A stretch of DNA of 64,000 nt. Source: Deltaproteobacteria bacterium (GTDB lineage: Bacteria; Bdellovibrionota; JACOXK01). The DNA lies in the NCBI GenBank assembly GCA_016186995.1, contig JACPKQ010000022.1, positions 62,001 through 126,000 on the forward strand, written 5' to 3'. The notes beneath the pieces are model-generated. The model had not been told where the DNA came from. It saw nothing but the letters and a program-made list of their open reading frames with translations, and searched no databases. The position numbers and the translations under genes are program-made. Shown here piece after piece: positions 1 to 64,000 of this stretch (the first letter of the stretch is position 1; every line of letters starts with the position of its first letter).

Positions 1-17
1 GATACGAATGAAAGATT

Positions 18-395
18 ATGTGTGCGAGAAAAAACTCAGATGACTATACCGCAGAGGAACTAAAAGCCACCATTACGGCACAGTGGTTGGAGGACAAAAA
101 GCGAATTGACGCTGATCCAGCTTATGAATATCATCACGACAGAGATCGGGAATATAAGCGTCACCTGCACAACAAGGATTTGCAAAAACTATTTGGTCAT
201 GCTGCCTATTTATTTCGTGGTCTTCAGGAGGGTGATATGTTTATCTACCCAAATGAAAAAGGAGTCATTAGCAAAGTCTATCAGGAGATAGTGAAAAATG
301 GATATTTTACAGCCTCAAAAAGATACGAGAAAAAAATTAGTAACTGGCTCGCAAAAGCCGTTAGCAGACAAACGTATCGCAGATTTGAAAAGTAG
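18..395 (+). CDS. Hypothetical protein, 125 aa
   Basis: I do not recognise this protein. It is highly charged (many Lys, Glu, Asp, Tyr), with no signal peptide or membrane segment, so it is probably cytoplasmic. An in-frame TGA at 9-11 lies just before the ATG, so the ORF is complete even though it sits at the window edge; no good ribosome binding site is visible. The last 98 bases overlap the next gene in another frame. Either the two are translationally coupled or this ORF has been extended by a frameshift at its 3' end. It probably forms one transcript with the two genes that follow. Confidence 0.5.
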   Translation: MCARKNSDDYTAEELKATITAQWLEDKKRIDADPAYEYHHDRDREYKRHLHNKDLQKLFGHAAYLFRGLQEGDMFIYPNEKGVISKVYQEIVKNGYFTASKRYEKKISNWLAKAVSRQTYRRFEK

Positions 396-1017
396 CTTGT
401 ACGGAATTCGAGATGCAGCTAAGGATCTTCAAAAAAAGAACCCTGAACTTTTGCTTTATGAAGCCATGGACAGAGTTTGGGAAGATTATGCCGCTAAAAA
501 AGAATTGGATGTCCATATTGAGAATTTTAAAAAAATTGGACGTGTAAAAATACCAGGCACAAATATTCTGATGCCGCCCTTTGACTTTAAAGATGATCAT
601 GTGAAAGTTTGGTTCAATGAGCGCCTCTTAAGTTTAAAGAAAAATAATTCTAATTTAACATACGGACAATTCATTAAAAAGATCGCTGAAAAAATTGAAT
701 GCTATGATAGCGAACCTTCACATATTGCCAATGAAGAATTCCTTTTTATTTTCGGAGGTAAAATTGTGGCTATGGCCCCAGATTTATGGGAAATGGAAGA
801 ATTTGATTGGGATGATCCGGAAAGTCAAAAATGGTTAAAAGAAGAGGAAGAAAAAAGGATAAAAAAATACGGTAAACTTACCTATGAACAATATAATAAG
901 ATTGTTGAAATTAAGGAAACACTTCTAAAAGAAAATACAAATATAAAGGGTGTAAAAGCCTTTGATCTTGCTTGGGAAAAAGTAACTGGAAAAAAGTTAT
1001 CAATCATAGAAAAATGA
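298..1017 (+). CDS. Hypothetical protein, 239 aa
   Basis: Not recognised. The protein is acidic/basic mixed, mostly helical in appearance, with a Glu/Lys-rich stretch around residues 180-200, and has no export signal. The ATG at 298 is preceded by AGGAG (283-287) at 10 nt, which supports this start inside the upstream ORF. Its TGA overlaps the ATG of the next gene in an ATGA junction (1014-1017), so the two are co-translated. No homology-based function can be offered; the neighbour is a DUF5680 protein, also of unknown function. Confidence 0.6.
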   Translation: MDILQPQKDTRKKLVTGSQKPLADKRIADLKSSLYGIRDAAKDLQKKNPELLLYEAMDRVWEDYAAKKELDVHIENFKKIGRVKIPGTNILMPPFDFKDDHVKVWFNERLLSLKKNNSNLTYGQFIKKIAEKIECYDSEPSHIANEEFLFIFGGKIVAMAPDLWEMEEFDWDDPESQKWLKEEEEKRIKKYGKLTYEQYNKIVEIKETLLKENTNIKGVKAFDLAWEKVTGKKLSIIEK

Positions 1018-1478
1018 ATTTAGAACAATTTATTATTAAAGCAAAAGCCAATGGATGGGTTGGTGTTCTAAAAGGTGGAAAGAAAATAGCGGCTTCTCGA
1101 AAGGGATCTTATGACATTATTTATGATGAAAGGGATTTCCATTATCACGATTCATTTGTTGGATTCTCAGATTTTTGTGGTCAGGAACATATAACTTATA
1201 AAAATGAGCCGGTTTGGAGTATGGTTTACTATGGTTATCTTTTAGAACCCAAGAAATTTACCGGAGATGAAGCGGTTACAATTCTGAAGAAGGCACTTTC
1301 AAAAATGTATCAAGAAGAGAATCGTTTCCTAGGAGGATTCTATTTTTCAGATAGTCCCTATGAATATCGTGACATGAATTTTGGTGATTATAAACGATTT
1401 AATGGTATAGAAAAAATATTCAAAAAAAAAGAATTGGTATATGAGCTCATCTACTGTGGAGGTACAGTAAGGAAATAG
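1014..1478 (+). CDS. DUF5680 domain-containing protein
   Basis: The protein resembles the DUF5680 family: an N-terminal short helix (NLEQFIIKAKANGW), a Gly/Lys-rich turn, then the aromatic pattern around GFSDFCGQE and PVWSMVYYGY, and a C-terminal helix before the final beta strand. The function of this family is not known. I start it at ATG 1014, which forms ATGA with the upstream stop; an in-frame ATG at 972 would overlap the previous gene by 46 bases and gives 14 residues that do not fit the family. About 155 aa, the usual size. Cytoplasmic. Confidence 0.7.
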   Translation: MNLEQFIIKAKANGWVGVLKGGKKIAASRKGSYDIIYDERDFHYHDSFVGFSDFCGQEHITYKNEPVWSMVYYGYLLEPKKFTGDEAVTILKKALSKMYQEENRFLGGFYFSDSPYEYRDMNFGDYKRFNGIEKIFKKKELVYELIYCGGTVRK

Positions 1479-1555
1479 GTTACACGCCAGCTCTTTCCAA
1501 TGGACTATAGGTCATCTGAAATATGCCATTTCATCTTAATTTAATTACAAGAAAA

Positions 1556-1579
1556 GATTCCTGCCTTCGCAGGGATGAC
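1556..1579. repeat. Short palindromic repeat (CCTGC-CGCAGG hairpin type)
   Basis: A copy of the dispersed hairpin repeat whose common form here reads GATTCCCGCCTTCGCGGGAATGAC. This copy has TGC/GCA in place of CGC/GCG in the stem, so pairing is kept. It lies in the 117-base gap between the DUF5680 gene and dnaB, which converge. Confidence 0.7.
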
Positions 1580-1595
1580 CCTTTAATTCAACATG

Positions 1596-2912
1596 TTACT
1601 CAGACATGAGATTTTCAAAACTTGTGTATTGATTAAGAAAGGCAAGGCGTGTCATACCTGTAGGGCCGTTTCTTTGTTTTGCAATGAGAATTTCAGCGGT
1701 GCCTTTAAATTCAGAATCTTTATTATAAACTTCATCACGATAGATAAACATAATGATGTCACTATCCTGTTCTATGGCTCCCGATTCACGAAGATCGGCC
1801 ATCATGGGGCGTTTGTCTTGTCGTGCTTCAACAGCACGGTTGAGCTGTGAAAGCGCAATAACGGGTACTTGTAATTCTTTAGCTAATGCTTTCAGAGAAC
1901 GTGAAATTTCAGAAATTTCTCTTTCTCTTGATTCAGCACGAATTCTTCCCTGCATGAGTTGAAGATAGTCCACAACGACAAGTGCAATATTTTCTCTGGC
2001 TTTAAGTCTTCGACATTTTGCTTTCATTTCTAAAACACCAATGCCTGGTGTATCATCAATAAAAATAGGAGCTTCTGCTAAGTAGCCCGCAGCCTTAGTA
2101 AGTTTTGGCCAATCTGAATCTTGCAAATTTCCAATTCTTAAGCGCGAGGCATCGACTTTAGAAATGGAAGTTAAAAGGCGTGTGCCAACTTGTTCTTTTG
2201 ACATTTCAAGCGAGAAGAAAATACAAGGTTTTTTCGTTGCCATGGAGGCTTGTTGTAAAATATTTAAAGCAAAGCTTGTTTTTCCCATGGAAGGACGTCC
2301 TGCAATAACAATAAGGTCTGATTTCTGAAACCCTGATGTCATACGATCTAAATCGGTAAAACCTGTGGGCACTCCAATGATGGATTGTTTTCTTTCGTGA
2401 AGTTCTTCAATAGTTTTAAAAGACTCTTTAATAATATCTTTAATGGGTACAAAACTAGGCCTTGATTGAGCATCTGTTACTTCAAAAAGAGAAGCTTCTG
2501 CATAATCTAAAAAATCTTCAATATTGGCAGAATCGTCATAGCCTCGATTCACAATATCATTAGCAACAGAAACAAGACGTCTTAAAAGGGCCTTTTCATG
2601 AACAATTTTTGCGTAACTTTTGATGTTTGAAGCGGTGGGTATATTTTCAACAAGCGTAGCAAGATAGGCAGCCCCGCCAACATGATCTAAAACATTTTTT
2701 GATTTTAAATTTTCAGTGAGAGTAATGAGATCGGCAGGCTCACCTTTTTCAGAAAGTTCGATAAGAGCATTATAGATAGTATTATGCGCTTTTTTATAGA
2801 AATCATCGCTGCGTATGATATCAGCAACTTCATTTAAAGCTTCGTTTTCAAGAAGGATGGCCCCAAGTACCGACTTTTCAGCTTCAAGATTTTGTGGGGG
2901 GATTCTTTCCAT
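1596..2912 (-). CDS. dnaB: Replicative DNA helicase DnaB
   Basis: Hexameric 5'-3' helicase that unwinds DNA at the replication fork. The N-terminal DnaB domain (about residues 1-105) binds primase and other partners; the RecA-like motor follows, with Walker A GRPSMGKTS at 205-213 and the Walker B/H2 region VVVDYLQLM downstream; the arginine-finger part GPTGMTRLAF is near the end. 438 aa is within the family range (440-470), with no intein. The ATG overlaps the rplI stop by one base (TAATG), so it is translated with L9. It is the last gene of rpsF-DUF2232-rplI-dnaB, a common arrangement. Confidence 0.97.
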   Translation of the reverse strand: MERIPPQNLEAEKSVLGAILLENEALNEVADIIRSDDFYKKAHNTIYNALIELSEKGEPADLITLTENLKSKNVLDHVGGAAYLATLVENIPTASNIKSYAKIVHEKALLRRLVSVANDIVNRGYDDSANIEDFLDYAEASLFEVTDAQSRPSFVPIKDIIKESFKTIEELHERKQSIIGVPTGFTDLDRMTSGFQKSDLIVIAGRPSMGKTSFALNILQQASMATKKPCIFFSLEMSKEQVGTRLLTSISKVDASRLRIGNLQDSDWPKLTKAAGYLAEAPIFIDDTPGIGVLEMKAKCRRLKARENIALVVVDYLQLMQGRIRAESREREISEISRSLKALAKELQVPVIALSQLNRAVEARQDKRPMMADLRESGAIEQDSDIIMFIYRDEVYNKDSEFKGTAEILIAKQRNGPTGMTRLAFLNQYTSFENLMSE

Positions 2913-3361
2913 TATTTATCTTTTTCAACTACCCAAACCTTGATTGTGGCCGTGACATCTTTTGAAAGCTTTACAGGCACGTTATAAATACCTAATTTTT
3001 TAATAGGCTCTTCAATGACAATATCTTTTTTATCAATGTCAAAGCCTTCGTTGCGAAGAACTTCTTCAACATCCATAGCAGTCACCGTTCCAAAAAGTTT
3101 TTCTTCTTCGCCCACTTTTTTACTAATAGTGCAAGAAAAGTTTTCAAGTTTATTTTTGAGTTCTTGAGCTTGTTTTTCTCTTTTCTTCATACGAGAATCA
3201 ATAACTTTCTTTTGGTGGTCTAAAACTGTTAAGTTTTTTGTGGTTGCCGTGACAGCAAGCTTATTTGGAAATAAATAATTTCTTGCAAAACCCGGTTTAA
3301 CGTTCACGAGTTCACCTGCGGAACCTACTTTTTCGACATTTTCTTGTAAAATAACTTTCAT
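2912..3361 (-). CDS. rplI: 50S ribosomal protein bL9
   Basis: Ribosomal large-subunit protein binding 23S rRNA near the L1 stalk. The N-terminal RNA-binding domain has the family signature (MKVILQENVEKVGSAGELV, then GFARNYLFP), followed by a long connecting helix and the C-terminal domain. 149 aa, normal length. A strong AGGAG lies 8 bases upstream of the ATG; the ATG overlaps the stop of the DUF2232 gene as ATGA (3358-3361), and its own stop overlaps the dnaB start, so all three are tightly coupled. Confidence 0.97.
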   Translation of the reverse strand: MKVILQENVEKVGSAGELVNVKPGFARNYLFPNKLAVTATTKNLTVLDHQKKVIDSRMKKREKQAQELKNKLENFSCTISKKVGEEEKLFGTVTAMDVEEVLRNEGFDIDKKDIVIEEPIKKLGIYNVPVKLSKDVTATIKVWVVEKDK

Positions 3362-4341
3362 AAGAGACTCCTTTTTGACGCATTATTATAACGATTTCTA
3401 AAATCAAACCATACATCACAAAACCCAATCATCATAGGCAAATTAATCAGTATATGAGAAAAGATATCCTCACCCGTTGGAAGTGGTATATTAATAAGGC
3501 TTAAAAGCGCTAAAAATAGTATTTGAAAAAGAAAAGGAAGCTTTCTTCTTTCAAACATGAAAGAAAATACAGAAAGCCCTTGAAGAAAGTAAATAAAAAG
3601 ACACACTCTTAAAAAATTACTTCCTATAACCACAAAAGGTTCTTTGTCGAAGATAATAGGTAAAAAACTCACAATCAATACCCAAATCATAAACTCAGGA
3701 GCTTTCCACATTTTAAGATTTTCTTTTTTTGAAAAAAGTTTTGTAGACCACTTTCTTAAAAGAAGAATATTAATCAAAGCAAAGAGAAGTGAAAAAGCAA
3801 TGATATAACTTGGAGCTTGATTTAAAATGCCTGTTGCCATTTCATGTGGCTGTTTCCACATTTTTTTAATTTCTACGTTTTTGTTTAGTTTTTCTAAAAA
3901 GCGAGGCTCTGCATTTAAAATCTTTTGTGAGCTTTGTATATAAGTAGTAAGTCCGTGATGGATGTTTTCATAATTAAGCCCTACTTTAGAAATAAGAAAA
4001 AAACTAAGAATAAAAAGAGAAAGTCCTGTGCTTTGTAAAATAAGTTGTGAGGTTAAAACTTTTTTCGAGGTTTGAAGCATAACAAAAACAAGAAAAGATC
4101 CTACAAAAACAGAATAAATCAAAAAAGCATTCATGTTGTTCATAATGAACAAAGTAAGAATGGAACTTAAAGCAAAACTTAAGAGTGCAAAAGGCTTTCC
4201 CTTTTTAGCAAGAATATAAAAGTGAGGTGCAGGTGCCAAGAGTGCACCTACCAAAGTTGCAAAAAGAAATGAAGAAGCGCATGCATAGAAAAGACACTCA
4301 ATGTATGTTTTTAAATTTTTCTTAAAATGTGATTGTGACAT
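3358..4341 (-). CDS. DUF2232 family integral membrane protein
   Basis: Polytopic inner-membrane protein with about eight hydrophobic segments and a short soluble loop (about residues 120-165). The sequence and its location between rpsF and rplI match the DUF2232/YybS family that sits in ribosomal operons of many Firmicutes and deltaproteobacteria. Function is unknown; some relatives resemble substrate-binding membrane subunits of ECF transporters. It starts 9 bases after the rpsF stop and its stop overlaps rplI, so it is expressed with the ribosomal genes. Confidence 0.8.
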   Translation of the reverse strand: MSQSHFKKNLKTYIECLFYACASSFLFATLVGALLAPAPHFYILAKKGKPFALLSFALSSILTLFIMNNMNAFLIYSVFVGSFLVFVMLQTSKKVLTSQLILQSTGLSLFILSFFLISKVGLNYENIHHGLTTYIQSSQKILNAEPRFLEKLNKNVEIKKMWKQPHEMATGILNQAPSYIIAFSLLFALINILLLRKWSTKLFSKKENLKMWKAPEFMIWVLIVSFLPIIFDKEPFVVIGSNFLRVCLFIYFLQGLSVFSFMFERRKLPFLFQILFLALLSLINIPLPTGEDIFSHILINLPMMIGFCDVWFDFRNRYNNASKRSLL

Positions 4342-4350
4342 ATTTAAAAC

Positions 4351-4626
4351 TTACTTTTCTTTTTTAACAGTCAGATAACGTAAAACTTGGGGTTGAATGC
4401 GTAACCACTTTGTTAAAGGATCAATTTTATCCGATCCAGCATCATATAAAAAATAAGAGTAGGTTCCCTTTGTTTCTCCACGAATAGTAGAGGCTAATGT
4501 TTTAGAGCCCCAATTTTCATGTTGTATAATTTTACCCACTGTTTTCTCAATGAAAGATCTTATTTCATCGATTTCTTTAGTAGAGCTTTGGGGTTTTGTG
4601 ACAATAACGGTTTCGTAATGATTCAT
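4351..4626 (-). CDS. rpsF: 30S ribosomal protein bS6
   Basis: Small-subunit platform protein that normally binds as a heterodimer with bS18. Family features are the N-terminal YETVIVTKP strand, the KIIQHENWGSKTLA segment and the closing strand RYLTVKKEK. 91 aa, slightly short because the acidic C-terminal tail of many S6 proteins is missing. AAGGAG lies 8 bases before the ATG. Unusually, the next gene is DUF2232 after 9 bases, leaving no room for rpsR, which normally follows. Confidence 0.95.
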   Translation of the reverse strand: MNHYETVIVTKPQSSTKEIDEIRSFIEKTVGKIIQHENWGSKTLASTIRGETKGTYSYFLYDAGSDKIDPLTKWLRIQPQVLRYLTVKKEK

Positions 4627-4648
4627 GACAATCTCCTTTTGGTTTAAA

Positions 4649-4671
4649 GCACTTTAAACTATTTAAAGTGC
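4649..4671. promoter_or_regulatory. Perfect inverted repeat in rpsF leader
   Basis: GCACTTTAAA and TTTAAAGTGC form a 10-bp stem with a 3-base loop, located 22 bases upstream of the rpsF start and 22 bases beyond the upstream epimerase-like stop. On the minus strand it is followed by only a short T run (TTT), so it is a weak terminator at best; it could equally be an operator or a leader structure. It does not show the conserved loop of the described S6:S18 leader motif. Confidence 0.45.
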
Positions 4672-4693
4672 AAGGATGCTTGTTTTTCTACCT

Positions 4694-5668
4694 CTATTTT
4701 TTGGATTTTACAAGTGATTGAAGGGTTTTTTTAAGGTCAAATCCAAGACAATCATCCCCTAAGTATTGGCTTATGAGTGAGTTACTAATAATACAAGGGT
4801 ATTTGAGATACTCGAAAAGATATTCTGGAAAGGGGCTTCCTAGTTTTTTAAGAAACTGTGCAATCGGTGAAATAATAGAAAGGGGAAGGGGCCAACCTTC
4901 ATTACCACAAAGAGAAAGTGCATCTCTTATAAGGATGGTGTTGGAGGGGGCTACGTTGTACACTCCTGTCGGAAGTTCTTTCAAAGATCGACCTAAAATA
5001 TGAGCCATGTCCTCCTCATGAATAAATTGAAAAGCGGGGTTGTAATCTAAGGGGTAGGGAGATCTTTTATGGGTGAGGTACTGGGTCATGGTATTGCTAA
5101 TGTGGGTACCCACAATATTGCAGGGGCGCAAAACAACCATTTTAATTTTATTTTGATTTTTCCACATCCAGTTTGTGGCTGTAAAATCTGTTTCAACAAC
5201 ATCGCGCAAATCTGCAAATTGAATGCTTGCTTTAAGTGGGGCCTCTTCATCTAAAAAGGCGGGGTTGTCAGCGCTTGCACCATATACGTGAAAAGTGCTT
5301 AAAAAAACAATTTTAGAAACACCCAAAGAAAGTGCTAAATCAAAAATTTGTTTGGTTCCTACAAGACCAAAATCAATTCGTTCAGAAAAATGGGTAGAAA
5401 TATTGAGAGTTGCATGACTCAATCTTCCTAAATGAAATAGGGTATCAAAGGAGTGATTGCGAAAAAGTTTTTCAAATTCATTTCTAGTGTAACGTATTTT
5501 TTGGTAGGAAATACCATCATCTTTTTTAGATTTTTTTAAACTTCGAGAATCTATCCCAATAATTTTTATGTTAGGAAATGTTTTTTTAAGAACCTGTGCT
5601 GTAAGCTGTGCCAATCCACCAGCCATACCAATAATGAGGATAGATTGAATATTATTTTCTGCTTTCAT
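4694..5668 (-). CDS. NAD(P)-binding extended-SDR-like protein, active-site residues missing
   Basis: Rossmann-fold protein related to NAD-dependent epimerases/dehydratases: the nucleotide-binding loop GMAGGLAQ is near the N terminus and FLSTFHVYG marks the fourth strand. The catalytic YxxxK expected about 25 residues later is not visible (the segment reads DLRDVVETDFTA), so it may bind a nucleotide without classic epimerase chemistry. I start at ATG 5668 because AGGA lies 10 bases upstream; the ATG at 5677 is only one base from that AGGA. It overlaps the end of the acyltransferase gene. A similar pairing of SDR and acyltransferase occurs in other bacteria, suggesting lipid metabolism. Confidence 0.75.
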   Translation of the reverse strand: MKAENNIQSILIIGMAGGLAQLTAQVLKKTFPNIKIIGIDSRSLKKSKKDDGISYQKIRYTRNEFEKLFRNHSFDTLFHLGRLSHATLNISTHFSERIDFGLVGTKQIFDLALSLGVSKIVFLSTFHVYGASADNPAFLDEEAPLKASIQFADLRDVVETDFTATNWMWKNQNKIKMVVLRPCNIVGTHISNTMTQYLTHKRSPYPLDYNPAFQFIHEEDMAHILGRSLKELPTGVYNVAPSNTILIRDALSLCGNEGWPLPLSIISPIAQFLKKLGSPFPEYLFEYLKYPCIISNSLISQYLGDDCLGFDLKKTLQSLVKSKK

Positions 5669-6524
5669 TTTTAGCATGTCCTAAATAATTTCTTTTTTGC
5701 TTAAGTCCTGTTTGTATTAAATCATTGATTTCATTTTTAAGCTCTAAAACATGATTATTAATTTCTTTTTCTGTACTTTTTTGTGATGGTAAAGTTTCAA
5801 GAGAAAGAGGCTTTCCTATGTAAATATCAACGGGTGAGGGAAGTGGGATTAATGTTGGGGTTAAAGGCAGTACTGGGAGTTTGAGTAGTTTTGCTATTTT
5901 AGGAAAGTGAATAACATAAGGATAAAATTCTTCAGCACCCACAATGGCTATGGGAAGAATGCTCGTTTTTGTTTGAAGAGCTAATCTTAAAAAACCAGTT
6001 GTAAAATCCTGAAGTTTGTAAAATTGAGATGTTTCTTTAGCAATGCCTTTAACACCCTCTGGAAAAACAAGAATGTTTTCTTTTTTTTGAAGCAAATATA
6101 AACAATTTTTTCTATCTCCTAAAACATGCCCTGTTCCTGTAATAAGTTCTCCCACAAAAGGTATTGTAGGAACAAATCTTTCAATCATGCCTCTGACCAA
6201 GTGAGGTGGGTTTATTTCATAAATAAAGGCCATCATAGTAAGCAGTGCATCTATAGCCACTTGGCCGGAATGGTTTGCAATAATCATGTAGTTTTTATTT
6301 TCTAAATGGTTTTTATTGTGAAGCTTCACTCTAAAATAGTGTTTGTAGAAAAACCAAAAATATTCAAAACATTTTCTATGAGTATTTAAGTTTAAACCCC
6401 AAGGATCATTTTTTCCCTCGTACTGGATTTCAAGTGCATCATAAATCTCATCTAGTTTCTTTAAATCAGGTTGAAGATACTCCTGAGATAGTTTACTTAA
6501 ATACGATTTTAGACTGAGGTTCAT
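5652..6524 (-). CDS. Lysophospholipid acyltransferase family protein (MGAT-like)
   Basis: Membrane-associated acyltransferase that would move an acyl chain onto a glycerolipid acceptor. The block I motif is NHSGQVAIDALL, with six residues between His and Asp, as in the MGAT-like branch rather than the HX4D of classical PlsC. FPEGVKG is block III, the acceptor-phosphate site. 290 aa, no cleavable signal. It starts 22 bases after hppA and its 3' end overlaps the SDR-like gene by 17 bases. Substrate cannot be read from the sequence. Confidence 0.8.
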   Translation of the reverse strand: MNLSLKSYLSKLSQEYLQPDLKKLDEIYDALEIQYEGKNDPWGLNLNTHRKCFEYFWFFYKHYFRVKLHNKNHLENKNYMIIANHSGQVAIDALLTMMAFIYEINPPHLVRGMIERFVPTIPFVGELITGTGHVLGDRKNCLYLLQKKENILVFPEGVKGIAKETSQFYKLQDFTTGFLRLALQTKTSILPIAIVGAEEFYPYVIHFPKIAKLLKLPVLPLTPTLIPLPSPVDIYIGKPLSLETLPSQKSTEKEINNHVLELKNEINDLIQTGLKQKRNYLGHAKNESRK

Positions 6525-6546
6525 GTATTCTAGAATCCATACCCAC

Positions 6547-8577
6547 TTAGTGAATCCAAGGTGTCAAAGTTAAAAGCAAAGGTGCTATAACTAAGGAAAC
6601 AATAGCCATCAATTTAATAAGAATATTCATAGCTGGGCCTGATGTGTCTTTAAATGGATCTCCAACCGTGTCTCCAACAACAGCAGCTTTGTGAGCATCA
6701 CTTCCTTTCCCACCGTGAGCACCGCCTTCAATTAGTTTTTTAGCATTATCCCAAGCCCCCCCAGCATTTGCCATAAAAAGAGCCAAGAGAACTCCAGAAA
6801 CAGTTGAGCCTGCTAAAAGTCCACCAAGCGCTTCACGCCCAAGAATGATTCCAACAGTGACAGGGGTGATAACAGCAGTGAGTCCAGGAACGATCATTTT
6901 TTTTAAGGCAGCTTGCGTTGAGATTTCAATACAACGTGCTGAATCTGGTTTTGCTGTTCCTTGAAGTAAACCTTTAATTTCTTTGAACTGACGTCTTACT
7001 TCTTCAACCATACTGAAAGCAGCTTGTCCTACTGCACTCATAGTAAGGGCTCCAATAAAAAATGGGAGGGCTCCACCAATGAGAAGCCCTACCACAACAA
7101 AAGAGTTTGTAAGATCAATAGATTGAAGCTCTGCAGCTTTGCTATAAGCACTAAAAAGTGCAAGGGCGGTAAGAGCTGCTGAACCAATGGCGAACCCTTT
7201 TCCGATAGCGGCTGTTGTGTTTCCTAAAGCATCCAGGCCATCAGTAATTTTTCGTGTTTCAGGCCCCAAACCTGACATTTCTGTAATTCCACCTGCATTG
7301 TCAGCAATAGGACCATAAGCATCAACAGTCATAGTAACACCCACTGTTGCAAGCATACCTACAGCGGCCAGCCCAATACCATAGAGAGATGCAAAATTAT
7401 AAGAAACAATAATAGCCAGTCCAATGATGATTATAGGAAGAACACAGCTTTCCATACCTACAGCAAGACCTGTAATAATGTTTGTAGCTGGGCCTGTGCG
7501 ACTTGCCTCAGCAATTCTATGAATGGGTTTTGAAGATGTATAAATTTCAGTAACATATCCAATAAGAACTCCCGCTAAAGAACCTGCTAAGATCGCCCAG
7601 AAGGGACCCATGGCAGAAAAAGCTCTTCCATTATCACTGATTGTAAAATTCAAGCTTTTTACAATAAACCAAGAACCTACGAAAAGAATCAGCGCACTTA
7701 AAATGGGAACATAACGCAAAGCAGAGGCAGGTTTTAATTTTTTGAAAACGTTCATTGAAAAAATTCCAATAATAGAAGAAATCAAGCCTAAACTAATGAT
7801 AAGAAGAGGAAGGCTCATGGCAGCACTGACTGATTGTGAATAAACAGCAGATGTTGCACCAATAGCGATTGTGGCAATAACAGAACCCACATAAGATTCA
7901 AAAATATCAGCCCCCATACCTGCTGTGTCTCCGACGTTATCCCCAACGTTATCAGCAATGGTGGCTGGGTTTCGTGGGTCGTCTTCTGGAATACCCGCTT
8001 CAACTTTTCCAACAAGATCAGCACCTACGTCAGCAGCTTTGGTATAAATCCCACCACCGACACGCGCAAAAAGAGCAATAGAACTTGCCCCCATAGCAAA
8101 ACCGTTAATGTATTGAGCATTTTCTACATCCCCAAAAAACATGAAAAGAATACCCACCCCAATCAAGCCTAAACTTGCGACAGAAAGGCCCATGACAGAA
8201 CCACCTGAAAAGGCAACAAGCAAAGCGCTTGCTTGCCCATATTTATGAGCTGCTTCTGAACAGCGAACGTTAGCACTGGTTGCTGCTTTCATACCAAAAA
8301 AACCTGCAAGCATAGAACAGGCTGCACCACTTATAAAAGCGATGGCTGTTTGGGGTGCGATCTTCCAATAAAGAAGACCAAATACGACAGTAATAAAGAC
8401 AGCTAAATAGGTGTATTCTGTTTTTAAGAACACCATTGAGCCTTCATGAATAGCACCTGCAATTTCCCGCATTTTTTCGTTTCCGGCGGGTTGTTTTTTA
8501 ACAAAAAGGTAAATAAAAAGAGCTACAATGAGCCCTAACACTCCTAAATAAGGTGACCACATACTTAAGTTTTGCAT
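6547..8577 (-). CDS. hppA: Membrane-bound K+-dependent pyrophosphatase
   Basis: Hydrolyses pyrophosphate and pumps H+ and/or Na+ out of the cytoplasm. All hallmark motifs are present: [54 protein letters not shown] and [15 protein letters not shown]. The segment [10 protein letters not shown] carries Ala where K+-independent enzymes have Lys, so this belongs to the K+-dependent class; which ion is pumped cannot be decided by eye. 676 aa with about 16 membrane helices. AAAGGAG precedes the ATG. It follows pth by 22 bases, probably in one transcript with prs-rplY-pth. Confidence 0.95.
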
Positions 8578-8599
8578 TTTTTTCTCCTTTGATCCCGCA

Positions 8600-9148
8600 T
8601 CAAGTGCTAGATGACAATGGTGGTGTTTCTATAAATTTTTCAATTTCCCCTATAGCACGGTTTAAAATATCTTCCAATTCTTGTTTTTGTTCTTTGCTAA
8701 ACGGTCCTAAAACATAGTCACTCACGTCTTCTTTTGTAAAAGGTCTTCCAATACCTATTCGTAAGCGATGAAACTCATCAGTGTCAACATGTTCAAAAAT
8801 AGAACGCAAACCATTATGGCCTGCATGACCACCTGAAAACTTCATTTTGATTTTTCCAAAAGGAAAATCAATTTCATCATGGATGACAAGTACATCTTGT
8901 GGGGTTGCACCAAAAAAATGAATGGCCTCTTGAAGTGCTTCGCCACTGTTATTCATAAATGTTTGGGGTTTCATAAAAAGGACTTTGTGATTCTTTACGT
9001 TTTCTTGAGCCGTAAAAGATTTAAATTTTTTTTTTGAAAGTGGATAATGATGTTTCTCGCTTAAGGCGTCAAGTACCATAAATCCAATATTGTGACGCGT
9101 TTCTGCATATTTTTGGCCTGGGTTGCCAAGACCACAAATAATTTTCAA
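8600..9148 (-). CDS. pth: Peptidyl-tRNA hydrolase
   Basis: Releases peptides from peptidyl-tRNA that has dropped off the ribosome. GLGNPGQKY and the catalytic His19 in RHNIGFMV are at the N terminus; [13 protein letters not shown], the HDEIDFPFG strand and [13 protein letters not shown] are typical. 182 aa, normal. It begins 5 bases after rplY, in the classical prs-rplY-pth order. Confidence 0.97.
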
Positions 9149-9153
9149 GGGAT

Positions 9154-9894
9154 TTATTCCTTCTTCGATTCACCTTTAGATTTGTCTGAGCCCGCCTCTG
9201 CCTTTTTCTCTCCACCCTCTTTAGGCTTTGCTTCTGCACCCTTAGCTTCTTTTCCTGCTTCTCCTTCTTTACCTTCAGCTTGAGCTTCTACGCCTTCCGG
9301 AGCTGCTACAGGTTCTGGTGCTTTTTCTTTTTGAGGAGCAACAACAGAAATAACGGTGTAGTTATCATCATAAACAAATTTAATATTTGGAAAAATTTCA
9401 GTCAGTTCTTTTACGTGAATAGAGTCATGCATGTGGAGAGCAGAAACATCAACAGTGATTTTTTCTGGGATTTCAGAAGCCTTACATTTAATAGTAGCAA
9501 CACGAACTGCAAGTTGAAGAATACCACCTTCATCTTTAACACCCGCAGGCACTCCAACAAATTCAAGAGGAATTTCAACTTCAATTTCTTCTTGAAGGTT
9601 CACTTCGACGAAATCAGCATGCAGGAATCGGCTTGTCACTGGATGTCTTTGTACATCTCTAATCAGAGCTGTTTTTTCTTCTTTAAGTCCTTGCAAGGTG
9701 ACAATGGCGTTATCACCTTTTTGTTGAAGAATACGTGAAAGCTCAAAAGGAGAAACAGCAATATGAAGATTAGATTTTACATTTTTTCCATAAAAAACAG
9801 CAGGGATAAGCCCGTTTCGTTTGAGAGCTCTGTTTAAAGATTTAGTTGGTTTTTCTCTTGCTTGAGATGTTAAATTAATTGTTTCGTATGCCAC
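9154..9894 (-). CDS. rplY: 50S ribosomal protein bL25 (CTC/TL5 type)
   Basis: 5S rRNA-binding ribosomal protein of the long CTC form. The N-terminal L25 domain (residues 1-95; GLIPAVFYGKN) is followed by the beta domain (about 100-185; EIPLEFVGVPAGVK, LHMHDSIHVKEL). From about residue 190 the protein ends in a low-complexity tail rich in Ala, Glu, Lys and Gly, typical of this branch but long here. It lies between prs and pth with short gaps (21 and 5 bases). Confidence 0.96.
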   Translation of the reverse strand: MAYETINLTSQAREKPTKSLNRALKRNGLIPAVFYGKNVKSNLHIAVSPFELSRILQQKGDNAIVTLQGLKEEKTALIRDVQRHPVTSRFLHADFVEVNLQEEIEVEIPLEFVGVPAGVKDEGGILQLAVRVATIKCKASEIPEKITVDVSALHMHDSIHVKELTEIFPNIKFVYDDNYTVISVVAPQKEKAPEPVAAPEGVEAQAEGKEGEAGKEAKGAEAKPKEGGEKKAEAGSDKSKGESKKE

Positions 9895-9915
9895 GTTGCA
9901 TCCTCCTCTATTATC

Positions 9916-10860
9916 TTATACAAAAAGCGTACTGACCGAGTCGTGTTCAAAAATCCTTTTTATAGCTTCACCTAAAATAGGTGCAGCTGAAATGACCTTG
10001 ATTTTCTGAGAGTTTTTGAACTTCTCAGAGAGGGGGATCGTATCTGTAACAATAACCTCAGTCAATGCTGAATTTTCTATTCTTTCAAAAGCTGGGCCTG
10101 AAAAAACAGGGTGGGTACAGCATGCAGATACATCCGTAGCCCCAAGGTTGAGCACAGCAAGGGTAGCTTCGGTCAAGGTACCTGCTGTATCAATAAGATC
10201 ATCGAGAATAAGGGCTGTTTTCCCTTGAACCTCACCAATAATATTCATTGCTTTTGCTTCGTTAATACCTGTTCGACGTTTGTCGATAATAGCAAGACTT
10301 GCATTCAATCTTTTTGCATAAGCCCTTGCTCTTTCAACACCCCCAGCATCTGGGGAAATAATAACAAGATCTTTATTTTTATATTTTTTTGCAAGATATT
10401 CTAAATGAACAGGGGCTGCAAAAAGGTGATCAAAGGGTACGTCGAAAAACCCCTGAATTTGACCTGCATGAAGCTCCATGCTGACCATTCGAGAAACGCC
10501 AGAAACCTGAATAAGATCAGCTACAAGCTTAGCCGTGATAGGAACTCTGGGTGAAACTTTTCGATCTTGCCTGGCATAACCATAGTAGGGCAATACAGCT
10601 GTAATACTTTGAGCAGAAGCACGTTTTAAGGCATCAATAGTAACAAGCAATTCAACAAGATTGTCGTTTACAGGTGGGCATGTTGATTGAATAACAAAAA
10701 CATCAGTTCCTCGAACACTTTCTCCGATGTCTACAAATACTTCTCCATCACTGAATTTTTTAATGGTGCATTTTCCTAGAGGTGTATTTAAATATTCAGA
10801 AATACGAGCTGCTAGAAGTGGGTTAGAGTTTCCAGCAAAAATTTTTAATTTATTGAGCAT
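9916..10860 (-). CDS. prs: Ribose-phosphate pyrophosphokinase
   Basis: Makes PRPP from ribose 5-phosphate and ATP for nucleotide, His and Trp synthesis. FSDGEVFVDIGESVRG, the flexible-loop region YARQDRKVSPR, MELHAGQIQGFF, and the PRPP-binding loop LILDDLIDTAGT are all present. 314 aa, normal length. AAGG lies about 10 bases before the ATG. First gene of prs-rplY-pth-hppA; 30 bases separate it from the EamA gene upstream. Confidence 0.97.
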   Translation of the reverse strand: MLNKLKIFAGNSNPLLAARISEYLNTPLGKCTIKKFSDGEVFVDIGESVRGTDVFVIQSTCPPVNDNLVELLVTIDALKRASAQSITAVLPYYGYARQDRKVSPRVPITAKLVADLIQVSGVSRMVSMELHAGQIQGFFDVPFDHLFAAPVHLEYLAKKYKNKDLVIISPDAGGVERARAYAKRLNASLAIIDKRRTGINEAKAMNIIGEVQGKTALILDDLIDTAGTLTEATLAVLNLGATDVSACCTHPVFSGPAFERIENSALTEVIVTDTIPLSEKFKNSQKIKVISAAPILGEAIKRIFEHDSVSTLFV

Positions 10861-10890
10861 TTTACTTAACCTTGGGGAGTGAAACTTATA

Positions 10891-11766
10891 TCATTGAAAG
10901 GTTTTTCGAACAAGAAAAACCTTTGCTTTCCACTCTGAAATAAAGAGTGAAAAAAGAATGAGACACCCCCCTAAAAGAACTTTTAAATTAAAGCTTTCAT
11001 GTCCTATACCCCAAGCAAAAAGGGCAGCTGAAATGGGTTCCACCATAAGAGTAAAAGTAGTTTTCATAGGTGAAAGAAATCGTTGTGCGGAAAGTTGTAA
11101 AAATAAACACAAAGAGGTTCCTACAACCCCTAAGTAAATAAGAATAAGCCAGGTATTCAAGGGAGGAGGGTGAAGGGGTTCTTTAAGAAGAAAACTTGTT
11201 ATGAGATTGAATAACCCGACAAACAAAAACTGGATGAAATTAAGAACAATGATATGAAGTCCATTTTTAGAATAACGGTCAGATAAAAGAATATGAAGTC
11301 CAAAAGTAGCTGCACAAAAAAGTGTAAGTGCATCCCCCTGGTTAACACCTTGAATACCCCCGGTAAGTATCCAAATACCACAGAGAGAGGTGAATAAAGC
11401 AAGTATTTGAGGAAGGGTGAGTAATTCTTTTTTAAAAATAAAGAGAAAAAGGGGAACAAAAAGAAGATACATGGATGTTAAAAAACCAGAATGAGTAGCC
11501 GGAATAAAATACAATCCAACGGCTTGTGAGGAAAATCCCAACCAGCAGGGGATGCTTAAGAAAAACCCTGGTAGTAAACATGTTTTAAGATATTTCCTAG
11601 AATAAACCACAAAAGGAAAAAGACTTAGGGCTGCAAGTAAAAAACGAAGGCTTACAATGTTTAAAGCAGAAGTTGTGGAGAGAGCAACCTTAATAAACCA
11701 AAAAGTGGTTCCCCACAGAAAGGAAGCTAGAATAAGAATCAAAAGTGCTTGAGTTTCTTTTTTCAT
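10891..11766 (-). CDS. EamA/DMT family transporter
   Basis: Inner-membrane permease of the drug/metabolite transporter superfamily with ten predicted helices as two EamA repeats (FLWGTTFWFIKVAL opens repeat 1; about residue 140 onward is repeat 2). Substrate unknown. I start at ATG 11766 (MKKETQALL): a longer frame from 11805 only adds 13 residues encoded by a palindromic repeat. The GAGG used as ribosome binding site is part of that repeat's hairpin stem. Confidence 0.85.
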   Translation of the reverse strand: MKKETQALLILILASFLWGTTFWFIKVALSTTSALNIVSLRFLLAALSLFPFVVYSRKYLKTCLLPGFFLSIPCWLGFSSQAVGLYFIPATHSGFLTSMYLLFVPLFLFIFKKELLTLPQILALFTSLCGIWILTGGIQGVNQGDALTLFCAATFGLHILLSDRYSKNGLHIIVLNFIQFLFVGLFNLITSFLLKEPLHPPPLNTWLILIYLGVVGTSLCLFLQLSAQRFLSPMKTTFTLMVEPISAALFAWGIGHESFNLKVLLGGCLILFSLFISEWKAKVFLVRKTFQ

Positions 11767-11767
11767 A

Positions 11768-11793
11768 GATCCTCTGGTCAAGCCAGAGGATGA
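11768..11793. repeat. Short palindromic repeat overlapping EamA ribosome binding site
   Basis: CCTCTGG and CCAGAGG form a perfect 7-bp stem with a 6-base loop, flanked by GAT and ATGAC as in the other short repeats of this window. On the minus strand the 3' arm supplies the AGAGG in front of the EamA start codon, so folding of the mRNA could hide that site. Confidence 0.75.
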
Positions 11794-11804
11794 CACAGAT
11801 AGCA

Positions 11805-12962
11805 CTATTCTTCGTATTCATCAATTTTTCTAAAAAGATCTGTAATGTAAGTTTCTAAAAGGGCTTGCCTGTTTCTTACTTCTTGAGGAAATTGATCTTC
11901 TTGAAACATGTGTTCAAAATACTTCATGGCACATTTTACAGATTCACCTAAAGGTAAAGACCAACATCCTTGTCTCATATTTTCGTTATGAGTGTGGGCT
12001 ATTTGATTGAGCTCTTCTTGAAAATGATTATAGTTTTTTAAAAGACTCTCTTTTATTTTTTGTGCAAAGGCTTGTCTTAATTCCCAAAAGCGAATGTCTG
12101 GATCAGTTTCTTCCGGTGGAAGTGTTTGGATAAACTCATCCATTTTTAAATTTCGAAGCTCTAATGTTTGTGTTTTAGTACTGTCTGTTGAAAGAAATTG
12201 AATTTTTGCTAAGCGCTCTGACAAAAGTTGAACGCATCGGATTTGTCCTAGTTTTTTGGCATTGTATTGAAACAGTGCACTTTCAGAAGGATCAAAAAGC
12301 CCCCACAGTGCACCTTTGGGTTTTTTAATGTCTGTTGTTGCCATCTTGTAAAGGTTTCCATTTTTAATGTCTTTAATTTCTGCTCGAATAAGGTCTAGAT
12401 CTGGAGAAAGAAGTGAAAGCATAAGACTTGCAACGCCATTTAAATATTGATGAAGATGGTTTTTAAATTGCATAACATTTTTTTCTTTTTCTAAAAGAAG
12501 TGTTTTGTAAGGGGCTGACGAATTGTAATGATTAATTTCTTGTTCTGAAACACCAGAGTATTCGTGAAAATTAAGTGCTTTTTTTTCAATTTTATTTTTT
12601 GAATTCCAGGCTGGAGTATTAAATTTGATCCATGCGGGTTCGTTTTCTTTTGAAGAGTTGTTTTTAGCATCAACAGGTTGTGGTTCTCCATCTACAAGGA
12701 TAAAAAGATCTTCATCTGTTGGATAAATGCGTTTTGTTGTTTGAACTGCTTGTTTGAAACGTTCAATGTCAAAATCTTTAAAATGTGAATGAGCCCAAAA
12801 CTCTAAATCTCGAATCACCATATTTGCCACATCAAGGAATTCACGAACCAACCCCTGTTGATCCGAATTTCCACCATTACCCTCGATATGTTGATTCAAA
12901 ACGAATCTTGGGCTCAAAGTGAGAAAAACGAGTAAAATGAGAAACCGCTTTATCGCTTTCAT
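11805..12962 (-). CDS. Secreted protein of unknown function
   Basis: Not recognised. A signal peptide is clear: MKAIKRFLILLVFLTLSPRFVL. The mature part is about 360 aa, hydrophilic, with many charged helices and no evident motif. I start at ATG 12962, with AAGGA 7 bases upstream; the frame continues to 12998 but those codons overlap the upstream regulator. The gene directly follows a broken TIGR02147-family regulator whose relatives in Bdellovibrio and Fibrobacter are often next to exported proteins, so it may once have been controlled by it. Confidence 0.7.
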   Translation of the reverse strand: MKAIKRFLILLVFLTLSPRFVLNQHIEGNGGNSDQQGLVREFLDVANMVIRDLEFWAHSHFKDFDIERFKQAVQTTKRIYPTDEDLFILVDGEPQPVDAKNNSSKENEPAWIKFNTPAWNSKNKIEKKALNFHEYSGVSEQEINHYNSSAPYKTLLLEKEKNVMQFKNHLHQYLNGVASLMLSLLSPDLDLIRAEIKDIKNGNLYKMATTDIKKPKGALWGLFDPSESALFQYNAKKLGQIRCVQLLSERLAKIQFLSTDSTKTQTLELRNLKMDEFIQTLPPEETDPDIRFWELRQAFAQKIKESLLKNYNHFQEELNQIAHTHNENMRQGCWSLPLGESVKCAMKYFEHMFQEDQFPQEVRNRQALLETYITDLFRKIDEYEE

Positions 12963-12964
12963 TG

Positions 12965-13650
12965 TCATTTCCTTGTAAGGGGAAAGAGTTGAACACACAG
13001 TTTATAAACTTCTTTTTTCTTTCCAGAGGATAAATAAAGAGAGAGCTTGTCTCTAAATTCACGAATCATTTTTTTAGCATCATTCAGTTTTTCTGGATCT
13101 AGTGCCATGGTAACGGCTGTAAAATCTCGGGTTGAAAGATCATCGTGTTCAAGTGATTTTTGAGCCAGCATTAAATTGTGTGAATGAGCTTTTCTTAAAG
13201 AGATATCGGGTGTGCCATCCGTTGTTGAAAGTTGTTTTTTGCAATTCACAAAGGTTCCATCTTCATTTTTTTTGAGAAAATTTAATCTTTCAAGTCTTTT
13301 AATGGCTTCGACCGTTTGCGAAATACTAATATTGAGCCTTTTTGCAATTGATCCATTGTAAGTTGTATAATATTTTTCGTTTTTTTAATTTCTTCCACAT
13401 CCTCTTTGCTTTTTTTAGGAAAAAGCTCCAAGAGGTTTGACCGTTCTCGAGGAGAAAGTTCTAGTTTTTGTATGATTCTTTTAGCCATTTTAATAGAAAT
13501 TCTTCTTTTGCCATTTAAGATTTCAGAAACAGAAGAAGAGCTTAAACCTAATTTATTTGAAAAGGCTCTTAAAGAGTAATGTGGGTTTTTCATTTTAATT
13601 TCTAAAAATTTTTCATGAAGTGTTTTTTGGACTGCAATTTGTTCGTACAT
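12965..13650 (-). pseudogene. TIGR02147-family HTH regulator, internal deletion and frameshift
   Basis: Two frames together make one TIGR02147-type protein. The N-terminal part from ATG 13650 (GAGGA 3 bases upstream) has the HTH (YSLRAFSNKLGLSSSSVSEI, GKRRISIKMA) and runs to IIQLTMDQ. The family then continues with a WYHYAILEL segment before IAKRL. Here that segment of roughly 25-30 residues is absent, and the reading frame shifts at 13348-13350; in the other frame IAKRLNISISQTVEAIKRLE follows at once and continues to the normal C terminus (TAVTMALDPEKL, LCVQLFPLT). So the gene is a deletion mutant, probably non-functional, although a truncated HTH protein could still be made. Confidence 0.85.
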
Positions 13651-13662
13651 AATTCCTCTAGA

Positions 13663-13693
13663 GATCCTGGATCCCCGCTCTTCTCGGGGATGA
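13663..13693. repeat. Short palindromic repeat (CCCCG-CGGGG type)
   Basis: GATCCTGGATCCCCGCTC followed by TTCTCGGGGATGAC: a copy of the dispersed repeat immediately upstream of the TIGR02147 pseudogene start. In frame it would add residues to the protein, but a good ribosome binding site lies after it. Confidence 0.75.
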
Positions 13694-13869
13694 CACGGAT
13701 GGTCAGGCTTATACAGGATTTTAGAAGAAGTGCAACAAATTTGGAGCAATATGTTCCAAAATAATGGAGCATGATATACTGACCTGCCCTCCGGTAGGCA
13801 CAACAATAGGGGGCGTGTATTCATGTATGTATTTTCAATGTTTGTGTTCGGTGGTAAGTTTGACTTTAT

Positions 13870-14628
13870 ATGTCTAAGTCAGTGAAAATAAAAAAGCAAG
13901 AAAGGGTTCTTTTTAATTCGGGTGATAACGCCTCCTATCTCTCAAAATGGGTGAAGAAAACTCTTTATGCAGAGAAAGCAAAATCAACTTTTATAGGACA
14001 TTTAGATTTTTGTTGGAAAGAGTATTGGAAAGATACAAAATATTGGGGAGATAATATATCAGGTATATGTAGCATTTCTGACTATGCAATGGCAAAAAAC
14101 CGAAAGTCTTTAACCAAAAATGATGTTGAAAAAGCTAAGTCTCTTTTAAACACTAAAAAAATAGTAAAAAAACAAGCAAAATTATCATCCAGGAAACAAA
14201 AATTTATTAAGCTAATTCTTCCAGCAGCTAAGAAATCTAAGAAGAGATATGGCGTTCCTATTTCAGTAACTCTAGCTCAGGCCGCTGAAGAAACTGGATG
14301 GGGAGACTTTGTCAAAAATAATAATTATTTTGGAATTAAAGGAAAAGGAAAGAAATTTACAACTCATGAAGAAATAGAGGGTGAAAGAATTAAAGTTAAA
14401 CATAGCTTTAGATTATATAATTCTGCGGAAGAGTCTGTATTAGATCATGGGAAGTTATTAAGCTCGAACCCAAGATATAGGCTTGTATTTAAACACAAAG
14501 ATAATCCTTTTCAGTTTGTAGACGCTTTATATAAAGCTGGCTACGCTACTAATTCTAAGTATGCCAACAATTTAAAAAGAATCATTAAAGGAAATAAGTT
14601 ATATGAATACGATGGGTTTGAGTTTTAA
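13870..14628 (+). CDS. Glucosaminidase (GH73) domain protein
   Basis: Peptidoglycan hydrolase of the FlgJ/mannosyl-glycoprotein endo-beta-N-acetylglucosaminidase family. The catalytic domain is about residues 115-245: GVPISVTLAQAAEETGWGDF contains the general-acid Glu, then NNYFGIKG, and SFRLYNSAEESVLDHG. The first 110 residues are basic and unrecognised, with no signal peptide, so export would need another route (lysis, or a holin-like system). The next gene, a lipoprotein, overlaps its 3' end by 26 bases. Codon use is AT-rich like the neighbours. Confidence 0.8.
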   Translation: MSKSVKIKKQERVLFNSGDNASYLSKWVKKTLYAEKAKSTFIGHLDFCWKEYWKDTKYWGDNISGICSISDYAMAKNRKSLTKNDVEKAKSLLNTKKIVKKQAKLSSRKQKFIKLILPAAKKSKKRYGVPISVTLAQAAEETGWGDFVKNNNYFGIKGKGKKFTTHEEIEGERIKVKHSFRLYNSAEESVLDHGKLLSSNPRYRLVFKHKDNPFQFVDALYKAGYATNSKYANNLKRIIKGNKLYEYDGFEF

Positions 14629-15136
14629 GTCTATTTTTTATTTAGTATTATTTCTTATTCTATCCTGCGCGACGGTAGACAAAAAAAATCAATATCGAGG
14701 CGAATTAAAACGACATATTAATGTACGATTTGCTTTTAGTGTGCTTGTACCTAAAGATTTTCGTCAGAAATTTTCTACTAATGGTGATGGGATTATACTT
14801 ATTTCTTCTAAGGATGAAAATGTGGAGATAAGAGCATCAGGGGGGTACAATGCTTTGTTTCACACATTTGAAGAAGAGGTTTTATATAGATTAGAAGGTG
14901 AGAAACTGCTATCAAGAGTTGAATTTGACGTTAGAAATAAAAAAACAAATCATCTGATAAAAGGTATAAAATTAATAAGTGAAGATGATGAGCAACGTTT
15001 ATTTCAAGCTATTTTCTTTTATAATAAGATTGTTTATTCAATTTGGTGTCGAGCTCCAAAAAAAGAATTTAAATTTTATCAAAAATTATTTGAAAATGTA
15101 GCTGAGAGTATTCATTTTCTTGAGCCCAGTGCTTGA
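14603..15136 (+). CDS. Lipoprotein, PsbP/DUF1795-like appearance
   Basis: N-terminal lipoprotein signal: hydrophobic segment IFYLVLFLILS followed by Cys, so probably anchored in a membrane facing the periplasm. The mature part (about 155 aa) has alternating strands beginning INVRFAFSVLVPKDF and ending with a helix (FYQKLFENVAESIHFLE), a layout resembling DUF1795/PsbP-like proteins; this is only a resemblance. AAAGGA lies 10 bases before ATG 14603. Overlap with the glucosaminidase gene suggests a two-gene unit, perhaps envelope maintenance. Confidence 0.65.
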   Translation: MNTMGLSFKSIFYLVLFLILSCATVDKKNQYRGELKRHINVRFAFSVLVPKDFRQKFSTNGDGIILISSKDENVEIRASGGYNALFHTFEEEVLYRLEGEKLLSRVEFDVRNKKTNHLIKGIKLISEDDEQRLFQAIFFYNKIVYSIWCRAPKKEFKFYQKLFENVAESIHFLEPSA

Positions 15137-15217
15137 TTAAGCTAAGAAACTGGGTATTCCACGGATAGGGTACCCCGGTATTATTTGTTACCTATGTCTC
15201 CGGTATATACACTTTTA

Positions 15218-15508
15218 CTATGCAGCAATCTTTGCAGCAATCTTTTTTTTCAATTTTTCTAATTCTTTTTCAACTCTATCTAATCTAGATTCTCGCTGTT
15301 CATTTTTTTGAATAGCCTCTCGAAGAAGTCTATTTGCCAGCGTTTGATATGGAATCCCTGTTTTTCTTGATATTTGTTTAAGAGAGCCTACTAAATCAGC
15401 ATCAAAATGAATTGTAATTTTCACTTTATTAACTTTTGACATTTGCTTGCGAAGTTTTTTTGTACCTGCTTCGTCAACTTCTACGTCACTTAGTTTTGGT
15501 TCTTTCAT
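15218..15508 (-). CDS. brnA: BrnA-type antitoxin
   Basis: Ribbon-helix-helix antitoxin that neutralises BrnT and represses the pair. The segment KVKITIHFDADLVGSLKQIS is the DNA-binding strand and first helix, and GIPYQTLANRLLREAI is the second helix; a coiled-coil, Lys-rich tail follows. I start at ATG 15508 because a strong TAGGAGG lies upstream; it overlaps the toxin gene by 23 bases, the usual toxin-first order. Confidence 0.85.
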   Translation of the reverse strand: MKEPKLSDVEVDEAGTKKLRKQMSKVNKVKITIHFDADLVGSLKQISRKTGIPYQTLANRLLREAIQKNEQRESRLDRVEKELEKLKKKIAAKIAA

Positions 15509-15767
15509 GATATAACCTCCTAAATTTTCTCCATTCAGCTGAGCCAAATATTCTTATTTTTTGCCCCCTCTGAGTATATCGAGTAGTTAAAATTCGCCCA
15601 CCCTTTAATCTCCCAACCCAATAGTACCTTTCTTCTTTCTTAGAATGTTTTCTATCTATCAGTCTAAATCCATTTACATCAAAGAAACATTCAGAAGCTT
15701 CTGTAAAATCAACGTCATGTTTTATTATATTTTCAACTTCTTTAGAGAAATCCCACTCAAACTCCAT
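15486..15767 (-). CDS. brnT: BrnT-type ribonuclease toxin
   Basis: RelE-fold ribonuclease toxin (DUF497). The family start EFEWDFSKEVENIIKHDVDF, the central FDVNGFRLIDRKHS and ERYYWVGRL strands, and the C-terminal RIFGSAEWRKFRRLYHE are present; the last segment belongs to the variant with a 'GxxxWRK' end rather than ISARxA. 93 aa, normal. Upstream DNA (15770-15830) is very AT-rich with the palindromic TATACATATTTATATG on the minus strand, a likely BrnA operator. Confidence 0.85.
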   Translation of the reverse strand: MEFEWDFSKEVENIIKHDVDFTEASECFFDVNGFRLIDRKHSKKEERYYWVGRLKGGRILTTRYTQRGQKIRIFGSAEWRKFRRLYHERTKTK

Positions 15768-15834
15768 TGTTAAGTATTACCATATAAATATGTATAAGTA
15801 AATATATTTTAAAAGAAGAATGGAAGTGTGTGTT

Positions 15835-15906
15835 TTGGGGTGGGAGGACTCGAACCTCCAAATGCGGGATTCAAAGTCCCGTGCCTTGCCATTTGGCTAC
15901 ACCCCA
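15835..15906 (-). tRNA. tRNA-Gln (anticodon TTG)
   Basis: Minus-strand cloverleaf of 72 nt: acceptor TGGGGTG/CACCCCA, D-stem GCC/GGC, anticodon stem CGGGA/TCCCG with loop CTTTGAA (anticodon TTG), T-stem GGAGG/CCTCC with loop TTCGAGT, discriminator A. The 3' CCA is not encoded. In many deltaproteobacteria tRNA-Gln sits by spoVG and prs; here spoVG is close upstream but prs is 5 kb away. Confidence 0.95.
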
Positions 15907-15985
15907 GTGATTAAAGAACAACATCAAAACAACAAAACAATTCCCCAGTTTGAGAAGGTCCTTCGTGAGAATCCTTGAAAGATTA

Positions 15986-16049
15986 CCTCAGGACTCGTTC
16001 TTTTGCACCTGACGTTGTGCAAAAGAACTTCGGCTACACCCCAGTGATT
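15986..16049 (-). repeat. Decayed partial tRNA-Gln copy with an inserted hairpin
   Basis: On the minus strand, 16049-16032 repeats the tRNA-Gln 5' end and its leader exactly (18 bases, AATCAC then TGGGGTGTAGCC). It is followed by a perfect 11-bp hairpin (TTCTTTTGCAC/GTGCAAAAGAA, 15998-16027), and then by CGAGTCCT, which matches the 3' side of the T loop. The acceptor 3' strand is missing. It looks like a tandem tRNA duplicate whose middle was replaced. Confidence 0.6.
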
Positions 16050-16072
16050 TAAAAAAACATTAAATCAACGAA

Positions 16073-16396
16073 TTAAAATTCTTCTGAAGTTGAATCTTGA
16101 GCATCTTGTGCTTCATCTGCAGAAACATGGGCAGTGCCACTTGCTTTCATAGTTTCTTCATAAGCACTAATAATTTTAGTTTCAATTGTTTGTCTTGTTT
16201 CATTGTTGAGAGGGTGCGCTATATCTCTAAAGGCACCGTCTTTTCTTTTTTTACTTGGCATGGCAACAAAAAGGCCTTTTTGCCCTTTGATAATTTTAAG
16301 ATCTCTTACAATGAAGCAGTCATCAAGTGTGATTGTGACGAAGGCTTTGAGTTTTTCTTCGTTGACTGGGAATACTTTAACTTCGGTGATTTCCAT
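16073..16396 (-). CDS. spoVG: SpoVG family regulator
   Basis: Small DNA/RNA-binding regulator (septation protein SpoVG). Hallmarks: MEITEVKVFPVNEEKLKAFV, ITLDDCFIVRDLKIIKG, GLFVAMPSKKRKDG and FRDIAHPLNNETR. 107 aa with an Ala/Asp-rich acidic tail of about 20 residues. AAGGAGGG lies 5 bases before the ATG. It is found outside spore formers, including many deltaproteobacteria, so it does not imply sporulation. Confidence 0.95.
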   Translation of the reverse strand: MEITEVKVFPVNEEKLKAFVTITLDDCFIVRDLKIIKGQKGLFVAMPSKKRKDGAFRDIAHPLNNETRQTIETKIISAYEETMKASGTAHVSADEAQDAQDSTSEEF

Positions 16397-16443
16397 TTTC
16401 CCTCCTTATTCTTTTGATGCAAAATGGGTTACTAACTCAAAAA

Positions 16444-16472
16444 TTCGTAACAACAGTCTTAAATCTTGTCAA
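16444..16472 (-). promoter_or_regulatory. Sigma-70 type promoter for spoVG
   Basis: Minus strand: TTGACA (-35, 16472-16467), 17-base spacer, TACGAA (-10, 16449-16444). The -35 is perfect and the spacing optimal; the -10 is weaker. The start codon lies about 48 bases downstream. Confidence 0.6.
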
Positions 16473-16556
16473 TGAAAGTGAGTCACCCTCCCTTAAATTC
16501 CCTCCCGTCGAGGGAGGGAATAAAGGAAGAAAGAAAGGAATGACAAAAAGAAAGAA

Positions 16557-18107
16557 CTAATCATTTTTTTTAGGGATTTGTACAGTTGTTAAAAACTTGG
16601 TGTACAGCCCTCTTTGAACTCTGAAGAAATAAGTTTCTCCTTCCTTAAATTGAGAAACCATTTTTTCGACATCTTTGACAGTACGCACTTCTTTTTTATC
16701 AATATCAAGAATAATGTCTTTCTTTTGAAGATTGGCTGCTTCTGCAGGAGAACCTGATTCAATAGCTGTGATGACAACGCCTTCTGATTTTGGAAGTTCA
16801 AGTTCATTGGCTAATTGTTTTGTAATTTGTGCAACAGAAATACCGACTAGGTTTTCGGTTTTTTTGCTTTCTGATTTTTGAGCCAAGCGTTCATCTTTTC
16901 TTTCTTCGGTGACGACTTTAAATGTTTTCAATTTTCCGTCTCGGAGTACTTTAACATTAACTGTTATATTTGTACCCAGGCTTCCTACAAGTCGGATAAG
17001 ATCACGGGTTGTTTTAATTTTATGATCGTTCACTTCAACAATAATATCCCATGCTTTAATTCCTGCTTTATCTGCAGGGTCTCCCTCAAAAATTTGGGTG
17101 ACAACAACCCCATCTTGGTTTTCTGGAATATTAAACTTTTTTCTCATTTCATCTGTGATTTCTTGAATACCCACACCCAACCAACCACGAATGACTTTTC
17201 CCTCTTGAAGTTGGGGAAGAAGATCTTTAGCAATATTAATAGGAGTCGCAAAACCAATGCTTTGAGCATTTCTTAAAATAGCAGTATTAATGCCAACCAC
17301 TTCTCCATGGGTGTTAATGAGTGGGCCACCACTATTGCCGGGGTTAATGGCTGCATCTGTTTGAATAAATGTATTGTAAGGGTGCTGAATGCCTTGATCG
17401 TCCAAAATTCTTCCTTTTGAACTCACAATACCTGCGGTGACGGTGTGACTAAAGCCAAAAGGATTGCCAATAGCCAAAACCCACTCTCCCTTTTCCAGCT
17501 TATCAGAGTCGCCTAGGGGTAAAAAATGAAGTTTTTTCTTGGGCTCTATTTTAATCAAAGCAATATCTGTTTGCTCATCTTTTCCGATAACTTTAGCATC
17601 GTATTCTTTATCATCTTTCTCGCCATTATCTTTGACTAAACGCACTTTAATTTCATCGGCTTCGGAGACAACGTGATTATTAGTGATGATATAACCTTCT
17701 TCATTAATAACAAAACCAGAGCCTAAACTTTTTTGTTTAAATTCTTTAAAGCGAGGTTGTCTTTCGCGATCTTGACGTGGTGTTCGTGGAACACCAAAGA
17801 AATCATCATTATTAAAAAAATCACCAAAAAAATCCCACGGTGAAATAAATTGTTGTTTCACCGTTGTTGTAGTGTAGATGTTCACAACAGCAGGTTCCAA
17901 ATTTTTTGTAAGATTTTTAAAGAGATGCAGAAATTCTGAAACATGGGCTGATTTTTCTAAGCTACTTGTCTCTTCTTGTTTTTCTGTCCAGAGAGGTTTT
18001 TTAGTGGATTCTGCTTTTTGTGGAAACTCAACTTTGCAAGAAGCAATCACCAAAAATAGAGAAACGGCAATAAACAAAAAGGCAGGCATCCATTTTTTAT
18101 ATTTCAT
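16557..18107 (-). CDS. htrA: DegP/HtrA family serine protease, lipoprotein form
   Basis: Periplasmic quality-control protease. The signal peptide ends in IASC (Cys24), a lipobox, so it is probably membrane-anchored rather than free. Catalytic triad His145 (TNNHVVS), Asp181 (QTDIALIKI) and Ser259 (GNSGGPL), followed by two PDZ domains (about 300-390 and 420-510). 516 aa, normal. A Phe/Asp-rich loop (residues 92-105) precedes the protease domain, the LA-loop position. It begins within the stop of the DUF1844 gene (ATGA). Confidence 0.95.
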   Translation of the reverse strand: MKYKKWMPAFLFIAVSLFLVIASCKVEFPQKAESTKKPLWTEKQEETSSLEKSAHVSEFLHLFKNLTKNLEPAVVNIYTTTTVKQQFISPWDFFGDFFNNDDFFGVPRTPRQDRERQPRFKEFKQKSLGSGFVINEEGYIITNNHVVSEADEIKVRLVKDNGEKDDKEYDAKVIGKDEQTDIALIKIEPKKKLHFLPLGDSDKLEKGEWVLAIGNPFGFSHTVTAGIVSSKGRILDDQGIQHPYNTFIQTDAAINPGNSGGPLINTHGEVVGINTAILRNAQSIGFATPINIAKDLLPQLQEGKVIRGWLGVGIQEITDEMRKKFNIPENQDGVVVTQIFEGDPADKAGIKAWDIIVEVNDHKIKTTRDLIRLVGSLGTNITVNVKVLRDGKLKTFKVVTEERKDERLAQKSESKKTENLVGISVAQITKQLANELELPKSEGVVITAIESGSPAEAANLQKKDIILDIDKKEVRTVKDVEKMVSQFKEGETYFFRVQRGLYTKFLTTVQIPKKND

Positions 18108-18529
18108 TGATTTTCTCCTTTAGTAGCATCGACATAACGCATTCTTAAATCGTAAAGAAAATTATCTAAAAGTTTTTCTTCATCTCTTGTGAGGTTACCT
18201 TTTGTTTTTTGTTTGATAAGGGCTAAAAGATCGATGTTTTGTTTAGCAGCGGGTAAATTTTTCTGATGTTTCCCTGTTGTAGGGTTGGGGGCTGCACCTA
18301 GTTCAACTAAAGCTGCGGAACCGAGAGAAAAAACAAAAGTTGCAAAGTTAATTTCTCCACCACTTTGTTCATCTTGTGGGCTTCCTTGAGGCTCTCCGAA
18401 GTGCATATCTTCTTTATTTTCTGTGTGGGAGTCGGGGACCCCTTCTCGAATATTGCCTTTGGAATCAAACCGTCTTTTATCATGAATTTTAACTTCTTCG
18501 TTTTCTTCTTTAGTTTTTTTATCAGTCAT
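18104..18529 (-). CDS. DUF1844 domain-containing protein
   Basis: Small cytoplasmic protein of unknown function. The N-terminal third is charged and disordered-looking; the DUF1844 core (about residues 60-135) contains INFATFVFSLGSAALVELGA and a helix pair ending LLDNFLYDLRMRYVDA. The family is typical of deltaproteobacteria and Planctomycetes. Overlaps htrA by 4 bases and follows htpX by 13 bases, so htpX-DUF1844-htrA is probably one envelope-stress unit. Confidence 0.85.
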   Translation of the reverse strand: MTDKKTKEENEEVKIHDKRRFDSKGNIREGVPDSHTENKEDMHFGEPQGSPQDEQSGGEINFATFVFSLGSAALVELGAAPNPTTGKHQKNLPAAKQNIDLLALIKQKTKGNLTRDEEKLLDNFLYDLRMRYVDATKGENQ

Positions 18530-18542
18530 AAAATCTCCTTTG

Positions 18543-19370
18543 CTAGAAACGCATATTTTCTAAACGTTTAATTCTTTCTTCTGTAGATGGATGTGTACTA
18601 AAAAGATGAATTACACCCTTGCCTTTAAGAGGGTTTGAAATAAACAAATGCGCTGTTTGAGGGGATGCAGGAAGAGTAGCCTCTCTACTTATTTTTCGAA
18701 GAGCATTTGCAAGAGCATAAGGGTTGTGTGTTGTTTTAGCGCTTGCTTCATCAGCCAAAAATTCACGTGATCTTGAAACCGCTAATTGAATGAGCATAGC
18801 AGCAAGAGGCGCAATAATAGCTGTGAGAATGAGGGCAAAAGGATGAGGTCTGTCTCTATCTCCTCCTCCAACGCCAAAAATGGCTGACCATTTAGCAATA
18901 TTAGCAATCATCATAATGGCTCCTGCTAAAGAGGCAGCAATCGTACTTACGAGAATGTCTCTGTTTTCAACATGGCCTAACTCATGCGCAAGGACACCCT
19001 CAAGTTCTTCTTCTGAAAGTGCTTCTTCAATGCCTTGTGTGACGGCAACAGCTGCGTTTTGTGGATTTCTTCCTGTTGCAAAAGCATTCAAGGCACGGGA
19101 AGGAATACGGTAAACTTTTGGCATAGGAAGATTTTTGATGTGAGCTAACTTTTGTACAACTTCGTAAGTTTTTTCAGAAGGGTCTATAGGTGTTGCTTTA
19201 TAAAGTTTTAAAACAATTTTGTCAGAGTACCAGTAACTAAAAAGATTCATGAGAAGAGAGATGACGAAAAAGAGAATCATGCCATTTTGACCGCCTACTA
19301 TGCCACCAATGGCGATAAGAAGACAGGTCAAGCTTGCTAAAAGAAGTGTTGTTTTTAATGTGTTATTCAT
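18543..19370 (-). CDS. htpX: M48 zinc metalloprotease HtpX
   Basis: Inner-membrane protease that degrades misfolded membrane proteins. The zinc site is HELGH at 129-133 with the third ligand Glu in the downstream SREFLADE segment. Four hydrophobic segments, two at the N terminus and two after the active site, match the family. 275 aa. A good sigma-70 promoter lies upstream (19427-19455). Confidence 0.96.
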   Translation of the reverse strand: MNNTLKTTLLLASLTCLLIAIGGIVGGQNGMILFFVISLLMNLFSYWYSDKIVLKLYKATPIDPSEKTYEVVQKLAHIKNLPMPKVYRIPSRALNAFATGRNPQNAAVAVTQGIEEALSEEELEGVLAHELGHVENRDILVSTIAASLAGAIMMIANIAKWSAIFGVGGGDRDRPHPFALILTAIIAPLAAMLIQLAVSRSREFLADEASAKTTHNPYALANALRKISREATLPASPQTAHLFISNPLKGKGVIHLFSTHPSTEERIKRLENMRF

Positions 19371-19426
19371 AAAACTCCTTAAATTTTATACGTTTGTAAA
19401 AAGAAACGGGTTTACGAGCCCTTACT

Positions 19427-19455
19427 AATATAGGTATGCCTGCATCCCAAGTCAA
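19427..19455 (-). promoter_or_regulatory. Sigma-70 type promoter for htpX
   Basis: Minus strand: TTGACT (-35, 19455-19450), 17-base spacer, TATATT (-10, 19432-19427). Both hexamers differ by one base from consensus. Start codon about 57 bases downstream. Confidence 0.65.
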
Positions 19456-19472
19456 TGGATAGGAAGTCGCCT

Positions 19473-21926
19473 TCAAATGCTATCAGTGCTTCCTATGTAG
19501 AATTTGTCTGGGTGTAAGTACTCTTCAATCAGTTTTAAGGTTTCAGAATAAGAAAGAAGTTGAGTATATTTTTCTGGATTTAATGGAAGATCAAAAAGAA
19601 CAGCTTTGCTCAAGAACAGGGGGCGTTTAAGAGAATTTGAAAACATATATTCTTTTTTGGTTAAAAACCTATTTTTAATCCATGTCCATTCTTTTTGTGG
19701 CAATTTTTTATTATAAAGATTTTTAATTGTGTTTTGAAATTGTTTAAGAACAGTTTTTTTTAATACTTCTGAAGAAATAAATTCAAAGGCAAAGAGTGAA
19801 TCTTCAGGATAATCAAAAAAATAAGAATTAAGAAAATGAGGGTGATTTTGTTCTAGCTCATGCGTTAGGTACCCAAAAAGAGGAGCACTACTTGGGTTTT
19901 TAACACTTACAGGAAACCCAGCTGATAAATGTAAGTAGCGAGCGCCACTGTGCTCAGAGCTTTCTCGAATGAGTAAAGGAGGTGAGGGTGGGAAAAAGCT
20001 TTCTTTTTGAGAAACATTTTGTGACATTTTTTGAAAGTATTCCTCAATATGGGATTTGGCTTTAAGACTTGTCATATTTCCTGTGAAACAAACGAGCGTG
20101 TTTTGTGCAAAAATATTTTTTTCATAAAAACCAGCAAAGTCTTTTTCATCAAAATTTTCTTCAACTTTGATTTTTGAAAAACTCATTTCATGAAGAAGTG
20201 AAGAGGGTTTTGAAATAAAATAACTATTTGTTGCTTCAAAATATTTTTTTGCATTTTCAACATTTTGCTTTGTGAAATGAGGATGAAGAAAAATATCCGA
20301 GAGAAGAAAAATAAACTCTTTAATGTTATTTTCCGGTAAAGAAAAAGAATAACCTAAGTATTGTGGGTGAATAACGGGTTTAAGGGTTACATGAAGCCGA
20401 GTTAATTCTTCCTGAAGCGTGTGGGCATCAAATGTTTTTGTACTCTGAGTTAAAGTCAGTAGGAAGGTTTTTAAAAAATTTTGTGAAACATGGGTTGAAA
20501 GATTTTTAAAAAGAATTGTTCCATAAGTATAATCTAGACTTTTTTCTGTGAGAATAACGAGTTTTAATTGGTTTGAAAGTGTAAACTGCTCAACATTAAT
20601 TTTTTCTTGGTTTTTATGGTTTTTAAAACGTATAAAATTTTTTGTGGAAGGAGTAAAAGCAGTTTCACTGTCTAGTTTAAGATTTGTTTTTTCAACTTGA
20701 GTTTGAATTGTGCTTTCAATGAGAGAATAAGAGGGGATTGTGTTTTTAATATGAAAATAAGTTTCATATAATTTTTTAAAATCCTCACTGGGCGTTTTAA
20801 AAACATCTTTTATATTTTGAAAATTTTCTTTTGTAGCCGAAAGAAGAGCTATTTCACGTGCTTGGGTCGTATAAGAAGAACCTAAACTTTCATATTCTTT
20901 TAGAAAACTTTCTAAGCCCCCGTCATAAATAGATTGAGGGATTGCTTTTTTAAGTTGTTCTATCGTTGCAAAAAGAAGAACGTGTGCCTTCAAAACATCT
21001 TCACCATTGAGGCCAAATTGAAATCCATAAAGAGTGTTGTTTCCTAAAGGAAGTTCAAAAGTATTTGTTTCAATCGCAATATCTGTTTTAGAGAGATTTT
21101 TCAAAAATGCTTGTTTCAAAATGTGTAAAGCAAGACTTGTTTTCAGTTTCAAAACTTTTTCGGGGCCTATGAAAGATATAATAAGCTCTGCATGCTTAGG
21201 TGTGATTTGTGCTTGCGCTTTGATGTTGGAAGATGAAGAAGGTGACCCAAGCAGGGGCGCCTCGCCTTGTTGAAGATGAGTGGCACGCTTTTCAATAAAA
21301 CGAAGTAATCTTTTTGCATTAAAATCGCCTACAAAAGAAAGCGTGATGTTTTTTGAAGTAAATTTTTCTTTATAAAATTCAGTCAGGTTTTGTAAATTGA
21401 TATTTTCAATTTCTTTATCAGAATAACGTTCTTTTCCAAGAAAAACTTTTTCTGTGAATGAAAAAAAATCATTATAATTTTTTATTTTAATATTGTGAGT
21501 CACTTTGTTTATTTTAGTTGGGTCAAGATATGGTTTTGAAAGAAGATCAAAAAGTATTTCCACGGCTACTTCTTTTTTAGAACTAGGACCTTCTAAATCT
21601 ATTGTGAGATAATTTCCAAAGAGAGAGGTTTGAAGGGTGAGTTTATGACTATCCATATAATAGGGATCACTTCCTCTTAAAAGAAGCTTTTGAAAAGTTT
21701 TTGCATAGAGAAGTTCTTTGGCAGTTGGGGTAGAAGCACTTATTGGAATAAGAGTTGAAATACCTATTCTTGGTTTCAGACGATCTTCTTTAAGAAAAAC
21801 TGTGAGTCCATTGGGAAGACGTACTTTCGAAACACCTTCTCCATTTTGTGGAAGGTGAAACCACGTGCAGGAAGAAAAAATCAAGACACATACTAGAAGC
21901 AGAATTTTGAAGGAAATCTTGAACAT
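19473..21926 (-). CDS. M16-like peptidase homologue, lipoprotein, catalytic site lost
   Basis: A two-halved protein with the layout of M16 zinc peptidases (pitrilysin/processing peptidase): the opening VRLPNGLTVFLKED strand and the repeated fold around residues 40-430 and 460-800 are recognisable. Where active members have HXXEH (AHLLEHM), this one reads AKTFQKLLLRG, so the zinc site is absent. A lipobox (IFSSC) anchors it to a membrane on the periplasmic side. I start at 21926 because a sigma-70-like promoter (21944-21972) would start transcription close to the earlier ATG at 21941. Likely a structural or chaperone-like subunit. Confidence 0.75.
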   Translation of the reverse strand: MFKISFKILLLVCVLIFSSCTWFHLPQNGEGVSKVRLPNGLTVFLKEDRLKPRIGISTLIPISASTPTAKELLYAKTFQKLLLRGSDPYYMDSHKLTLQTSLFGNYLTIDLEGPSSKKEVAVEILFDLLSKPYLDPTKINKVTHNIKIKNYNDFFSFTEKVFLGKERYSDKEIENINLQNLTEFYKEKFTSKNITLSFVGDFNAKRLLRFIEKRATHLQQGEAPLLGSPSSSSNIKAQAQITPKHAELIISFIGPEKVLKLKTSLALHILKQAFLKNLSKTDIAIETNTFELPLGNNTLYGFQFGLNGEDVLKAHVLLFATIEQLKKAIPQSIYDGGLESFLKEYESLGSSYTTQAREIALLSATKENFQNIKDVFKTPSEDFKKLYETYFHIKNTIPSYSLIESTIQTQVEKTNLKLDSETAFTPSTKNFIRFKNHKNQEKINVEQFTLSNQLKLVILTEKSLDYTYGTILFKNLSTHVSQNFLKTFLLTLTQSTKTFDAHTLQEELTRLHVTLKPVIHPQYLGYSFSLPENNIKEFIFLLSDIFLHPHFTKQNVENAKKYFEATNSYFISKPSSLLHEMSFSKIKVEENFDEKDFAGFYEKNIFAQNTLVCFTGNMTSLKAKSHIEEYFQKMSQNVSQKESFFPPSPPLLIRESSEHSGARYLHLSAGFPVSVKNPSSAPLFGYLTHELEQNHPHFLNSYFFDYPEDSLFAFEFISSEVLKKTVLKQFQNTIKNLYNKKLPQKEWTWIKNRFLTKKEYMFSNSLKRPLFLSKAVLFDLPLNPEKYTQLLSYSETLKLIEEYLHPDKFYIGSTDSI

Positions 21927-21943
21927 AGCCGTCTTTTCCATTC

Positions 21944-21972
21944 ATAGTAAGTGATCAAAAATGCCTTGTCGA
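21944..21972 (-). promoter_or_regulatory. Possible sigma-70 promoter for the M16-like gene
   Basis: Minus strand: TCGACA (-35, 21972-21967), 17-base spacer, TACTAT (-10, 21949-21944). The -35 lies inside a conserved end of a structured repeat, so the repeat may have supplied it. Confidence 0.45.
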
Positions 21973-22014
21973 GTTTATGTCACACGCATTATATCTTTCA
22001 CTTCATGGTTCGCG

Positions 22015-22200
22015 ATTTAGGCTCTTAAAATGGTTACTATCTTTCGCTTCATGGCTCGCTGTAGTTGCCATATCGAATTCTTCATTATCCCGTAAGTGCT
22101 AAAGCACTGTCCGGGATGCACAGTTTTGAATATTTACAAATCGTGGGCTGCGCTTTATTTCCGCTCCAGATAGTAACCATTTTCTCACATAAACTCGAAT
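22015..22200 (+). repeat. Structured repeat element B1
   Basis: Bounded by a left end (TTTAGGCTCTTAAAATGG) and a right end (CTCACATAAACTCGAATGC). The terminal stem AAAATGGTTACTATCT (22027-22042) pairs perfectly with AGATAGTAACCATTTT (22168-22183). Inside, on the opposite strand, are the conserved B motifs GGAGCGGAAATAAAGCGCAG and GAGCCATGAAGCG, and a nested hairpin (ATCCCG...AGTGCT/AGCACT...CGGGAT). Related copies are at 37.0 and 58.7 kb. Confidence 0.8.
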
Positions 22201-22230
22201 GCAACATAAAGTTACCTAGTATGTTTTGAA

Positions 22231-22419
22231 GGCACATATAATCAAAAGATAGGGATAGTGCTTACAGAGGGTCGTGTCGGAAGGCAAGCTGGCTTGGTCC
22301 ACATAGAATATGTGGCAGATTGACTGAGACGCGAGGCGCACTTTTTCGCAGGAAAAAAGTGACGCCGTACCCGAGGGAAGTACTATCCCTATCTTTTGTG
22401 CCCATTTTAAGAACCTAAG
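22231..22419 (+). repeat. Structured repeat element A1 (possible structured RNA)
   Basis: A 21-bp terminal stem (22243-22263 with 22378-22398, one G-U) encloses about 114 bases that are nearly identical to element A2 at 63.8 kb. The interior has a perfect hairpin CCACATA-GAA-TATGTGG and a longer one around GGCGCACTTTTT/AAAAAAGTGACGCC. The right side ends in CCATTTTAAGAACCTAAG, the reversed left end of the family. No reading frame of note. Confidence 0.8.
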
Positions 22420-22430
22420 AACGAGCTATG

Positions 22431-22485
22431 GTGTGAAATATTAAGTGTTATCAAGTGGTTAGAAGTCATTGATAAGTTCTCACAC
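22431..22485. repeat. Hairpin upstream of tadC
   Basis: GTGTGA (22431-22436) pairs with TCACAC (22480-22485) and TTATCAA with TTGATAA inside. It lies between element A1 and the tadC leader; no T run follows, so it is not an obvious terminator. Confidence 0.4.
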
Positions 22486-22517
22486 AGTTTGTTCTGGCGA
22501 TTTCATTGACGCTTATA

Positions 22518-22548
22518 CCCTAAGATGCTAAAATTATTAGCATAGGGG
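22518..22548. promoter_or_regulatory. Inverted repeat in tadC 5' leader
   Basis: CCCTAAGATGCTAA and TTAGCATAGGGG can pair with a short AT loop, 42 bases before the tadC start codon. It may be a regulator-binding site or an mRNA hairpin. The same sequence weakly resembles a -24/-12 promoter (TAGCATAGGGGTTGTG) but lacks the essential GG and GC. Confidence 0.35.
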
Positions 22549-22589
22549 TTGTGTTGGATTTTCCGTCCTTGAAGGAGTCCTAACATTTT

Positions 22590-23513
22590 ATGAATACATT
22601 AGTTTTAGCCTTACTGGCACTCGGTGTGGGTGTGTTTTGGGCTAGCCTTCAATTTTTTAAGAAGGATGAGCTTGAAATTTACTCAGAAGAAAAGCTGGGT
22701 GAAGAGAAAACAAGAAAGACGCCTTCTCTTGTTTTTAAATTAGCCTTGCCTGTGATGAGCCGGTTCATGGTGCCATGGGTAAGAAATCTTAAAATTGATA
22801 ATTTTAGAAAGAAAGCCAAAAGAGACATTATCTCTGCTGGAATGGAAGAAGAAATTGACCCAGATGAACTTTTTTCTTTTAAAATTCTTTTAGCACTTCT
22901 TTTTCCTACAGTTATTGGTTTTGTGAGTATTTCGTATGGTTATGGTTTTTCTCCTTTGGCACTCATTGTTGTTGCTTTTTACGGGTATATTTTTCCTTAT
23001 CTCTGGATAAAATCAAGAATCAAACAACGCCATCAAGATATTCGTAGAGCCATGCCTTTTGTTGTTGATCTTCTTACTCTTTCAACAGAGGCAGGGCTTG
23101 ATTTTATGGGTTCGATTGCTCGTGTTGTTGAAAAATCAAAACCAGGTGCTTTTGTTGATGAGTTGCGACGTGCTTTACATGAAATTCAATTAGGAACATC
23201 TCGAGCTGATGCTCTCCGAAAAATGTCATGGAGAATTGACATGAGTGAGGTGTCTTCTTTTGTGGCCGTGCTTGTCAGTGCAGATCAAATGGGGGCCAGC
23301 ATCGGTCGTGTTTTAAGGGCTCAAGCAGATCAAATTCGAAATGAGAGATTTGTGAGGGCTGAAAAAATGGGAGCAGCAGCCGCCCAAAAAGTTTTATTGC
23401 CGCTTTTTTTCTTTATTTTGCCAGCGGTATTTCTCGTTATTTTTGGACCACTCGTTTTAAGAGTACTTCCAGATATTGGTGCTATTTTGGGTGGAGCAAC
23501 TATTGGTGGTTAA
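22590..23513 (+). CDS. tadC: Tad pilus inner-membrane platform protein TadC
   Basis: Type II secretion F-domain protein, the partner of TadB in the Tad/Flp pilus platform. An N-terminal helix is followed by the T2SF domain (about residues 150-300): PFVVDLLTLSTEAGLDFMG, LRKMSWRIDMSEVSSFVAVL, and GAAAAQKVLLPLFFFILPA. 307 aa, normal. Upstream AGGAG is 12 bases from the ATG. It is 11 kb from the main Tad locus and instead heads an operon of FHA and PP2C proteins; the next gene overlaps its stop by one base. Confidence 0.9.
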   Translation: MNTLVLALLALGVGVFWASLQFFKKDELEIYSEEKLGEEKTRKTPSLVFKLALPVMSRFMVPWVRNLKIDNFRKKAKRDIISAGMEEEIDPDELFSFKILLALLFPTVIGFVSISYGYGFSPLALIVVAFYGYIFPYLWIKSRIKQRHQDIRRAMPFVVDLLTLSTEAGLDFMGSIARVVEKSKPGAFVDELRRALHEIQLGTSRADALRKMSWRIDMSEVSSFVAVLVSADQMGASIGRVLRAQADQIRNERFVRAEKMGAAAAQKVLLPLFFFILPAVFLVIFGPLVLRVLPDIGAILGGATIGG

Positions 23514-23866
23514 TGTTTTTTCGAATCGAAAATAAAAAAGAGGGGAAGATTGTGGCCGAGAAAGCAATGTTAGCCGATACTTTTTTTTCAAGATTGAAAG
23601 GACTTTTAGGTACAAAAAAACTAGATAAAGGGGAAGCACTTATTTTAGAGCCATGCCAAAGTGTGCACACTTTTTTTATGAAATATGATTTAGATATTAT
23701 TTTTTTAAATAAAGAAAACATTGTTATTGGAGTGGCTGAACATCTTAAACCCAACAGACTTTCTGCATTTTACAGGCACGCATCCAAGGCTGTTGAACTT
23801 CCTTCTGGGAGTATTGTCGAGGGGAGAGTCACTGTTGGAGAAAAGTTGGAGTTTATACAAATATGA
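23513..23866 (+). CDS. DUF192 family protein
   Basis: Small beta-barrel-like protein of the DUF192 family (117 aa): FFSRLKGLLG near the start, CQSVHTFFMKYDLDIIFL in the middle, and ELPSGSIVEGRVTVGEKLEF at the end. Function unknown; the family often has a signal peptide, which is absent here, so this one is cytoplasmic. Its start overlaps the tadC stop (TAATG) and its stop overlaps the next FHA gene (ATGA). Genes of this family are sometimes found inside Tad loci. Confidence 0.85.
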   Translation: MFFRIENKKEGKIVAEKAMLADTFFSRLKGLLGTKKLDKGEALILEPCQSVHTFFMKYDLDIIFLNKENIVIGVAEHLKPNRLSAFYRHASKAVELPSGSIVEGRVTVGEKLEFIQI

Positions 23867-25440
23867 TAAGACTTATTGTAAGAGAGGGTTTTTTAGAAAA
23901 AAAAGAGTTTTCTCTTCAAGATGGTACTTACATTTTAGGAAGAGATCCAACATGTGATCTTGTTTTACACGCCAACGGTGTTTCAAGACGACACGCAAAG
24001 ATTGAAGTAAAAGGGCAGTATGTTGCTGTTTCTGATTTGGGAAGTTCTAATGGTGTTTTTATTAATGGACTTCAAGTACAAGAAAAAGAGCTTCACCAAG
24101 GGGATATTATTTCTTTTGCTAATGTTGCTTTAGAAGTGTCTTTACAACCTGTTTTTGTTCCTTCTCACGATTTAAGTAGCCCTCCTATAGGCCCCTATAC
24201 AACCCCACCTGCACAAAAGAGTTTTCAATCAAAATTTAAAAAATGGTTTCATGAAAATGCTGAACGAGAGTTCAATCAACTTCTTCACAATGTTCATTTG
24301 AGTGTTATTTATGGAGGACTTTTTTTAGGTTTTGTAGTTGTTAATCTATTTTTTACTTTAGGGCCTTCTATTTCAGAGAGCCAACAATTTATTAAAAATG
24401 AAGCACATAAAAGAGGAAGTTTTCTTGTTTCACGACTTGTTGATTTAAATGAACAGGCTATCATTCATAATGATATTTCAAGAATTGATGTGAGCAACAT
24501 TGACGAACTAGAAGGAGTTGTTTCAGCTGTGATTGTTCGTCCCTTTGTTGATTATGAAGGTAAACTCAGAGCTGAAATCATAGCCCCTATTCACAGAGCT
24601 GCTGCAATGGATATGGGTGAGCCTTGGCAGAAGAAATCACTTGGAAAAATTAAAGAGATCGTCGATACCGATGGAAATAAGAAAAAGATTGTTACACAAG
24701 ATCAAAGCTTTTATGTGCATGAAATTGATGATCAAAAAATTCTTTTTTCAAAACCTATTTTTGAAACTGTGAGTGGGGAACAAAGCGTTGCTGCTCTAGC
24801 ACAAGTTACATTAGGTGTTCCAGGGCTTAAGATAAACTCAACAACTTATTGGACGATGTTTACAAAAGCACTTCTTGCAGCTTTATTTTTAAGTTTTATT
24901 TTTCTTCTTCTTTTACAAAAATTAACAAAACATCACTTAAGCCTTCTTTATAAAAATATTTCTTCACCACAAGCTTTGGAGGGTGGAGTTATTAAATCAC
25001 CCGTTAAGTTTGAACCTATACAAAAAATTGTAAATGCTATGAATGAGGCTTTAGATACTATTAAAAATAAAGCATCTTTAACAACAGAAAGCTTAACAGA
25101 AGACTATAACCAAGAAAAAATTGAAGCCCTTCTTAAAGCATCTCACGAAGGGATGGCCATTCTTGATTTTTCAAATAGGATTGTTGCTTTAAATCCACAA
25201 TTTGAAAATTTTTTTCTCATTCCAGAAGGAAGTGCTCATTACCAAAATATTATGGATGTGATGGAAGATACTTCTTTAGTAGAGAGTATTTTAGAATTGG
25301 TGAAAAACCAAATTATCAAAGGTGAAAGGCTTACACGTCGTGATGGGCATGTGGTTGATGTTCAAGTTCAGTTTGTAAGAAATCAAAGAGGAAGTATCGA
25401 GTATTCTATTTTATCTGTGAGAGAGGTATTGGTGGCATGA
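23863..25440 (+). CDS. FHA domain membrane protein with PAS-like C terminus
   Basis: N-terminal FHA domain (about residues 15-95): GTYILGRDPTCDLVL, GVSRRHAKIEV and LGSSNGVFINGL, the phosphothreonine-binding loops. Two membrane helices follow (about 143-165 and 325-347) enclosing a periplasmic domain of about 160 aa that resembles a sensor domain. After residue 415 comes a PAS-like segment (LLKASHEGMAILDFSNRIVA). It looks like a transmembrane sensor without an output kinase, binding a phosphorylated partner inside. Overlaps both neighbours by 4 bases. Confidence 0.85.
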   Translation: MIRLIVREGFLEKKEFSLQDGTYILGRDPTCDLVLHANGVSRRHAKIEVKGQYVAVSDLGSSNGVFINGLQVQEKELHQGDIISFANVALEVSLQPVFVPSHDLSSPPIGPYTTPPAQKSFQSKFKKWFHENAEREFNQLLHNVHLSVIYGGLFLGFVVVNLFFTLGPSISESQQFIKNEAHKRGSFLVSRLVDLNEQAIIHNDISRIDVSNIDELEGVVSAVIVRPFVDYEGKLRAEIIAPIHRAAAMDMGEPWQKKSLGKIKEIVDTDGNKKKIVTQDQSFYVHEIDDQKILFSKPIFETVSGEQSVAALAQVTLGVPGLKINSTTYWTMFTKALLAALFLSFIFLLLLQKLTKHHLSLLYKNISSPQALEGGVIKSPVKFEPIQKIVNAMNEALDTIKNKASLTTESLTEDYNQEKIEALLKASHEGMAILDFSNRIVALNPQFENFFLIPEGSAHYQNIMDVMEDTSLVESILELVKNQIIKGERLTRRDGHVVDVQVQFVRNQRGSIEYSILSVREVLVA

Positions 25441-26396
25441 GCCAAGTTGTAAAGTTTGAAAAATCACAATTGCTTCGAGAGCCTTCAGGTCATGAGGTAC
25501 GTTTACACCTTGTTTCAGGACCTGAAGAAGGAACAGTTTATAAAATTACAGGGAAAAGTGTAAAGTTTGGAAGACATTCAGACAATGATATTATTCTTCA
25601 GGATTTGAAAGCTTCTCGATTTCATGCAGAGATGACGCTTATAGGGCATAGATATGTATTGCGTGATTTGAAAAGTCAGAATGGGGTTTTTGTAAACAAT
25701 CAGAAGATTCTTGAATCAGAAGTGCGATCAGGAGATTTTTTAAGTATTGGAAACACTGTTTTTAAGTTTGTCGAGCATCTTCCATTGCCTATTCATAATG
25801 ATGTCATGATTCACTTTGATGCTTCTAAGAGAAAGGAAGATAAAGTCCAGTTTAAAACCATTGCTGTCGTGGGTGGGTTCCTTATTTTAACTATTATCTT
25901 TATTAAAGTTTATTTTTCAGGGTCGCACATGAGAGAACCTTCAAGTATTGTAGAGCCGCAAGTCGTTTATGAACCCTCCATTTTTGAAACACCCACTCGG
26001 TTTGAGAGAGATGCTCAAACGTCCGATAAGAATGAAGAACAAGCAGAAATTCTCTATCACCAAGGATATCGAGAGTATTTTGCGGGCAATTATGAGCGGG
26101 CTATTGATTATTTTCAAAGTTCTCTAGCTTTGATGAAAAATCATCGCCTTGCGAATATTTATTTAAAAAATAGTTATAAAAAACTAGAGGATGAGGTGAA
26201 GTACAGATTTGAGGTAGGAAATACGTTTCTTGCAGCTCTTCAATTTAAAGAAGCAGAACGTGAGTTTGAAAGAATTATAGAGGTTTTAAATTTTTATCCT
26301 GAATCGAAGGTTTACCAAACGTACTATTTCAAATCGAAAGAATATTTAAAAAACATTGAGAGTCGTTTGGCTTTAGAAAAAAAGGGTTATTATTAA
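25437..26396 (+). CDS. FHA domain protein with membrane helix and TPR-like region
   Basis: FHA domain at about residues 30-110 (VKFGRHSDNDIIL, ASRFHAEMTL, SQNGVFVNN), then one membrane helix (about 141-160), then a periplasmic helical region with TPR-like repeats (ILYHQGYREYFAGNYERAIDYFQ). 319 aa. The FHA part faces the cytoplasm and would bind a phosphothreonine, the TPR part would bind protein outside. Overlaps the preceding gene by 4 bases and the next starts one base after its stop. Confidence 0.85.
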   Translation: MSQVVKFEKSQLLREPSGHEVRLHLVSGPEEGTVYKITGKSVKFGRHSDNDIILQDLKASRFHAEMTLIGHRYVLRDLKSQNGVFVNNQKILESEVRSGDFLSIGNTVFKFVEHLPLPIHNDVMIHFDASKRKEDKVQFKTIAVVGGFLILTIIFIKVYFSGSHMREPSSIVEPQVVYEPSIFETPTRFERDAQTSDKNEEQAEILYHQGYREYFAGNYERAIDYFQSSLALMKNHRLANIYLKNSYKKLEDEVKYRFEVGNTFLAALQFKEAEREFERIIEVLNFYPESKVYQTYYFKSKEYLKNIESRLALEKKGYY

Positions 26397-26397
26397 A

Positions 26398-28314
26398 ATG
26401 AAAATCATTGTTTTTAAAAATGATGAAATTGTTTTAGAAAAAGTTTTTGATGGGGAAAGTGTGTCTCTAGGACGCGCTTCCGATAACGATATTGTTTTAG
26501 AAGCACCTCATATTTCAAGGCATCAAGTTACAATTACTTTTAAAAATGGAGAGTTTCTAGTTGAAAATAGAAGCTCTGTAAAAAAACTTATTTTTGAAGG
26601 AAAAGGTTTTGAAACCTTAAAACTTAAATCAAAAGAAAGTTTTAAAATTTCTCCTTATGAAATTCAGCTTATTCAAAAAGATGTTATTACACATCCTCTT
26701 GAACGGAATGATTCCCGCGAAGAGAGTCAAGAAACTTTGCCTGTTGGATTTAATGATGCTGGCTCTGAGCATACACATATTAGTGAAACAAGTTTAATGG
26801 GTGTTTTAGAGCCCGTTTTTGGCAGTCCTGTTTCAAAAAAACAAGAATTGCGTTCTCAAGATGTTTTTACTATTGGAAGAGCTTCTTCAAATATATTACA
26901 CATAGAAGACCCGCAACTTTCTCGCCACCATGCACAGATTGTTTTCGAGCATGGAAAGTTTTATATCGAAGATTTAGTAAGTGAAAATGGCACATTGGTT
27001 AATGGAACGCGCATTACTAAACATGAACTTCATACAGGAGATGTTATTAAATTAGGGGATGCAGAGTTTCAATTTAAAATGATTGATAAAAGATTTTATG
27101 GTGTGCCAGCTCCTTCTCATTACCTCCCCCCACAACCTTATGAAATGGTAGGATTGAGAAAACCCCAAAAAAAATCGAGAAAAGTAGCTCTCACAGCGCT
27201 TTTCTCTCTTTTAGTGCTTTGTATTTTATATCTTTTTCTTGGTCCAGAAAAGAAAGAGCAAGGTCCTCAACCTGCATCTGAAATACATTCCCAAGGTGTA
27301 AAATTTGAAAATCTGGCTCATGAAGAAAAAACAAAAATAACAGAATCGATCACAGAAGCTTTACGGCTTATGAACGAAGGTGATTTTTTAGGGGCTATTA
27401 ACATTTTAGAAAAGATTCGTGCTCGAGTTCCTGCTTATGAAAAATCAAATGCTCTTTTAGCTCAAGCAAAAAAATTCTATCAAGAAAGAAGAGTCGAGGA
27501 GAGCAAACAGAAAGAAAACTTGACTCAAGCTCTTCTTCAAGCAAAAGAGGGGATTTCTTTCGAGGTTTCTACAGCCATTCAAAACTATAGAAGAAGGCAG
27601 TTTCAAGAGGCTTTAGAATCCATTGATAAAGCATTGGAACAAGACCCACAAGGTGAGATTGCACCACAAGAGATTGCTCAAGCAAAAGAGCTTAAAAAGA
27701 TTATTCTTCAAGAACAAAGCAGAAAAGAAGAGATAAAAAATCAAAAAGAAGAACTCAAAAAACAAGAAGCACAAATTAAAAGTTATATGAATAGGGGAAG
27801 CGTGAGGTATGCACAAGGTGACTATGTTAAAGCGATTGCATACTGGCAAAAGGTAACAAATTATAAAGAGCCTTCTTTTAAAAAATATGTTTCTCAGGCT
27901 GAAAAAAATATTAAAGAATCTGCGTCGCATATTTTAGGAAGTTTTATAATGATGACTCAAAGCTTAGATCAAGAATTTGAGACACTTTTTCCACGTGGAA
28001 GAGCTTTGGCAGAGGCCCCAACTGTTGATCAATTATCTGAATTGCGTCGTAAATACGTAGATGTGCACGAAAAAGTTCCTGAAGTGACAGCTGATTTACG
28101 TCTTCAAAAAAGAAAAATAGAAGAAAAACTAGAAATATTAAATAAAGAACTGAATGCTCACGCACAGAACCAGTATTACCAATCACTTCTTTTCCAAAGC
28201 CAAGGCAATATGGGAGAGGCGGTTCGAGTATGGAAAGAAATTGTAACTCGCTATGATATCAAAAGTGAGTATGTCAAAAAAGCAGAAGAAAAATTAAGGA
28301 AGTATGGAAAATGA
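26398..28314 (+). CDS. Double FHA domain membrane protein with TPR-like region
   Basis: Two FHA domains: the first at about 15-90 (VSLGRASDNDIVL, HISRHQVTITF, then the weaker ENRSSVKKLI), the second at about 150-225 (TIGRASSNILHI, QLSRHHAQIVF, SENGTLVNGT). One membrane helix at about 262-280 is followed by a long periplasmic helical, TPR/coiled-coil region (ITYLRLMNEG-type repeats). 638 aa. Same architecture as the preceding gene, so it probably arose by duplication. Its stop overlaps the phosphatase start (ATGA). Confidence 0.85.
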   Translation: MKIIVFKNDEIVLEKVFDGESVSLGRASDNDIVLEAPHISRHQVTITFKNGEFLVENRSSVKKLIFEGKGFETLKLKSKESFKISPYEIQLIQKDVITHPLERNDSREESQETLPVGFNDAGSEHTHISETSLMGVLEPVFGSPVSKKQELRSQDVFTIGRASSNILHIEDPQLSRHHAQIVFEHGKFYIEDLVSENGTLVNGTRITKHELHTGDVIKLGDAEFQFKMIDKRFYGVPAPSHYLPPQPYEMVGLRKPQKKSRKVALTALFSLLVLCILYLFLGPEKKEQGPQPASEIHSQGVKFENLAHEEKTKITESITEALRLMNEGDFLGAINILEKIRARVPAYEKSNALLAQAKKFYQERRVEESKQKENLTQALLQAKEGISFEVSTAIQNYRRRQFQEALESIDKALEQDPQGEIAPQEIAQAKELKKIILQEQSRKEEIKNQKEELKKQEAQIKSYMNRGSVRYAQGDYVKAIAYWQKVTNYKEPSFKKYVSQAEKNIKESASHILGSFIMMTQSLDQEFETLFPRGRALAEAPTVDQLSELRRKYVDVHEKVPEVTADLRLQKRKIEEKLEILNKELNAHAQNQYYQSLLFQSQGNMGEAVRVWKEIVTRYDIKSEYVKKAEEKLRKYGK

Positions 28315-29051
28315 AAATACTCTGGTCAGCACATACAGTAGAAGGAAAAAGAAAGTTTAATGAAGATGCTTATTATGCAGACTCTGAAAAAGGGCTTTTT
28401 ATGCTTTTAGATGGTATGGGTGGCCCTGGCTTTGGGGAAGAGGCAACAAGAAGGGTTTCTTTTTATGTAGCTGAATTTCTAGAATCTATGATGGAAAATG
28501 AAGAGGCTACTTGGCCTTATGAGCGGTTAGAGAAGTTAACACTACAGGAAAATATTTTAAGAGTGGGTTTTCTTTCGGCTAATGAAAGGCTTTATAAGGA
28601 AGCACTACAAGAATATCAAAAAGAGGTGATGGGCACTTCTCTTCTTATTGCTCAAGTTAAAGGAAGAAAACTTATTTTAGGGCATGCGGGTACTTGTCAT
28701 GCCTATCTTTTAAGAGATGGATATTTATCTGAGCTTACGGAGGATCATTCTTACGCAGCAGAAAAACGGATTGTTCCTTTACGAAGCGAAAAAAATATTT
28801 CACTTTCTGTTTTAGGCTTGCAAGAAAAACTACCCAAAGCTCAGTTTAAAGAAAAAACTCTTAAAAAAGGTGATCGAATTCTTTTAGTAAGCGATGGAGT
28901 GTCGTTAGTTGTGAGCAATCAAGAACTTCAGAGGATTCTTAATAAAAATTCTCATGATCTTCATGCTTTTTGTGAAGAGATGACTTCTTTAGCCGAATCT
29001 CGAGATACTTCCGACAACGCCACTGCCTTCATCCTTGAAGTAGGGGATTAA
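28311..29051 (+). CDS. PP2C-type Ser/Thr phosphatase
   Basis: Metal-dependent protein phosphatase (Stp1-like). Metal-binding residues are Asp19 (FNEDAYY) and Asp34 (LLDGMGG), with the later motifs ILGHAGTCHAYLLRDG, ILLVSDGVS and DTSDNATAFIL. 246 aa, complete, cytoplasmic. As last gene of the tadC-FHA operon it would remove the phosphates that FHA domains read. The nearest kinase gene in the window is at 52-53 kb. Its 3' end overlaps the convergent VIT1-like gene by 4 bases. Confidence 0.93.
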   Translation: MKILWSAHTVEGKRKFNEDAYYADSEKGLFMLLDGMGGPGFGEEATRRVSFYVAEFLESMMENEEATWPYERLEKLTLQENILRVGFLSANERLYKEALQEYQKEVMGTSLLIAQVKGRKLILGHAGTCHAYLLRDGYLSELTEDHSYAAEKRIVPLRSEKNISLSVLGLQEKLPKAQFKEKTLKKGDRILLVSDGVSLVVSNQELQRILNKNSHDLHAFCEEMTSLAESRDTSDNATAFILEVGD

Positions 29052-29806
29052 AGAATCATTTTTATAAAATGCCCAATAGCATAGGCAAGAGTGGCAGCAC
29101 CCCCACCTAAGAAGAGAGTTTCGAAACCAGAAATAAGAGGTGGATGACCTAAGTCTAAATACCTTCCTTTGAAATAACCTAAAAGATAAAAAGTAATGAA
29201 TGTCATAACAGCACTCACTGTGTAAATTTTTGGAATTTCTATAAAATAAGAAGCAAGAAGTGGGAGAAGGGGAATAACCCCCACAAAACAAAAAGAAATA
29301 AATGTTGCTAATGCTGATTTAAGTGGATGTGGGTTTTCGATTCTTAATCCAAGTTCTTCAACAAGCATGGTATCAATCCATCTTTTTTCATCTGAAGTAA
29401 TTGTTTTAACAATGTTATCAAGTGTTACACCTTCAAACCCTTTTGCTTTGAAAATTTGACGCACTTCTTCTTTTTCACCTTCAGGGATAAGCTCGATATG
29501 TTTTTTTTCCATTTGTCTGGCTTTTTCTATGATTTCTTGATCTGACTTAGAGCGAAAGAAGTTGCTTACTGCCATACTAAAACCATCTGCTACAAGGTTT
29601 GCCACCCCTAAGATAAGAGCTACTTCAAGTTGTAATCTGGCCCCTACAACCCCAGCGATAACAGCAAAGGTTGTGACAAGGCCATCAATAGACCCAAGCA
29701 TAAAATCGCCAAGATAACTGGGTTGTGCTTTTTCAGAAAGTCTTTTTTGGATAGCATGATGGGTATGCTCATGCATAAGCTCTTTATCTTTCATTTTTTC
29801 TGACAT
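29048..29806 (-). CDS. VIT1/CCC1 family (DUF125) membrane transporter
   Basis: Probable Fe2+/Mn2+ transporter of the vacuolar iron transporter family. Helices 1-2 contain LGDFMLGSIDGLVTTFAV and ILGVANLVADGFSMAVSNF with the family's acidic residues; a Glu-rich cytoplasmic insert (about residues 90-150) matches the metal-binding domain; three C-terminal helices follow. 252 aa. A TATAAT is present just upstream of the gene but I see no good -35. Confidence 0.9.
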   Translation of the reverse strand: MSEKMKDKELMHEHTHHAIQKRLSEKAQPSYLGDFMLGSIDGLVTTFAVIAGVVGARLQLEVALILGVANLVADGFSMAVSNFFRSKSDQEIIEKARQMEKKHIELIPEGEKEEVRQIFKAKGFEGVTLDNIVKTITSDEKRWIDTMLVEELGLRIENPHPLKSALATFISFCFVGVIPLLPLLASYFIEIPKIYTVSAVMTFITFYLLGYFKGRYLDLGHPPLISGFETLFLGGGAATLAYAIGHFIKMIL

Positions 29807-29854
29807 CCCACTCGCTCCTATTTTTGAAGTATAGCATATTATAAGAGGCCCACA

Positions 29855-30673
29855 TTAATCTAAAAAAAGATCTGGTTGAAGTGGGTTTTGAGGATTCACA
29901 GCGTATTTTGAAAAATCTTTGACACCTTCTTTTTTTAAAACGTCTTCATCTAAAAAGAAGTTGCCAGTGCATTCTTTTGAGTTTTTTGTAAGTATGGCAT
30001 AGGCAGCGTCTGCAACTATTTCTGGTGTTCTTGAGCATTGTACCATTTCTTCTCCACCCAAAAGGTTTTGAACGGCTGCTGTTGCAATCGTTGTTTTTGG
30101 CCACAGAGCATTAACCGCAATTTTAAAAACTTTAAACTCTTTTGCCATTCCTAATACACACTCGCTCATTCCATACTTGCTCATCGTGTAAGCAAGGTGA
30201 GAGGAAAACCAATGTGGCATAAGATTAAGGGGAGGAGAAAGATTAAGAATATGTGGATTCTCACTTTTTTTAAGATGGGGGATGCATTTTTGAGAGCAAA
30301 GATATGTGCCTCTGACATTCACTGCAAACATAAGATCAAATTTTTTCATAGGTGTGTTGAGGGTGTTTGTAAGATTGATAGCGCTGGCATTGTTTACAAG
30401 AATATCTATTTTTCCAAAGGTAGTAAAAGTTTTTTGAACGGCCAGCTCTACTTCTTCTTCAAAGCGAATATCGCAAGCTAGCGGAAGTGCGGTACCCCCT
30501 CTATTTTCAATTTCTTCAGCAGCTGTAAAAATAGTACCTGGTAGTTTTGGGTGTGGGTCTTTTGTTTTTCCAATAACTACAATTTTAGCTCCGTCACGGG
30601 CTGCTTTAAGGGCTATGGCAAGGCCTATGCCACGGCTTGAACCTGTAATAAAAAGTACTTTGTCCTTTAACAT
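29855..30673 (-). CDS. Short-chain dehydrogenase (HSDL2-like)
   Basis: NADP-dependent classical SDR: cofactor loop GSSRGIG at 11-17, NNAS at 94-97, catalytic Ser146 (LNLSPP), Tyr162 and Lys166 (YTMSK). 272 aa. The long insert TKDPHPKLPGTIFTAAEEI after the second strand is typical of the HSDL2-like group. Substrate unknown, probably a fatty-acyl or steroid-like alcohol. Its start overlaps the end of the aminopeptidase gene by 7 bases, so they share a transcript. Confidence 0.9.
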   Translation of the reverse strand: MLKDKVLFITGSSRGIGLAIALKAARDGAKIVVIGKTKDPHPKLPGTIFTAAEEIENRGGTALPLACDIRFEEEVELAVQKTFTTFGKIDILVNNASAINLTNTLNTPMKKFDLMFAVNVRGTYLCSQKCIPHLKKSENPHILNLSPPLNLMPHWFSSHLAYTMSKYGMSECVLGMAKEFKVFKIAVNALWPKTTIATAAVQNLLGGEEMVQCSRTPEIVADAAYAILTKNSKECTGNFFLDEDVLKKEGVKDFSKYAVNPQNPLQPDLFLD

Positions 30674-33240
30674 TTGATATGCCTGATGTTAAAAGTTCTT
30701 TCATCTTCTTGTAGTTTTATAAGAAGTATTTTTTTAACAATAGGTAAAAGATTTTTTTTATTTTTTGAGATGAAAGTTTTTAATTTTTGAATTGTTTCTT
30801 TGGTTCCATAGGTAGGCGTTAAATTGAGTGTATAACTTTGCATGAATTCATTACTTTTATTGTGAGATAAAGGAACAATGTTTTTAAAAATGTCATCTGC
30901 ACATTGAAGGTGAGTTTCTTCAATAGCTTCGCCACGAAAGAGATGTTCCATAATGACTTTTTCTTCCGCTAATTTAAGATTAGAGTTTTGATTAAGCAAT
31001 CTTTCAAAATACTTCTTCTTGTTGCTGAGAAGGGGAAGGGATGCTTTAGCCCCCAGAACACTTTGTTTTCCCCGTTCGGATGGGTCTTTGAGCTCTTCTT
31101 TTTTTCTTAACTCTTCAGCGTTTTTCCAATTTTCTTTGTGGAGTTGTGTTATAAGCCCCCAACGTCTGTCTTGGTCTATTTCATAATTTTTAAGTTTGAG
31201 GGCGCCTTCAAGTAAGTGTTCAAGCTTCTCTTGTGAGGTTAAAGTTTTTGCGCTTGCACAAAAACGATCCAGCCACAGTTTTTGAAAATCAGAACCATCT
31301 TCTGCTTTTTCAAGGTTTTCCCACAAAAAGTGTTCAATTTTTTCTCTATAAATGTTTCGTTCTTCTTCTTTTTTGGGAAGATAATGATAACAAGAAGAAA
31401 TTTTTTGAGAAACTTTTGTTGCAATCTTAATATCTTTTTCCTTTCCAAGGTTTAGAAGCACAAGATCTAAAAACTCTTGAGGTGAAAAAAGGGCGTCTCT
31501 TACCATTTCCCAAAGGGATTGCCAGAACATCATGCGGGTTTGCACATCTTCAATTTTTGAAAGATGGTTTTTTGCGTTGTGAACGGTTGTTTTATCAAGT
31601 TTAATTTTTATAAAATCACAATCTCCATAATTTGGATAAATCATGAGAGGTTGTTTTTGTCCTTTAAGTGCAGAAATCACAGTTCTTTTTTTATTATAGG
31701 TGAGAGGTAGGGCTTTTCTTAAAACAACACTTCCTTTTTTAAGATCATAGAGTCCTATTTGTGTTTTGTGCGTTCGAAGTGTTCTATATTTTTGTGGTGC
31801 TGATTGAATAAGTTCAAAAGAACTGATTTTTCCCTTTCTGTTTGTAGAATATTTTACTTCAATCGTATTAAGACTTGCTTTTTTAAGCCATTTTTTTGTC
31901 CATCTTTTAAGATCTTTTCCGGAGGCTTTGGCTAAGGATGAAATAAAATCACGCATCATTGTGTTTTTGAAAGCATATTTTTTGAAGTAAGCACGTAGTC
32001 CATTTCTAAATTTTGTAGGGCCTAAGTAAAAAGCAAGTTGTTTTAAAACAGAAGCCCCTTTGCCATAGGTAATGCCATCAAAGTTTGCAAACGCTTGTTG
32101 GGTGTCAGAGGCATTTGTCACAATAGGATGTGTTGTCACCCACTGATCTTCAAGATAAGCCCACTCTTTAATGCGGGCATAAAAATCTTTCCATGCATGT
32201 TTAAACTCAGTTCCTTCTCCTGCACACAAAAAAGAAATATAAGTAGCAAAGCTTTCGTTGAGCCAAAGATCATCCCACCACTTCATAGTGACAAGGTTTC
32301 CAAACCACATGTGTGCCATTTCATGAAGAAGAGTTTCTGCTAAACTTTCTCTTTGTTGATAAGTGAGTTCCCCTCTTGAAAGATAAGCTTCGTTGAAGGT
32401 AACGGCTGCAACGTTTTCCATAGCTCCCATATTGTAATCAGGACAAATAATTTGATCGTATTTGTGAAAAGGATAAGGATAATCAAAATATTTTTGAAAG
32501 AATTCAAACCCTTGTTGAGTCAGTTTAAACCAGTCTTGAACAGGTACATAGTTTGACATAGAGTGCCTGGCAAAAAGTCTTAAAGGAATTTTTCCTGCTT
32601 CGTCTTTCCACATTTTGTAAGGGCCTGCATGGAGAGAGAAAATATAGGTGCTAAACTTTTCTGATTTCGGAAATTTCCAAAGTTTTTTATTTTTTGAACT
32701 TTTTGTGACAGATTTTTCTGTAGTTGAGGAAATAACATGCCACTCTTCGGGTGCGTCAACGTAGAGAGAATAAGTTGCTTTAAGATCAGGTTGATCAAAG
32801 CATGGAAACATGTGATTGGCTTCAAAGGGTTCAAAATCAGAATAAACATAAACTTTTTGGTCTTCTGGGTCTTGAAAACGATAAAGCCCGTTTCCTGTTT
32901 TGCTGTAATCTCTTTGAAACTGAATAGAAATAATGTTGTGTCTGTAAACGAGAGGTTTGGACGGAATTTCAATGTAAAAATTATTGTAAGTAGGTTTTAA
33001 AATTTCTTCATCGTTTACAAAAAGTCGAAGTACTTTTCCGTTATCAAAATCAACGGTTAAAGGATAGGTGCCATCTTTAAGAAAAAAGTGAATATCAACA
33101 CGGCCTGAAAAGTATGGCTTTTTTTCGTCCAAACTCATATCAAGGTCGTAATGAACGTTTGAGATAAGAGATGAACGAAAAAGGGCGTGATCTTGAGTCA
33201 TGTAAGGCCCCGGTTTTCTTTTGATTTTTAATCTACCCAT
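30667..33240 (-). CDS. pepN: M1 family aminopeptidase (aminopeptidase N type)
   Basis: Zinc aminopeptidase cleaving N-terminal residues from peptides. Substrate-binding GAMEN is at 272-276, the zinc motif HEMAH at 306-310 with the third ligand Glu329 (WLNESFATY). N-terminal saddle domain, catalytic domain, and a long helical C-terminal domain (about 530-857). 857 aa, no signal peptide, so cytoplasmic. Promoter at 33250-33278. Confidence 0.95.
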   Translation of the reverse strand: MGRLKIKRKPGPYMTQDHALFRSSLISNVHYDLDMSLDEKKPYFSGRVDIHFFLKDGTYPLTVDFDNGKVLRLFVNDEEILKPTYNNFYIEIPSKPLVYRHNIISIQFQRDYSKTGNGLYRFQDPEDQKVYVYSDFEPFEANHMFPCFDQPDLKATYSLYVDAPEEWHVISSTTEKSVTKSSKNKKLWKFPKSEKFSTYIFSLHAGPYKMWKDEAGKIPLRLFARHSMSNYVPVQDWFKLTQQGFEFFQKYFDYPYPFHKYDQIICPDYNMGAMENVAAVTFNEAYLSRGELTYQQRESLAETLLHEMAHMWFGNLVTMKWWDDLWLNESFATYISFLCAGEGTEFKHAWKDFYARIKEWAYLEDQWVTTHPIVTNASDTQQAFANFDGITYGKGASVLKQLAFYLGPTKFRNGLRAYFKKYAFKNTMMRDFISSLAKASGKDLKRWTKKWLKKASLNTIEVKYSTNRKGKISSFELIQSAPQKYRTLRTHKTQIGLYDLKKGSVVLRKALPLTYNKKRTVISALKGQKQPLMIYPNYGDCDFIKIKLDKTTVHNAKNHLSKIEDVQTRMMFWQSLWEMVRDALFSPQEFLDLVLLNLGKEKDIKIATKVSQKISSCYHYLPKKEEERNIYREKIEHFLWENLEKAEDGSDFQKLWLDRFCASAKTLTSQEKLEHLLEGALKLKNYEIDQDRRWGLITQLHKENWKNAEELRKKEELKDPSERGKQSVLGAKASLPLLSNKKKYFERLLNQNSNLKLAEEKVIMEHLFRGEAIEETHLQCADDIFKNIVPLSHNKSNEFMQSYTLNLTPTYGTKETIQKLKTFISKNKKNLLPIVKKILLIKLQEDERTFNIRHIKC

Positions 33241-33249
33241 AACCTATTG

Positions 33250-33278
33250 TAAATACTTGTGAATTTTACTCAAGTCAA
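33250..33278 (-). promoter_or_regulatory. Possible sigma-70 promoter for pepN
   Basis: Minus strand: TTGACT (33278-33273), 17-base spacer, TATTTA (33255-33250), just upstream of the aminopeptidase start. The leader would be short. Confidence 0.5.
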
Positions 33279-33460
33279 TGCCTTGCCATTGACTAGATTT
33301 TAGTTTTGTTAAGTATTTAACCAAAAATGCACAACCTGCTGAAAACACATGTAAAAATAATGAAATCACGAGTATTTTGTCTATTTTTTAAACAAATGTC
33401 AGTGTTTTAGTCCCAGGTTAAAATAGAAGAATATCTATTAATTTTAATGAGTTAGCTTTA

Positions 33461-33476
33461 TGGCATAGAGCTTGCT
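33461..33476 (+). promoter_or_regulatory. Sigma-54 (-24/-12) promoter of the Tad pilus locus
   Basis: TGGCATAGAGCTTGCT: the GG of -24 and GC of -12 are at exact spacing, with 5/5 bases of TGGCA and TTGCT. It lies about 190 bases upstream of the first Flp pilin gene, the only orientation with a gene to serve. Confidence 0.85.
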
Positions 33477-33617
33477 CTTTAAATAAGTGAAGCAATACAA
33501 GGCCACCATAAAGGGGGGCCAGATTGGAGAAAAACCAAGAAATTTGGTATACTTAGGTAAGAAGATTGGGGAGTTCCTCTCAAGAATCCTTGTCTGTATC
33601 TAAGTTAAAAAAACAGA

Positions 33618-33641
33618 GGTCCCTGTTTCAAGCAGGGATGA
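33618..33641. repeat. Short palindromic repeat upstream of flp
   Basis: GGTCCCTGTTTCAAGCAGGG with ATGA at the end: a copy of the short repeat family, with stem CCCTG/CAGGG, in the transcribed leader between the sigma-54 promoter and flp. Confidence 0.6.
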
Positions 33642-33666
33642 TAGGAAATAAAGGGAGGCTATCGTT

Positions 33667-33858
33667 ATGTTAAAAAGATTTTTCACAGAAGAAAAAGGTC
33701 AATCAGCTACTGAATATATCTTGATCGTTTCTGTTATTGTCGGTGTTGTTCTTGTTGTAGGACGAGTTTTTAAAGACCAGCTTCAACAGATTGTCGGAAA
33801 CGTTATGGGTCAAGTTCAAAAAAGCGCCCAATCATTTATGGGTGGCGGCGGTCAATAA
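33667..33858 (+). CDS. flp: Flp-type pilin (major)
   Basis: Small prepilin of the Tad pilus, 63 aa. Leader MLKRFFTEEKG is cut before Gln; the mature protein starts QSATEYILIVSVIV with the conserved Glu5 and a hydrophobic helix, then a short hydrophilic part and a Gly-rich tail (GGGGQ). First gene of the locus, followed by a hairpin that may stop most transcripts, which fits a major pilin needed in excess. Confidence 0.93.
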   Translation: MLKRFFTEEKGQSATEYILIVSVIVGVVLVVGRVFKDQLQQIVGNVMGQVQKSAQSFMGGGGQ

Positions 33859-33897
33859 TTATTTTTTGAAGGTCGAAAATCAAAAAGTAAGTTAAGG

Positions 33898-33936
33898 AAA
33901 AAGGAAGAGTCCACATAAAAAGGGCGCTTCCTTTTT
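33898..33936 (+). terminator. Hairpin after flp, possible attenuating terminator
   Basis: AAAAAGGAAG (33898-33907) pairs with CTTCCTTTTT (33927-33936), ending in a T run. The loop of 19 bases is large, so it is likely leaky; downstream Tad genes have no promoter of their own that I can see. Confidence 0.6.
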
Positions 33937-33952
33937 CTAGGGTTTTGTTCAT

Positions 33953-34150
33953 ATGGTACGTTTGTGGAAACAATTCCTAAAAGATGAAAGTGGTCAAACG
34001 GCCACAGAATACATTCTTGTCATCGCTATTCTCTCGCTTTTTATTATTAAAGCGCTCGGTTTTTTTCGCGAAATTTTTTTAGAAGCAACACCTCAATTTG
34101 CAGACATCATTGAAGATGATTTGAAAACAGGAAGGGGGTTTGGAGAATAA
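33953..34150 (+). CDS. Flp-like prepilin 2
   Basis: 65 aa prepilin-like protein: leader ending DESG, cut before QTATEYILVIAIL with Glu5. The hydrophilic C-terminal part is acidic (DIIEDDLKTG), unlike the major pilin, so it may be a minor or tip pilin. Its stop overlaps the peptidase start by one base (TAATG). Confidence 0.85.
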   Translation: MVRLWKQFLKDESGQTATEYILVIAILSLFIIKALGFFREIFLEATPQFADIIEDDLKTGRGFGE

Positions 34151-34698
34151 TGGTTTTTGATATTCCGAGTTCTGTAGGCATTATTCTTCTAGCTACTACT
34201 TTGTTTTGCGTTATTACAGATTTTGTCAACGGAAAAATTTATAACTCTGTGACTTTTTCTATTATAGGTGTGGGTCTTTTATACCACAGCTTTTTTGCAC
34301 AAGGTCATGGTTTTCAATTTTCAATTTTGGGCGTTGCGCTTGGTTTTGCTCTCTTTTTTTCATTTTTTGCTTTGCAAGCTATGGGGGCAGGAGATGTTAA
34401 ACTTCTTATGGCTATAGGAGCTTTAACAGGGTGGCGCTTTACTTTAGGGGTAGCCATCCTTTCATTTTTAGCAGGGGGGGTGATCTCAATCTTCCTTCTT
34501 ATAAAACATGAAAGGTTTAAAAAAACTTTGAAATCAATAGGAACACTTTTGTGGACGATGGTTGTTCCAGAAATGAAAATGCAAACACCAAAGATTGAAG
34601 ATTGTCTTTTGTCTCCTTTTGCTTTGCCACTTTTTATTGGAGTGGTTCTTCAATATTTTAAATTTATCGATATCGTTTCTCTTATGTGGAAGTTTTAA
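34150..34698 (+). CDS. cpaA: Prepilin peptidase TadV/CpaA
   Basis: Type IV-A24 aspartic peptidase that cleaves Flp and TadE/G-type leaders after Gly. Catalytic Asp residues: ITDFVNGKIYN near residue 23 and the GAGDVKLL motif near residue 80. Five to six membrane helices, 182 aa, no N-terminal methylase domain, as usual for Tad systems. Confidence 0.93.
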   Translation: MVFDIPSSVGIILLATTLFCVITDFVNGKIYNSVTFSIIGVGLLYHSFFAQGHGFQFSILGVALGFALFFSFFALQAMGAGDVKLLMAIGALTGWRFTLGVAILSFLAGGVISIFLLIKHERFKKTLKSIGTLLWTMVVPEMKMQTPKIEDCLLSPFALPLFIGVVLQYFKFIDIVSLMWKF

Positions 34699-34700
34699 AA

Positions 34701-34943
34701 ATGAATGAAAAAGGCCAAACCATTGTTGAGTATGTTCTTGTGTTGGCGATGAGCACAATGATTATTGTCATAGTTTCAACCTATTTTCAAAAACCCCTTG
34801 GGCAGATTTTAGGTTTCTATCAAACAAGTATAGAATCGCTTGTTCGTTCTGGAGATCTTAAATATGGAACACCCAGTGGGGATAAAGAAAAGCAAGAAGC
34901 TCCTCGGTTGAGGCATCAAGCTTTTAAGGAGTTTGCGAAATGA
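34701..34943 (+). CDS. Flp-like prepilin 3
   Basis: 80 aa prepilin-like protein: leader MNEKG, then QTIVEYVLVLAMSTMIIVIV with Glu5. The C-terminal part is charged and probably unfolded (SGDKEKQEAPRLRHQ). I start at ATG 34701, just after the peptidase stop; a start at 34686 would overlap it. Its stop forms ATGA with the next gene. Confidence 0.85.
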   Translation: MNEKGQTIVEYVLVLAMSTMIIVIVSTYFQKPLGQILGFYQTSIESLVRSGDLKYGTPSGDKEKQEAPRLRHQAFKEFAK

Positions 34944-35545
34944 AATTGTTGCGAAGCTTAAGTTCTTGGAATGGCATAATAACAACTTTGGTTCTGAGTA
35001 GGGAGGGTATTTACCCAATCCCTACTCTCTCATGGATACGTGTCATTGCGAGTGCAGCGAAGCAATCCCCTAGAATTCTTAAAAGAATTCTAGGAGATCA
35101 CCACGGTTCATTTCATGAACCTCGTGATGACAGAAAAGCTGAAAAGGGGCAGGCGTTGACTGAATTTTTGCTTATTTTTATTTTACTTCTTTTTTTAATT
35201 CTTCTTCACTTTCAAGCTTCCATGAGTTTTGTTTCAAGTTCCTATATGAACTATGTTTCTTTCATGGGGGCTCGTACCAATATGGTGAGTGGAGAAGATC
35301 GTGCCCGGGCTGTTATTGAAAACATGTTAGGGCCATCTGAAGCAGGTTATCTAAGCCCTTTTGCTAGAGCAGAAGAAGCTCGGGTTACAGAAGGTGGGGT
35401 GGGTATTCCTTATAAATCCTATCTTTATATTCCTATTTTAAGATTTCAGGGACAAAAGGAAATGAATTTAGAAGCTACAACCCCTATGCGAAGAGAACCT
35501 GATTCTAATGCCTGTGGAAATCTGGAGCATGACAATGGGTGCTAA
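34940..35545 (+). CDS. TadG/E-like pseudopilin with repeat-encoded leader
   Basis: The prepilin-type site EKGQALTEFLLIFILLLFLIL (G/Q cleavage, hydrophobic helix) occurs at about residue 69, not near the start. Residues from about 10 to 65 are encoded by repeats: element C1 (34953-35038) and a 'GTCATTGCGAG' repeat (35041-35131). The ATG overlaps the previous stop (ATGA), so the original gene probably began MK... directly before KAEKGQ and was enlarged in frame. Mature part about 130 aa, likely in the periplasm as a minor pseudopilin. Confidence 0.8.
   Translation: MKLLRSLSSWNGIITTLVLSREGIYPIPTLSWIRVIASAAKQSPRILKRILGDHHGSFHEPRDDRKAEKGQALTEFLLIFILLLFLILLHFQASMSFVSSSYMNYVSFMGARTNMVSGEDRARAVIENMLGPSEAGYLSPFARAEEARVTEGGVGIPYKSYLYIPILRFQGQKEMNLEATTPMRREPDSNACGNLEHDNGC
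34953..35038 (+). repeat. Structured repeat element C1, inside a TadG-like gene
   Basis: Starts with the family left end CTTAAGTTCTTGGAATGG. Stem GAGTAGGGA (34996-35004) pairs with TCCCTACTC (35019-35027), with GGGT/ACCC inside; flanked by AACTTTGGTTCT and CTCATGGATACG. Related copies lie at 58.65 kb and 63.54 kb. Confidence 0.75.
35041..35131 (+). repeat. Modular hairpin repeat (GTCATTGCGAG type) inside a TadG-like gene
   Basis: GTCATTGCGAGTGCAGCGAAGC, a variable hairpin TAGAATTCTT/AAGAATTCTA, GAGATCACCACG, a second hairpin GGTTCAT/ATGAACC, and CTCGTGATGACAG. The frame stays open throughout and encodes about 30 residues. Confidence 0.8.
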
Positions 35546-36086
35546 CAATCTTTATCTTTTTGTGAAATACGCCGATAAGCTCTCGGGATGTATTATTATG
35601 AAGTTTCGAAGTTATGTAAAGAAATGGTCTAGCATGTCCATGAGCACGGGGCAGTCGGCTATTGAATTTGTCTTTGTTGTTCCTGTTTTATTCCTATTGC
35701 TGTTATGGACGTTTCAATTTTTTTACGCGATCCACACATCAAATGTGAACCAAAAATATGCGAGAGAAGAGCTTATGAAACAAATAAATCACCACAGGGA
35801 TTTAAGAAACTCATCGGCTCCCGGGGTTGCACAATATGATTTTGAAAATGATGGGTACTTCCTCTCTGAGAGAATGCCGCATATGGAAAAAGATATTTAT
35901 AGAAATCGTTTTTCAAACGGAAAAACTTTTTTTGCAGTGAGTGTGACAGGTACACCTGAAGGAAGCGATGTACCGCAAAGAATTGTAGGAGAACCGAAGG
36001 TCAACGAAAAAGGTGAAATGGATCAAAAAAATATTTTAAAAGTTTATACGACGGTCGGAATTTGTCGTGATGAGGAATGTAAGTAA
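35535..36086 (+). CDS. tadE: TadE-like pseudopilin
   Basis: Minor pseudopilin of the Tad pilus. Prepilin-like site STGQSAIEFVFVVPVLFLLLL (G/Q, Glu5, hydrophobic helix) followed by about 130 periplasmic residues with two Cys near the end (GICRDEECK). I start at ATG 35535, where GGAG is 7 bases upstream; it overlaps the preceding gene's stop. The long leader of about 35 residues contains SYVKKWS, encoded by DNA matching the end of a structured repeat (35608-35631), so it too may be repeat-extended. Confidence 0.8.
   Translation: MGANNLYLFVKYADKLSGCIIMKFRSYVKKWSSMSMSTGQSAIEFVFVVPVLFLLLLWTFQFFYAIHTSNVNQKYAREELMKQINHHRDLRNSSAPGVAQYDFENDGYFLSERMPHMEKDIYRNRFSNGKTFFAVSVTGTPEGSDVPQRIVGEPKVNEKGEMDQKNILKVYTTVGICRDEECK
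35608..35631 (+). repeat. Fragment of structured repeat end in tadE leader
   Basis: GTTATGTAAAGAAATGGTC matches the reversed right end plus stem start of the B elements (CTATGTGAAGAAATGGTC at 37.0 kb). The remainder of the element is not evident. Confidence 0.5.
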
Positions 36087-36103
36087 AGGGGAAGGTTAAA
36101 TAC

Positions 36104-36919
36104 ATGAAAAATTCAAAAGCTGTTATTATTTCAGGTTTATTAGCTGCAGTTTCAGTAGGGTTGCTTTATCTATGGGTTCAGCAAAAAACGGGCCCAAGCC
36201 TTGGAGAAACAGCAGAAGTTTATGTTATGGCAGGAGATGTAGGAGAGCTTGTTTCTATTGATGAAACGATGGTGCGAAAAGTGGCGTTACCTAAAAAATA
36301 TATTCAACCAGGTGCGCTTGATAATTTAAATGTGATTATTGGAAGTATTGCTCGTGCCCCAATACAAAAGGGTGAACAAGTTCTTTTTACAAAGCTTTAT
36401 TTAAAAGGGCAGCAAAATATTAATCTTTCCAGGCGTGTTTCAAAAAACAGCCGTGCTATTACGATTCCTGTTTCAGATGTTCATGGGGTCGCTAAGCTTA
36501 TTCAACCCGGAGATCGAGTTGATGTTGTTGTTTCTGTTGATTACGGCGAGGGAGATCGTGAAGTGCGCGAAGTAAAAACAGCTATGCAGGATGTTCTTGT
36601 TTTAGCAACAGGGCAATACATTGATTCAAACATTCCTTTAGAAAGACATGTTGATGAAGTTACAGGTGCTATTAAAAGACAAGATTTAAGGCAAGAAAGG
36701 TACCGAAGTGTCACTTTAGAAGCAAACCCTGAACAAGTTCAAAAACTTGTTTTTATGATGACGGCAGGGGAAGGGCTTATTTTCCTTTCTTTAAGAAACC
36801 CGTTGGATCGAGATTTTACAAGCATGGGAACAGCAGATCATGACACAGTATTGGGGCCAACGAGTAAAAGAGGGTCTCGAATTCGAATGCAGCGTCGACC
36901 TTTATGGCAGGAGTTTTAA
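36104..36919 (+). CDS. cpaB: Tad pilus assembly protein CpaB/RcpC
   Basis: Periplasmic component with a SAF domain that links the secretin to the pilus. N-terminal membrane anchor (AVIISGLLAAVSVGLLYLWV), SAF domain (about residues 40-105; VYVMAGDVGELVSIDETMV, ARAPIQKGEQVL), then the RcpC domain (SRAITIPVSDVHGVAKLIQPGDRVDVVV). 271 aa, normal. Followed directly by cpaC. Confidence 0.93.
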   Translation: MKNSKAVIISGLLAAVSVGLLYLWVQQKTGPSLGETAEVYVMAGDVGELVSIDETMVRKVALPKKYIQPGALDNLNVIIGSIARAPIQKGEQVLFTKLYLKGQQNINLSRRVSKNSRAITIPVSDVHGVAKLIQPGDRVDVVVSVDYGEGDREVREVKTAMQDVLVLATGQYIDSNIPLERHVDEVTGAIKRQDLRQERYRSVTLEANPEQVQKLVFMMTAGEGLIFLSLRNPLDRDFTSMGTADHDTVLGPTSKRGSRIRMQRRPLWQEF

Positions 36920-36933
36920 AAAAGGATATTTTC

Positions 36934-38757
36934 ATGAGAACTTATAAAATAAATAACACAGTTAAGTTCTTGAAATGGCTAGTTTACATAAACACGAGCT
37001 TAAGCAAGCACACTATTCGTGACTATGTGAAGAAATGGTCAGTGTTTGGAGCGGAAGTAAAGCGCAGCCCACGGTTCGTAATAAAAAGAATATCGATCCT
37101 TTGGCTGAAGCCTCTGGATGACAAACTACAGCGAGCCATGAAGCGGAAAACACTGCCATTTCAAGAACCTAAGCTGCAAAATACATTATTGCTGTTGATA
37201 ACCTTTTTTTTACTAAGCATCTCAAGTATGAATACCGCTTTTTCGAAGACGGAAGAGAAGGTGGATATTCCTACTGTTTATCTTAATTTTACAAACAATA
37301 TTCCAAAGTTTCGCCGTGTTGATTTTTCCATTGGTAGAGTTGTTCCAGCAGATAGAAATATTGCAAATGGGCTGATTCCACCAGGGCAAAAAGTGCCAAG
37401 TCTTATTCACTTTATTCCTAAAACACCCGGGCTTACAAGTATTACTGTTTACGATACCAAAAATAACCCACGTATTGTTTACCAAATTACAGTTCTCTCC
37501 AAAGATCAGGGGGCTATTATTTCTGAACTCAATCAACTCTTAGGAGAAGTCGAGGGTATTCAGATAAGCCCAGTAGGTACTAAGGTCGCTATTGGTGGAG
37601 AAATTATTTTGCCTCGTGATTTAAGAAAAATTATTTCTGTTATAGGTCAAGTTGATAAAGATAAAGATTATAAAGGTAAAATTATTTTAACTGCAGCTCT
37701 TTCAGATCTTTCAAAACAACTGATTGCTAACATGATTATGAGAGAAATTTCAGAAAATGAAGCTCTTAAATCTGTAGCCGCCAAGGTTTATGTAAAACCT
37801 ATTAAAAATAATTTTCAACTCGTAGGTATTGTTGATACCGATGATCAAAGAAAAAAAATAGAAACCATTGCTTTTGAATTCATTCCCGATTTTTATAGAG
37901 AGCCTTCTCAATTTAAAGAATTTGAAATTCAAATGCCCTTACCACGAATTGTAAACTTGATCGATTTAGCGCCTGAAAAGAAAGAAGCACCTAAAGCGCC
38001 CACACTTTATAAGATTACAGCTCGTTATGTTGAGATGAATAAAAACTATCTTCGTCAGTTTGGTATTGATTGGGGACCAGGGTTTGTGGATACCTCAAAG
38101 CTTGAGGTCGATTCTGAAAAGGTAGGTGTTATTGGAGCTGTCACAGGAACAATAAATAGCCTCATTCCAAAATTAAAAACGGCCAAGGAATTAGGTTTAG
38201 CGCGCGAACTTCAAGCTTTTGAAATTCTTATAACTGAAGGAGAAAACGGCATTATTTCTAATGTAACGAATATTCCTTTTCCTGTGATTGGCGAAAGAGG
38301 GCAAGAGGGCACCGAGTTTGCTCCGACAGGTTTAGATGCAGTCGTCAAACCAAATGCTATTGGAGATAAAGCCAATAATGTTAAATTAGCACTTAAGTTC
38401 AGTCTTAAAACATTAGCTGGTTTCGTCAATGCTAGACCTTCTATTACTGAAAACAAAATGGATACAACCATTACTCTTAAACCAGATCAAAGTGCTGCTA
38501 TTGGTGGTTTAGTGACGGCAAGTTTAGGAAAAGAGTTTAATAGAATGCCTAAAGCAACACAGGAAATATCAGATCCTATTTTTAGATTACTTCGTTCTAA
38601 AGCGTTTCGAGATAATAAGTCTCAATTTGTTATTTTCGTGACTCCTCAGATCATGACAGATGTCAAAGTGAATGCTGAGGCTTCTACTGTTGGAGATAAG
38701 TTTAACATCAAGTTACCTGAGGCTATTAAAGATGATCCGGGGTTAACGGAGAATTAA
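36934..38757 (+). CDS. cpaC: Tad secretin CpaC/RcpA with a repeat inserted in the signal peptide
   Basis: Outer-membrane secretin of the Tad pilus: N-terminal domain with PTVYLNFTNNIPKFRRVDF, BON-like repeats, and the secretin core (about 385-600; ITENKMDTTITLKPDQSAAIGGLV, FVIFVTPQIM). AAGGA 7 bases before ATG 36934 marks the original start: MRTYKINN. Then about 73 residues come from structured repeats (36960-37177), after which the signal peptide core TLLLLITFFLLSISS resumes. An ATG in the repeat (37138) gives MKRKTLPFQEPKLQN plus that core, a usable signal peptide, and may now be the true start. Confidence 0.88.
   Translation: MRTYKINNTVKFLKWLVYINTSLSKHTIRDYVKKWSVFGAEVKRSPRFVIKRISILWLKPLDDKLQRAMKRKTLPFQEPKLQNTLLLLITFFLLSISSMNTAFSKTEEKVDIPTVYLNFTNNIPKFRRVDFSIGRVVPADRNIANGLIPPGQKVPSLIHFIPKTPGLTSITVYDTKNNPRIVYQITVLSKDQGAIISELNQLLGEVEGIQISPVGTKVAIGGEIILPRDLRKIISVIGQVDKDKDYKGKIILTAALSDLSKQLIANMIMREISENEALKSVAAKVYVKPIKNNFQLVGIVDTDDQRKKIETIAFEFIPDFYREPSQFKEFEIQMPLPRIVNLIDLAPEKKEAPKAPTLYKITARYVEMNKNYLRQFGIDWGPGFVDTSKLEVDSEKVGVIGAVTGTINSLIPKLKTAKELGLARELQAFEILITEGENGIISNVTNIPFPVIGERGQEGTEFAPTGLDAVVKPNAIGDKANNVKLALKFSLKTLAGFVNARPSITENKMDTTITLKPDQSAAIGGLVTASLGKEFNRMPKATQEISDPIFRLLRSKAFRDNKSQFVIFVTPQIMTDVKVNAEASTVGDKFNIKLPEAIKDDPGLTEN
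36960..37177 (+). repeat. Structured repeat element B2 with a flanking mini-element, inside cpaC
   Basis: First a mini-element: left end GTTAAGTTCTTGAAATGG joined to right end AGTTTACATAAACACGAG. Then element B2 in reverse orientation: ATTCGTGACTATGTGAAG, stem GAAATGGTCAGTGTTT (37032-37047) pairing with AAACACTGCCATTTC (37148-37162, one bulge), and CCATTTCAAGAACCTAAG. Conserved B motifs GGAGCGGAAGTAAAGCGCAG and GCGAGCCATGAAGCGGAA inside. Frame stays open across it. Confidence 0.85.
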
Positions 38758-38788
38758 TTCTGGATCCCCGCCTTCGCGGGAATGACAG
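38757..38788. repeat. Short palindromic repeat (CCCGC-GCGGG type)
   Basis: CTGGATCCCCGCCTTCGCGGG and AATGACA, directly after the cpaC stop. Confidence 0.8.
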
Positions 38789-38802
38789 AGGTTGTCAGTG
38801 AA

Positions 38803-38842
38803 GATCGCCACGGGTTCTTTCCAAGAACCCTCGCGATGACAG
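38803..38842 (+). repeat. Half of a GTCATTGCGAG-type modular repeat
   Basis: GATCGCCACG, hairpin GGGTTCTT/AAGAACCC, CTCGCGATGACAG: the right half of the modular repeat, 20 bases before the cpaE-cpaF start. Confidence 0.7.
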
Positions 38843-38863
38843 AGAGGATTTACGGGAGTAACG

Positions 38864-41014
38864 GTGGCCATGAAGCATATTGTTAGTATTTTTGGGGGGA
38901 AAGATGGCGTTGGCAAATCTGTTTTTGCCGCCAACTATGCGTGTACCTTTTTAAATAATCAAAGAAAAAGAACACTTCTTATTGATCTTGATGCAGAGCG
39001 CTGTGGTGATCAAGGGCTTATTTTTGCAACAGCTTTTCCTAAAACTCTAGCACAATATTCAAGTGGAGAGCGTGCAGATCTTCAAGCTATTCAAGGTTGT
39101 ATTGTAAAACATTCGGGGGGTGTAGAGATCATTCAGGCTTTCCGGGATCAATATGAAAAGGCTCAGTTAAGTCCTGCTTTTTTCGATAAAATTTTAAGAG
39201 AACTTCATCGTCATTATGATCTTATTGTCATTGATGGGGGTGCTCAGTTTGATCCTCTTGTTATTAAAGCATTTGAAGTTTCTACAGCACTTTTCCTTGT
39301 GACAAATCCAGATGTGCTCACACTTTCTCAAACTAAAAAAACATTAGAAAAACTTCACTCACTTCTTTTTCCAAAAGAAATGATTAAAATTATTTTGAAC
39401 AAGTACAGCAGTGAAGCACTTATCTCGCCTCAGATGGTTCAAAAAAATTTAGGCTACCCTTTGTTTGCTGCCATTCAACAAGACGACAGAACGTGTTCCT
39501 ATGCTCTTGCCAAAGGGCAACCCTTTGCTCTTTATCAAACTCGTACAGGGGTTGCGCAATCATTTATTCAATTTGATCAGGTGCTTTCTCAAAGAAAAGT
39601 TTTAGAAGGGTTGCAATCTCTGAAAAAGCCAAGGGCTTCTTTTCAGATTCAAGAGAACATGGAAGAACTTAAAGCAACAGGTACTGAAGGCAGACAAGTT
39701 TATCAAAGAGGTTCACGAAGAAAAGTGTCCCAAGATCCGCGAACACTTTTAAAGCTTCAGATTCATGAACAACTTGTTGAAACGCTTAATTTAAAAAAAA
39801 TGGATACAGCTGAAGTTGAAGCAGACCCACATAAAAAAGAACAGCTTCGTGAAAAAACAAAAAAGGCTGTTTTAGAGTTGATCGATAAACATGATTTATC
39901 GTCCTATACACACGAAGATAAAAAGACTTTGGTTGGGGAGATTTTAGATGAAGCTTTGGGTTTGGGACCTCTTGAAAAACTTCTTCAAGATGAGGAGGTG
40001 AATGAGATCATGGTCAATTCCAGAGATCAAATTTATGTTGAAAAGGGTGGAAACATTACTTTAACAGATCTTTCTTTTACCTCCGACAATCAGTTACTTA
40101 CAGTTATTGAAAGAATTGTAGCTCCTTTAGGAAGACGTATTGATGAACAAACTCCTTACTGTGATGCGAGATTACCTGACGGCTCTCGTGTGCATGCTAT
40201 TATTCCACCACTTTCTATTCAAGGGCCTATGATTACTATTCGTAAATTTTCCAAAATACCACTTCAGGTGAAAGATTTGATTCGCTTTGATTCTTTTACA
40301 GAAGATATGGCTGCTTTTTTTAAGGCGTGTATTGAAGCACGTCTTAATATTGTCATTTCAGGGGGTACAGGAACTGGTAAGACGACACTTCTCAATGTTC
40401 TTTCTTCTTTTATTCCACAGCGAGAAAGAATTATTACCATCGAAGACTCAGCTGAGTTGCAGTTAAAACAACCTCATGTAGCGCGTCTTGAAGCCCGACC
40501 TCCTAATATTGAAGGAAAAGGGGCTGTGACGATTCGCGATCTTGTTAAAAACACTTTGAGAATGCGCCCTGACCGTATCGTTGTTGGAGAGTGCCGAAGT
40601 GGAGAAGCACTCGACATGCTTCAAGCGATGAATACAGGTCATGATGGGTCACTCACAACAATTCACGCGAACTCGCCCAGGGATTGTCTTTCACGTTTGG
40701 AAACCCTTGTTATGATGGCTGGAATGGATCTTCCAAGCCGTGCTATTCGTGAACAAATTACTTCTGCCATTGATATTATTGTTCAAATTTCGCGTCTTTC
40801 TGATGGGTCTAGGAAGATTACAAAAGTAACTGAAGTGACGGGTATGGAAGGGGATGTGATTACCCTTCAAGATATTTTTGTTTTTAAGCAAACGGGGCTT
40901 TCAGCAGACAGAAAAGTACAAGGTGTTTTCACAACAACAGGTTTTGTGCCCCGTTTTGTTGAAGAACTTAAACAAAAAGGAGTTCATTTACCAGAGGGGT
41001 TATTTAATAAATAA
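38864..41014 (+). CDS. cpaF: Fused CpaE/TadZ - CpaF/TadA ATPase of the Tad pilus
   Basis: Two Tad proteins in one chain of 716 aa. Residues 1-260 are the MinD/ParA-like localisation factor CpaE/TadZ (P-loop FGGKDGVGKSVFA, LLIDLDAE, DLIVIDGG); a linker of about 60 residues with helix LKLQIHEQLVETLNLKKMD follows; residues 330-715 are the secretion ATPase CpaF/TadA (EEVNEIMVN, Walker A GGTGTGKTT near 501, MRPDRIVVGECR, His box SLTTIHANSPRD). Start is GTG 38864 (GGGAG 5 bases upstream) or ATG 38870. The CpaE half lacks the usual N-terminal receiver-like domain. Confidence 0.93.
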   Translation: MAMKHIVSIFGGKDGVGKSVFAANYACTFLNNQRKRTLLIDLDAERCGDQGLIFATAFPKTLAQYSSGERADLQAIQGCIVKHSGGVEIIQAFRDQYEKAQLSPAFFDKILRELHRHYDLIVIDGGAQFDPLVIKAFEVSTALFLVTNPDVLTLSQTKKTLEKLHSLLFPKEMIKIILNKYSSEALISPQMVQKNLGYPLFAAIQQDDRTCSYALAKGQPFALYQTRTGVAQSFIQFDQVLSQRKVLEGLQSLKKPRASFQIQENMEELKATGTEGRQVYQRGSRRKVSQDPRTLLKLQIHEQLVETLNLKKMDTAEVEADPHKKEQLREKTKKAVLELIDKHDLSSYTHEDKKTLVGEILDEALGLGPLEKLLQDEEVNEIMVNSRDQIYVEKGGNITLTDLSFTSDNQLLTVIERIVAPLGRRIDEQTPYCDARLPDGSRVHAIIPPLSIQGPMITIRKFSKIPLQVKDLIRFDSFTEDMAAFFKACIEARLNIVISGGTGTGKTTLLNVLSSFIPQRERIITIEDSAELQLKQPHVARLEARPPNIEGKGAVTIRDLVKNTLRMRPDRIVVGECRSGEALDMLQAMNTGHDGSLTTIHANSPRDCLSRLETLVMMAGMDLPSRAIREQITSAIDIIVQISRLSDGSRKITKVTEVTGMEGDVITLQDIFVFKQTGLSADRKVQGVFTTTGFVPRFVEELKQKGVHLPEGLFNK

Positions 41015-41024
41015 TTATACTCAA

Positions 41025-41101
41025 GGTCATCCCCGCGAAGGCGGGGATCCAGGATTTCTAGATTCCCGCTTGTGCGCTGAGCGCTAGTGCGGGAATGACA
41101 G
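41025..41101. repeat. Two short palindromic repeats between cpaF and tadB
   Basis: First GTCATCCCCGCGAAGGCGGG with GATCCAGG, then a longer one: GATTCCCGCTTGTGCGCT/AGCGCTAGTGCGGGAATGAC, where the stem carries an inner GCGCT/AGCGC. Both fit the family pattern. Confidence 0.8.
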
Positions 41102-41111
41102 AAGGGGACTT

Positions 41112-41972
41112 ATGGAACTTGTCATAGCTCTCATATTTGGACTGGCTGTTTTTTGGTTTATCTTTTCCAACTTTGAAGCGTTGGAAAAGAAATTTTCCTT
41201 TTCTCTTTCAGAAACGGTTGATCAAACAGTTTCTGAGCTTGATACACTTTTTATTGAGATGAAGCCTCGACAAGTTTTTTGGTTTTATGTTTTAACGGGA
41301 AGCATTGGTTTTTTATTTTTCTTTTCAATGCTTTTACCCCATTGGATAATAGGCTTCATTGTAGGTTTCATGTGGGTTTTTTTTTCATTTCGTCTTCCCA
41401 AAATTGTGATTCATATTTTAGTTCGTAGGCGTGTTTCAAAGTTTAACTCACAAATGATCGATGGGCTTACTCTTTTATCAAATGCTTTAAAATCAGGGCT
41501 TTCGATTGTGCAAGGTATTCAGGTTGTGGTGGATGAAATGCCCAATCCTTTTTCAGAAGAATTTAATCTTGTTCTTTCTCAACAAAAGGTGGGTGTTCCG
41601 CTGGACGAGTGCTTTACGAAATTAGCTGAAAGAGTTCCTTCTGAAGACGTTGAGATGTTTGTCACAGCTATTGTTATTTTAAGAGAAACAGGGGGTAATC
41701 TTTCTGAAACATTTGATACGGTTGTTCACACCATTCGAGAAAGAATTAAGGTTGAGAAAAAAATTGGTTCCATGGTTTTTATGGGTGTTATGCAGGGTGT
41801 GATTGTGACAGCTATTCCTTTTTTTCTTTTGGTTTTACTTTATGTCATTGACCCACAGCATGTGACTATTCTTTTCACTAATGTATGGGGGTATGTCATT
41901 TTGGGAATCATGCTCTTTATGCAGCTTATAGGTGGGTTAATGATTAAGAAAATTGTGACGATAAGAGTATGA
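41112..41972 (+). CDS. tadB: Tad pilus inner-membrane platform protein TadB
   Basis: Type II secretion F-domain protein of the Tad platform, partner of TadC. N-terminal helix and two further helices (about 55-95), then the T2SF domain (about 115-245): FNSQMIDGLTLLSNALKSGLS, VPLDECFTKLAERVPSEDVEMF, REIGGNLSETFDTV-like segment. 286 aa. The locus lacks tadC here; that gene is at 22.6 kb. Confidence 0.93.
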   Translation: MELVIALIFGLAVFWFIFSNFEALEKKFSFSLSETVDQTVSELDTLFIEMKPRQVFWFYVLTGSIGFLFFFSMLLPHWIIGFIVGFMWVFFSFRLPKIVIHILVRRRVSKFNSQMIDGLTLLSNALKSGLSIVQGIQVVVDEMPNPFSEEFNLVLSQQKVGVPLDECFTKLAERVPSEDVEMFVTAIVILRETGGNLSETFDTVVHTIRERIKVEKKIGSMVFMGVMQGVIVTAIPFFLLVLLYVIDPQHVTILFTNVWGYVILGIMLFMQLIGGLMIKKIVTIRV

Positions 41973-42007
41973 GCCTCTCGCAATGAAGGGTTTATGGGGG
42001 AGAAGAT

Positions 42008-43861
42008 ATGAAGAAATATCTAATATTATTAAGTTTTTTAATTTTAAATGCAACGCACGTTTTTGGAGGCAGTGTCAACCCTGAAACAGGTGGGTACACA
42101 CTTGCCCTTCAAGATTTTAAAATAGAAGACACAGTTTATGATTTGGAACTGAACCGTACTTATAACAGTCTTTCTCTTCACAAAAGCCTTTTTGGGTTTA
42201 AGTGGAGAAGCACTTTAAGGCCTTCTTTTGAAGTGATGCCTAATGGGTATATTCAAATTGTAGATGGCCATGGTTTTCACACCGTTTTTAAACCCAAAAC
42301 GATTTCTTCACAATCTAAAATAGATCTTGCGCGCAATGTTTTTAATAAATTAGAAGAATCAGAAAAAACAGAAGCCGTTAAGAAAAAACTAGAAACAGAT
42401 GAGAAGTTTCTTGAAACAAAAATGAATGAGGTTGTTATAGCCGAAATTGTTAGAAAATTTCCTAAAGCCAAACAAGTACAAATGAAATCTTTGATAGAAA
42501 AAAATTCTTTTTTAAGAGAAAGATGGGCGCAAAGTTTTAATGTGCATCTTTTTAAATATTCAGAAGGATCTGTTTTTGAAACCCATGACAGAGGCCCTGA
42601 GCTTTTAGAATATAAAAGATTTCAAGTTCAGGAAAAAAATATTTTAAAAAATGAATTAGGTTACGTAAGAACTTATCTTTTAACAGGTAAAAAAGAGTTT
42701 TATGATCGTTATCATAGAATCGTGCGGTCTTTAGACCCATCTGGAAATTTTCTTGAGTATGAATATGTTGATAATAGTGAAAACAAATATCAACTTAAAC
42801 AAATTAAAAATAAATCAGGTCAGTATATTAGGTTTACATACAATAAAAAAGGTTTTGTGGTACAAGCTCAAAGTTCAAAGGGTGATATAAGAACATATCA
42901 GTATAACGATAAAGATCTTTTAATGGAAGTTCTCAATCAAAAGGGTGGTAAAGAAATTTATAAATATGGTAAAAATAGCCTTTTAGAAAGCGTCCAGCGT
43001 AGTGACAAAGAAGAGTTGCTTTCTTATTATCCTGATAATCGTGTTAAAACCTATGGCCTTAAAGGCACTACTTTAACAACACATTATGCTTATGAGCCTG
43101 AAACCTATGCTTCACACTCACTTCATAATAAAACAAGTATTAAGCGTGTTTATGAAACAACAAAAGATAAGAGTTTCAGTAGTGTTGTATCAACAGAACG
43201 TTGGTATGGTTTAAGAGATAATCACACACGTTTTCTTAAAAAAGAAAAAATTGAGCGAGGCAATGAAAGCACTGAAACGGAATATAGCGAGTGTTGTGGC
43301 AAGCCTTTAAAAATTATAGAAACAGTGAAAGACCCTAGTGGAAGAACACCGACCAGTATTCGTAAAGCAAGTTTTACTTATGATGTTCAAGGAAGGCTTA
43401 CTGAAAAAGTGGAGCCTAATGGGCAAGTAGTTAAACGAGAATATTATGAAGGGGCCCTATCCCATAAAATTAAAAGAGTGTTGCGTGGTAATTTAGATCT
43501 CAATTTTGAATACAATAAAGAGGGCGATGTTAAAAAAGCCATAAAAAAAGAAAAATTAGGGGATGCTACAGAAGTAACAACCGTGTTTATCGATTATGAC
43601 AATCGAGGAAGGGTTAAAACCATGACTGATAAAAACCCTAAAGGTGAAGTCAGAATTGTTACTTTTGAACATAATAGAAGTGGAAATCCTATTACGATTG
43701 GTATTAAGGGTTTGGGCACTATTCATGTGAAGTATAATAGTGAAGGTAAGATCGTTGATATTCAATCTCAAAAGGGCCAAGAGGTGGCTGTGCAGGTAAC
43801 AGAGGCTTTTAATAAGCTTCTTAACATCTTAGAGCCTGCTGGGGTTAATTTAAGTTTGTAG
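42008..43861 (+). CDS. Secreted RHS/YD-repeat protein in the Tad locus
   Basis: Signal peptide (MKKYLILLSFLILNATHVFG), then a DUF6531-like N-terminal part (SVNPETGGYTLALQDFKI, ELNRTYNSLSLHKSLFGFKW), a helical insert rich in Lys/Glu (residues 100-175), and from about 235 a series of YD/RHS repeats (EYEYVDNSENKYQLKQIKNK, YQYNDKDLLMEVLNQKGGKE). One ECCGK segment has two Cys. 617 aa and no toxin-like C-terminal domain. GGGGAG precedes the ATG. Probably a surface protein exported with, or attached to, the Tad pilus. Confidence 0.85.
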   Translation: MKKYLILLSFLILNATHVFGGSVNPETGGYTLALQDFKIEDTVYDLELNRTYNSLSLHKSLFGFKWRSTLRPSFEVMPNGYIQIVDGHGFHTVFKPKTISSQSKIDLARNVFNKLEESEKTEAVKKKLETDEKFLETKMNEVVIAEIVRKFPKAKQVQMKSLIEKNSFLRERWAQSFNVHLFKYSEGSVFETHDRGPELLEYKRFQVQEKNILKNELGYVRTYLLTGKKEFYDRYHRIVRSLDPSGNFLEYEYVDNSENKYQLKQIKNKSGQYIRFTYNKKGFVVQAQSSKGDIRTYQYNDKDLLMEVLNQKGGKEIYKYGKNSLLESVQRSDKEELLSYYPDNRVKTYGLKGTTLTTHYAYEPETYASHSLHNKTSIKRVYETTKDKSFSSVVSTERWYGLRDNHTRFLKKEKIERGNESTETEYSECCGKPLKIIETVKDPSGRTPTSIRKASFTYDVQGRLTEKVEPNGQVVKREYYEGALSHKIKRVLRGNLDLNFEYNKEGDVKKAIKKEKLGDATEVTTVFIDYDNRGRVKTMTDKNPKGEVRIVTFEHNRSGNPITIGIKGLGTIHVKYNSEGKIVDIQSQKGQEVAVQVTEAFNKLLNILEPAGVNLSL

Positions 43862-44037
43862 AGATATTGGGCAGGCAAGCTGTATAGAAGGTATACAAAA
43901 TAAGTTATTGATTTTATTAGTTATTTTTTTAGATCACGTAGATTTAAGAGTGGATGTGGACAGTCGAATTTCAAAAGGGTTTGAAAGATTAATGGTAAGT
44001 ATTTGAAACTACTTATAAAATATAAGAGCCTTCGTAT

Positions 44038-44053
44038 TGGCACCTCACTTGCA
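44038..44053 (+). promoter_or_regulatory. Sigma-54 (-24/-12) promoter of the small acidic protein
   Basis: TGGCACCTCACTTGCA: exact -24 GG and -12 GC spacing with TGGCAC and TTGCA. The small secreted protein starts 38 bases downstream. Confidence 0.85.
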
Positions 44054-44091
44054 AACTTAAGATGTGAGAATCTATACGAGGAGGAGTCTAA

Positions 44092-44307
44092 ATGAAGAAG
44101 TTATTTGTTCTTTTAGCTGTTTTAGGAGTGCTCTCTATTCATGGAGTTTCTTTTGCCGATCATGATCATGGAAAAGAAACAACTAAAGTTTCTAGCGAAA
44201 TTGAAGATCCATGTGGTGATGAGCTTGCTGCCTTAGGTGTTTCTGAAACTGTTGTTAGAGACGTTGAAGAAGCAGAAGATGCAGGCGATGCTGGTGAAAC
44301 TGACTAA
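44092..44307 (+). CDS. Small secreted acidic protein
   Basis: 71 aa with signal peptide MKKLFVLLAVLGVLSIHGVSFA; the mature part of about 48 residues starts DHDHGKETT and is strongly acidic (EDPCGDELAALG, VEEAEDAGDAGETD) with one Cys. I do not recognise the family. GAGGAG lies 7-8 bases before the ATG. It has its own sigma-54 promoter and a strong terminator, so it is an independent, probably abundant transcript. The His and acidic residues could bind metal, but this is a guess. Confidence 0.8.
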   Translation: MKKLFVLLAVLGVLSIHGVSFADHDHGKETTKVSSEIEDPCGDELAALGVSETVVRDVEEAEDAGDAGETD

Positions 44308-44350
44308 TCACTATTGAGTGGGCCCTAATTCAGTAGATTAAAATACGTAT

Positions 44351-44390
44351 AAAAAAAGGATGTGATTCTAACGAATCACATCCTTTTTTT
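44351..44390. terminator. Strong bidirectional intrinsic terminator
   Basis: AAAAAAAGGATGTGATTC and GAATCACATCCTTTTTTT form a perfect 18-bp stem with loop TAAC; GC-containing core with A and T runs on both sides. It serves the small acidic protein gene (+) and the minus-strand opp cluster. Confidence 0.93.
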
Positions 44391-44396
44391 ATTTTA

Positions 44397-44603
44397 CTAA
44401 TTCGTTTCTACACTATTTTCAAACCACTTTTCAGAAAGCTCATTCCACGTATTTTCTATCCACTCTCTCATATTGAAAATCATGAACCTAGCTTCTTGAA
44501 GTGGAAGTACTTGGTAGAGTTTTCGATCTCTTCCGATAGGCATGATAGCAATGGCATAAAGTGCTACTCCTACAAACAATATTTTTAAAAGCTTTCTCAA
44601 CAT
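44397..44603 (-). CDS. Small membrane protein after oppC
   Basis: 68 aa: one membrane helix (LLKILFVGVALYAIAIMP), then a polar part ending WIENTWNELSEKWFENSVETN. Not recognised. I start at ATG 44603, which has AGGA 8 bases upstream; longer frames overlap oppC. Last gene of the opp cluster before the terminator. Confidence 0.55.
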   Translation of the reverse strand: MLRKLLKILFVGVALYAIAIMPIGRDRKLYQVLPLQEARFMIFNMREWIENTWNELSEKWFENSVETN

Positions 44604-44619
44604 CGGGCCCATCCTAACA

Positions 44620-45558
44620 TTATTTCTTACCCATGACAAAGCGTGGGTCAAAGGCATCACGAAGGCCATCGCCTATGAAATTAAACGAAACAACAGTCAT
44701 CAAAATAAGAAACCCTGGATAAAAAGCTAAAAGAGGTGCAGTCCGCATATACTCTTGAGAATTAGTCAGCATATTTCCCCAAGAAGGAATGGGCGGTTGA
44801 ATACCCAAGCCTAAAAAACTTAAAACAGATTCATAAAGAATATTACCACCCACCGCAAGTGTGGAGGCAACAATAATAGGGGCTACACAATTTGGAACAA
44901 TATGCCTTAAAATAATTTTTCTATTTGAAACTCCTACCGCGTTAGCTGCCAGAACAAATTCTCTTTCTTTTAAAGAAAGAGTACTTCCTCGGACAAGACG
45001 GGCTACAGACATCCAACCAAAGAACACAATAATAATCATTATTTTAAACATGCTCGCTTCGTTACCACTCACAAAAGCATGGGGTAAAAAAGGCAATGCT
45101 TTTTCAAGATCGACCGCAGCAAGAAGAATCATAAGAGGAAGCGTTGGCAAAGAAAGCATGGCGTCTGTAAAACGCATCAGAACAGTATCCCACGCGCCCC
45201 CAAAATAGCCAGCGCTTGCCCCTATGAGAGTGCCTATAAGCGCTGACATCAAAGCTGAAATAATTCCAACTGTTAAAGAAATTTGACCGCCATAAAGAAG
45301 ACGTGCCAGCATATCTCGCCCCACATCATCTGTTCCTAAAAGATGTTTTAAGGAAGGTGGCAAAAGTTTTACTGCACTCGTATCATGAAATGAAACACCT
45401 AAAATCTGCGTTAACCAGGGGGCACAAAGAGCAGAAAGAACAAGAACAAAAAGGAGCCCCATACTGATCCTAGCTAATCTATGTTTGAGAAAACGACGCC
45501 ATGCTAAAGCAAGCGGGCCATCTGATTTTTCTCTAACTTCTGTTTTATTTTCCACCAT
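44620..45558 (-). CDS. oppC: Oligopeptide/dipeptide ABC transporter permease OppC/DppC
   Basis: Second membrane subunit of a peptide importer. N-terminal OppC segment (LARISMGLLFVLVLSALCAPWL), LLGTDDVGRDMLARLLYG, five further helices, and the EAA-type loop (LAANAVGVSNRKIILRHIVPN) that contacts the ATPase. I start at ATG 45558 with AAGGA 6 bases upstream, overlapping oppB by 14 bases. No oppD/oppF ATPase genes are adjacent. Confidence 0.92.
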   Translation of the reverse strand: MVENKTEVREKSDGPLALAWRRFLKHRLARISMGLLFVLVLSALCAPWLTQILGVSFHDTSAVKLLPPSLKHLLGTDDVGRDMLARLLYGGQISLTVGIISALMSALIGTLIGASAGYFGGAWDTVLMRFTDAMLSLPTLPLMILLAAVDLEKALPFLPHAFVSGNEASMFKIMIIIVFFGWMSVARLVRGSTLSLKEREFVLAANAVGVSNRKIILRHIVPNCVAPIIVASTLAVGGNILYESVLSFLGLGIQPPIPSWGNMLTNSQEYMRTAPLLAFYPGFLILMTVVSFNFIGDGLRDAFDPRFVMGKK

Positions 45559-46510
45559 GTCGAATCCTTGGGTCCACAACAGCATAAAGAATATCCGCTA
45601 AGAAATTTGCAATCATTGTTAGAAAAGCTAAAAACAAAAAACTAATCATTGCTACATAATAATCAACGCCAATAATAGAATCATAAAGAAGTTTTCCCAT
45701 TCCTGGCCAAGAAAAAACAGTTTCAGTAATGGTTGCCCCACCGACAAGCCCCGGAAGAGAAAGAGCAATAATAGTCACGACAGGAATCAGTGCGTTTTTT
45801 AAGGCGTGTTTAAAAAGAATAGTATCTTCATCAACCCCTTTAGCCCGTGCAGTTCGAATATAATCGCGCTTCACGACTTCGAGCATACTTGACCTCATAT
45901 ATCGAACCCAACCCCCAATTTGCTGTACAGAAAGGGCTATGACAGGTAACACCATGTAGCGCATCTTATCCACAAAATCAGAATAGCCTGGGGTTTGCAT
46001 ACCCGAAGCTGGAAACACCTGTAGTTTTTCTGCAAAAATAATAATGAGCATGAGCCCCAACCAAAAAGAAGGTATGGATATCCCCACAAAAGAAGCAAAA
46101 TTAGCAATATAATCAAAAGTGGAATACTGCTTCATTGCAGAATACACTCCTATGGGAACAGCTATGAGCAAACTTAAAAGAAGAGAAGCAAGCATGAGTT
46201 TTAAAGAATTAGGAATACGGTCTTTGATAAGATCATAAGTACGAACACCTTTATAGGTTCGTGAATAGCCCAGATCTCCTTTAAGAGTTACTTGTTTCAA
46301 CCATTTAAAATAACGAATGTGAATAGGCTGATCAAGCCCATAGACTTTTTTAAGTCGCGCCTCATCTTGAGGCTTCATATTAGGGATACTTGTAATAAGA
46401 AGCTCTATAGGGTCGCCAGGCATCAGCCCTAAACTGTAATAAACAGCAAAGGAAAGTGCAAAAAGCACAATGAGTGTTTGAAGCGCCCTCTTAACGAAGT
46501 AACCCATCAT
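45545..46510 (-). CDS. oppB: Oligopeptide/dipeptide ABC transporter permease OppB/DppB
   Basis: First membrane subunit: MGYFVKRALQTLIVLFALSF, LMPGDPIELL, GLDQPIHIRYFKWLKQV, and the EAA loop RTARAKGVDEDTILFKHALKNAL. 321 aa with six helices. Lies 6 bases after oppA. Confidence 0.94.
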   Translation of the reverse strand: MMGYFVKRALQTLIVLFALSFAVYYSLGLMPGDPIELLITSIPNMKPQDEARLKKVYGLDQPIHIRYFKWLKQVTLKGDLGYSRTYKGVRTYDLIKDRIPNSLKLMLASLLLSLLIAVPIGVYSAMKQYSTFDYIANFASFVGISIPSFWLGLMLIIIFAEKLQVFPASGMQTPGYSDFVDKMRYMVLPVIALSVQQIGGWVRYMRSSMLEVVKRDYIRTARAKGVDEDTILFKHALKNALIPVVTIIALSLPGLVGGATITETVFSWPGMGKLLYDSIIGVDYYVAMISFLFLAFLTMIANFLADILYAVVDPRIRHGGK

Positions 46511-46516
46511 AAGCTA

Positions 46517-48181
46517 TTAAAGCATCTTATATTTCCAGCTCTCAGCATTCCACGTCACCGGTGTGTCTGTACCCGTTGGTTTCCAATTTTCAAGCTCCTT
46601 ATCTGTGACAGAAATATCGACTCTCCAGAAAAGTGGAAGGGCTGGAAGATCTTCAACCCAAATTTCTTGTTCTTTACTCAAAAGTTCCTTTCTTTTTGAT
46701 TCTTCGAGAGTGACAGGAACCTGTATATCAATTTTATTTGCTTCTTCATTTCTCCATCCAGGATTATTTTGCCCCTGCCAATTATTTTCCTTACTTGGAA
46801 TATTTTTAATTGTCCAAAGACTTTCTCCATCGGATTGAGGGCTATTCACCCATGCATACATTGCAAAATGTTGAAATTTTCTTTCGTGAACTGTTTCACC
46901 AAAAAAAACTTTTGCGGGTTGGTTTTTAATTTCAAGCTTGACTCCAATTTTTCTCCAATCTGCTTGAATCAACTGCTGCACATCCGAACGCGCTTTATTA
47001 TCGGCTGTGGTCATAATGGTAAACTCAAGTTTTTTTCCATCTTTTTCACGCACACCACTACTTCCCATCTTCCAACCTAAATCTTCAAGAATTTGTTCGG
47101 CTTTGAGAGGATCATAAGGATATTTTTTGACATTGGGGTTGTATCCATAATGTTTTGGAGGAAGCCACGAGTGTGATACTGCTTGCTTTCCAGAAAAAAG
47201 CTTTTCAACCATACCCACACGATTCATTCCATAAAGAAGTGCTTGTCTCACACCCCTTTCTTTAAGAATCGGATCGTCCAAATTGACATCAACGTGTTCC
47301 CACACCATGCCATCAATATAATAAAAATTAAAATCATTTCTTTTTCTTTCTTCAAAGCCAAGTGCCTGAGGAAGATTAAGCCCTACTGTTGAAATTGCTT
47401 TAATTTTTCCAGAAACAAGCTCTGATTCTAAGGTGTTACCCCCTGTAACAACATTGTAAATAACATGATTGATACTAGGTTTTTCACCAAAATAATTTGG
47501 ATTTGAGGAAAAAGACAAATAAGAACCCGGCTTCCATTCATTAAGAACATAAGCGCCATTTCCTAGCGGTTTTCTATTATATTCACTTTGATCCATTTTG
47601 TCTGGGGCTTCTTTAAAGTCTTTTTCCAAAACATGCTTAGGTAAAAAAGAATGCCCTAAATAATAATAAGCATAAGGTTGCTTCCACGTAACAACAAAGG
47701 TTCTGTCATCTTTTGCTTCTATTTTTTGGATGCGTTCGTCACGATCACGCGATACTACAGGCACCCGATTATCCATAATGACTTCATGAGCAAAAACAAA
47801 ATCATGAGCTGTCAAAGGCCATCCATCACTCCATTTAAGTCCTTCTTTAAGCTTCCATGTTGTTCTCATGCGATTGCCTGAGAGTTTTTCAACTCCCCCC
47901 TTTTCAAGACTTGGAATGCTTTCAGCCAAGCGGGGATAAAGCTTCCAGTTGTTGTCATATTCAACAAGATCTTCAAAAAGAAGCGCATACATCTCGGTTG
48001 AAACCGCCATTTGTTGAAACAGCGGATGTAAGCTATCGGGCTCTTGTGCAAACCCAACAACAATTTGATCTTTTGAGTTTAAAGATGAGTTTTTTTGAAG
48101 CGCTAGAAAAACAGCAAAAATAAAAACGACAACAAAAATACCTAAAAAAATAAAACCTTTTTTACTTCTCTTCTTAGCCAT
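46517..48181 (-). CDS. oppA: Peptide ABC transporter substrate-binding protein (SBP family 5)
   Basis: Extracytoplasmic peptide-binding protein: VVGFAQEPDSLHPLFQQMA opening, LKEGLKWSDGWPLTAHDFVF and GNGAYVLNEWKPGSYLSF signatures. 554 aa. The N terminus (residues 10-28, FIFLGIFVVVFIFAVFLAL) has no lipobox Cys or clear cleavage site, so it is likely held by an uncleaved membrane anchor. First gene of oppA-oppB-oppC. Confidence 0.92.
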   Translation of the reverse strand: MAKKRSKKGFIFLGIFVVVFIFAVFLALQKNSSLNSKDQIVVGFAQEPDSLHPLFQQMAVSTEMYALLFEDLVEYDNNWKLYPRLAESIPSLEKGGVEKLSGNRMRTTWKLKEGLKWSDGWPLTAHDFVFAHEVIMDNRVPVVSRDRDERIQKIEAKDDRTFVVTWKQPYAYYYLGHSFLPKHVLEKDFKEAPDKMDQSEYNRKPLGNGAYVLNEWKPGSYLSFSSNPNYFGEKPSINHVIYNVVTGGNTLESELVSGKIKAISTVGLNLPQALGFEERKRNDFNFYYIDGMVWEHVDVNLDDPILKERGVRQALLYGMNRVGMVEKLFSGKQAVSHSWLPPKHYGYNPNVKKYPYDPLKAEQILEDLGWKMGSSGVREKDGKKLEFTIMTTADNKARSDVQQLIQADWRKIGVKLEIKNQPAKVFFGETVHERKFQHFAMYAWVNSPQSDGESLWTIKNIPSKENNWQGQNNPGWRNEEANKIDIQVPVTLEESKRKELLSKEQEIWVEDLPALPLFWRVDISVTDKELENWKPTGTDTPVTWNAESWKYKML

Positions 48182-48260
48182 AAAACACCTCCCACATAAA
48201 ACAGATGTGAATACGATTAGTTAACACGCACAGGTTAAGAAATCAAATAGATACAATAGA

Positions 48261-48977
48261 TTATTTTCCAAGTTCTTTGAGGAAAAGATTTCGAATTTCT
48301 TCAATTTTTTGATCTAAATTATCTTTATTCCAGTCTTGGGTAATGATGGGTTCTAAAACCTTCACTCGAATAGTTCCAGTTTTAATTCTTAAAGAGCCTT
48401 TCTTCATGGCTTCAAATGCATTGTAGATAATAATAGGAACAAGTGGAATGTGTTCTTGCATGGCTAAGTAAAAAGCACCTTTTTTAAAAGGAAGAAGCTT
48501 TCCATCTGTTGTTCTTGTACCTTCAGGGCAAAAGAAAGCAGAGACTTTTTCATGCACCACTCTTGTTTGAATCTTTTTCATGCTTCGCATGGCTTTTTGA
48601 TGATCTTCTCTATCAATAGGAATTTGTCCTACAAGGCGGAACACCCATCCCATCAAGGGGTAATTAAAAATTTCTTTTTTCCCGATGAAAAAAACTCCTT
48701 TGGGCAAGAAAGAAGGAAAAAGAAAAATATCAAGCAAACTTTGATGATTTCCTACAAAAACAACAGGTTTGTATTGAGTCAGAAAATGTTTGTTTTCGAG
48801 GGCTACTTTAATTCCTGAAATCCACAACATGGCTTTGCCATAAGGGCCTTTCAGGAGATCTGTTGTTTTAATTGGATTCCAAGTGATGAGATAAACAACA
48901 ATACCTAAGATGCTAAACAGAAGGATAAGAAGTAATCCTAAGAAAATCGAGATAATATTTCTTAAAAGAGCCATCAT
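48261..48977 (-). CDS. plsC: 1-acyl-sn-glycerol-3-phosphate acyltransferase
   Basis: Makes phosphatidic acid by acylating lysophosphatidic acid. N-terminal membrane helix (IISIFLGLLLILLFSILGIVVYLI), block I NHQSLLD (HX4D), block II region GVFFIGKKEI, block III FFCPEGTRT, block IV VPIII. 238 aa. Its start overlaps the gamma-lyase stop by 4 bases. The second acyltransferase of the window (5.7 kb) belongs to a different branch. Confidence 0.92.
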   Translation of the reverse strand: MMALLRNIISIFLGLLLILLFSILGIVVYLITWNPIKTTDLLKGPYGKAMLWISGIKVALENKHFLTQYKPVVFVGNHQSLLDIFLFPSFLPKGVFFIGKKEIFNYPLMGWVFRLVGQIPIDREDHQKAMRSMKKIQTRVVHEKVSAFFCPEGTRTTDGKLLPFKKGAFYLAMQEHIPLVPIIIYNAFEAMKKGSLRIKTGTIRVKVLEPIITQDWNKDNLDQKIEEIRNLFLKELGK

Positions 48978-50131
48978 TGTGCATGGAGTGCTTGATTGAG
49001 GTCTTCTACGAGATCATCAATATGTTCAAGCCCCACAGATAGTCTAATCAAACAATCTGAAATGCCAAGACTTTCTCTCATCTTTTTTGGAATAGAAGCA
49101 TGGGTCATAATGGCTGGGTGTTCGATGAGAGATTCAACTCCACCTAAACTTTCAGCAAGAGAAAATATTTTGACTTTTTCTAGAAATTTTTTTGCTTTGA
49201 GAAGATTGCCTTTGATGACAAAAGAAATCATACCTCCAAAACCTCGCATTTGTTTTTGAGCTAACTCATGTTGTGGATGTGAAGGAAGGCCCGGATAAAT
49301 AACCTTTTCTACTTTCGAATGATTTTCTAAAAAAAGAGCTATTTTTTTTGCATTTTCTTCATGACGTGTCATTCGAACGGCCAATGTTTTTAAACCTCTT
49401 AAAACAAGAAAACAATCAAAGGGGCTGGGAATAGCACCTATAGCATTTTGAAGAAAGTAAAGTTTTTCTGCTAATTTTTGCTCATTTGTAACAACTGCGC
49501 CACCCACCACGTCACTATGACCATTTATAAATTTGGTGGTGGAGTGAACTACAAGTGAGGCTCCACACTGAAGTGGATTCTGAAAATAAGGGCTCATAAA
49601 AGTGTTATCTACAATAGAAATCAATTTTTGGTTACGTGCTACACCAATTGTTTTTTTAAGATCAATCAATTTTAAAAGTGGGTTCGTAGGTGTTTCAATC
49701 CACACTGCTTTTGTATTTTTTCGAATTGATTTTTTAAGATTATGAGCATCACAAAGATCAATAAAAGAAAACTCTAAACCCATTTCTTTGATCACTTTAT
49801 CAAAAAGACGATAGGTTCCCCCATATACGTCATCAGCGCAGATGATGTGATCTCCAGATTTAAAAAGGTGCATGAGAGTTGTTGTTGCAGCACACCCCGA
49901 GGCAAAAGCGAGTCCAAACTTGCCCCCTTCAAGTGCGGCTATATTTTCTTCAAGAACTTTGCGTGTTGGGTTGCCTGTACGTGAGTACTCAAAGCCCTTA
50001 TGTTTGCCTGGGCTTGTTTGCACGTAAGTACTTGTTTGGAAAATAGGGGTCATGATAGCACCTGTAGAAGGGTCTGGATGAATACCGGCATGGATGAGTT
50101 TTGTCTCAAATTTTGTATCTAATTTTTTCAT
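48974..50131 (-). CDS. Cystathionine gamma-lyase/gamma-synthase (Cys/Met metabolism PLP enzyme)
   Basis: PLP-dependent trans-sulfuration enzyme, 385 aa. PLP Lys200 in HSTTKFINGHSD, Tyr/Arg of YSRTGNPTR, and SLGGVESLIEHPAIMTH at the end. Sequence alone does not separate gamma-lyase from gamma-synthase; its position 5 bases after cystathionine beta-synthase suggests cystathionine gamma-lyase, giving cysteine from homocysteine. Confidence 0.93.
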   Translation of the reverse strand: MKKLDTKFETKLIHAGIHPDPSTGAIMTPIFQTSTYVQTSPGKHKGFEYSRTGNPTRKVLEENIAALEGGKFGLAFASGCAATTTLMHLFKSGDHIICADDVYGGTYRLFDKVIKEMGLEFSFIDLCDAHNLKKSIRKNTKAVWIETPTNPLLKLIDLKKTIGVARNQKLISIVDNTFMSPYFQNPLQCGASLVVHSTTKFINGHSDVVGGAVVTNEQKLAEKLYFLQNAIGAIPSPFDCFLVLRGLKTLAVRMTRHEENAKKIALFLENHSKVEKVIYPGLPSHPQHELAQKQMRGFGGMISFVIKGNLLKAKKFLEKVKIFSLAESLGGVESLIEHPAIMTHASIPKKMRESLGISDCLIRLSVGLEHIDDLVEDLNQALHAQ

Positions 50132-50136
50132 ACTTT

Positions 50137-51516
50137 TTAAGGATGAAGTTTATTTTTATAATGAGTGATGAGGTCTATTTTTGTAATAATGCCTTTACAC
50201 TTTCCACCTTCGTAAACAACAACAACTTTGCCATTATGTATTTCATGAGAGATTTTTTCAATAGGCTCATCGAGGGAACACTGAACAATATTTTTTGTAA
50301 TAAGATGCTCGATTGAGTCTTTTGTAGAAGCATTTTTGTTGTGAGCCAAATATCTTAAAAGTGGTGTTTCTTCAATAACTCCAACAAGATTCGCTCCAGC
50401 AAAAACAGGAAGTTGTGAAATATTAAACTCTTTCATGAGGTCAATAATAGTAAAAGGACTGTCATCTTTCTTTGCAGTTTTGACTTCTTTGTCTTTCTTT
50501 TCATTAATAATATCTCTGGCAGTTCCAAAAGCTTCACCCCCGTCAAGACACCCATTTTCTTTCATCCATGTATCATTAAAAATTTTACTTAAATATCTAT
50601 CGGCTGAATCTGGCAGAAGAACAACGATATTTTTAGGTACGTTGAGTTTTTCGGCTACTTGAATAGCCCCTTGAACAGCAAAACCACTTGAGCCACCTGC
50701 AAAAATACCTTCTTCTTTGACAAGGCGCCGTGTCATAAGGAAGGATTCTTTATCAGTCACCTGAACAATATCATCAAGAATTGAAAAATCCATGTTTTCA
50801 GGCAAAATATCTTCTCCAACACCTTCTACAAGATAAGTTTTGGCTTCACCTACCTTTTTGGTTTTAAAATATTCATAAAAAATGGAGCCAATAGGATCAA
50901 CTCCTATTATCTTAATATTTGGATTTTGTTCTTTTAAATATTTTCCAGCACCCGAGATGGTACCTCCTGTTCCCATACCAGCAACAAATATATCAATTTT
51001 ACCTTGTGTTTGTTCCCAAATTTCAGGTCCTGTTGTTTGGTAATGTGTTTCTCGATTGGAAAGATTGGCATACTGGTTAGCAAAGAAAGAATGTGGGGTT
51101 TCTTCCGCAATTTTTCTTGAAACGCTATAATAAGAGCGTGGATCATCTGGCTCTACAGCGGTTGGGGTAATAATAACTTTGGCGCCAAAAGCACGAAGGT
51201 TTCTTATTTTTTCTTCGCTCATTTTGTCAGGCATGACAAAAATGGTTTTATAACCCTTTACGTTGGCAGCAATGGCAAGCCCCACCCCTGTGTTACCACT
51301 TGTGCCTTCAACAATAGTACCTCCTGGTTTGAGAAGCCCTTTTTTTTCAGCATCTTCAATCATATGAATCCCAATTCGGTCTTTGACCGACCCACCTGGG
51401 TTCATAAACTCACATTTGACATAAAGAGAAGAGTTAAGATGCTGAGCGATAGAGTTAAGTTTAACTATAGGTGTGTTTCCAATAGCCTCAAGAATGTTTT
51501 GACATAATTTTTTCAA
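50137..51516 (-). CDS. Cystathionine beta-synthase with CBS domains
   Basis: Condenses homocysteine and serine to cystathionine. PLP Lys45 in PGGSVKDR, the TSGNTG loop (EGTSGNTGVGLA), and the phosphate-binding VAGMGTGGTISG. After about residue 340 come two CBS domains for regulation (FTIIDLMKEFNISQLPVF, and NIVQCSLDEPIEKISHEI). No N-terminal heme region. 459 aa. It overlaps the small gene upstream by 4 bases. Confidence 0.93.
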   Translation of the reverse strand: MKKLCQNILEAIGNTPIVKLNSIAQHLNSSLYVKCEFMNPGGSVKDRIGIHMIEDAEKKGLLKPGGTIVEGTSGNTGVGLAIAANVKGYKTIFVMPDKMSEEKIRNLRAFGAKVIITPTAVEPDDPRSYYSVSRKIAEETPHSFFANQYANLSNRETHYQTTGPEIWEQTQGKIDIFVAGMGTGGTISGAGKYLKEQNPNIKIIGVDPIGSIFYEYFKTKKVGEAKTYLVEGVGEDILPENMDFSILDDIVQVTDKESFLMTRRLVKEEGIFAGGSSGFAVQGAIQVAEKLNVPKNIVVLLPDSADRYLSKIFNDTWMKENGCLDGGEAFGTARDIINEKKDKEVKTAKKDDSPFTIIDLMKEFNISQLPVFAGANLVGVIEETPLLRYLAHNKNASTKDSIEHLITKNIVQCSLDEPIEKISHEIHNGKVVVVYEGGKCKGIITKIDLITHYKNKLHP

Positions 51517-51698
51517 TCCAAGATCTCCTCAAATCTATGAAGCCTTTTTAAAATTTCGTTTGTGACTAAGAAAGGATCTTCATTTTCAGGAATGCCTACT
51601 TTTTGAAGAAGGCGAGAGACTTTTTTCTTATTAGGCTTTGTTTTTGTAAGTTCTTCGCTTAAAGCCAAAAGATCTTGTTTTTGAGTGCTATACGCCAT
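51513..51698 (-). CDS. Small hypothetical protein before the CBS gene
   Basis: 61 aa, charged, helical, without export signal: LLALSEELTKTKPNKKKVSRL and EILKRLHRFEEILD. Not recognised. Its stop overlaps the cystathionine beta-synthase ATG (ATGA), which supports it as a real, translationally coupled gene. Confidence 0.55.
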   Translation of the reverse strand: MAYSTQKQDLLALSEELTKTKPNKKKVSRLLQKVGIPENEDPFLVTNEILKRLHRFEEILD

Positions 51699-51727
51699 GC
51701 CGGCGTTTTAACATGGAACACAACTTC

Positions 51728-51777
51728 TGTCATCCCTGCATCCCTCTTTGTCATCCCTGCGTAGGCAGGGATCCAGT
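51728..51777. repeat. Short palindromic repeats in the kinase-CBS intergenic region
   Basis: A truncated copy GTCATCCCTGCATCCC, then a full copy GTCATCCCTGCGTAGGCAGG with GATCCAG. The 366-base gap 51699-52064 consists mostly of repeats. Confidence 0.75.
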
Positions 51778-51809
51778 ATTTTTCTTTTTACAATCCTGGT
51801 TCTGAGTAG

Positions 51810-51910
51810 CTTATGTTCTTGATGACCTGAAGAATCTTTCAGTGCCCCTCCGCCCGGTGTGGATCCTCCCTGAAAGACTCTTCAGGTCATCTTCACATAG
51901 ACTCGAATGC
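51810..51910 (+). repeat. Structured repeat element D1
   Basis: Left end CTTATGTTCTTGA, then a 22-base arm (51821-51842) starting GATGACCTGAAGAATC that pairs with 51870-51891 with one mismatch, then right end TTCACATAGACTCGAATGC. The loop is GC-rich (CCCCTCCGCCCGGTGTGG). It has the same ends as the A and B elements, but in the stem GATGACC/GGTCATC takes the place of GAAATGG/CCATTTC. Confidence 0.8.
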
Positions 51911-51911
51911 T

Positions 51912-51975
51912 GTCATTCTGAGCGTATGCGAAGAATATAATTCGTATTATACCCTTCACTACGTTCAGGGTGACA
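51912..51975. repeat. GTCATTCTGAGCG-type repeat
   Basis: GTCATTCTGAGCGTATGCGAAG...CCCTTCACTACGTTCAGGGTG: another dispersed type, with a CCCT-type hairpin (CCCTTCACTACGTTCAGGG) at its right side. Confidence 0.6.
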
Positions 51976-52064
51976 GAGAAAGCACTCGGGATGACAGAGG
52001 GGTTCGTGGGGATGACGAAAAAAGAGGCTTGCCAAAAGTTTTTGAGTTTATATAGAAAGACTGC

Positions 52065-53222
52065 ATGCACGCAATTGGAAGATACTCTATTTTAGAAAAA
52101 ATTGCCTCGGGTGGAATGTCTCAAATCTATAAAGGCATTTTAAAAGGGCCCCAGGGCTTTAAAAAAGAAGTTGTTTTAAAAAATATTACAGAGCTTCACA
52201 GCTTTTCAAAACATCTTATACACGAAGCTAAAATTCTAAGTTCCTTTCAGCATCCTAATGTTGTTTCAGTTTATGAATTGGTCGAGGAGAAAAAAAACTT
52301 TTTCCTTGTTATGGAATATATTCAGGGTCAAGATTTAGATGAACTCAATTCTTCAAAAATGTGTCTTTCAGAAAAAGTTCATTTTTATCTTGTTTCAGAG
52401 ATTTTAAAGGGGCTCGAATACATTCATGAAAAAGGTTTTATTCATCAAGATTTATCTCCTTCTAATATTCTCATTTCTTACGATGGTTATGTGAAAATAA
52501 CTGATTTTGGATTAGCTGTAAAAAAGAATGAAAGAACAACGCGATCTCTTTATGGAAAGTGTTCTTATCTTTCACCTGAGCAGGTTAGGGGAGAAAATAT
52601 TACTTTTCAGACAGATCTTTTTTCTTTAGGGCTTATTTTGTATGAAATGTTAAGGGGTAAGAAATTTTTTGAAGGAAAAACAGATTTTGAAATTTTAGAA
52701 AAAATTAGAAAATTTAAAACAATAGAAGAGAAAATAAATTCACAAGTCGATAGTTTTTTAAAAAATTTATTACAACAAAGCCCTTGTAAAAGATTTCAAA
52801 GTGCTCAAGAATGCCTTGAATTTATTCAAGGACATTTTCAGATAGCTTCAAGAGAAGAATTTTTGAAAGAAATACAAGAAGGTCCCCAAAAAACACATAA
52901 ACTGAGTTTTGTGAGGGATATGCCTCAGAAAAATGCTTTTTTAAAACATTACGTTATCGGTGTATGTATTTTTTTTATACTTCTTGGTGGGGTGTCTTTT
53001 CACTATTTCTATAATTCAGGAAGTGGTTTTTTAAGTATTCAAACTGAACCTTGGAGCTATGTAACGATTCAAGGTGAAAAGCTTATGACTCCACTTTACC
53101 ACTATAAAATAAAATCTGGACGAGTGAGTGTTATTTTTGAAAACCCACATTTGAATCAAAAAAAAAGTAAAACTGTATGGGTGCGAAGAAATGGCAATAC
53201 TTTGATTTTGGATAAATTTTAA
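52065..53222 (+). CDS. Membrane Ser/Thr protein kinase with variant HQD motif
   Basis: Hanks-type kinase domain (residues 1-265): Gly loop ASGGMSQIYKG, Lys39, Glu54, catalytic loop HQDLSPSN (127-134; HQD replaces HRD), DFG 147-149 and SPEQ. One membrane helix (about 291-313) and a short external PEGA-like domain (FLSIQTEPWSYVTIQGEKL). 385 aa. The Arg of HRD is lost, which often means no activation-loop phosphorylation is needed. It faces the second Tad-like operon, whose last gene overlaps its stop by 4 bases, and is the only kinase here that could write marks for the FHA/PP2C cluster. Confidence 0.92.
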   Translation: MHAIGRYSILEKIASGGMSQIYKGILKGPQGFKKEVVLKNITELHSFSKHLIHEAKILSSFQHPNVVSVYELVEEKKNFFLVMEYIQGQDLDELNSSKMCLSEKVHFYLVSEILKGLEYIHEKGFIHQDLSPSNILISYDGYVKITDFGLAVKKNERTTRSLYGKCSYLSPEQVRGENITFQTDLFSLGLILYEMLRGKKFFEGKTDFEILEKIRKFKTIEEKINSQVDSFLKNLLQQSPCKRFQSAQECLEFIQGHFQIASREEFLKEIQEGPQKTHKLSFVRDMPQKNAFLKHYVIGVCIFFILLGGVSFHYFYNSGSGFLSIQTEPWSYVTIQGEKLMTPLYHYKIKSGRVSVIFENPHLNQKKSKTVWVRRNGNTLILDKF

Positions 53223-54289
53223 AATAAACTCATTTTAAAGTGAAGGAAGAGGGGTGAGAGAATGACAAGAAAAACAGAGGGAAGGATGAAGAGAAAAAGA
53301 GGAATGAGTAATTTAAAATAAAGATTTTGTTTTTTTTTCTCAAGTTCTTGTGTTTTTTCAAAATAAAGATCTTCACTTAAGTTTTTAATGGGTGAGCTTA
53401 AACTACAACCTTTATGGAGGGTTTGAAGAAGAATGAAAAGAAAGCGTTCAATATGAGGATTTTCTTCTTTTTTTAAAAAATCTTCTAAAGTTTTCTTTCT
53501 GCTTGGGCTGTTAAGAATTTTGTGGAGAAGATTTTTAAACTTATTCTGTAAAGATGAAGAAAGGGTAGGAAGTAAATAATGAAAAGCTTGTATCCATGAT
53601 TGCCCTGTTTCGATAATAAGTGCAAGTGAATCTAGAAACCAAGGAAACTCAGTTAAAATGGGTGGGTGAGATATCCATCTTTTAATAAGAAAGAAACCCA
53701 GAATATTAAGTCCTAAAGCCAATAAATAAATTTTTTGTGTAAGGGGGGTTAAGAAAGAGTTTTTTACAAGTTCAGGTTCAAAAAAGGAAAATCCTAAAAG
53801 AGTCAACCAGGGAAGAAGTACACAGAGAAGAGCTTGTATTGAAATATGCCTTGATTGTGTTTTCATTTTTTCTTGAAATTCTAATTGGGTTTTAAATTGT
53901 GTTTCTAATTTTCTTAAAAAAGGTGAAATCTCACTTCCATTTTTAAGCAAAATAGGCATAGTGAGAGAAAAAGTGTGAAATTGGGGTACTAACTTGTTTA
54001 TTTTTAATTTAACCAAAGAAGCTTCTAGAGTGCAGCCTGCATGAATATATTCAAGAAATGGTTGTAATTCTTCTTTAAGAGGTTGTGGAAGGATAGGAAT
54101 TATGTTTTCAAGAGATTTTACAAAGGAATGCCCAGCAATCATGCTATGTCTTAATTGTTCAAGAAAAAGTGGAAAAGAGGTTTTAAGTTTTTTGATCTTA
54201 TGTTGCTTTTTGAAAAAATGAATTAAGAAATAGAATAGGTTAAGAAGAAAGAAGATGCTTACAATATGACACAAAAACCCAAGAATCAT
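53219..54289 (-). CDS. Double type II secretion F-domain protein (TadB-TadC-like)
   Basis: 356 aa with two T2SF-like halves: residues 35-165 (FPLFLEQLRHSMIAGHSFVKSL) and 210-345 (FPWFLDSLALIIETGQSWIQAF, ending PLFLFILPSVFLVILSPLFL), so it would serve as both TadB and TadC. Very hydrophobic at both ends. The sigma-54-like motif at 54303-54318 lies only 14 bases upstream of the ATG. Confidence 0.8.
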   Translation of the reverse strand: MILGFLCHIVSIFFLLNLFYFLIHFFKKQHKIKKLKTSFPLFLEQLRHSMIAGHSFVKSLENIIPILPQPLKEELQPFLEYIHAGCTLEASLVKLKINKLVPQFHTFSLTMPILLKNGSEISPFLRKLETQFKTQLEFQEKMKTQSRHISIQALLCVLLPWLTLLGFSFFEPELVKNSFLTPLTQKIYLLALGLNILGFFLIKRWISHPPILTEFPWFLDSLALIIETGQSWIQAFHYLLPTLSSSLQNKFKNLLHKILNSPSRKKTLEDFLKKEENPHIERFLFILLQTLHKGCSLSSPIKNLSEDLYFEKTQELEKKKQNLYFKLLIPLFLFILPSVFLVILSPLFLHFKMSLF

Positions 54290-54302
54290 TGTTAAGGGTT
54301 AA

Positions 54303-54318
54303 AGCAAATCCTGTGCCA
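54303..54318 (-). promoter_or_regulatory. Sigma-54-like promoter motif before the double T2SF gene
   Basis: Minus strand TGGCACAGGATTTGCT, a near-consensus -24/-12 element. The expected transcription start would be about 3 bases before the ATG, so the mRNA would be nearly leaderless, or the motif has another role. Confidence 0.6.
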
Positions 54319-54349
54319 ATTTTGTTGAGGCCAGGCCAGCTCAGCGGGG

Positions 54350-54673
54350 TCAGTTAAAAGAGGGGGGAATGTGGCGGATGACATTCACCTTATTGGAAGA
54401 AGGGAAAAGAAAAATCTTTTTTCTTAAAAGTAAAAGACTTACAGCCAAAAGACTCAAAAAAGCATTTGTAGTGCCATAGGTTTTTAAATATTTTTCAAGA
54501 AAGTTATTTTTAAGTTCTACCCACTGGGTTTCTTGAGCTGCTTGATCATAAAAGCCTTGTTTAATAAGAGATTGCACCTTTTTCTCATGTTGCCCAAGGC
54601 TTGCACTTAAAGATGCAGAGATGAAAACAAAAAGAATAGATGTAAAAATAAATATTTTTCCTAGTTTTCTCAT
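54350..54673 (-). CDS. Small exported membrane protein in second Tad-like operon
   Basis: 107 aa: signal-like N terminus (MRKLGKIFIFTSILFVFISASLSAS), a short helical part (KVQSLIKQGFYDQAAQETQW), and a second hydrophobic helix (FLSLLAVSLLLLRKK). Not recognised; it is not a standard Flp prepilin. The frame is open to 54706, but the start at 54673 gives the better signal peptide. Confidence 0.55.
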   Translation of the reverse strand: MRKLGKIFIFTSILFVFISASLSASLGQHEKKVQSLIKQGFYDQAAQETQWVELKNNFLEKYLKTYGTTNAFLSLLAVSLLLLRKKIFLFPSSNKVNVIRHIPPSFN

Positions 54674-54772
54674 GACATTTATAGACATATCCAAAATTGA
54701 TGCCAAGTTTTTAAAATAAATAACTTAGTAATTTCAATATCTTAGGTTTTTATCGAGGAAGTCAAGACTGCC

Positions 54773-55759
54773 TTAATTTGTCATTGGGGTGTTATTTTTC
54801 CACCCTTCACTGAAGGAGGAAAAAACATCATGAAGAATAATAGTATCCCCCTCTAGACCACATATTTGGGTAATATGAGATATTTTTCTAACCCCCACCT
54901 CCGTTTTTTCTAGGTGGATGATGAGATCTACCGCTGACTCAATATGTTGTCTTAAAGCTTTAATAGGAAAATCACACCCGCTTAAGAGCATAAGCATTTC
55001 AAGTCGTCTCAAGGCATCGCGTGGAGAGTTTGCATGAAGGGTTGTGAGGGAACCTTTGTGTCCGATATTCATGGCTTGAAGCATATCGAGAGTTTCTTCC
55101 CCTCGGCATTCCCCAACAATGATACGATCAGGTCTCATCCTTAAAGCATTTTGAAGAAGTTGTCTTAAAGTAATTTCACCTTTGTTTTCAATATTGGGTT
55201 TTTTAGACTCAAGTGAAATGACATGTTCTTGAAGAAGGTGAAGCTCTGCCACATCTTCAATGGTAATAATACGCTCTTCTTTATGGATAAAAGAAGAAAG
55301 AATATTAAGAAGAGTTGTTTTACCAGTGCTTGTTCCTCCTGAGATCAGAATATTTTTCTTTTCTTGTATTTGAGTTTTTAAAAAAAGAAGCATTTCTTGA
55401 TTGAGTGTCTTGTACTCGATCAATTTTTCCTGATTTACAAAAGTGGGTAAAAACTTTCTAATTGTGAGAATAGGGCCTTGCAAAGAGAGAGGTGGGATAA
55501 TGGCATGAAGTCGCATGCCATTATGAAGTCTTGCATCAACGAAAGGGCATGCTTCATCAAGTCGTCTGTGAGTCTGAAGCAAAAGGTTTTGAGCAAGGTT
55601 TAAAACTTCATCGTGGGTTTCAAAACAAAGTGAAGTTTTAATGACTTGTCCCTGTTTTTCAATATAAACAGGGGAGATCCCGTTAATCATAATTTCATTT
55701 ATTTCTGGATCTTCAATGAAAGGAAGAATTTTTCCAAAAGGTGCTTTTAAAAAATTCAT
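54773..55759 (-). CDS. CpaF/TadA-type secretion ATPase, second copy
   Basis: Hexameric ATPase that drives a Tad-like platform. EDPEINEIMINGISPVYIE opening, Walker A GGTSTGKTT at 141-149, ITIEDVAELHL, MRPDRIIVGECRG and SLTTLHANSPRD. 328 aa, shorter than usual because the N-terminal helical region is missing; it is homologous to the CpaF half of the fusion at 38.9 kb. Start overlaps the secretin stop by 4 bases. Confidence 0.92.
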   Translation of the reverse strand: MNFLKAPFGKILPFIEDPEINEIMINGISPVYIEKQGQVIKTSLCFETHDEVLNLAQNLLLQTHRRLDEACPFVDARLHNGMRLHAIIPPLSLQGPILTIRKFLPTFVNQEKLIEYKTLNQEMLLFLKTQIQEKKNILISGGTSTGKTTLLNILSSFIHKEERIITIEDVAELHLLQEHVISLESKKPNIENKGEITLRQLLQNALRMRPDRIIVGECRGEETLDMLQAMNIGHKGSLTTLHANSPRDALRRLEMLMLLSGCDFPIKALRQHIESAVDLIIHLEKTEVGVRKISHITQICGLEGDTIILHDVFSSFSEGWKNNTPMTN

Positions 55760-57123
55760 GGCTTGTGAATCTTTTTGAATTTTGAAATCAAATTTGTAAA
55801 TTGTGTTTTTGTGTGAAGGTGTGGGGTGACTAAAATGATGAGCTCTTTTTTATTTTGAAGAGAACCTTGTGTTTTTAACAAATTTCCTAACAGAGGGATG
55901 TCGCTTAAAAAAGGAACGCCACTTTCAGATTGAGATGATTCATAGGTTTCAAGCCCAGAAAGAATAATTGTTTCTCCGTTGTGAACATTAAGTGATGTTT
56001 CTACTTTTCGGCTTAAAATACCTGGGATGCCATCTGTTGTGTGAGCTGGGTCAAGAGAAGAAAGCTCAGCATTCAGTGTTGTAAAAATTCTATTTTGAGA
56101 ATCAATAAAGGGTTTAATTTTGAGAATAATGCCGTAAGAGCGCCAGGTAATTTGAGAGGTCACCCTTGAAATAATTCTAATGGGTATTTCACCCCCTACT
56201 AAAAACTGGGCTTCTTCTCCATTTCGACACACAAGTTTTGGATTTGAAAGAATTTTTCCAAAACCCTTTTCAGATAAAAGATGAAGAAAAACATCAAGTG
56301 CTTCGTGGGAGGAGGTGTTGGAAAATCGTCTTAAGAGGTTGTTTAAAGAAAAAATACGGATTTGATCAGGGTAATCAAAGCCAACTTGTGTGCTTTTGCT
56401 TTTGGCTATTTCAAGAATTTTGACATCAACAAGAATCATCTTTTCAAATTTCTGCTGAGTTGAAATATTATTAATAAACTGTGGATAAACATGCATTGTG
56501 AGGGATGAAATCAATTCGTACTCTTTTTGAGATTCTACTTTACCCTCAAGGTAAAGAGTTTCTTCTTGAGCCAGTACTTGGATGTGAAGAAAGCCTTTTT
56601 CTTTTAGGATAGAACTTATTTTTAAAGCAAGGTTTGAAAGAAGTGTAGAACGGATATGTGTCATATCAAGAATGTTTTTTTGTTCTTTAAGGGGGAGGAT
56701 GAGTTTGAGTGTTTTTTCATCGCTGATCCATCCAGAAATAAGAATTTTCTTATTAAAATAATGAATGTGAATATCTTCTGTGTGTTTAAAAAGCTTTTCT
56801 ACTTCATTTTTAAGTTGAGCCATTTCATAAGAGTAGATAGAAACCGAAATTTCATTTTTATTGTTTTCTGTCCACAGGGTGAGCGTTGTTCCCCCCTCTT
56901 TAAGGGCCTGGACAATGATTTCGTTGCCCGGCGGAAGAACTTGCACTTGAGCGATTTGTGTATTTGAAAGAGCCACTCTTTTTAAATGGGGAATGATAAA
57001 AGTTTTTTGTTCCCCTTTTCCAAGAGTTATACTTTGTGGAAGTTCTAAAGTATTGTTTTGAAGCGCTTCTACTAAAGTTATTTTGATTAAAGCAACAAAG
57101 AAAACAAAAAAAATATTTTTCAT
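55756..57123 (-). CDS. CpaC-type secretin, second copy
   Basis: Outer-membrane secretin: signal peptide MKNIFFVFFVALIKITLVEA, N-terminal pilus-assembly domain (ITLGKGEQKTFIIPHLKRVAL), BON-like repeats (about 110-205), and the secretin core (VDVKILEIAKSKSTQVGFDY, NPKLVCRNGEEAQFLVGGEI, SLNVHNGETIILSGL, VPFLSDIPLLG). 455 aa. First gene of the second Tad-like operon. Confidence 0.92.
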   Translation of the reverse strand: MKNIFFVFFVALIKITLVEALQNNTLELPQSITLGKGEQKTFIIPHLKRVALSNTQIAQVQVLPPGNEIIVQALKEGGTTLTLWTENNKNEISVSIYSYEMAQLKNEVEKLFKHTEDIHIHYFNKKILISGWISDEKTLKLILPLKEQKNILDMTHIRSTLLSNLALKISSILKEKGFLHIQVLAQEETLYLEGKVESQKEYELISSLTMHVYPQFINNISTQQKFEKMILVDVKILEIAKSKSTQVGFDYPDQIRIFSLNNLLRRFSNTSSHEALDVFLHLLSEKGFGKILSNPKLVCRNGEEAQFLVGGEIPIRIISRVTSQITWRSYGIILKIKPFIDSQNRIFTTLNAELSSLDPAHTTDGIPGILSRKVETSLNVHNGETIILSGLETYESSQSESGVPFLSDIPLLGNLLKTQGSLQNKKELIILVTPHLHTKTQFTNLISKFKKIHKP

Positions 57124-57137
57124 TATTTAAGGTTCAT

Positions 57138-57153
57138 AGCAAATGTTGTGCCA
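57138..57153 (-). promoter_or_regulatory. Sigma-54-like promoter motif before the second secretin
   Basis: Minus strand TGGCACAACATTTGCT, near-consensus and at the same distance from the start codon (14 bases) as the motif before the T2SF gene; the surrounding bases are also alike (AGCAAAT..TGTGCCAATTTT on the plus strand). Confidence 0.65.
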
Positions 57154-57185
57154 ATTTTTTACAAATGAGACAGTTTTTCACTTCC

Positions 57186-57265
57186 TGTCATTGCGAGTGA
57201 AACGAAGCAATCTCATCGCTACCGCGATGGGATCGCCACGGTCGTTACACTCCCTCGCGATGACA
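57186..57265 (+). repeat. Modular hairpin repeat (GTCATTGCGAG type)
   Basis: GTCATTGCGAGTGAAACGAAGC, variable hairpin ATCGCTACCGCGAT, GGATCGCCACG, a second variable part, and CTCGCGATGACA. It lies between the histidine kinase 3' end and the second secretin. Confidence 0.85.
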
Positions 57266-57274
57266 TGTCCTTTT

Positions 57275-58351
57275 TTAGAAAATAATCACTGTTTGAAAGG
57301 TTTTATCTTTTTTATGAAAAGAAAGCGTGCCTGAGAGGGTTTTAACTATAAGCCCAGAAAGAGGCAGTCCTAAGCCTAAACCACCTTGGTGGTATTTCAT
57401 ATCTTTCGGGTTATTAAGATCTCCAAAAATATTTTTAAATTCTTTTTGAGAAAGGTTTTGGGTCTTGTTTTCTATAAGAATTTTAACATTTTTTTGTATT
57501 CTCTCACTCTCTATTTTAAGCGTGCCCTTATCCTCATTATAAATAAGAGCATTTTCAATAAGGTGGTAGAAGAGAGATTCAAGCAGTTTGGGGTCTCCTT
57601 TTATCTTGAGAGAGGGGATCGCAAGAGTAACTTGTATTTTTTGTTTTTGAATAAGTGTGTCAAAATGGGACAGTGTTTTTTCGATGACACACTTTAAATC
57701 TATGTTTTCGGTTTTGATTTTGTGAGTTTGTGTTTTAAGGGTAGTTAAAAGAATCACATCTTCTGCCATGCGTAGAAGTTTTTGGGCAGCTTTATGAATA
57801 TATTCTAAAGCTGTTTTGTCAGTGTTGTCATTCCCGCGAAGGCGGGAATCCAGATTTTTGCCTTCAAGAAGAGTTTCTGTAAACCCTAAAATAGTCGTAA
57901 GAGGTGTTCTTAAAGCATGAGAAATAACGTTTAGAAAAGATGTTTTGGCTTGGTCAAGAGTTTTTAGTTTTACTTCTGCAAGTTTAAGTTTTAATCCTTT
58001 TTCTACAATGTTTTTAAGTCTATGACTATCCCACGGTTTTGTTTCAAAATGATAAATTTTGCCTTCATTAATAGCCGAAATAATAGATTCGATATCGGCA
58101 TAAGCTGTGATGAGGATACGAACGGCATCAGGGTTCAATGCAATCGATTTTTCAAGCATGTGGGCACCTGTCATTTCAGGCATTCTTTGATCGCAAATAA
58201 TAACTGAGACAGGTTTTTCAACGAGGAGTTTTAAGCCCTCTTTGGCTGAAAGGGCTGTGAGTACATCATAATCCTTCCAAAACACCCTTTTTAAAGCATC
58301 GAGGGTGTCTTGATCGTCATCTACTATCAGGATTTTATGCTTCTCGCTCAT
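57275..58351 (-). CDS. Receiver domain - histidine kinase hybrid with a repeat insertion
   Basis: N-terminal receiver domain (1-120) with phosphoacceptor Asp54 (IICDQRMPEM), then a HisKA domain with His145 (FLNVISHALRTPL) and the HATPase domain (N box LIENALIYNED, G box GGLGLGLPLSG). Between HisKA helices 1 and 2, at about 166-175, NLDSRLRGND is encoded by a short palindromic repeat (57826-57853). It falls in the connecting turn of the helical hairpin. Cytoplasmic; partner unknown. Confidence 0.9.
   Translation of the reverse strand: MSEKHKILIVDDDQDTLDALKRVFWKDYDVLTALSAKEGLKLLVEKPVSVIICDQRMPEMTGAHMLEKSIALNPDAVRILITAYADIESIISAINEGKIYHFETKPWDSHRLKNIVEKGLKLKLAEVKLKTLDQAKTSFLNVISHALRTPLTTILGFTETLLEGKNLDSRLRGNDNTDKTALEYIHKAAQKLLRMAEDVILLTTLKTQTHKIKTENIDLKCVIEKTLSHFDTLIQKQKIQVTLAIPSLKIKGDPKLLESLFYHLIENALIYNEDKGTLKIESERIQKNVKILIENKTQNLSQKEFKNIFGDLNNPKDMKYHQGGLGLGLPLSGLIVKTLSGTLSFHKKDKTFQTVIIF
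57826..57853. repeat. Short palindromic repeat inside the histidine kinase gene
   Basis: GTCATTCCCGCGAAGGCGGG with AATCCAG; in frame with the kinase. Confidence 0.85.
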
Positions 58352-58419
58352 ATCCCCCTTATCGGAATATTACGTGTCATCCTGAGCCGCTTCATGGCTC
58401 GTGTTCAAAAATCCTTCAA

Positions 58420-58600
58420 CTTTAAGTTCTTAAAAATGGCCACAAAAGACAGGGATAGTGCTTCCCTCGATATATTACATCGGTGGGACTGTATTTCTCA
58501 AAAACACGCTATCAAAATTCCCTGCGAGAATTTTGCGCTCTCTCTCGGCCGCGAGAAGGTTTTTTTGAAACACAGTTCCACCTCTTTATATCTTTTGCCC
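58420..58600 (+). repeat. Structured repeat element A3 (chimera)
   Basis: Begins with the left end TTTAAGTTCTTAAAAATGG, then ACAAAAGACAGGGATAGTGC, nearly identical to the reversed end of element A1. After CTTCCCTCG the interior is different: stem GTGGGACTGT (58483-58492) with ACAGTTCCAC (58572-58581) and inner hairpin AAAATTC/GAATTTT. It closes at TATCTTTTGCCC. Confidence 0.7.
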
Positions 58601-58612
58601 TATAACTTTATT

Positions 58613-58700
58613 CTCGAGTTTATGTGAAGATGGGCTGAATTTCGAGTCCATGAGAGAGTAGGGACTGGGTAAACACCCTCCCTACTCAGAACCAAAGTTG
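58613..58700 (-). repeat. Structured repeat element C2
   Basis: Reversed right end CTCGAGTTTATGTGAAG, then GAGTAGGGA (58656-58664) pairing with TCCCTACTC (58679-58687), flanked by TCCATGAGA and AGAACCAAAGTTGTAATTATG as in C1 (reverse orientation). Confidence 0.75.
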
Positions 58701-58817
58701 TAATTATGTGAGGAAATGGTCAGTGTCTGGAGCGGAAGTAAAGCGGAGCTCTATGAGGCCTTGCCGAATAAAGAGCGAGCCATGAAGCGGAAGACACTGC
58801 CATTTCAAGAACTTAAG
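58700..58817 (-). repeat. Structured repeat element B3
   Basis: TAATTATGTGAG, stem GAAATGGTCAGTGTCT (58713-58728) with AGACACTGCCATTTC (58792-58806), then CCATTTCAAGAACTTAAG. Interior conserved motifs GGAGCGGAAGTAAAGCGGAG and GCGAGCCATGAAGCGGAA as in B2; the middle is shorter. Confidence 0.8.
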
Positions 58818-58828
58818 TTCGAATAAAC

Positions 58829-58878
58829 CCTGGATTCCCGCCTTCGCGGGAATGACAGAGGGGGATCCCGGGAATGAC
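58829..58878. repeat. Short palindromic repeats upstream of the 59-kb secreted protein
   Basis: Full copy GGATTCCCGCCTTCGCGGG with AATGACAG, then a half copy GATCCCGGGAATGAC. Confidence 0.75.
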
Positions 58879-59105
58879 AATGGAGAACTGGCTTGGCTTC
58901 GTGGAAAAGAGTGTTTAAGAAGTGAACAGCGGACTAAAAAACAAATCAGTGGTCTTAAGTATATAAAATTATTAAACTAATACAACTCTATGACTTGTTT
59001 TTAGTCACTCAAAGACGGTATGACAACGGTTTTTGCTTTTTCGAGAAAAAAGCTCTAAGAATGCTAAGTATTCAATATTACTTAATAAATCTATTTTTCC
59101 TGTTC

Positions 59106-59121
59106 TGGCATGGGGCTTGCT
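59106..59121 (+). promoter_or_regulatory. Sigma-54 (-24/-12) promoter of the 59-kb secreted protein
   Basis: TGGCATGGGGCTTGCT: perfect TGGCA and TTGCT at exact spacing. The coding start is 115 bases downstream. Confidence 0.85.
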
Positions 59122-59235
59122 CATAAGTAAAGTACGAGGAGTCTCATTTTCATGTTGAGATTTGTGCGAAGGCAAAAAAAGAAAATGATGAAAAATAAGA
59201 TGAATTTCATGTTGAAAGTAGAGGAGAAAAAGACA

Positions 59236-60702
59236 ATGAAGACCCAAAAAATGTACTCAGTGCTCATTTCAGTTTTAAGCTTTTTTGTATTGTGCGCTTA
59301 TACCCCACAAGTATTTGCAGTCGATAGAACAGAAGCTCTTAAAGCAGAGTTTAAGAAATCTAACAAGGAATTAGCAGATACTGTGAAAGATACAAAAAGT
59401 TATATTGGTTCATTTGATGAACATGATGATTGGTTTATAAATTCTTCTATTGGTGAACTTATTGATGATCTTGATAACGATCGAGATATTTCTTATGATC
59501 GTATTCAAGAAGTCAAAAGCGAGCTTGAAGAAGATGTTAAACCTCGCAAAGATAGAATTGTAAAACTTCATCGCAAAACACAACGTCTACATGAGCGTTT
59601 AACAAGTTTTGGAGTTACTGATTTTAATTTTGATACTGATGTTGAAAATCATTTATCTCAAGCGGGTTTTATAAAAGTAGGTGAAAAATATTTACCTCGA
59701 GCAGCTTGGTATAGAATTTTAGACTTAGGTTATGCAAATGATCTTAATTTTGAAACTCTTAACGGGCTTGAGAGAGAAGTTTTAAAACGCGATCATAAAG
59801 CTCGCAAAAAAATAGCAGAAGAAAATCCTATTATTAAATATTATCGTATTGGTAAGCAAGTTTATAAAGTTAATTGTACAACCGGTGAAGTAGAGCGTGT
59901 TGATGCCAATAGAAAAATTGAGAAAACACAAAGTGGTTGGTCACAAGTAGGGAATGCTTTAAAAGAAATAGGAAGAGGTCTTTTAACAACCGCTGTGGTG
60001 GGTGCAGAATTATACCGTCCTTATCTTCAAAATAAGCAAAGCAAAGAAGCATGGAAATCTTGGAGAGACAGTGCTGTGTTTGCTCAAAACTATGGTTATC
60101 CTGTGCCTCCAACTCCATTGTTACCCCCAATTGCACCTATCAACCTCACATCTATGTTTGATCTTTTAGGTGTCGGTCCGCAGCCTACAAAGTTTGAAAG
60201 AATGTTTATGTCTATGAACGGTCAAGGGCAAGGATCCATGAATCCATGGCAACAACAAAATCTTCTTTATAATATGCAGCTTATGCAAAGAAATGGAATG
60301 AACCCAATGACAGGACAACCTATGTTTAACAATAGTGGCGATCCTATGGCTAATATGATGCAACAACTTAATGGAATTATGAGTGCATTACCACAACAAC
60401 TTTCAACTATCGAGCAAGCAACTCAAAGTATGAATGAACGACTCACCATTGAAAGAGAAGCTTTATCAAATCAACTTCAAACATTTGAAGCAGCACAAGC
60501 AGCACTTTCAGGCCTTCAAAGATTATCTCCTGATCTTCAAGGTGCTATGAATCAGTTTAGAACAGGATTACAAAATTATAATAGAGCTTTAAACAGACAT
60601 ACAAATGCTTCACAAAGTTATAATCAGCGAGTTACTTATGATGCAAACGGAAGTGGAAGTTTTGGTGGCCGATTTGGTGGTGGTGGATTTCCTCAGCAGT
60701 AA
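59236..60702 (+). CDS. Secreted coiled-coil protein with Met/Gln- and Gly-rich tail
   Basis: Not recognised. Signal peptide MKTQKMYSVLISVLSFFVLC...VFA from ATG 59236 (AGGAG 9 bases upstream; the frame is open to 59152). The mature part has charged helices (residues 30-230), a Trp/Tyr-containing middle, a Pro-rich turn (VPPTPLLPPIAPIN), then a Met/Gln/Asn-rich stretch (about 310-400), a coiled coil with many Gln/Ala, and a Gly-rich tail (GSGSFGGRFGGGG). 488 aa. Alone on its transcript between a sigma-54 promoter and a strong terminator, so probably an abundant surface or matrix protein. Confidence 0.8.
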   Translation: MKTQKMYSVLISVLSFFVLCAYTPQVFAVDRTEALKAEFKKSNKELADTVKDTKSYIGSFDEHDDWFINSSIGELIDDLDNDRDISYDRIQEVKSELEEDVKPRKDRIVKLHRKTQRLHERLTSFGVTDFNFDTDVENHLSQAGFIKVGEKYLPRAAWYRILDLGYANDLNFETLNGLEREVLKRDHKARKKIAEENPIIKYYRIGKQVYKVNCTTGEVERVDANRKIEKTQSGWSQVGNALKEIGRGLLTTAVVGAELYRPYLQNKQSKEAWKSWRDSAVFAQNYGYPVPPTPLLPPIAPINLTSMFDLLGVGPQPTKFERMFMSMNGQGQGSMNPWQQQNLLYNMQLMQRNGMNPMTGQPMFNNSGDPMANMMQQLNGIMSALPQQLSTIEQATQSMNERLTIEREALSNQLQTFEAAQAALSGLQRLSPDLQGAMNQFRTGLQNYNRALNRHTNASQSYNQRVTYDANGSGSFGGRFGGGGFPQQ

Positions 60703-60868
60703 GAGAAATTTATAAAGTACTTGAGGGTGAGAGTCCTCAGGTGGTCGACGTGAGAGCTGAGTAGGACGTACAGATCACTTTCGTAAGCGCTGAAGTTGAA
60801 GTAGAAGTTCTTGAAGTTGTCGTTCAAAAAAGAGAGTTGTTTTAAGAAACTTACGGAAGTCAAAAGAA
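60703..60868 (+). other. Transcribed 3' region of unknown role
   Basis: 166 bases between the secreted-protein stop and its terminator contain no ORF. There is a GAGG...CCTC hairpin near the 5' side (GAGGGTGAGAGTCCTC) and a purine-rich part. It would be a long 3' UTR and might yield a small RNA. Confidence 0.35.
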
Positions 60869-60901
60869 ATACCTGGGGCCCTTGCCCCGGGTATTTTTTT
60901 G
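60869..60901 (+). terminator. Intrinsic terminator
   Basis: ATACCTGGGGC and GCCCCGGGTAT form an 11-bp stem (one G-U) with loop CCTT, followed by seven T. Just upstream of mutS, it ends the secreted-protein transcript. Confidence 0.92.
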
Positions 60902-60917
60902 TCTTATAAATAGGTTC

Positions 60918-63476
60918 ATGAATCTATCTCACACCCCCATGATTGAGCAGTACTTACGGCTTAAAAAACAATACCAAGATTGCATTCTTTTTTTTAGATT
61001 GGGTGATTTTTATGAGATGTTTTTTGAAGATGCCAGAGCTGCTTCAAAAATCCTCAACCTCACTTTAACTTCCCGTTATAAAAAGACAGATCACGAAGTT
61101 CCTATGTGTGGAGTGCCCCACCATGCAGCTGGCTCTTATATTAAAAAGCTCACTCACAAGGGCTATCGTGTTGCTATTTGTGAGCAAACAGAAGAACCGC
61201 AACCTGGAAAAAATATTGTTGATCGCGATGTGGTTCAAATAGTAACACCTGCGCTTCCCTTTAATGAAGATGATCTTTTAGGAGAAGAAAACTATTATCT
61301 TATGGCAGTGTGTCCAACTTCACCTGTCATTGCGAGTGAAACGAAGCAATCCCATCGCGGTAGCGATGAGATCACCACGCCCTCTGTCATCCCGGAAACG
61401 CGGAGCGTTATCCGGGATCCAGGGATCCAGAATTCAGAACTCCTGGATTCCCGCTTTCGCGGGAATGACAATAAAATTTTCAATGTTGCCTACATGTCTA
61501 TTGTGACAGGAGAGTTTTATACTTTTTCCTGCGCCTCTCAAGAAGAGCTTATTTCAGAGTTGACTCGAATTGACCCTAAGGAAGTTTTAGTAGAAGAATC
61601 TTTCAAAAACGCAGAATGGGTGCAGTCTTTAAAACGAGAAAATTTTTATATTTATTTTATTGCTTCCGCTCGTCATTGCGAGGAGTCAAAGACGACGCGG
61701 CAATCCCATCGCGGTAGCGATGAGATCACCACGCCCTACGGGCTCGTGATGACACCCTGTTATTCTGCACAAGACATTTTATTTGAATATTTAAAACTCA
61801 CAAAACATTATAAAACTACACTTTCTCCAGATTCAAACCTTCATCAAAACATGGTTTTAGATGGTAAAACTTTAAAAAACCTTGATGTTGTCCATCCATG
61901 GGGAGAAGAAAAACAATCTCTTTTTAAAACGCTTAACTTCACAAAATCAGCTTGTGGCGGAAGGCTTCTTAAAAAGTGGCTTAAATTTCCTCTTCTCAAA
62001 AGAAATCTCATTGAAGAGCGTCTCCACATTGTAAAAAAACTTTTTGATGTTCAGTATTTAAGAGAATCTCTTCAAAAAAAATTAAATAACGTTTACGATT
62101 TAGAAAGAATTTGTTCCAAACTAGAGAGAAACCGCGCCCACCCGAAAGATTTAAAACAACTTTTAGTAACCTTGGAGGTGGCCGTGGGGCTTCAGGCTGA
62201 TGCGGCCCCCCTGTCATTGCGAACGAATGTGAAGCAATCCCCTAGAATAAACTCTTTAGTTGAAGATCCTCCTTTAAGTTTTTATGAAGGGGGTGTTTTT
62301 AAAAAGGGCTATTCCAAAGAGCTTGATGAGCTTATTGATTTAACTCACAATTATAAAACATGGGTTTTGCGTTATGAGGAAGAAGAAAAATCAAAAACAG
62401 GGATTTCTAGTCTTAAAGTAAAATATAATTCTATTTTTGGTTATTATATCGAAGTTCGAAAAACAAATTTAGATAAAGTACCTGAAACCTATCACAGAAA
62501 ACAAACTCTTGTTCAAGCAGAAAGGTATACAACAGAAGAACTCAAAGATTTTGAATCAAGAATTCTTTCCGCAGAAGTAAAAAGAAAAAAACTAGAAACT
62601 CAACTTTTTGAAAAACTGAGAGAAGATTTAAAAAGTTCTCTTTACCTTTTTATGAAAATAGGTACGGCTTTAGCAGAGCTTGATGTTTTTTGTGCACTTT
62701 CAGAAGCAGCGAATCGTTATCATTATGTCATGCCTCATATTGTAGAAGATCAAAGTTTAAAACTTTTTCAAAGTCGTCATCCAGTTGTGGAACAGGGTCA
62801 CGATTTTATCCCCAACGATATTGTTATAGAAAAAGGGCATCTCCATCTTATTACGGGGCCTAATATGGGTGGAAAATCAACTGTGATGCGGCAGGTGGCT
62901 CTTTCACTTCTGATGATGCAGATGGGGAGTTTTGTGCCTGCAGAAAAAGCTTTTCTTCCTATCGTTGATCGCATTTTTACCCGAATTGGGGCTTCTGATG
63001 ATATTGCTCAAGGAGAGAGTACTTTTATGGTTGAGATGAAAGAAACTTCACATATTTTAGCATCTGCGACACATCAAAGCTTTATTATACTTGATGAGGT
63101 GGGGCGTGGCACAAGTACATTTGATGGATTGAGTTTAGCGTGGTCTATTGCTGAGTGGATTGTAGAAGAAATAAGGTGTCTGACGCTGTTTGCAACGCAC
63201 TATCATGAATTGACTGTTCTTTCTCAAAAATATGAAAATATTAAAAATGAGCATATGGCAGCTCTTAAAAAAGGAAATGAGATTGTTTTTCAAAGAAAAC
63301 TGAAACCAGGTGCTTTAAGTGCAAGTTTTGGAATTGAAGTGGGGCGTTTGGCAGGTCTTCCTGTGCAACTTTTAGAAAGGGCCCAAGAAGTGTTAAAAGG
63401 GCTTACCTTGCAGTCTCGTGAAAGCAAACCATCGTCTCTCAAACCCTCACCTTCCACCCAAAAACTCCTCTTTTAA
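60918..63476 (+). CDS. mutS: DNA mismatch repair protein MutS with three repeat insertions
   Basis: Recognises mismatches and starts repair. FRLGDFYEMF carries the Phe-x-Glu mismatch reader; Walker A GPNMGGKST and Walker B IILDEVGRGTSTFDG are intact, as is the dimer signature. I start at ATG 60918, since the upstream ATG (60882) lies in the terminator. 852 aa, but about 90 residues come from palindromic repeats at 61322-61474 (residues 136-186), 61671-61754 (252-279) and 62212-62249 (432-444), in the connector domain and near its borders with the core, away from catalytic motifs. The C-terminal extension after the ATPase is short. Confidence 0.95.
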   Translation: MNLSHTPMIEQYLRLKKQYQDCILFFRLGDFYEMFFEDARAASKILNLTLTSRYKKTDHEVPMCGVPHHAAGSYIKKLTHKGYRVAICEQTEEPQPGKNIVDRDVVQIVTPALPFNEDDLLGEENYYLMAVCPTSPVIASETKQSHRGSDEITTPSVIPETRSVIRDPGIQNSELLDSRFRGNDNKIFNVAYMSIVTGEFYTFSCASQEELISELTRIDPKEVLVEESFKNAEWVQSLKRENFYIYFIASARHCEESKTTRQSHRGSDEITTPYGLVMTPCYSAQDILFEYLKLTKHYKTTLSPDSNLHQNMVLDGKTLKNLDVVHPWGEEKQSLFKTLNFTKSACGGRLLKKWLKFPLLKRNLIEERLHIVKKLFDVQYLRESLQKKLNNVYDLERICSKLERNRAHPKDLKQLLVTLEVAVGLQADAAPLSLRTNVKQSPRINSLVEDPPLSFYEGGVFKKGYSKELDELIDLTHNYKTWVLRYEEEEKSKTGISSLKVKYNSIFGYYIEVRKTNLDKVPETYHRKQTLVQAERYTTEELKDFESRILSAEVKRKKLETQLFEKLREDLKSSLYLFMKIGTALAELDVFCALSEAANRYHYVMPHIVEDQSLKLFQSRHPVVEQGHDFIPNDIVIEKGHLHLITGPNMGGKSTVMRQVALSLLMMQMGSFVPAEKAFLPIVDRIFTRIGASDDIAQGESTFMVEMKETSHILASATHQSFIILDEVGRGTSTFDGLSLAWSIAEWIVEEIRCLTLFATHYHELTVLSQKYENIKNEHMAALKKGNEIVFQRKLKPGALSASFGIEVGRLAGLPVQLLERAQEVLKGLTLQSRESKPSSLKPSPSTQKLLF
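61325..61469 (+). repeat. Three palindromic repeats in series inside mutS
   Basis: GTCATTGCGAGTGAAACGAAGC with hairpin ATCGCGGTAGCGAT and GAGATCACCACG (61325-61380); a second type with CATCCCGG...CCGGGATCC (61383-61423); and GGATTCCCGCTTTCGCGGG with AATGAC (61442-61469). The frame is open throughout. Confidence 0.88.
61671..61754 (+). repeat. Modular hairpin repeat inside mutS
   Basis: GTCATTGCGAGGAGTCAAAG, CGGCAATCCC, hairpin ATCGCGGTAGCGAT, GAGATCACCACG, CCCTACGGG and CTCGTGATGACA. In frame. Confidence 0.88.
62212..62249 (+). repeat. Partial modular repeat inside mutS
   Basis: GTCATTGCGAACGAATGTGA followed by AGCAATCCCCTAGAAT: left half of the modular repeat, in frame. Confidence 0.75.
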
Positions 63477-63489
63477 AATTCTTCAGCAA

Positions 63490-63575
63490 CTTTAGGTTCT
63501 TGATAGCCTCAATGGCCCTCATGAACAACCTTGGTTCTGAATTGGGGCACACACAGCCAATTCTCTCATGGATAC
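63490..63575 (+). repeat. Structured repeat element C3 with left end
   Basis: Left end ACTTTAGGTTCTTGATAGCC, then TTGGTTCT, stem GAATTGG (63539-63545) with CCAATTC (63557-63563), CTCATGGATACG. Same flanks as C1, but the stem sequence differs from GAGTAGGGA/TCCCTACTC while pairing is kept. Confidence 0.75.
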
Positions 63576-63577
63576 GT

Positions 63578-63685
63578 GTCATTGCGAGCGTAGCGAAGCA
63601 ATCTCCTAGAATTGCTTTAGCAATTCTAGGACAACACTTGCGTGTTGAGATCGCCACGGGTTCTTTAAGAACCCTCGCGATGACA
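63578..63685 (+). repeat. Modular hairpin repeat (GTCATTGCGAG type) with two hairpins
   Basis: GTCATTGCGAGCGTAGCGAAGC, hairpin CTAGAATTGC/GCAATTCTAG, hairpin CAACACTTGCGTGTTG, GAGATCGCCACG, hairpin GGGTTCTT/AAGAACCC, CTCGCGATGACAG. The longest copy of this type in the window; a family right end (CTTCACATGGTCACGAAT) follows at 63693-63715. Confidence 0.85.
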
Positions 63686-63737
63686 GCCAGACCATTTCTT
63701 CACATGGTCACGAATAATTGATGCGAAAAATAAAAAC

Positions 63738-63925
63738 TAAAGCTTATGTAAAAAACAGGGGGAGTGCTTGCAGAGGGTCGTGTCGGAAGGAAATCTGGCT
63801 TGGTCCACATAGAATATGTGGCAGATTGACTGAGACGCGAGGCGCACTTTTTCGCAGGAAAAAAAGTGACGCCGTACCCGATGGAAGCACTCTCCCTGTT
63901 TTTGTTACCATTTCAAGAACTTAAG
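63738..63925 (+). repeat. Structured repeat element A2 (possible structured RNA)
   Basis: Left AAAGCTTATGTAA, stem AAAAACAGGGGGAGTGCTT (63751-63769) pairing with AAGCACTCTCCCTGTTTTT (63885-63903, one G-U), interior 63770-63884 nearly identical to A1, and closing end CCATTTCAAGAACTTAAG. The stem sequence differs from A1 but pairs equally well. Confidence 0.82.
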
Positions 63926-64000
63926 TACCGTTCTGAGATGACAGGGATGGAGTTTTTTGTTAGGTTTTCAAAGATTATGGACCAATATTATAAACTCCGT

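Follow-up and report, generated by a model that had tools for sequence, protein, structure and literature searches.

Within the 64-kb window, by which we mean the whole stretch of DNA analyzed (64,000 nucleotides), element A1 (22243..22398, + strand) occupies an intergenic region flanked by a divergent M16 peptidase-like gene on one side and a T2SSF/Tad-type gene on the other. It is a full copy of subfamily A and scored 157.5 bits over 22245-22396 with the covariance model R2 described below. Another full copy with a divergent terminal stem, A2 (63750..63904, + strand; 149.1 bits over 63751-63903), is located downstream of mutS. The original prediction had placed two such elements here, and both exist where it located them: their shared interiors are near-identical (94% identity over 115 nt), and the terminal stems (GATAGGGATAGT/ACTATCCCTATC in A1 and ACAGGGGGAGT/ACTCTCCCTGT in A2) are divergent yet paired. 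A1 (z = -7.5) and A2 (z = -8.8) both have folding energies far below those of dinucleotide shuffles. Scanning the window with R2 returned one further match, a shortened copy of subfamily C on the minus strand (58478..58586; 55.2 bits; P1 GAGGTGGAACTGTG), which has an internally deleted P2 arm and sits within the remnant of a subfamily A element. Comparison with full subfamily B copies also identified a remnant of this subfamily directly upstream of A1 (ACATAAAGTTACCTAGTATGTTTTGAAGG; 22203..22235, + strand).

Fold and covariation together delimit the terminal stem P1 of A1, with a 5' arm at 22243..22263 (CAAAAGATAGGGATAGTGCTT) and a 3' arm at 22378..22398 (AAGTACTATCCCTATCTTTTG), both given on the + strand like all parts of A1. 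The arms enclose a conserved three-way-junction core (22269..22372) consisting of a GGG/CCC closing helix and the arms P2 and P3. P2 (22273..22333) comprises the helix CGTGTC/GACGCG, an internal loop, the bulge GCTTGGT and the apical hairpin P2c (22299-22315; CCACATA/TATGTGG), which covaries to CCGCAT/ATGCGG and CTGCAT/ATGCAG. P3 (22335..22366; GGCGCACTTTTT..GTG-A-CGCC) carries a conserved bulged A and the loop CGCAGGA.

Additional repeats occur in the window. A second dispersed repeat (GGTTCTTGAAATGG..TTACTATC..GATAGTAACCATTT, with AGCGAGCCATGAAGCGGAAG) is present at 22019-22190, 37019-37184 and 58700-58828 and often adjoins the element. A palindromic repeat (TCATTGCGAG..GAAGCAATC..GATCGCCACG) was found at 35021-35101, 57184-57240, 61323-61379, 61695-61737 and 63557-63690. 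Two of its copies are located within the mutS open reading frame (60882-63476), and therefore at least two repeat families of the source genome may be in-frame coding palindromes. The CTGGATTCCCGCCTTCGCGGGAATGACA repeat (38751-38791, 58821-58861 and 61434-61474) also has one copy in the mutS frame. Overall, the intergenic regions have the appearance of mosaics in which several palindromic repeats are nested.

A1 and A2 had been described as twins, a view that did not hold at the genome scale: BLAST of the 1.68 Mb source genome gave 40 matches, including 21 full-length ones, and R2 detected 49 copies. A first covariance model (R1), built from the 21 full copies, recovered divergent copies with wholly different terminal stems; R2 was built from 19 diverse copies. 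The many further copies that these searches revealed in the source genome and its relatives kept their pairing. The consensus unit of about 150 bases consists of P1 and a conserved, GC-rich three-way-junction core of about 110 nt, arranged as P1, a closing helix of three base pairs, arm P2 with internal loop, bulge (GCTTGG or GGCATGG) and apical hairpin P2c, and arm P3 with a bulged A and the loop CGC(A/T)GG. The loops are almost invariant across copies. Two core types can be distinguished, I (CTCGCAGGCCGAGCGGGCATGG) and II (CTCGGAGGCGAAAAAGCTTGG), with subfamily A of the source genome being nearer to type II by its GCTTGG bulge. No Rfam family matched the element at gathering or relaxed thresholds, and within the scope of this search the initial statement that no described family matches holds.

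In a structure-blind alignment of the 21 full copies, 99.2% of the pair cells were paired, compared to 39-50% when partners were slid, and eleven pairs had changed on both sides (3.6 ± 1.2 in shuffles). Among 97 distinct copies from eight genomes, 90.6% of the cells were paired (40-45% slid) and 1770 cells were double-changed, although this alignment was fitted to the covariance model and leans towards structure. The compensatory stem changes of the original prediction are thus real and run through all helices. Further, G.T exceeded A.C in the core helices on the model strand (for P3, 35 versus 5 in A4, with 26 of these G.T cells from one column pair, and 32 versus 5 in A5), indicating some selection on one folded strand. 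The proposed selection on an RNA or single-stranded DNA fold is therefore partly supported, being real for the core, the fold of which is conserved on one strand. These observations, namely massive covariation in every helix, nearly invariant loops, the G.T excess in the core and element positions common to different species, are what a multi-copy host-functional structured RNA (cis-regulatory or small RNA) with all helices kept paired by RNA-level selection would produce. Nevertheless, we regard such an RNA as an unlikely explanation, given the properties of P1, the insertion pattern and the distribution presented below.

P1 is in most genomes a near-perfect palindrome of 15-30 bp that is specific to its locus and has the base composition of the host. 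Arms from different loci are unrelated outside the source genome (median identity 25-38%); the source genome is the exception, with subfamilies A and B each having a P1 common to many copies. The GC content of P1 equals that of the host flanks in genomes G000 to G004 (core GC 0.54-0.67), and the P1 arms of G005 to G007 are more AT-rich than their flanks. These data bear on whether the element is an ordinary MITE, derived by deletion from a DNA transposon and with P1 as the terminal inverted repeats bound by a transposase. Like RUP, Correia and ERIC, the element is small (150 bp), noncoding, non-autonomous and dispersed, with inverted ends, and the shared P1 of subfamilies A and B would also agree with a MITE. 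However, MITE ends are conserved and MITEs usually duplicate their target site. Here, the conserved part is the interior, the opposite of a MITE, and in most genomes P1 is unique to each locus and thus cannot be a recognition sequence. Target-site duplications were not clearly above chance (mean 1.72 nt versus 1.48 ± 0.13 nt for shuffled partners, maximum 6, n = 101). The MITE explanation is thus largely refuted, and we give it little credence.

At four sites shared between species, eight comparisons showed double-sided changes in 57 P1 pairs and single-sided changes in 14. P1 is generally less conserved than the core at shared sites; flank identities are unreliable for the pair L070/L140, for which no flank match was found. 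A model-free count in P1 gave 76 G.T versus 52 A.C (P = 0.04), a ratio that is unlike an RNA helix under selection and argues against a host-functional RNA. The same is true for the orientation of the core: at TrpE/PabB, at LpxB-LpxK and at a third site, species sharing the site carry the core in opposite directions. Template switching between inverted repeats is described in PMC8604942 as homogenizing the arms and inverting the spacer, and PMC8794818 contains the proposal that it creates and maintains RNA hairpins. This one process would yield perfect arms, locus-specific drift and core flips. We therefore propose DNA template switching, a process that also inverts spacers, as the probable main cause of P1 remaining paired; arm-to-arm switching within a mobile palindrome accounts for the pattern better than a gene for a host RNA does. 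Thus, the part of the original claim that ascribed the pairing of the terminal stems to selection on a fold is not required for P1, as the stem is locus-specific, of host composition, barely enriched in G.T over A.C, found in genes on either strand and sometimes closes an inverted core.

Outside the source genome, 26 copies of the home class are found within open frames, with no strand bias (13 in sense and 13 in antisense orientation). About 13 of the 26 are in frame and either have long stretches of protein to both sides or extend to a contig end; the remaining copies are near N-termini, where the true gene start is uncertain. The genes that hold these copies are intact and include PurL (G001, G002 and G007), LpxB-LpxK (G003, G005, G006 and G007, with G004 at another site), TrpE/PabB (G002 and G005), COX15 and a PBP, the insert of the latter preceding the PASTA domain. 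Pfam domains flank the insert on both sides in the proteins checked. Several genomes of the class have LpxB and LpxK fused into one frame (L077, L078 and L115). The open frame is kept in all in-gene copies, and in-gene elements had 2.31 of six frames open (1.32 in shuffles), compared to 1.65 (1.34) for other copies. Judging from these open frames, the in-gene copies would be translated as inserts of about 50-60 residues. As a structured insert with a long closing stem inside essential genes, the element could also resemble a new type of intron or a translational bypass element. The equal numbers of sense and antisense copies and the open frames, which removal would not need, argue against an intron, and decayed halves of the element persist in the PurL gene of G005 and G006, with an intact copy in PurL of G007. 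We therefore reject the intron and consider this whole class of explanations extremely improbable. The absence of orientation bias relative to genes and the many copies within open reading frames on both strands also speak against a host-functional RNA.

Same-genus orthologs lacking the element could be aligned for several loci (L137 versus L213 and L227, L138 versus L223, L071 versus L228 and L142 versus L230), and the empty sites contained neither the core nor either P1 arm. Core and P1 are hence present or absent together as one unit. The possibility that P1 repeats the flanking sequence of the insertion site in inverted form was ruled out, since the alignable empty sites hold neither arm. 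Elements also insert into each other. Twice, on two contigs with 95% identity, a type I element has its P2c hairpin replaced by a type II element that brings its own P1; a third such nesting was observed in L164, and in the source genome subfamilies B and A carry other inserts in P2c or P3. Hairpin apices seem to be favored as insertion sites. In two elements of other genomes (L112 1497-1719 and L144 1492-1729), the P2c apex holds other palindromic repeats (..CTCGCAATGACA, GTCATCCTGACCCTGAGCGAAGCG..). A 46-nt hairpin module (CTTTTATGAATCATTTTTTAGTTTCACAAAAATGATTCATAAAAAAG) occupies two places, P3 in subfamily A and P2c in subfamily B (L053-L055 of G000, L097, L099, L102, L105 and L106).

Two enzyme families were tested as possible mobilizers, and neither has a member in the source genome, so that a nearby transposase, raised at the outset as a competing explanation of the stems, found no support among them. 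The RAYT-type Y1 transposase (Y1_Tnp, PF01797) was detected in four of the eight genomes of the class and reverse transcriptase (RVT_1, PF00078) in one of eight. We thus rejected both as mobilizers, as they are absent from the source genome and not universal in the class. This also separates the element from REP/REPIN sequences with their RAYT (PF01797 is missing from the source genome and from four of the eight class genomes) and from derivatives of retroelements or group II introns.

R2 detected copies in all eight genomes of the source class (5-49 each) and not a single one in 360 genomes from the rest of the phylum. A scan for a 21-base core pattern, for which we estimate about 0.1 chance matches, returned 57 stretches in named genomes. 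Home class matches were the "Deltaproteobacteria bacterium" MAGs GWA2_38_16, NC_groundwater_1142/713/714 and nzgw280; beyond this class, the pattern occurred in Wolfe-, Jorgensen-, Lipton- and Parcubacteria (Patescibacteria), Omnitrophota and Stahlbacteria. R2 confirmed 19 of 21 genomes from the pattern scan with 1-26 copies each. Single matches in Streptomyces and a soil actinobacterium are due to chance (no copies by the model) and act as controls. In an even sample of the phylum containing a Wolfebacteria match, 18 of 285 further genomes carried copies. No viral contig contained the core pattern, and distant BLAST found no plasmid with a type I copy and no phage with A1. The family is hence distributed across phyla in a horizontally patchy manner, and its patchy, multi-copy occurrence indicates that it is mobile. 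This patchiness and the sites left empty in congeners are further points against a host-functional RNA.

Among the closest known systems, Rickettsia palindromic elements (RPEs; PMC10969869) behave similarly: they are likewise palindromes of about 150 bp, inserted repeatedly in frame in unrelated genes and also between genes. The family described here shares the palindromic unit of about 100-150 bp in many copies and the in-frame insertion in unrelated protein genes. RPE arms are reported to lose identity with time (PMC6649704), whereas the arms here stay paired while changing, without the reported decay. The conserved three-way-junction core, the locus-specific P1, the core inversions and the cross-phylum range also differ. 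RPEs are not known to have the core sequence of this family. The element works like an RPE in being mobile, in frame and palindromic, and differs in the other properties tested. No Rickettsia records were listed in the core pattern scan of named genomes, a weak indication with regard to homology. REP/REPIN sequences and GTAG- and CGTC-tagged palindromes are also dispersed and structured and occur in many phyla; the CGTC type likewise has no linked transposase and is sometimes found within longer palindromes (PMC3733652). REPs, however, are single hairpins of 20-40 nt with a conserved terminal tag, in contrast to a multibranch element of about 150 nt with a variable outer stem. In the coding palindromes of nematomorph mitochondria, near-perfect inverted repeats within genes, the arms evolve in concert, for which repeat conversion or template switching was held responsible (PMC6649704). 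Unlike the element, they have no conserved mobile core and do not form a dispersal family.

Taken together, we consider it fairly probable that A1 and A2 are small, non-autonomous mobile palindromic elements of an undescribed, RPE-like family that move as a hairpin and have a template-switched P1. The unit would move as a hairpin of single-stranded DNA or RNA, using machinery that recognizes the core and is perhaps provided by the host. During replication, template switching would copy one P1 arm onto the other, which may keep the pairing, let the stem drift to host composition and occasionally invert the core; the sequence of P1 would be free because arm is recopied onto arm. Copies within genes may survive because the unit contains few stop codons and, when translated, would be tolerated as an insert. 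More speculatively, and with considerable doubt on our side, the elements could represent a new class of mobile elements without a transposase of their own, structured single-stranded hairpins in which the core fold is the transposition signal, and which integrate at or swap with hairpins already present, rebuild their perfect palindromic stem through template switching at replication and spread across phyla and into the coding sequence of essential genes. A host function of the core may be considered beside the reading as a selfish element.

Most descriptions of in-frame palindromic mobile elements come from Rickettsia, in which the elements reportedly decay. The family presented here spans phyla, occurs in many copies and keeps its structure, and every sampled genome of one class contains it. 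It offers many natural replicates to test whether selection or template switching keeps genomic hairpins perfect. For the inference of RNA structure at large this question is open, as covariation of such strength is normally taken to demonstrate a functional RNA. The element will turn up repeatedly in annotation and covariation pipelines. For the uncultured lineages themselves, the reading frames suggest that proteins such as PurL, LpxB, TrpE and heme A synthase probably hold mobile-element inserts of 50-60 residues.
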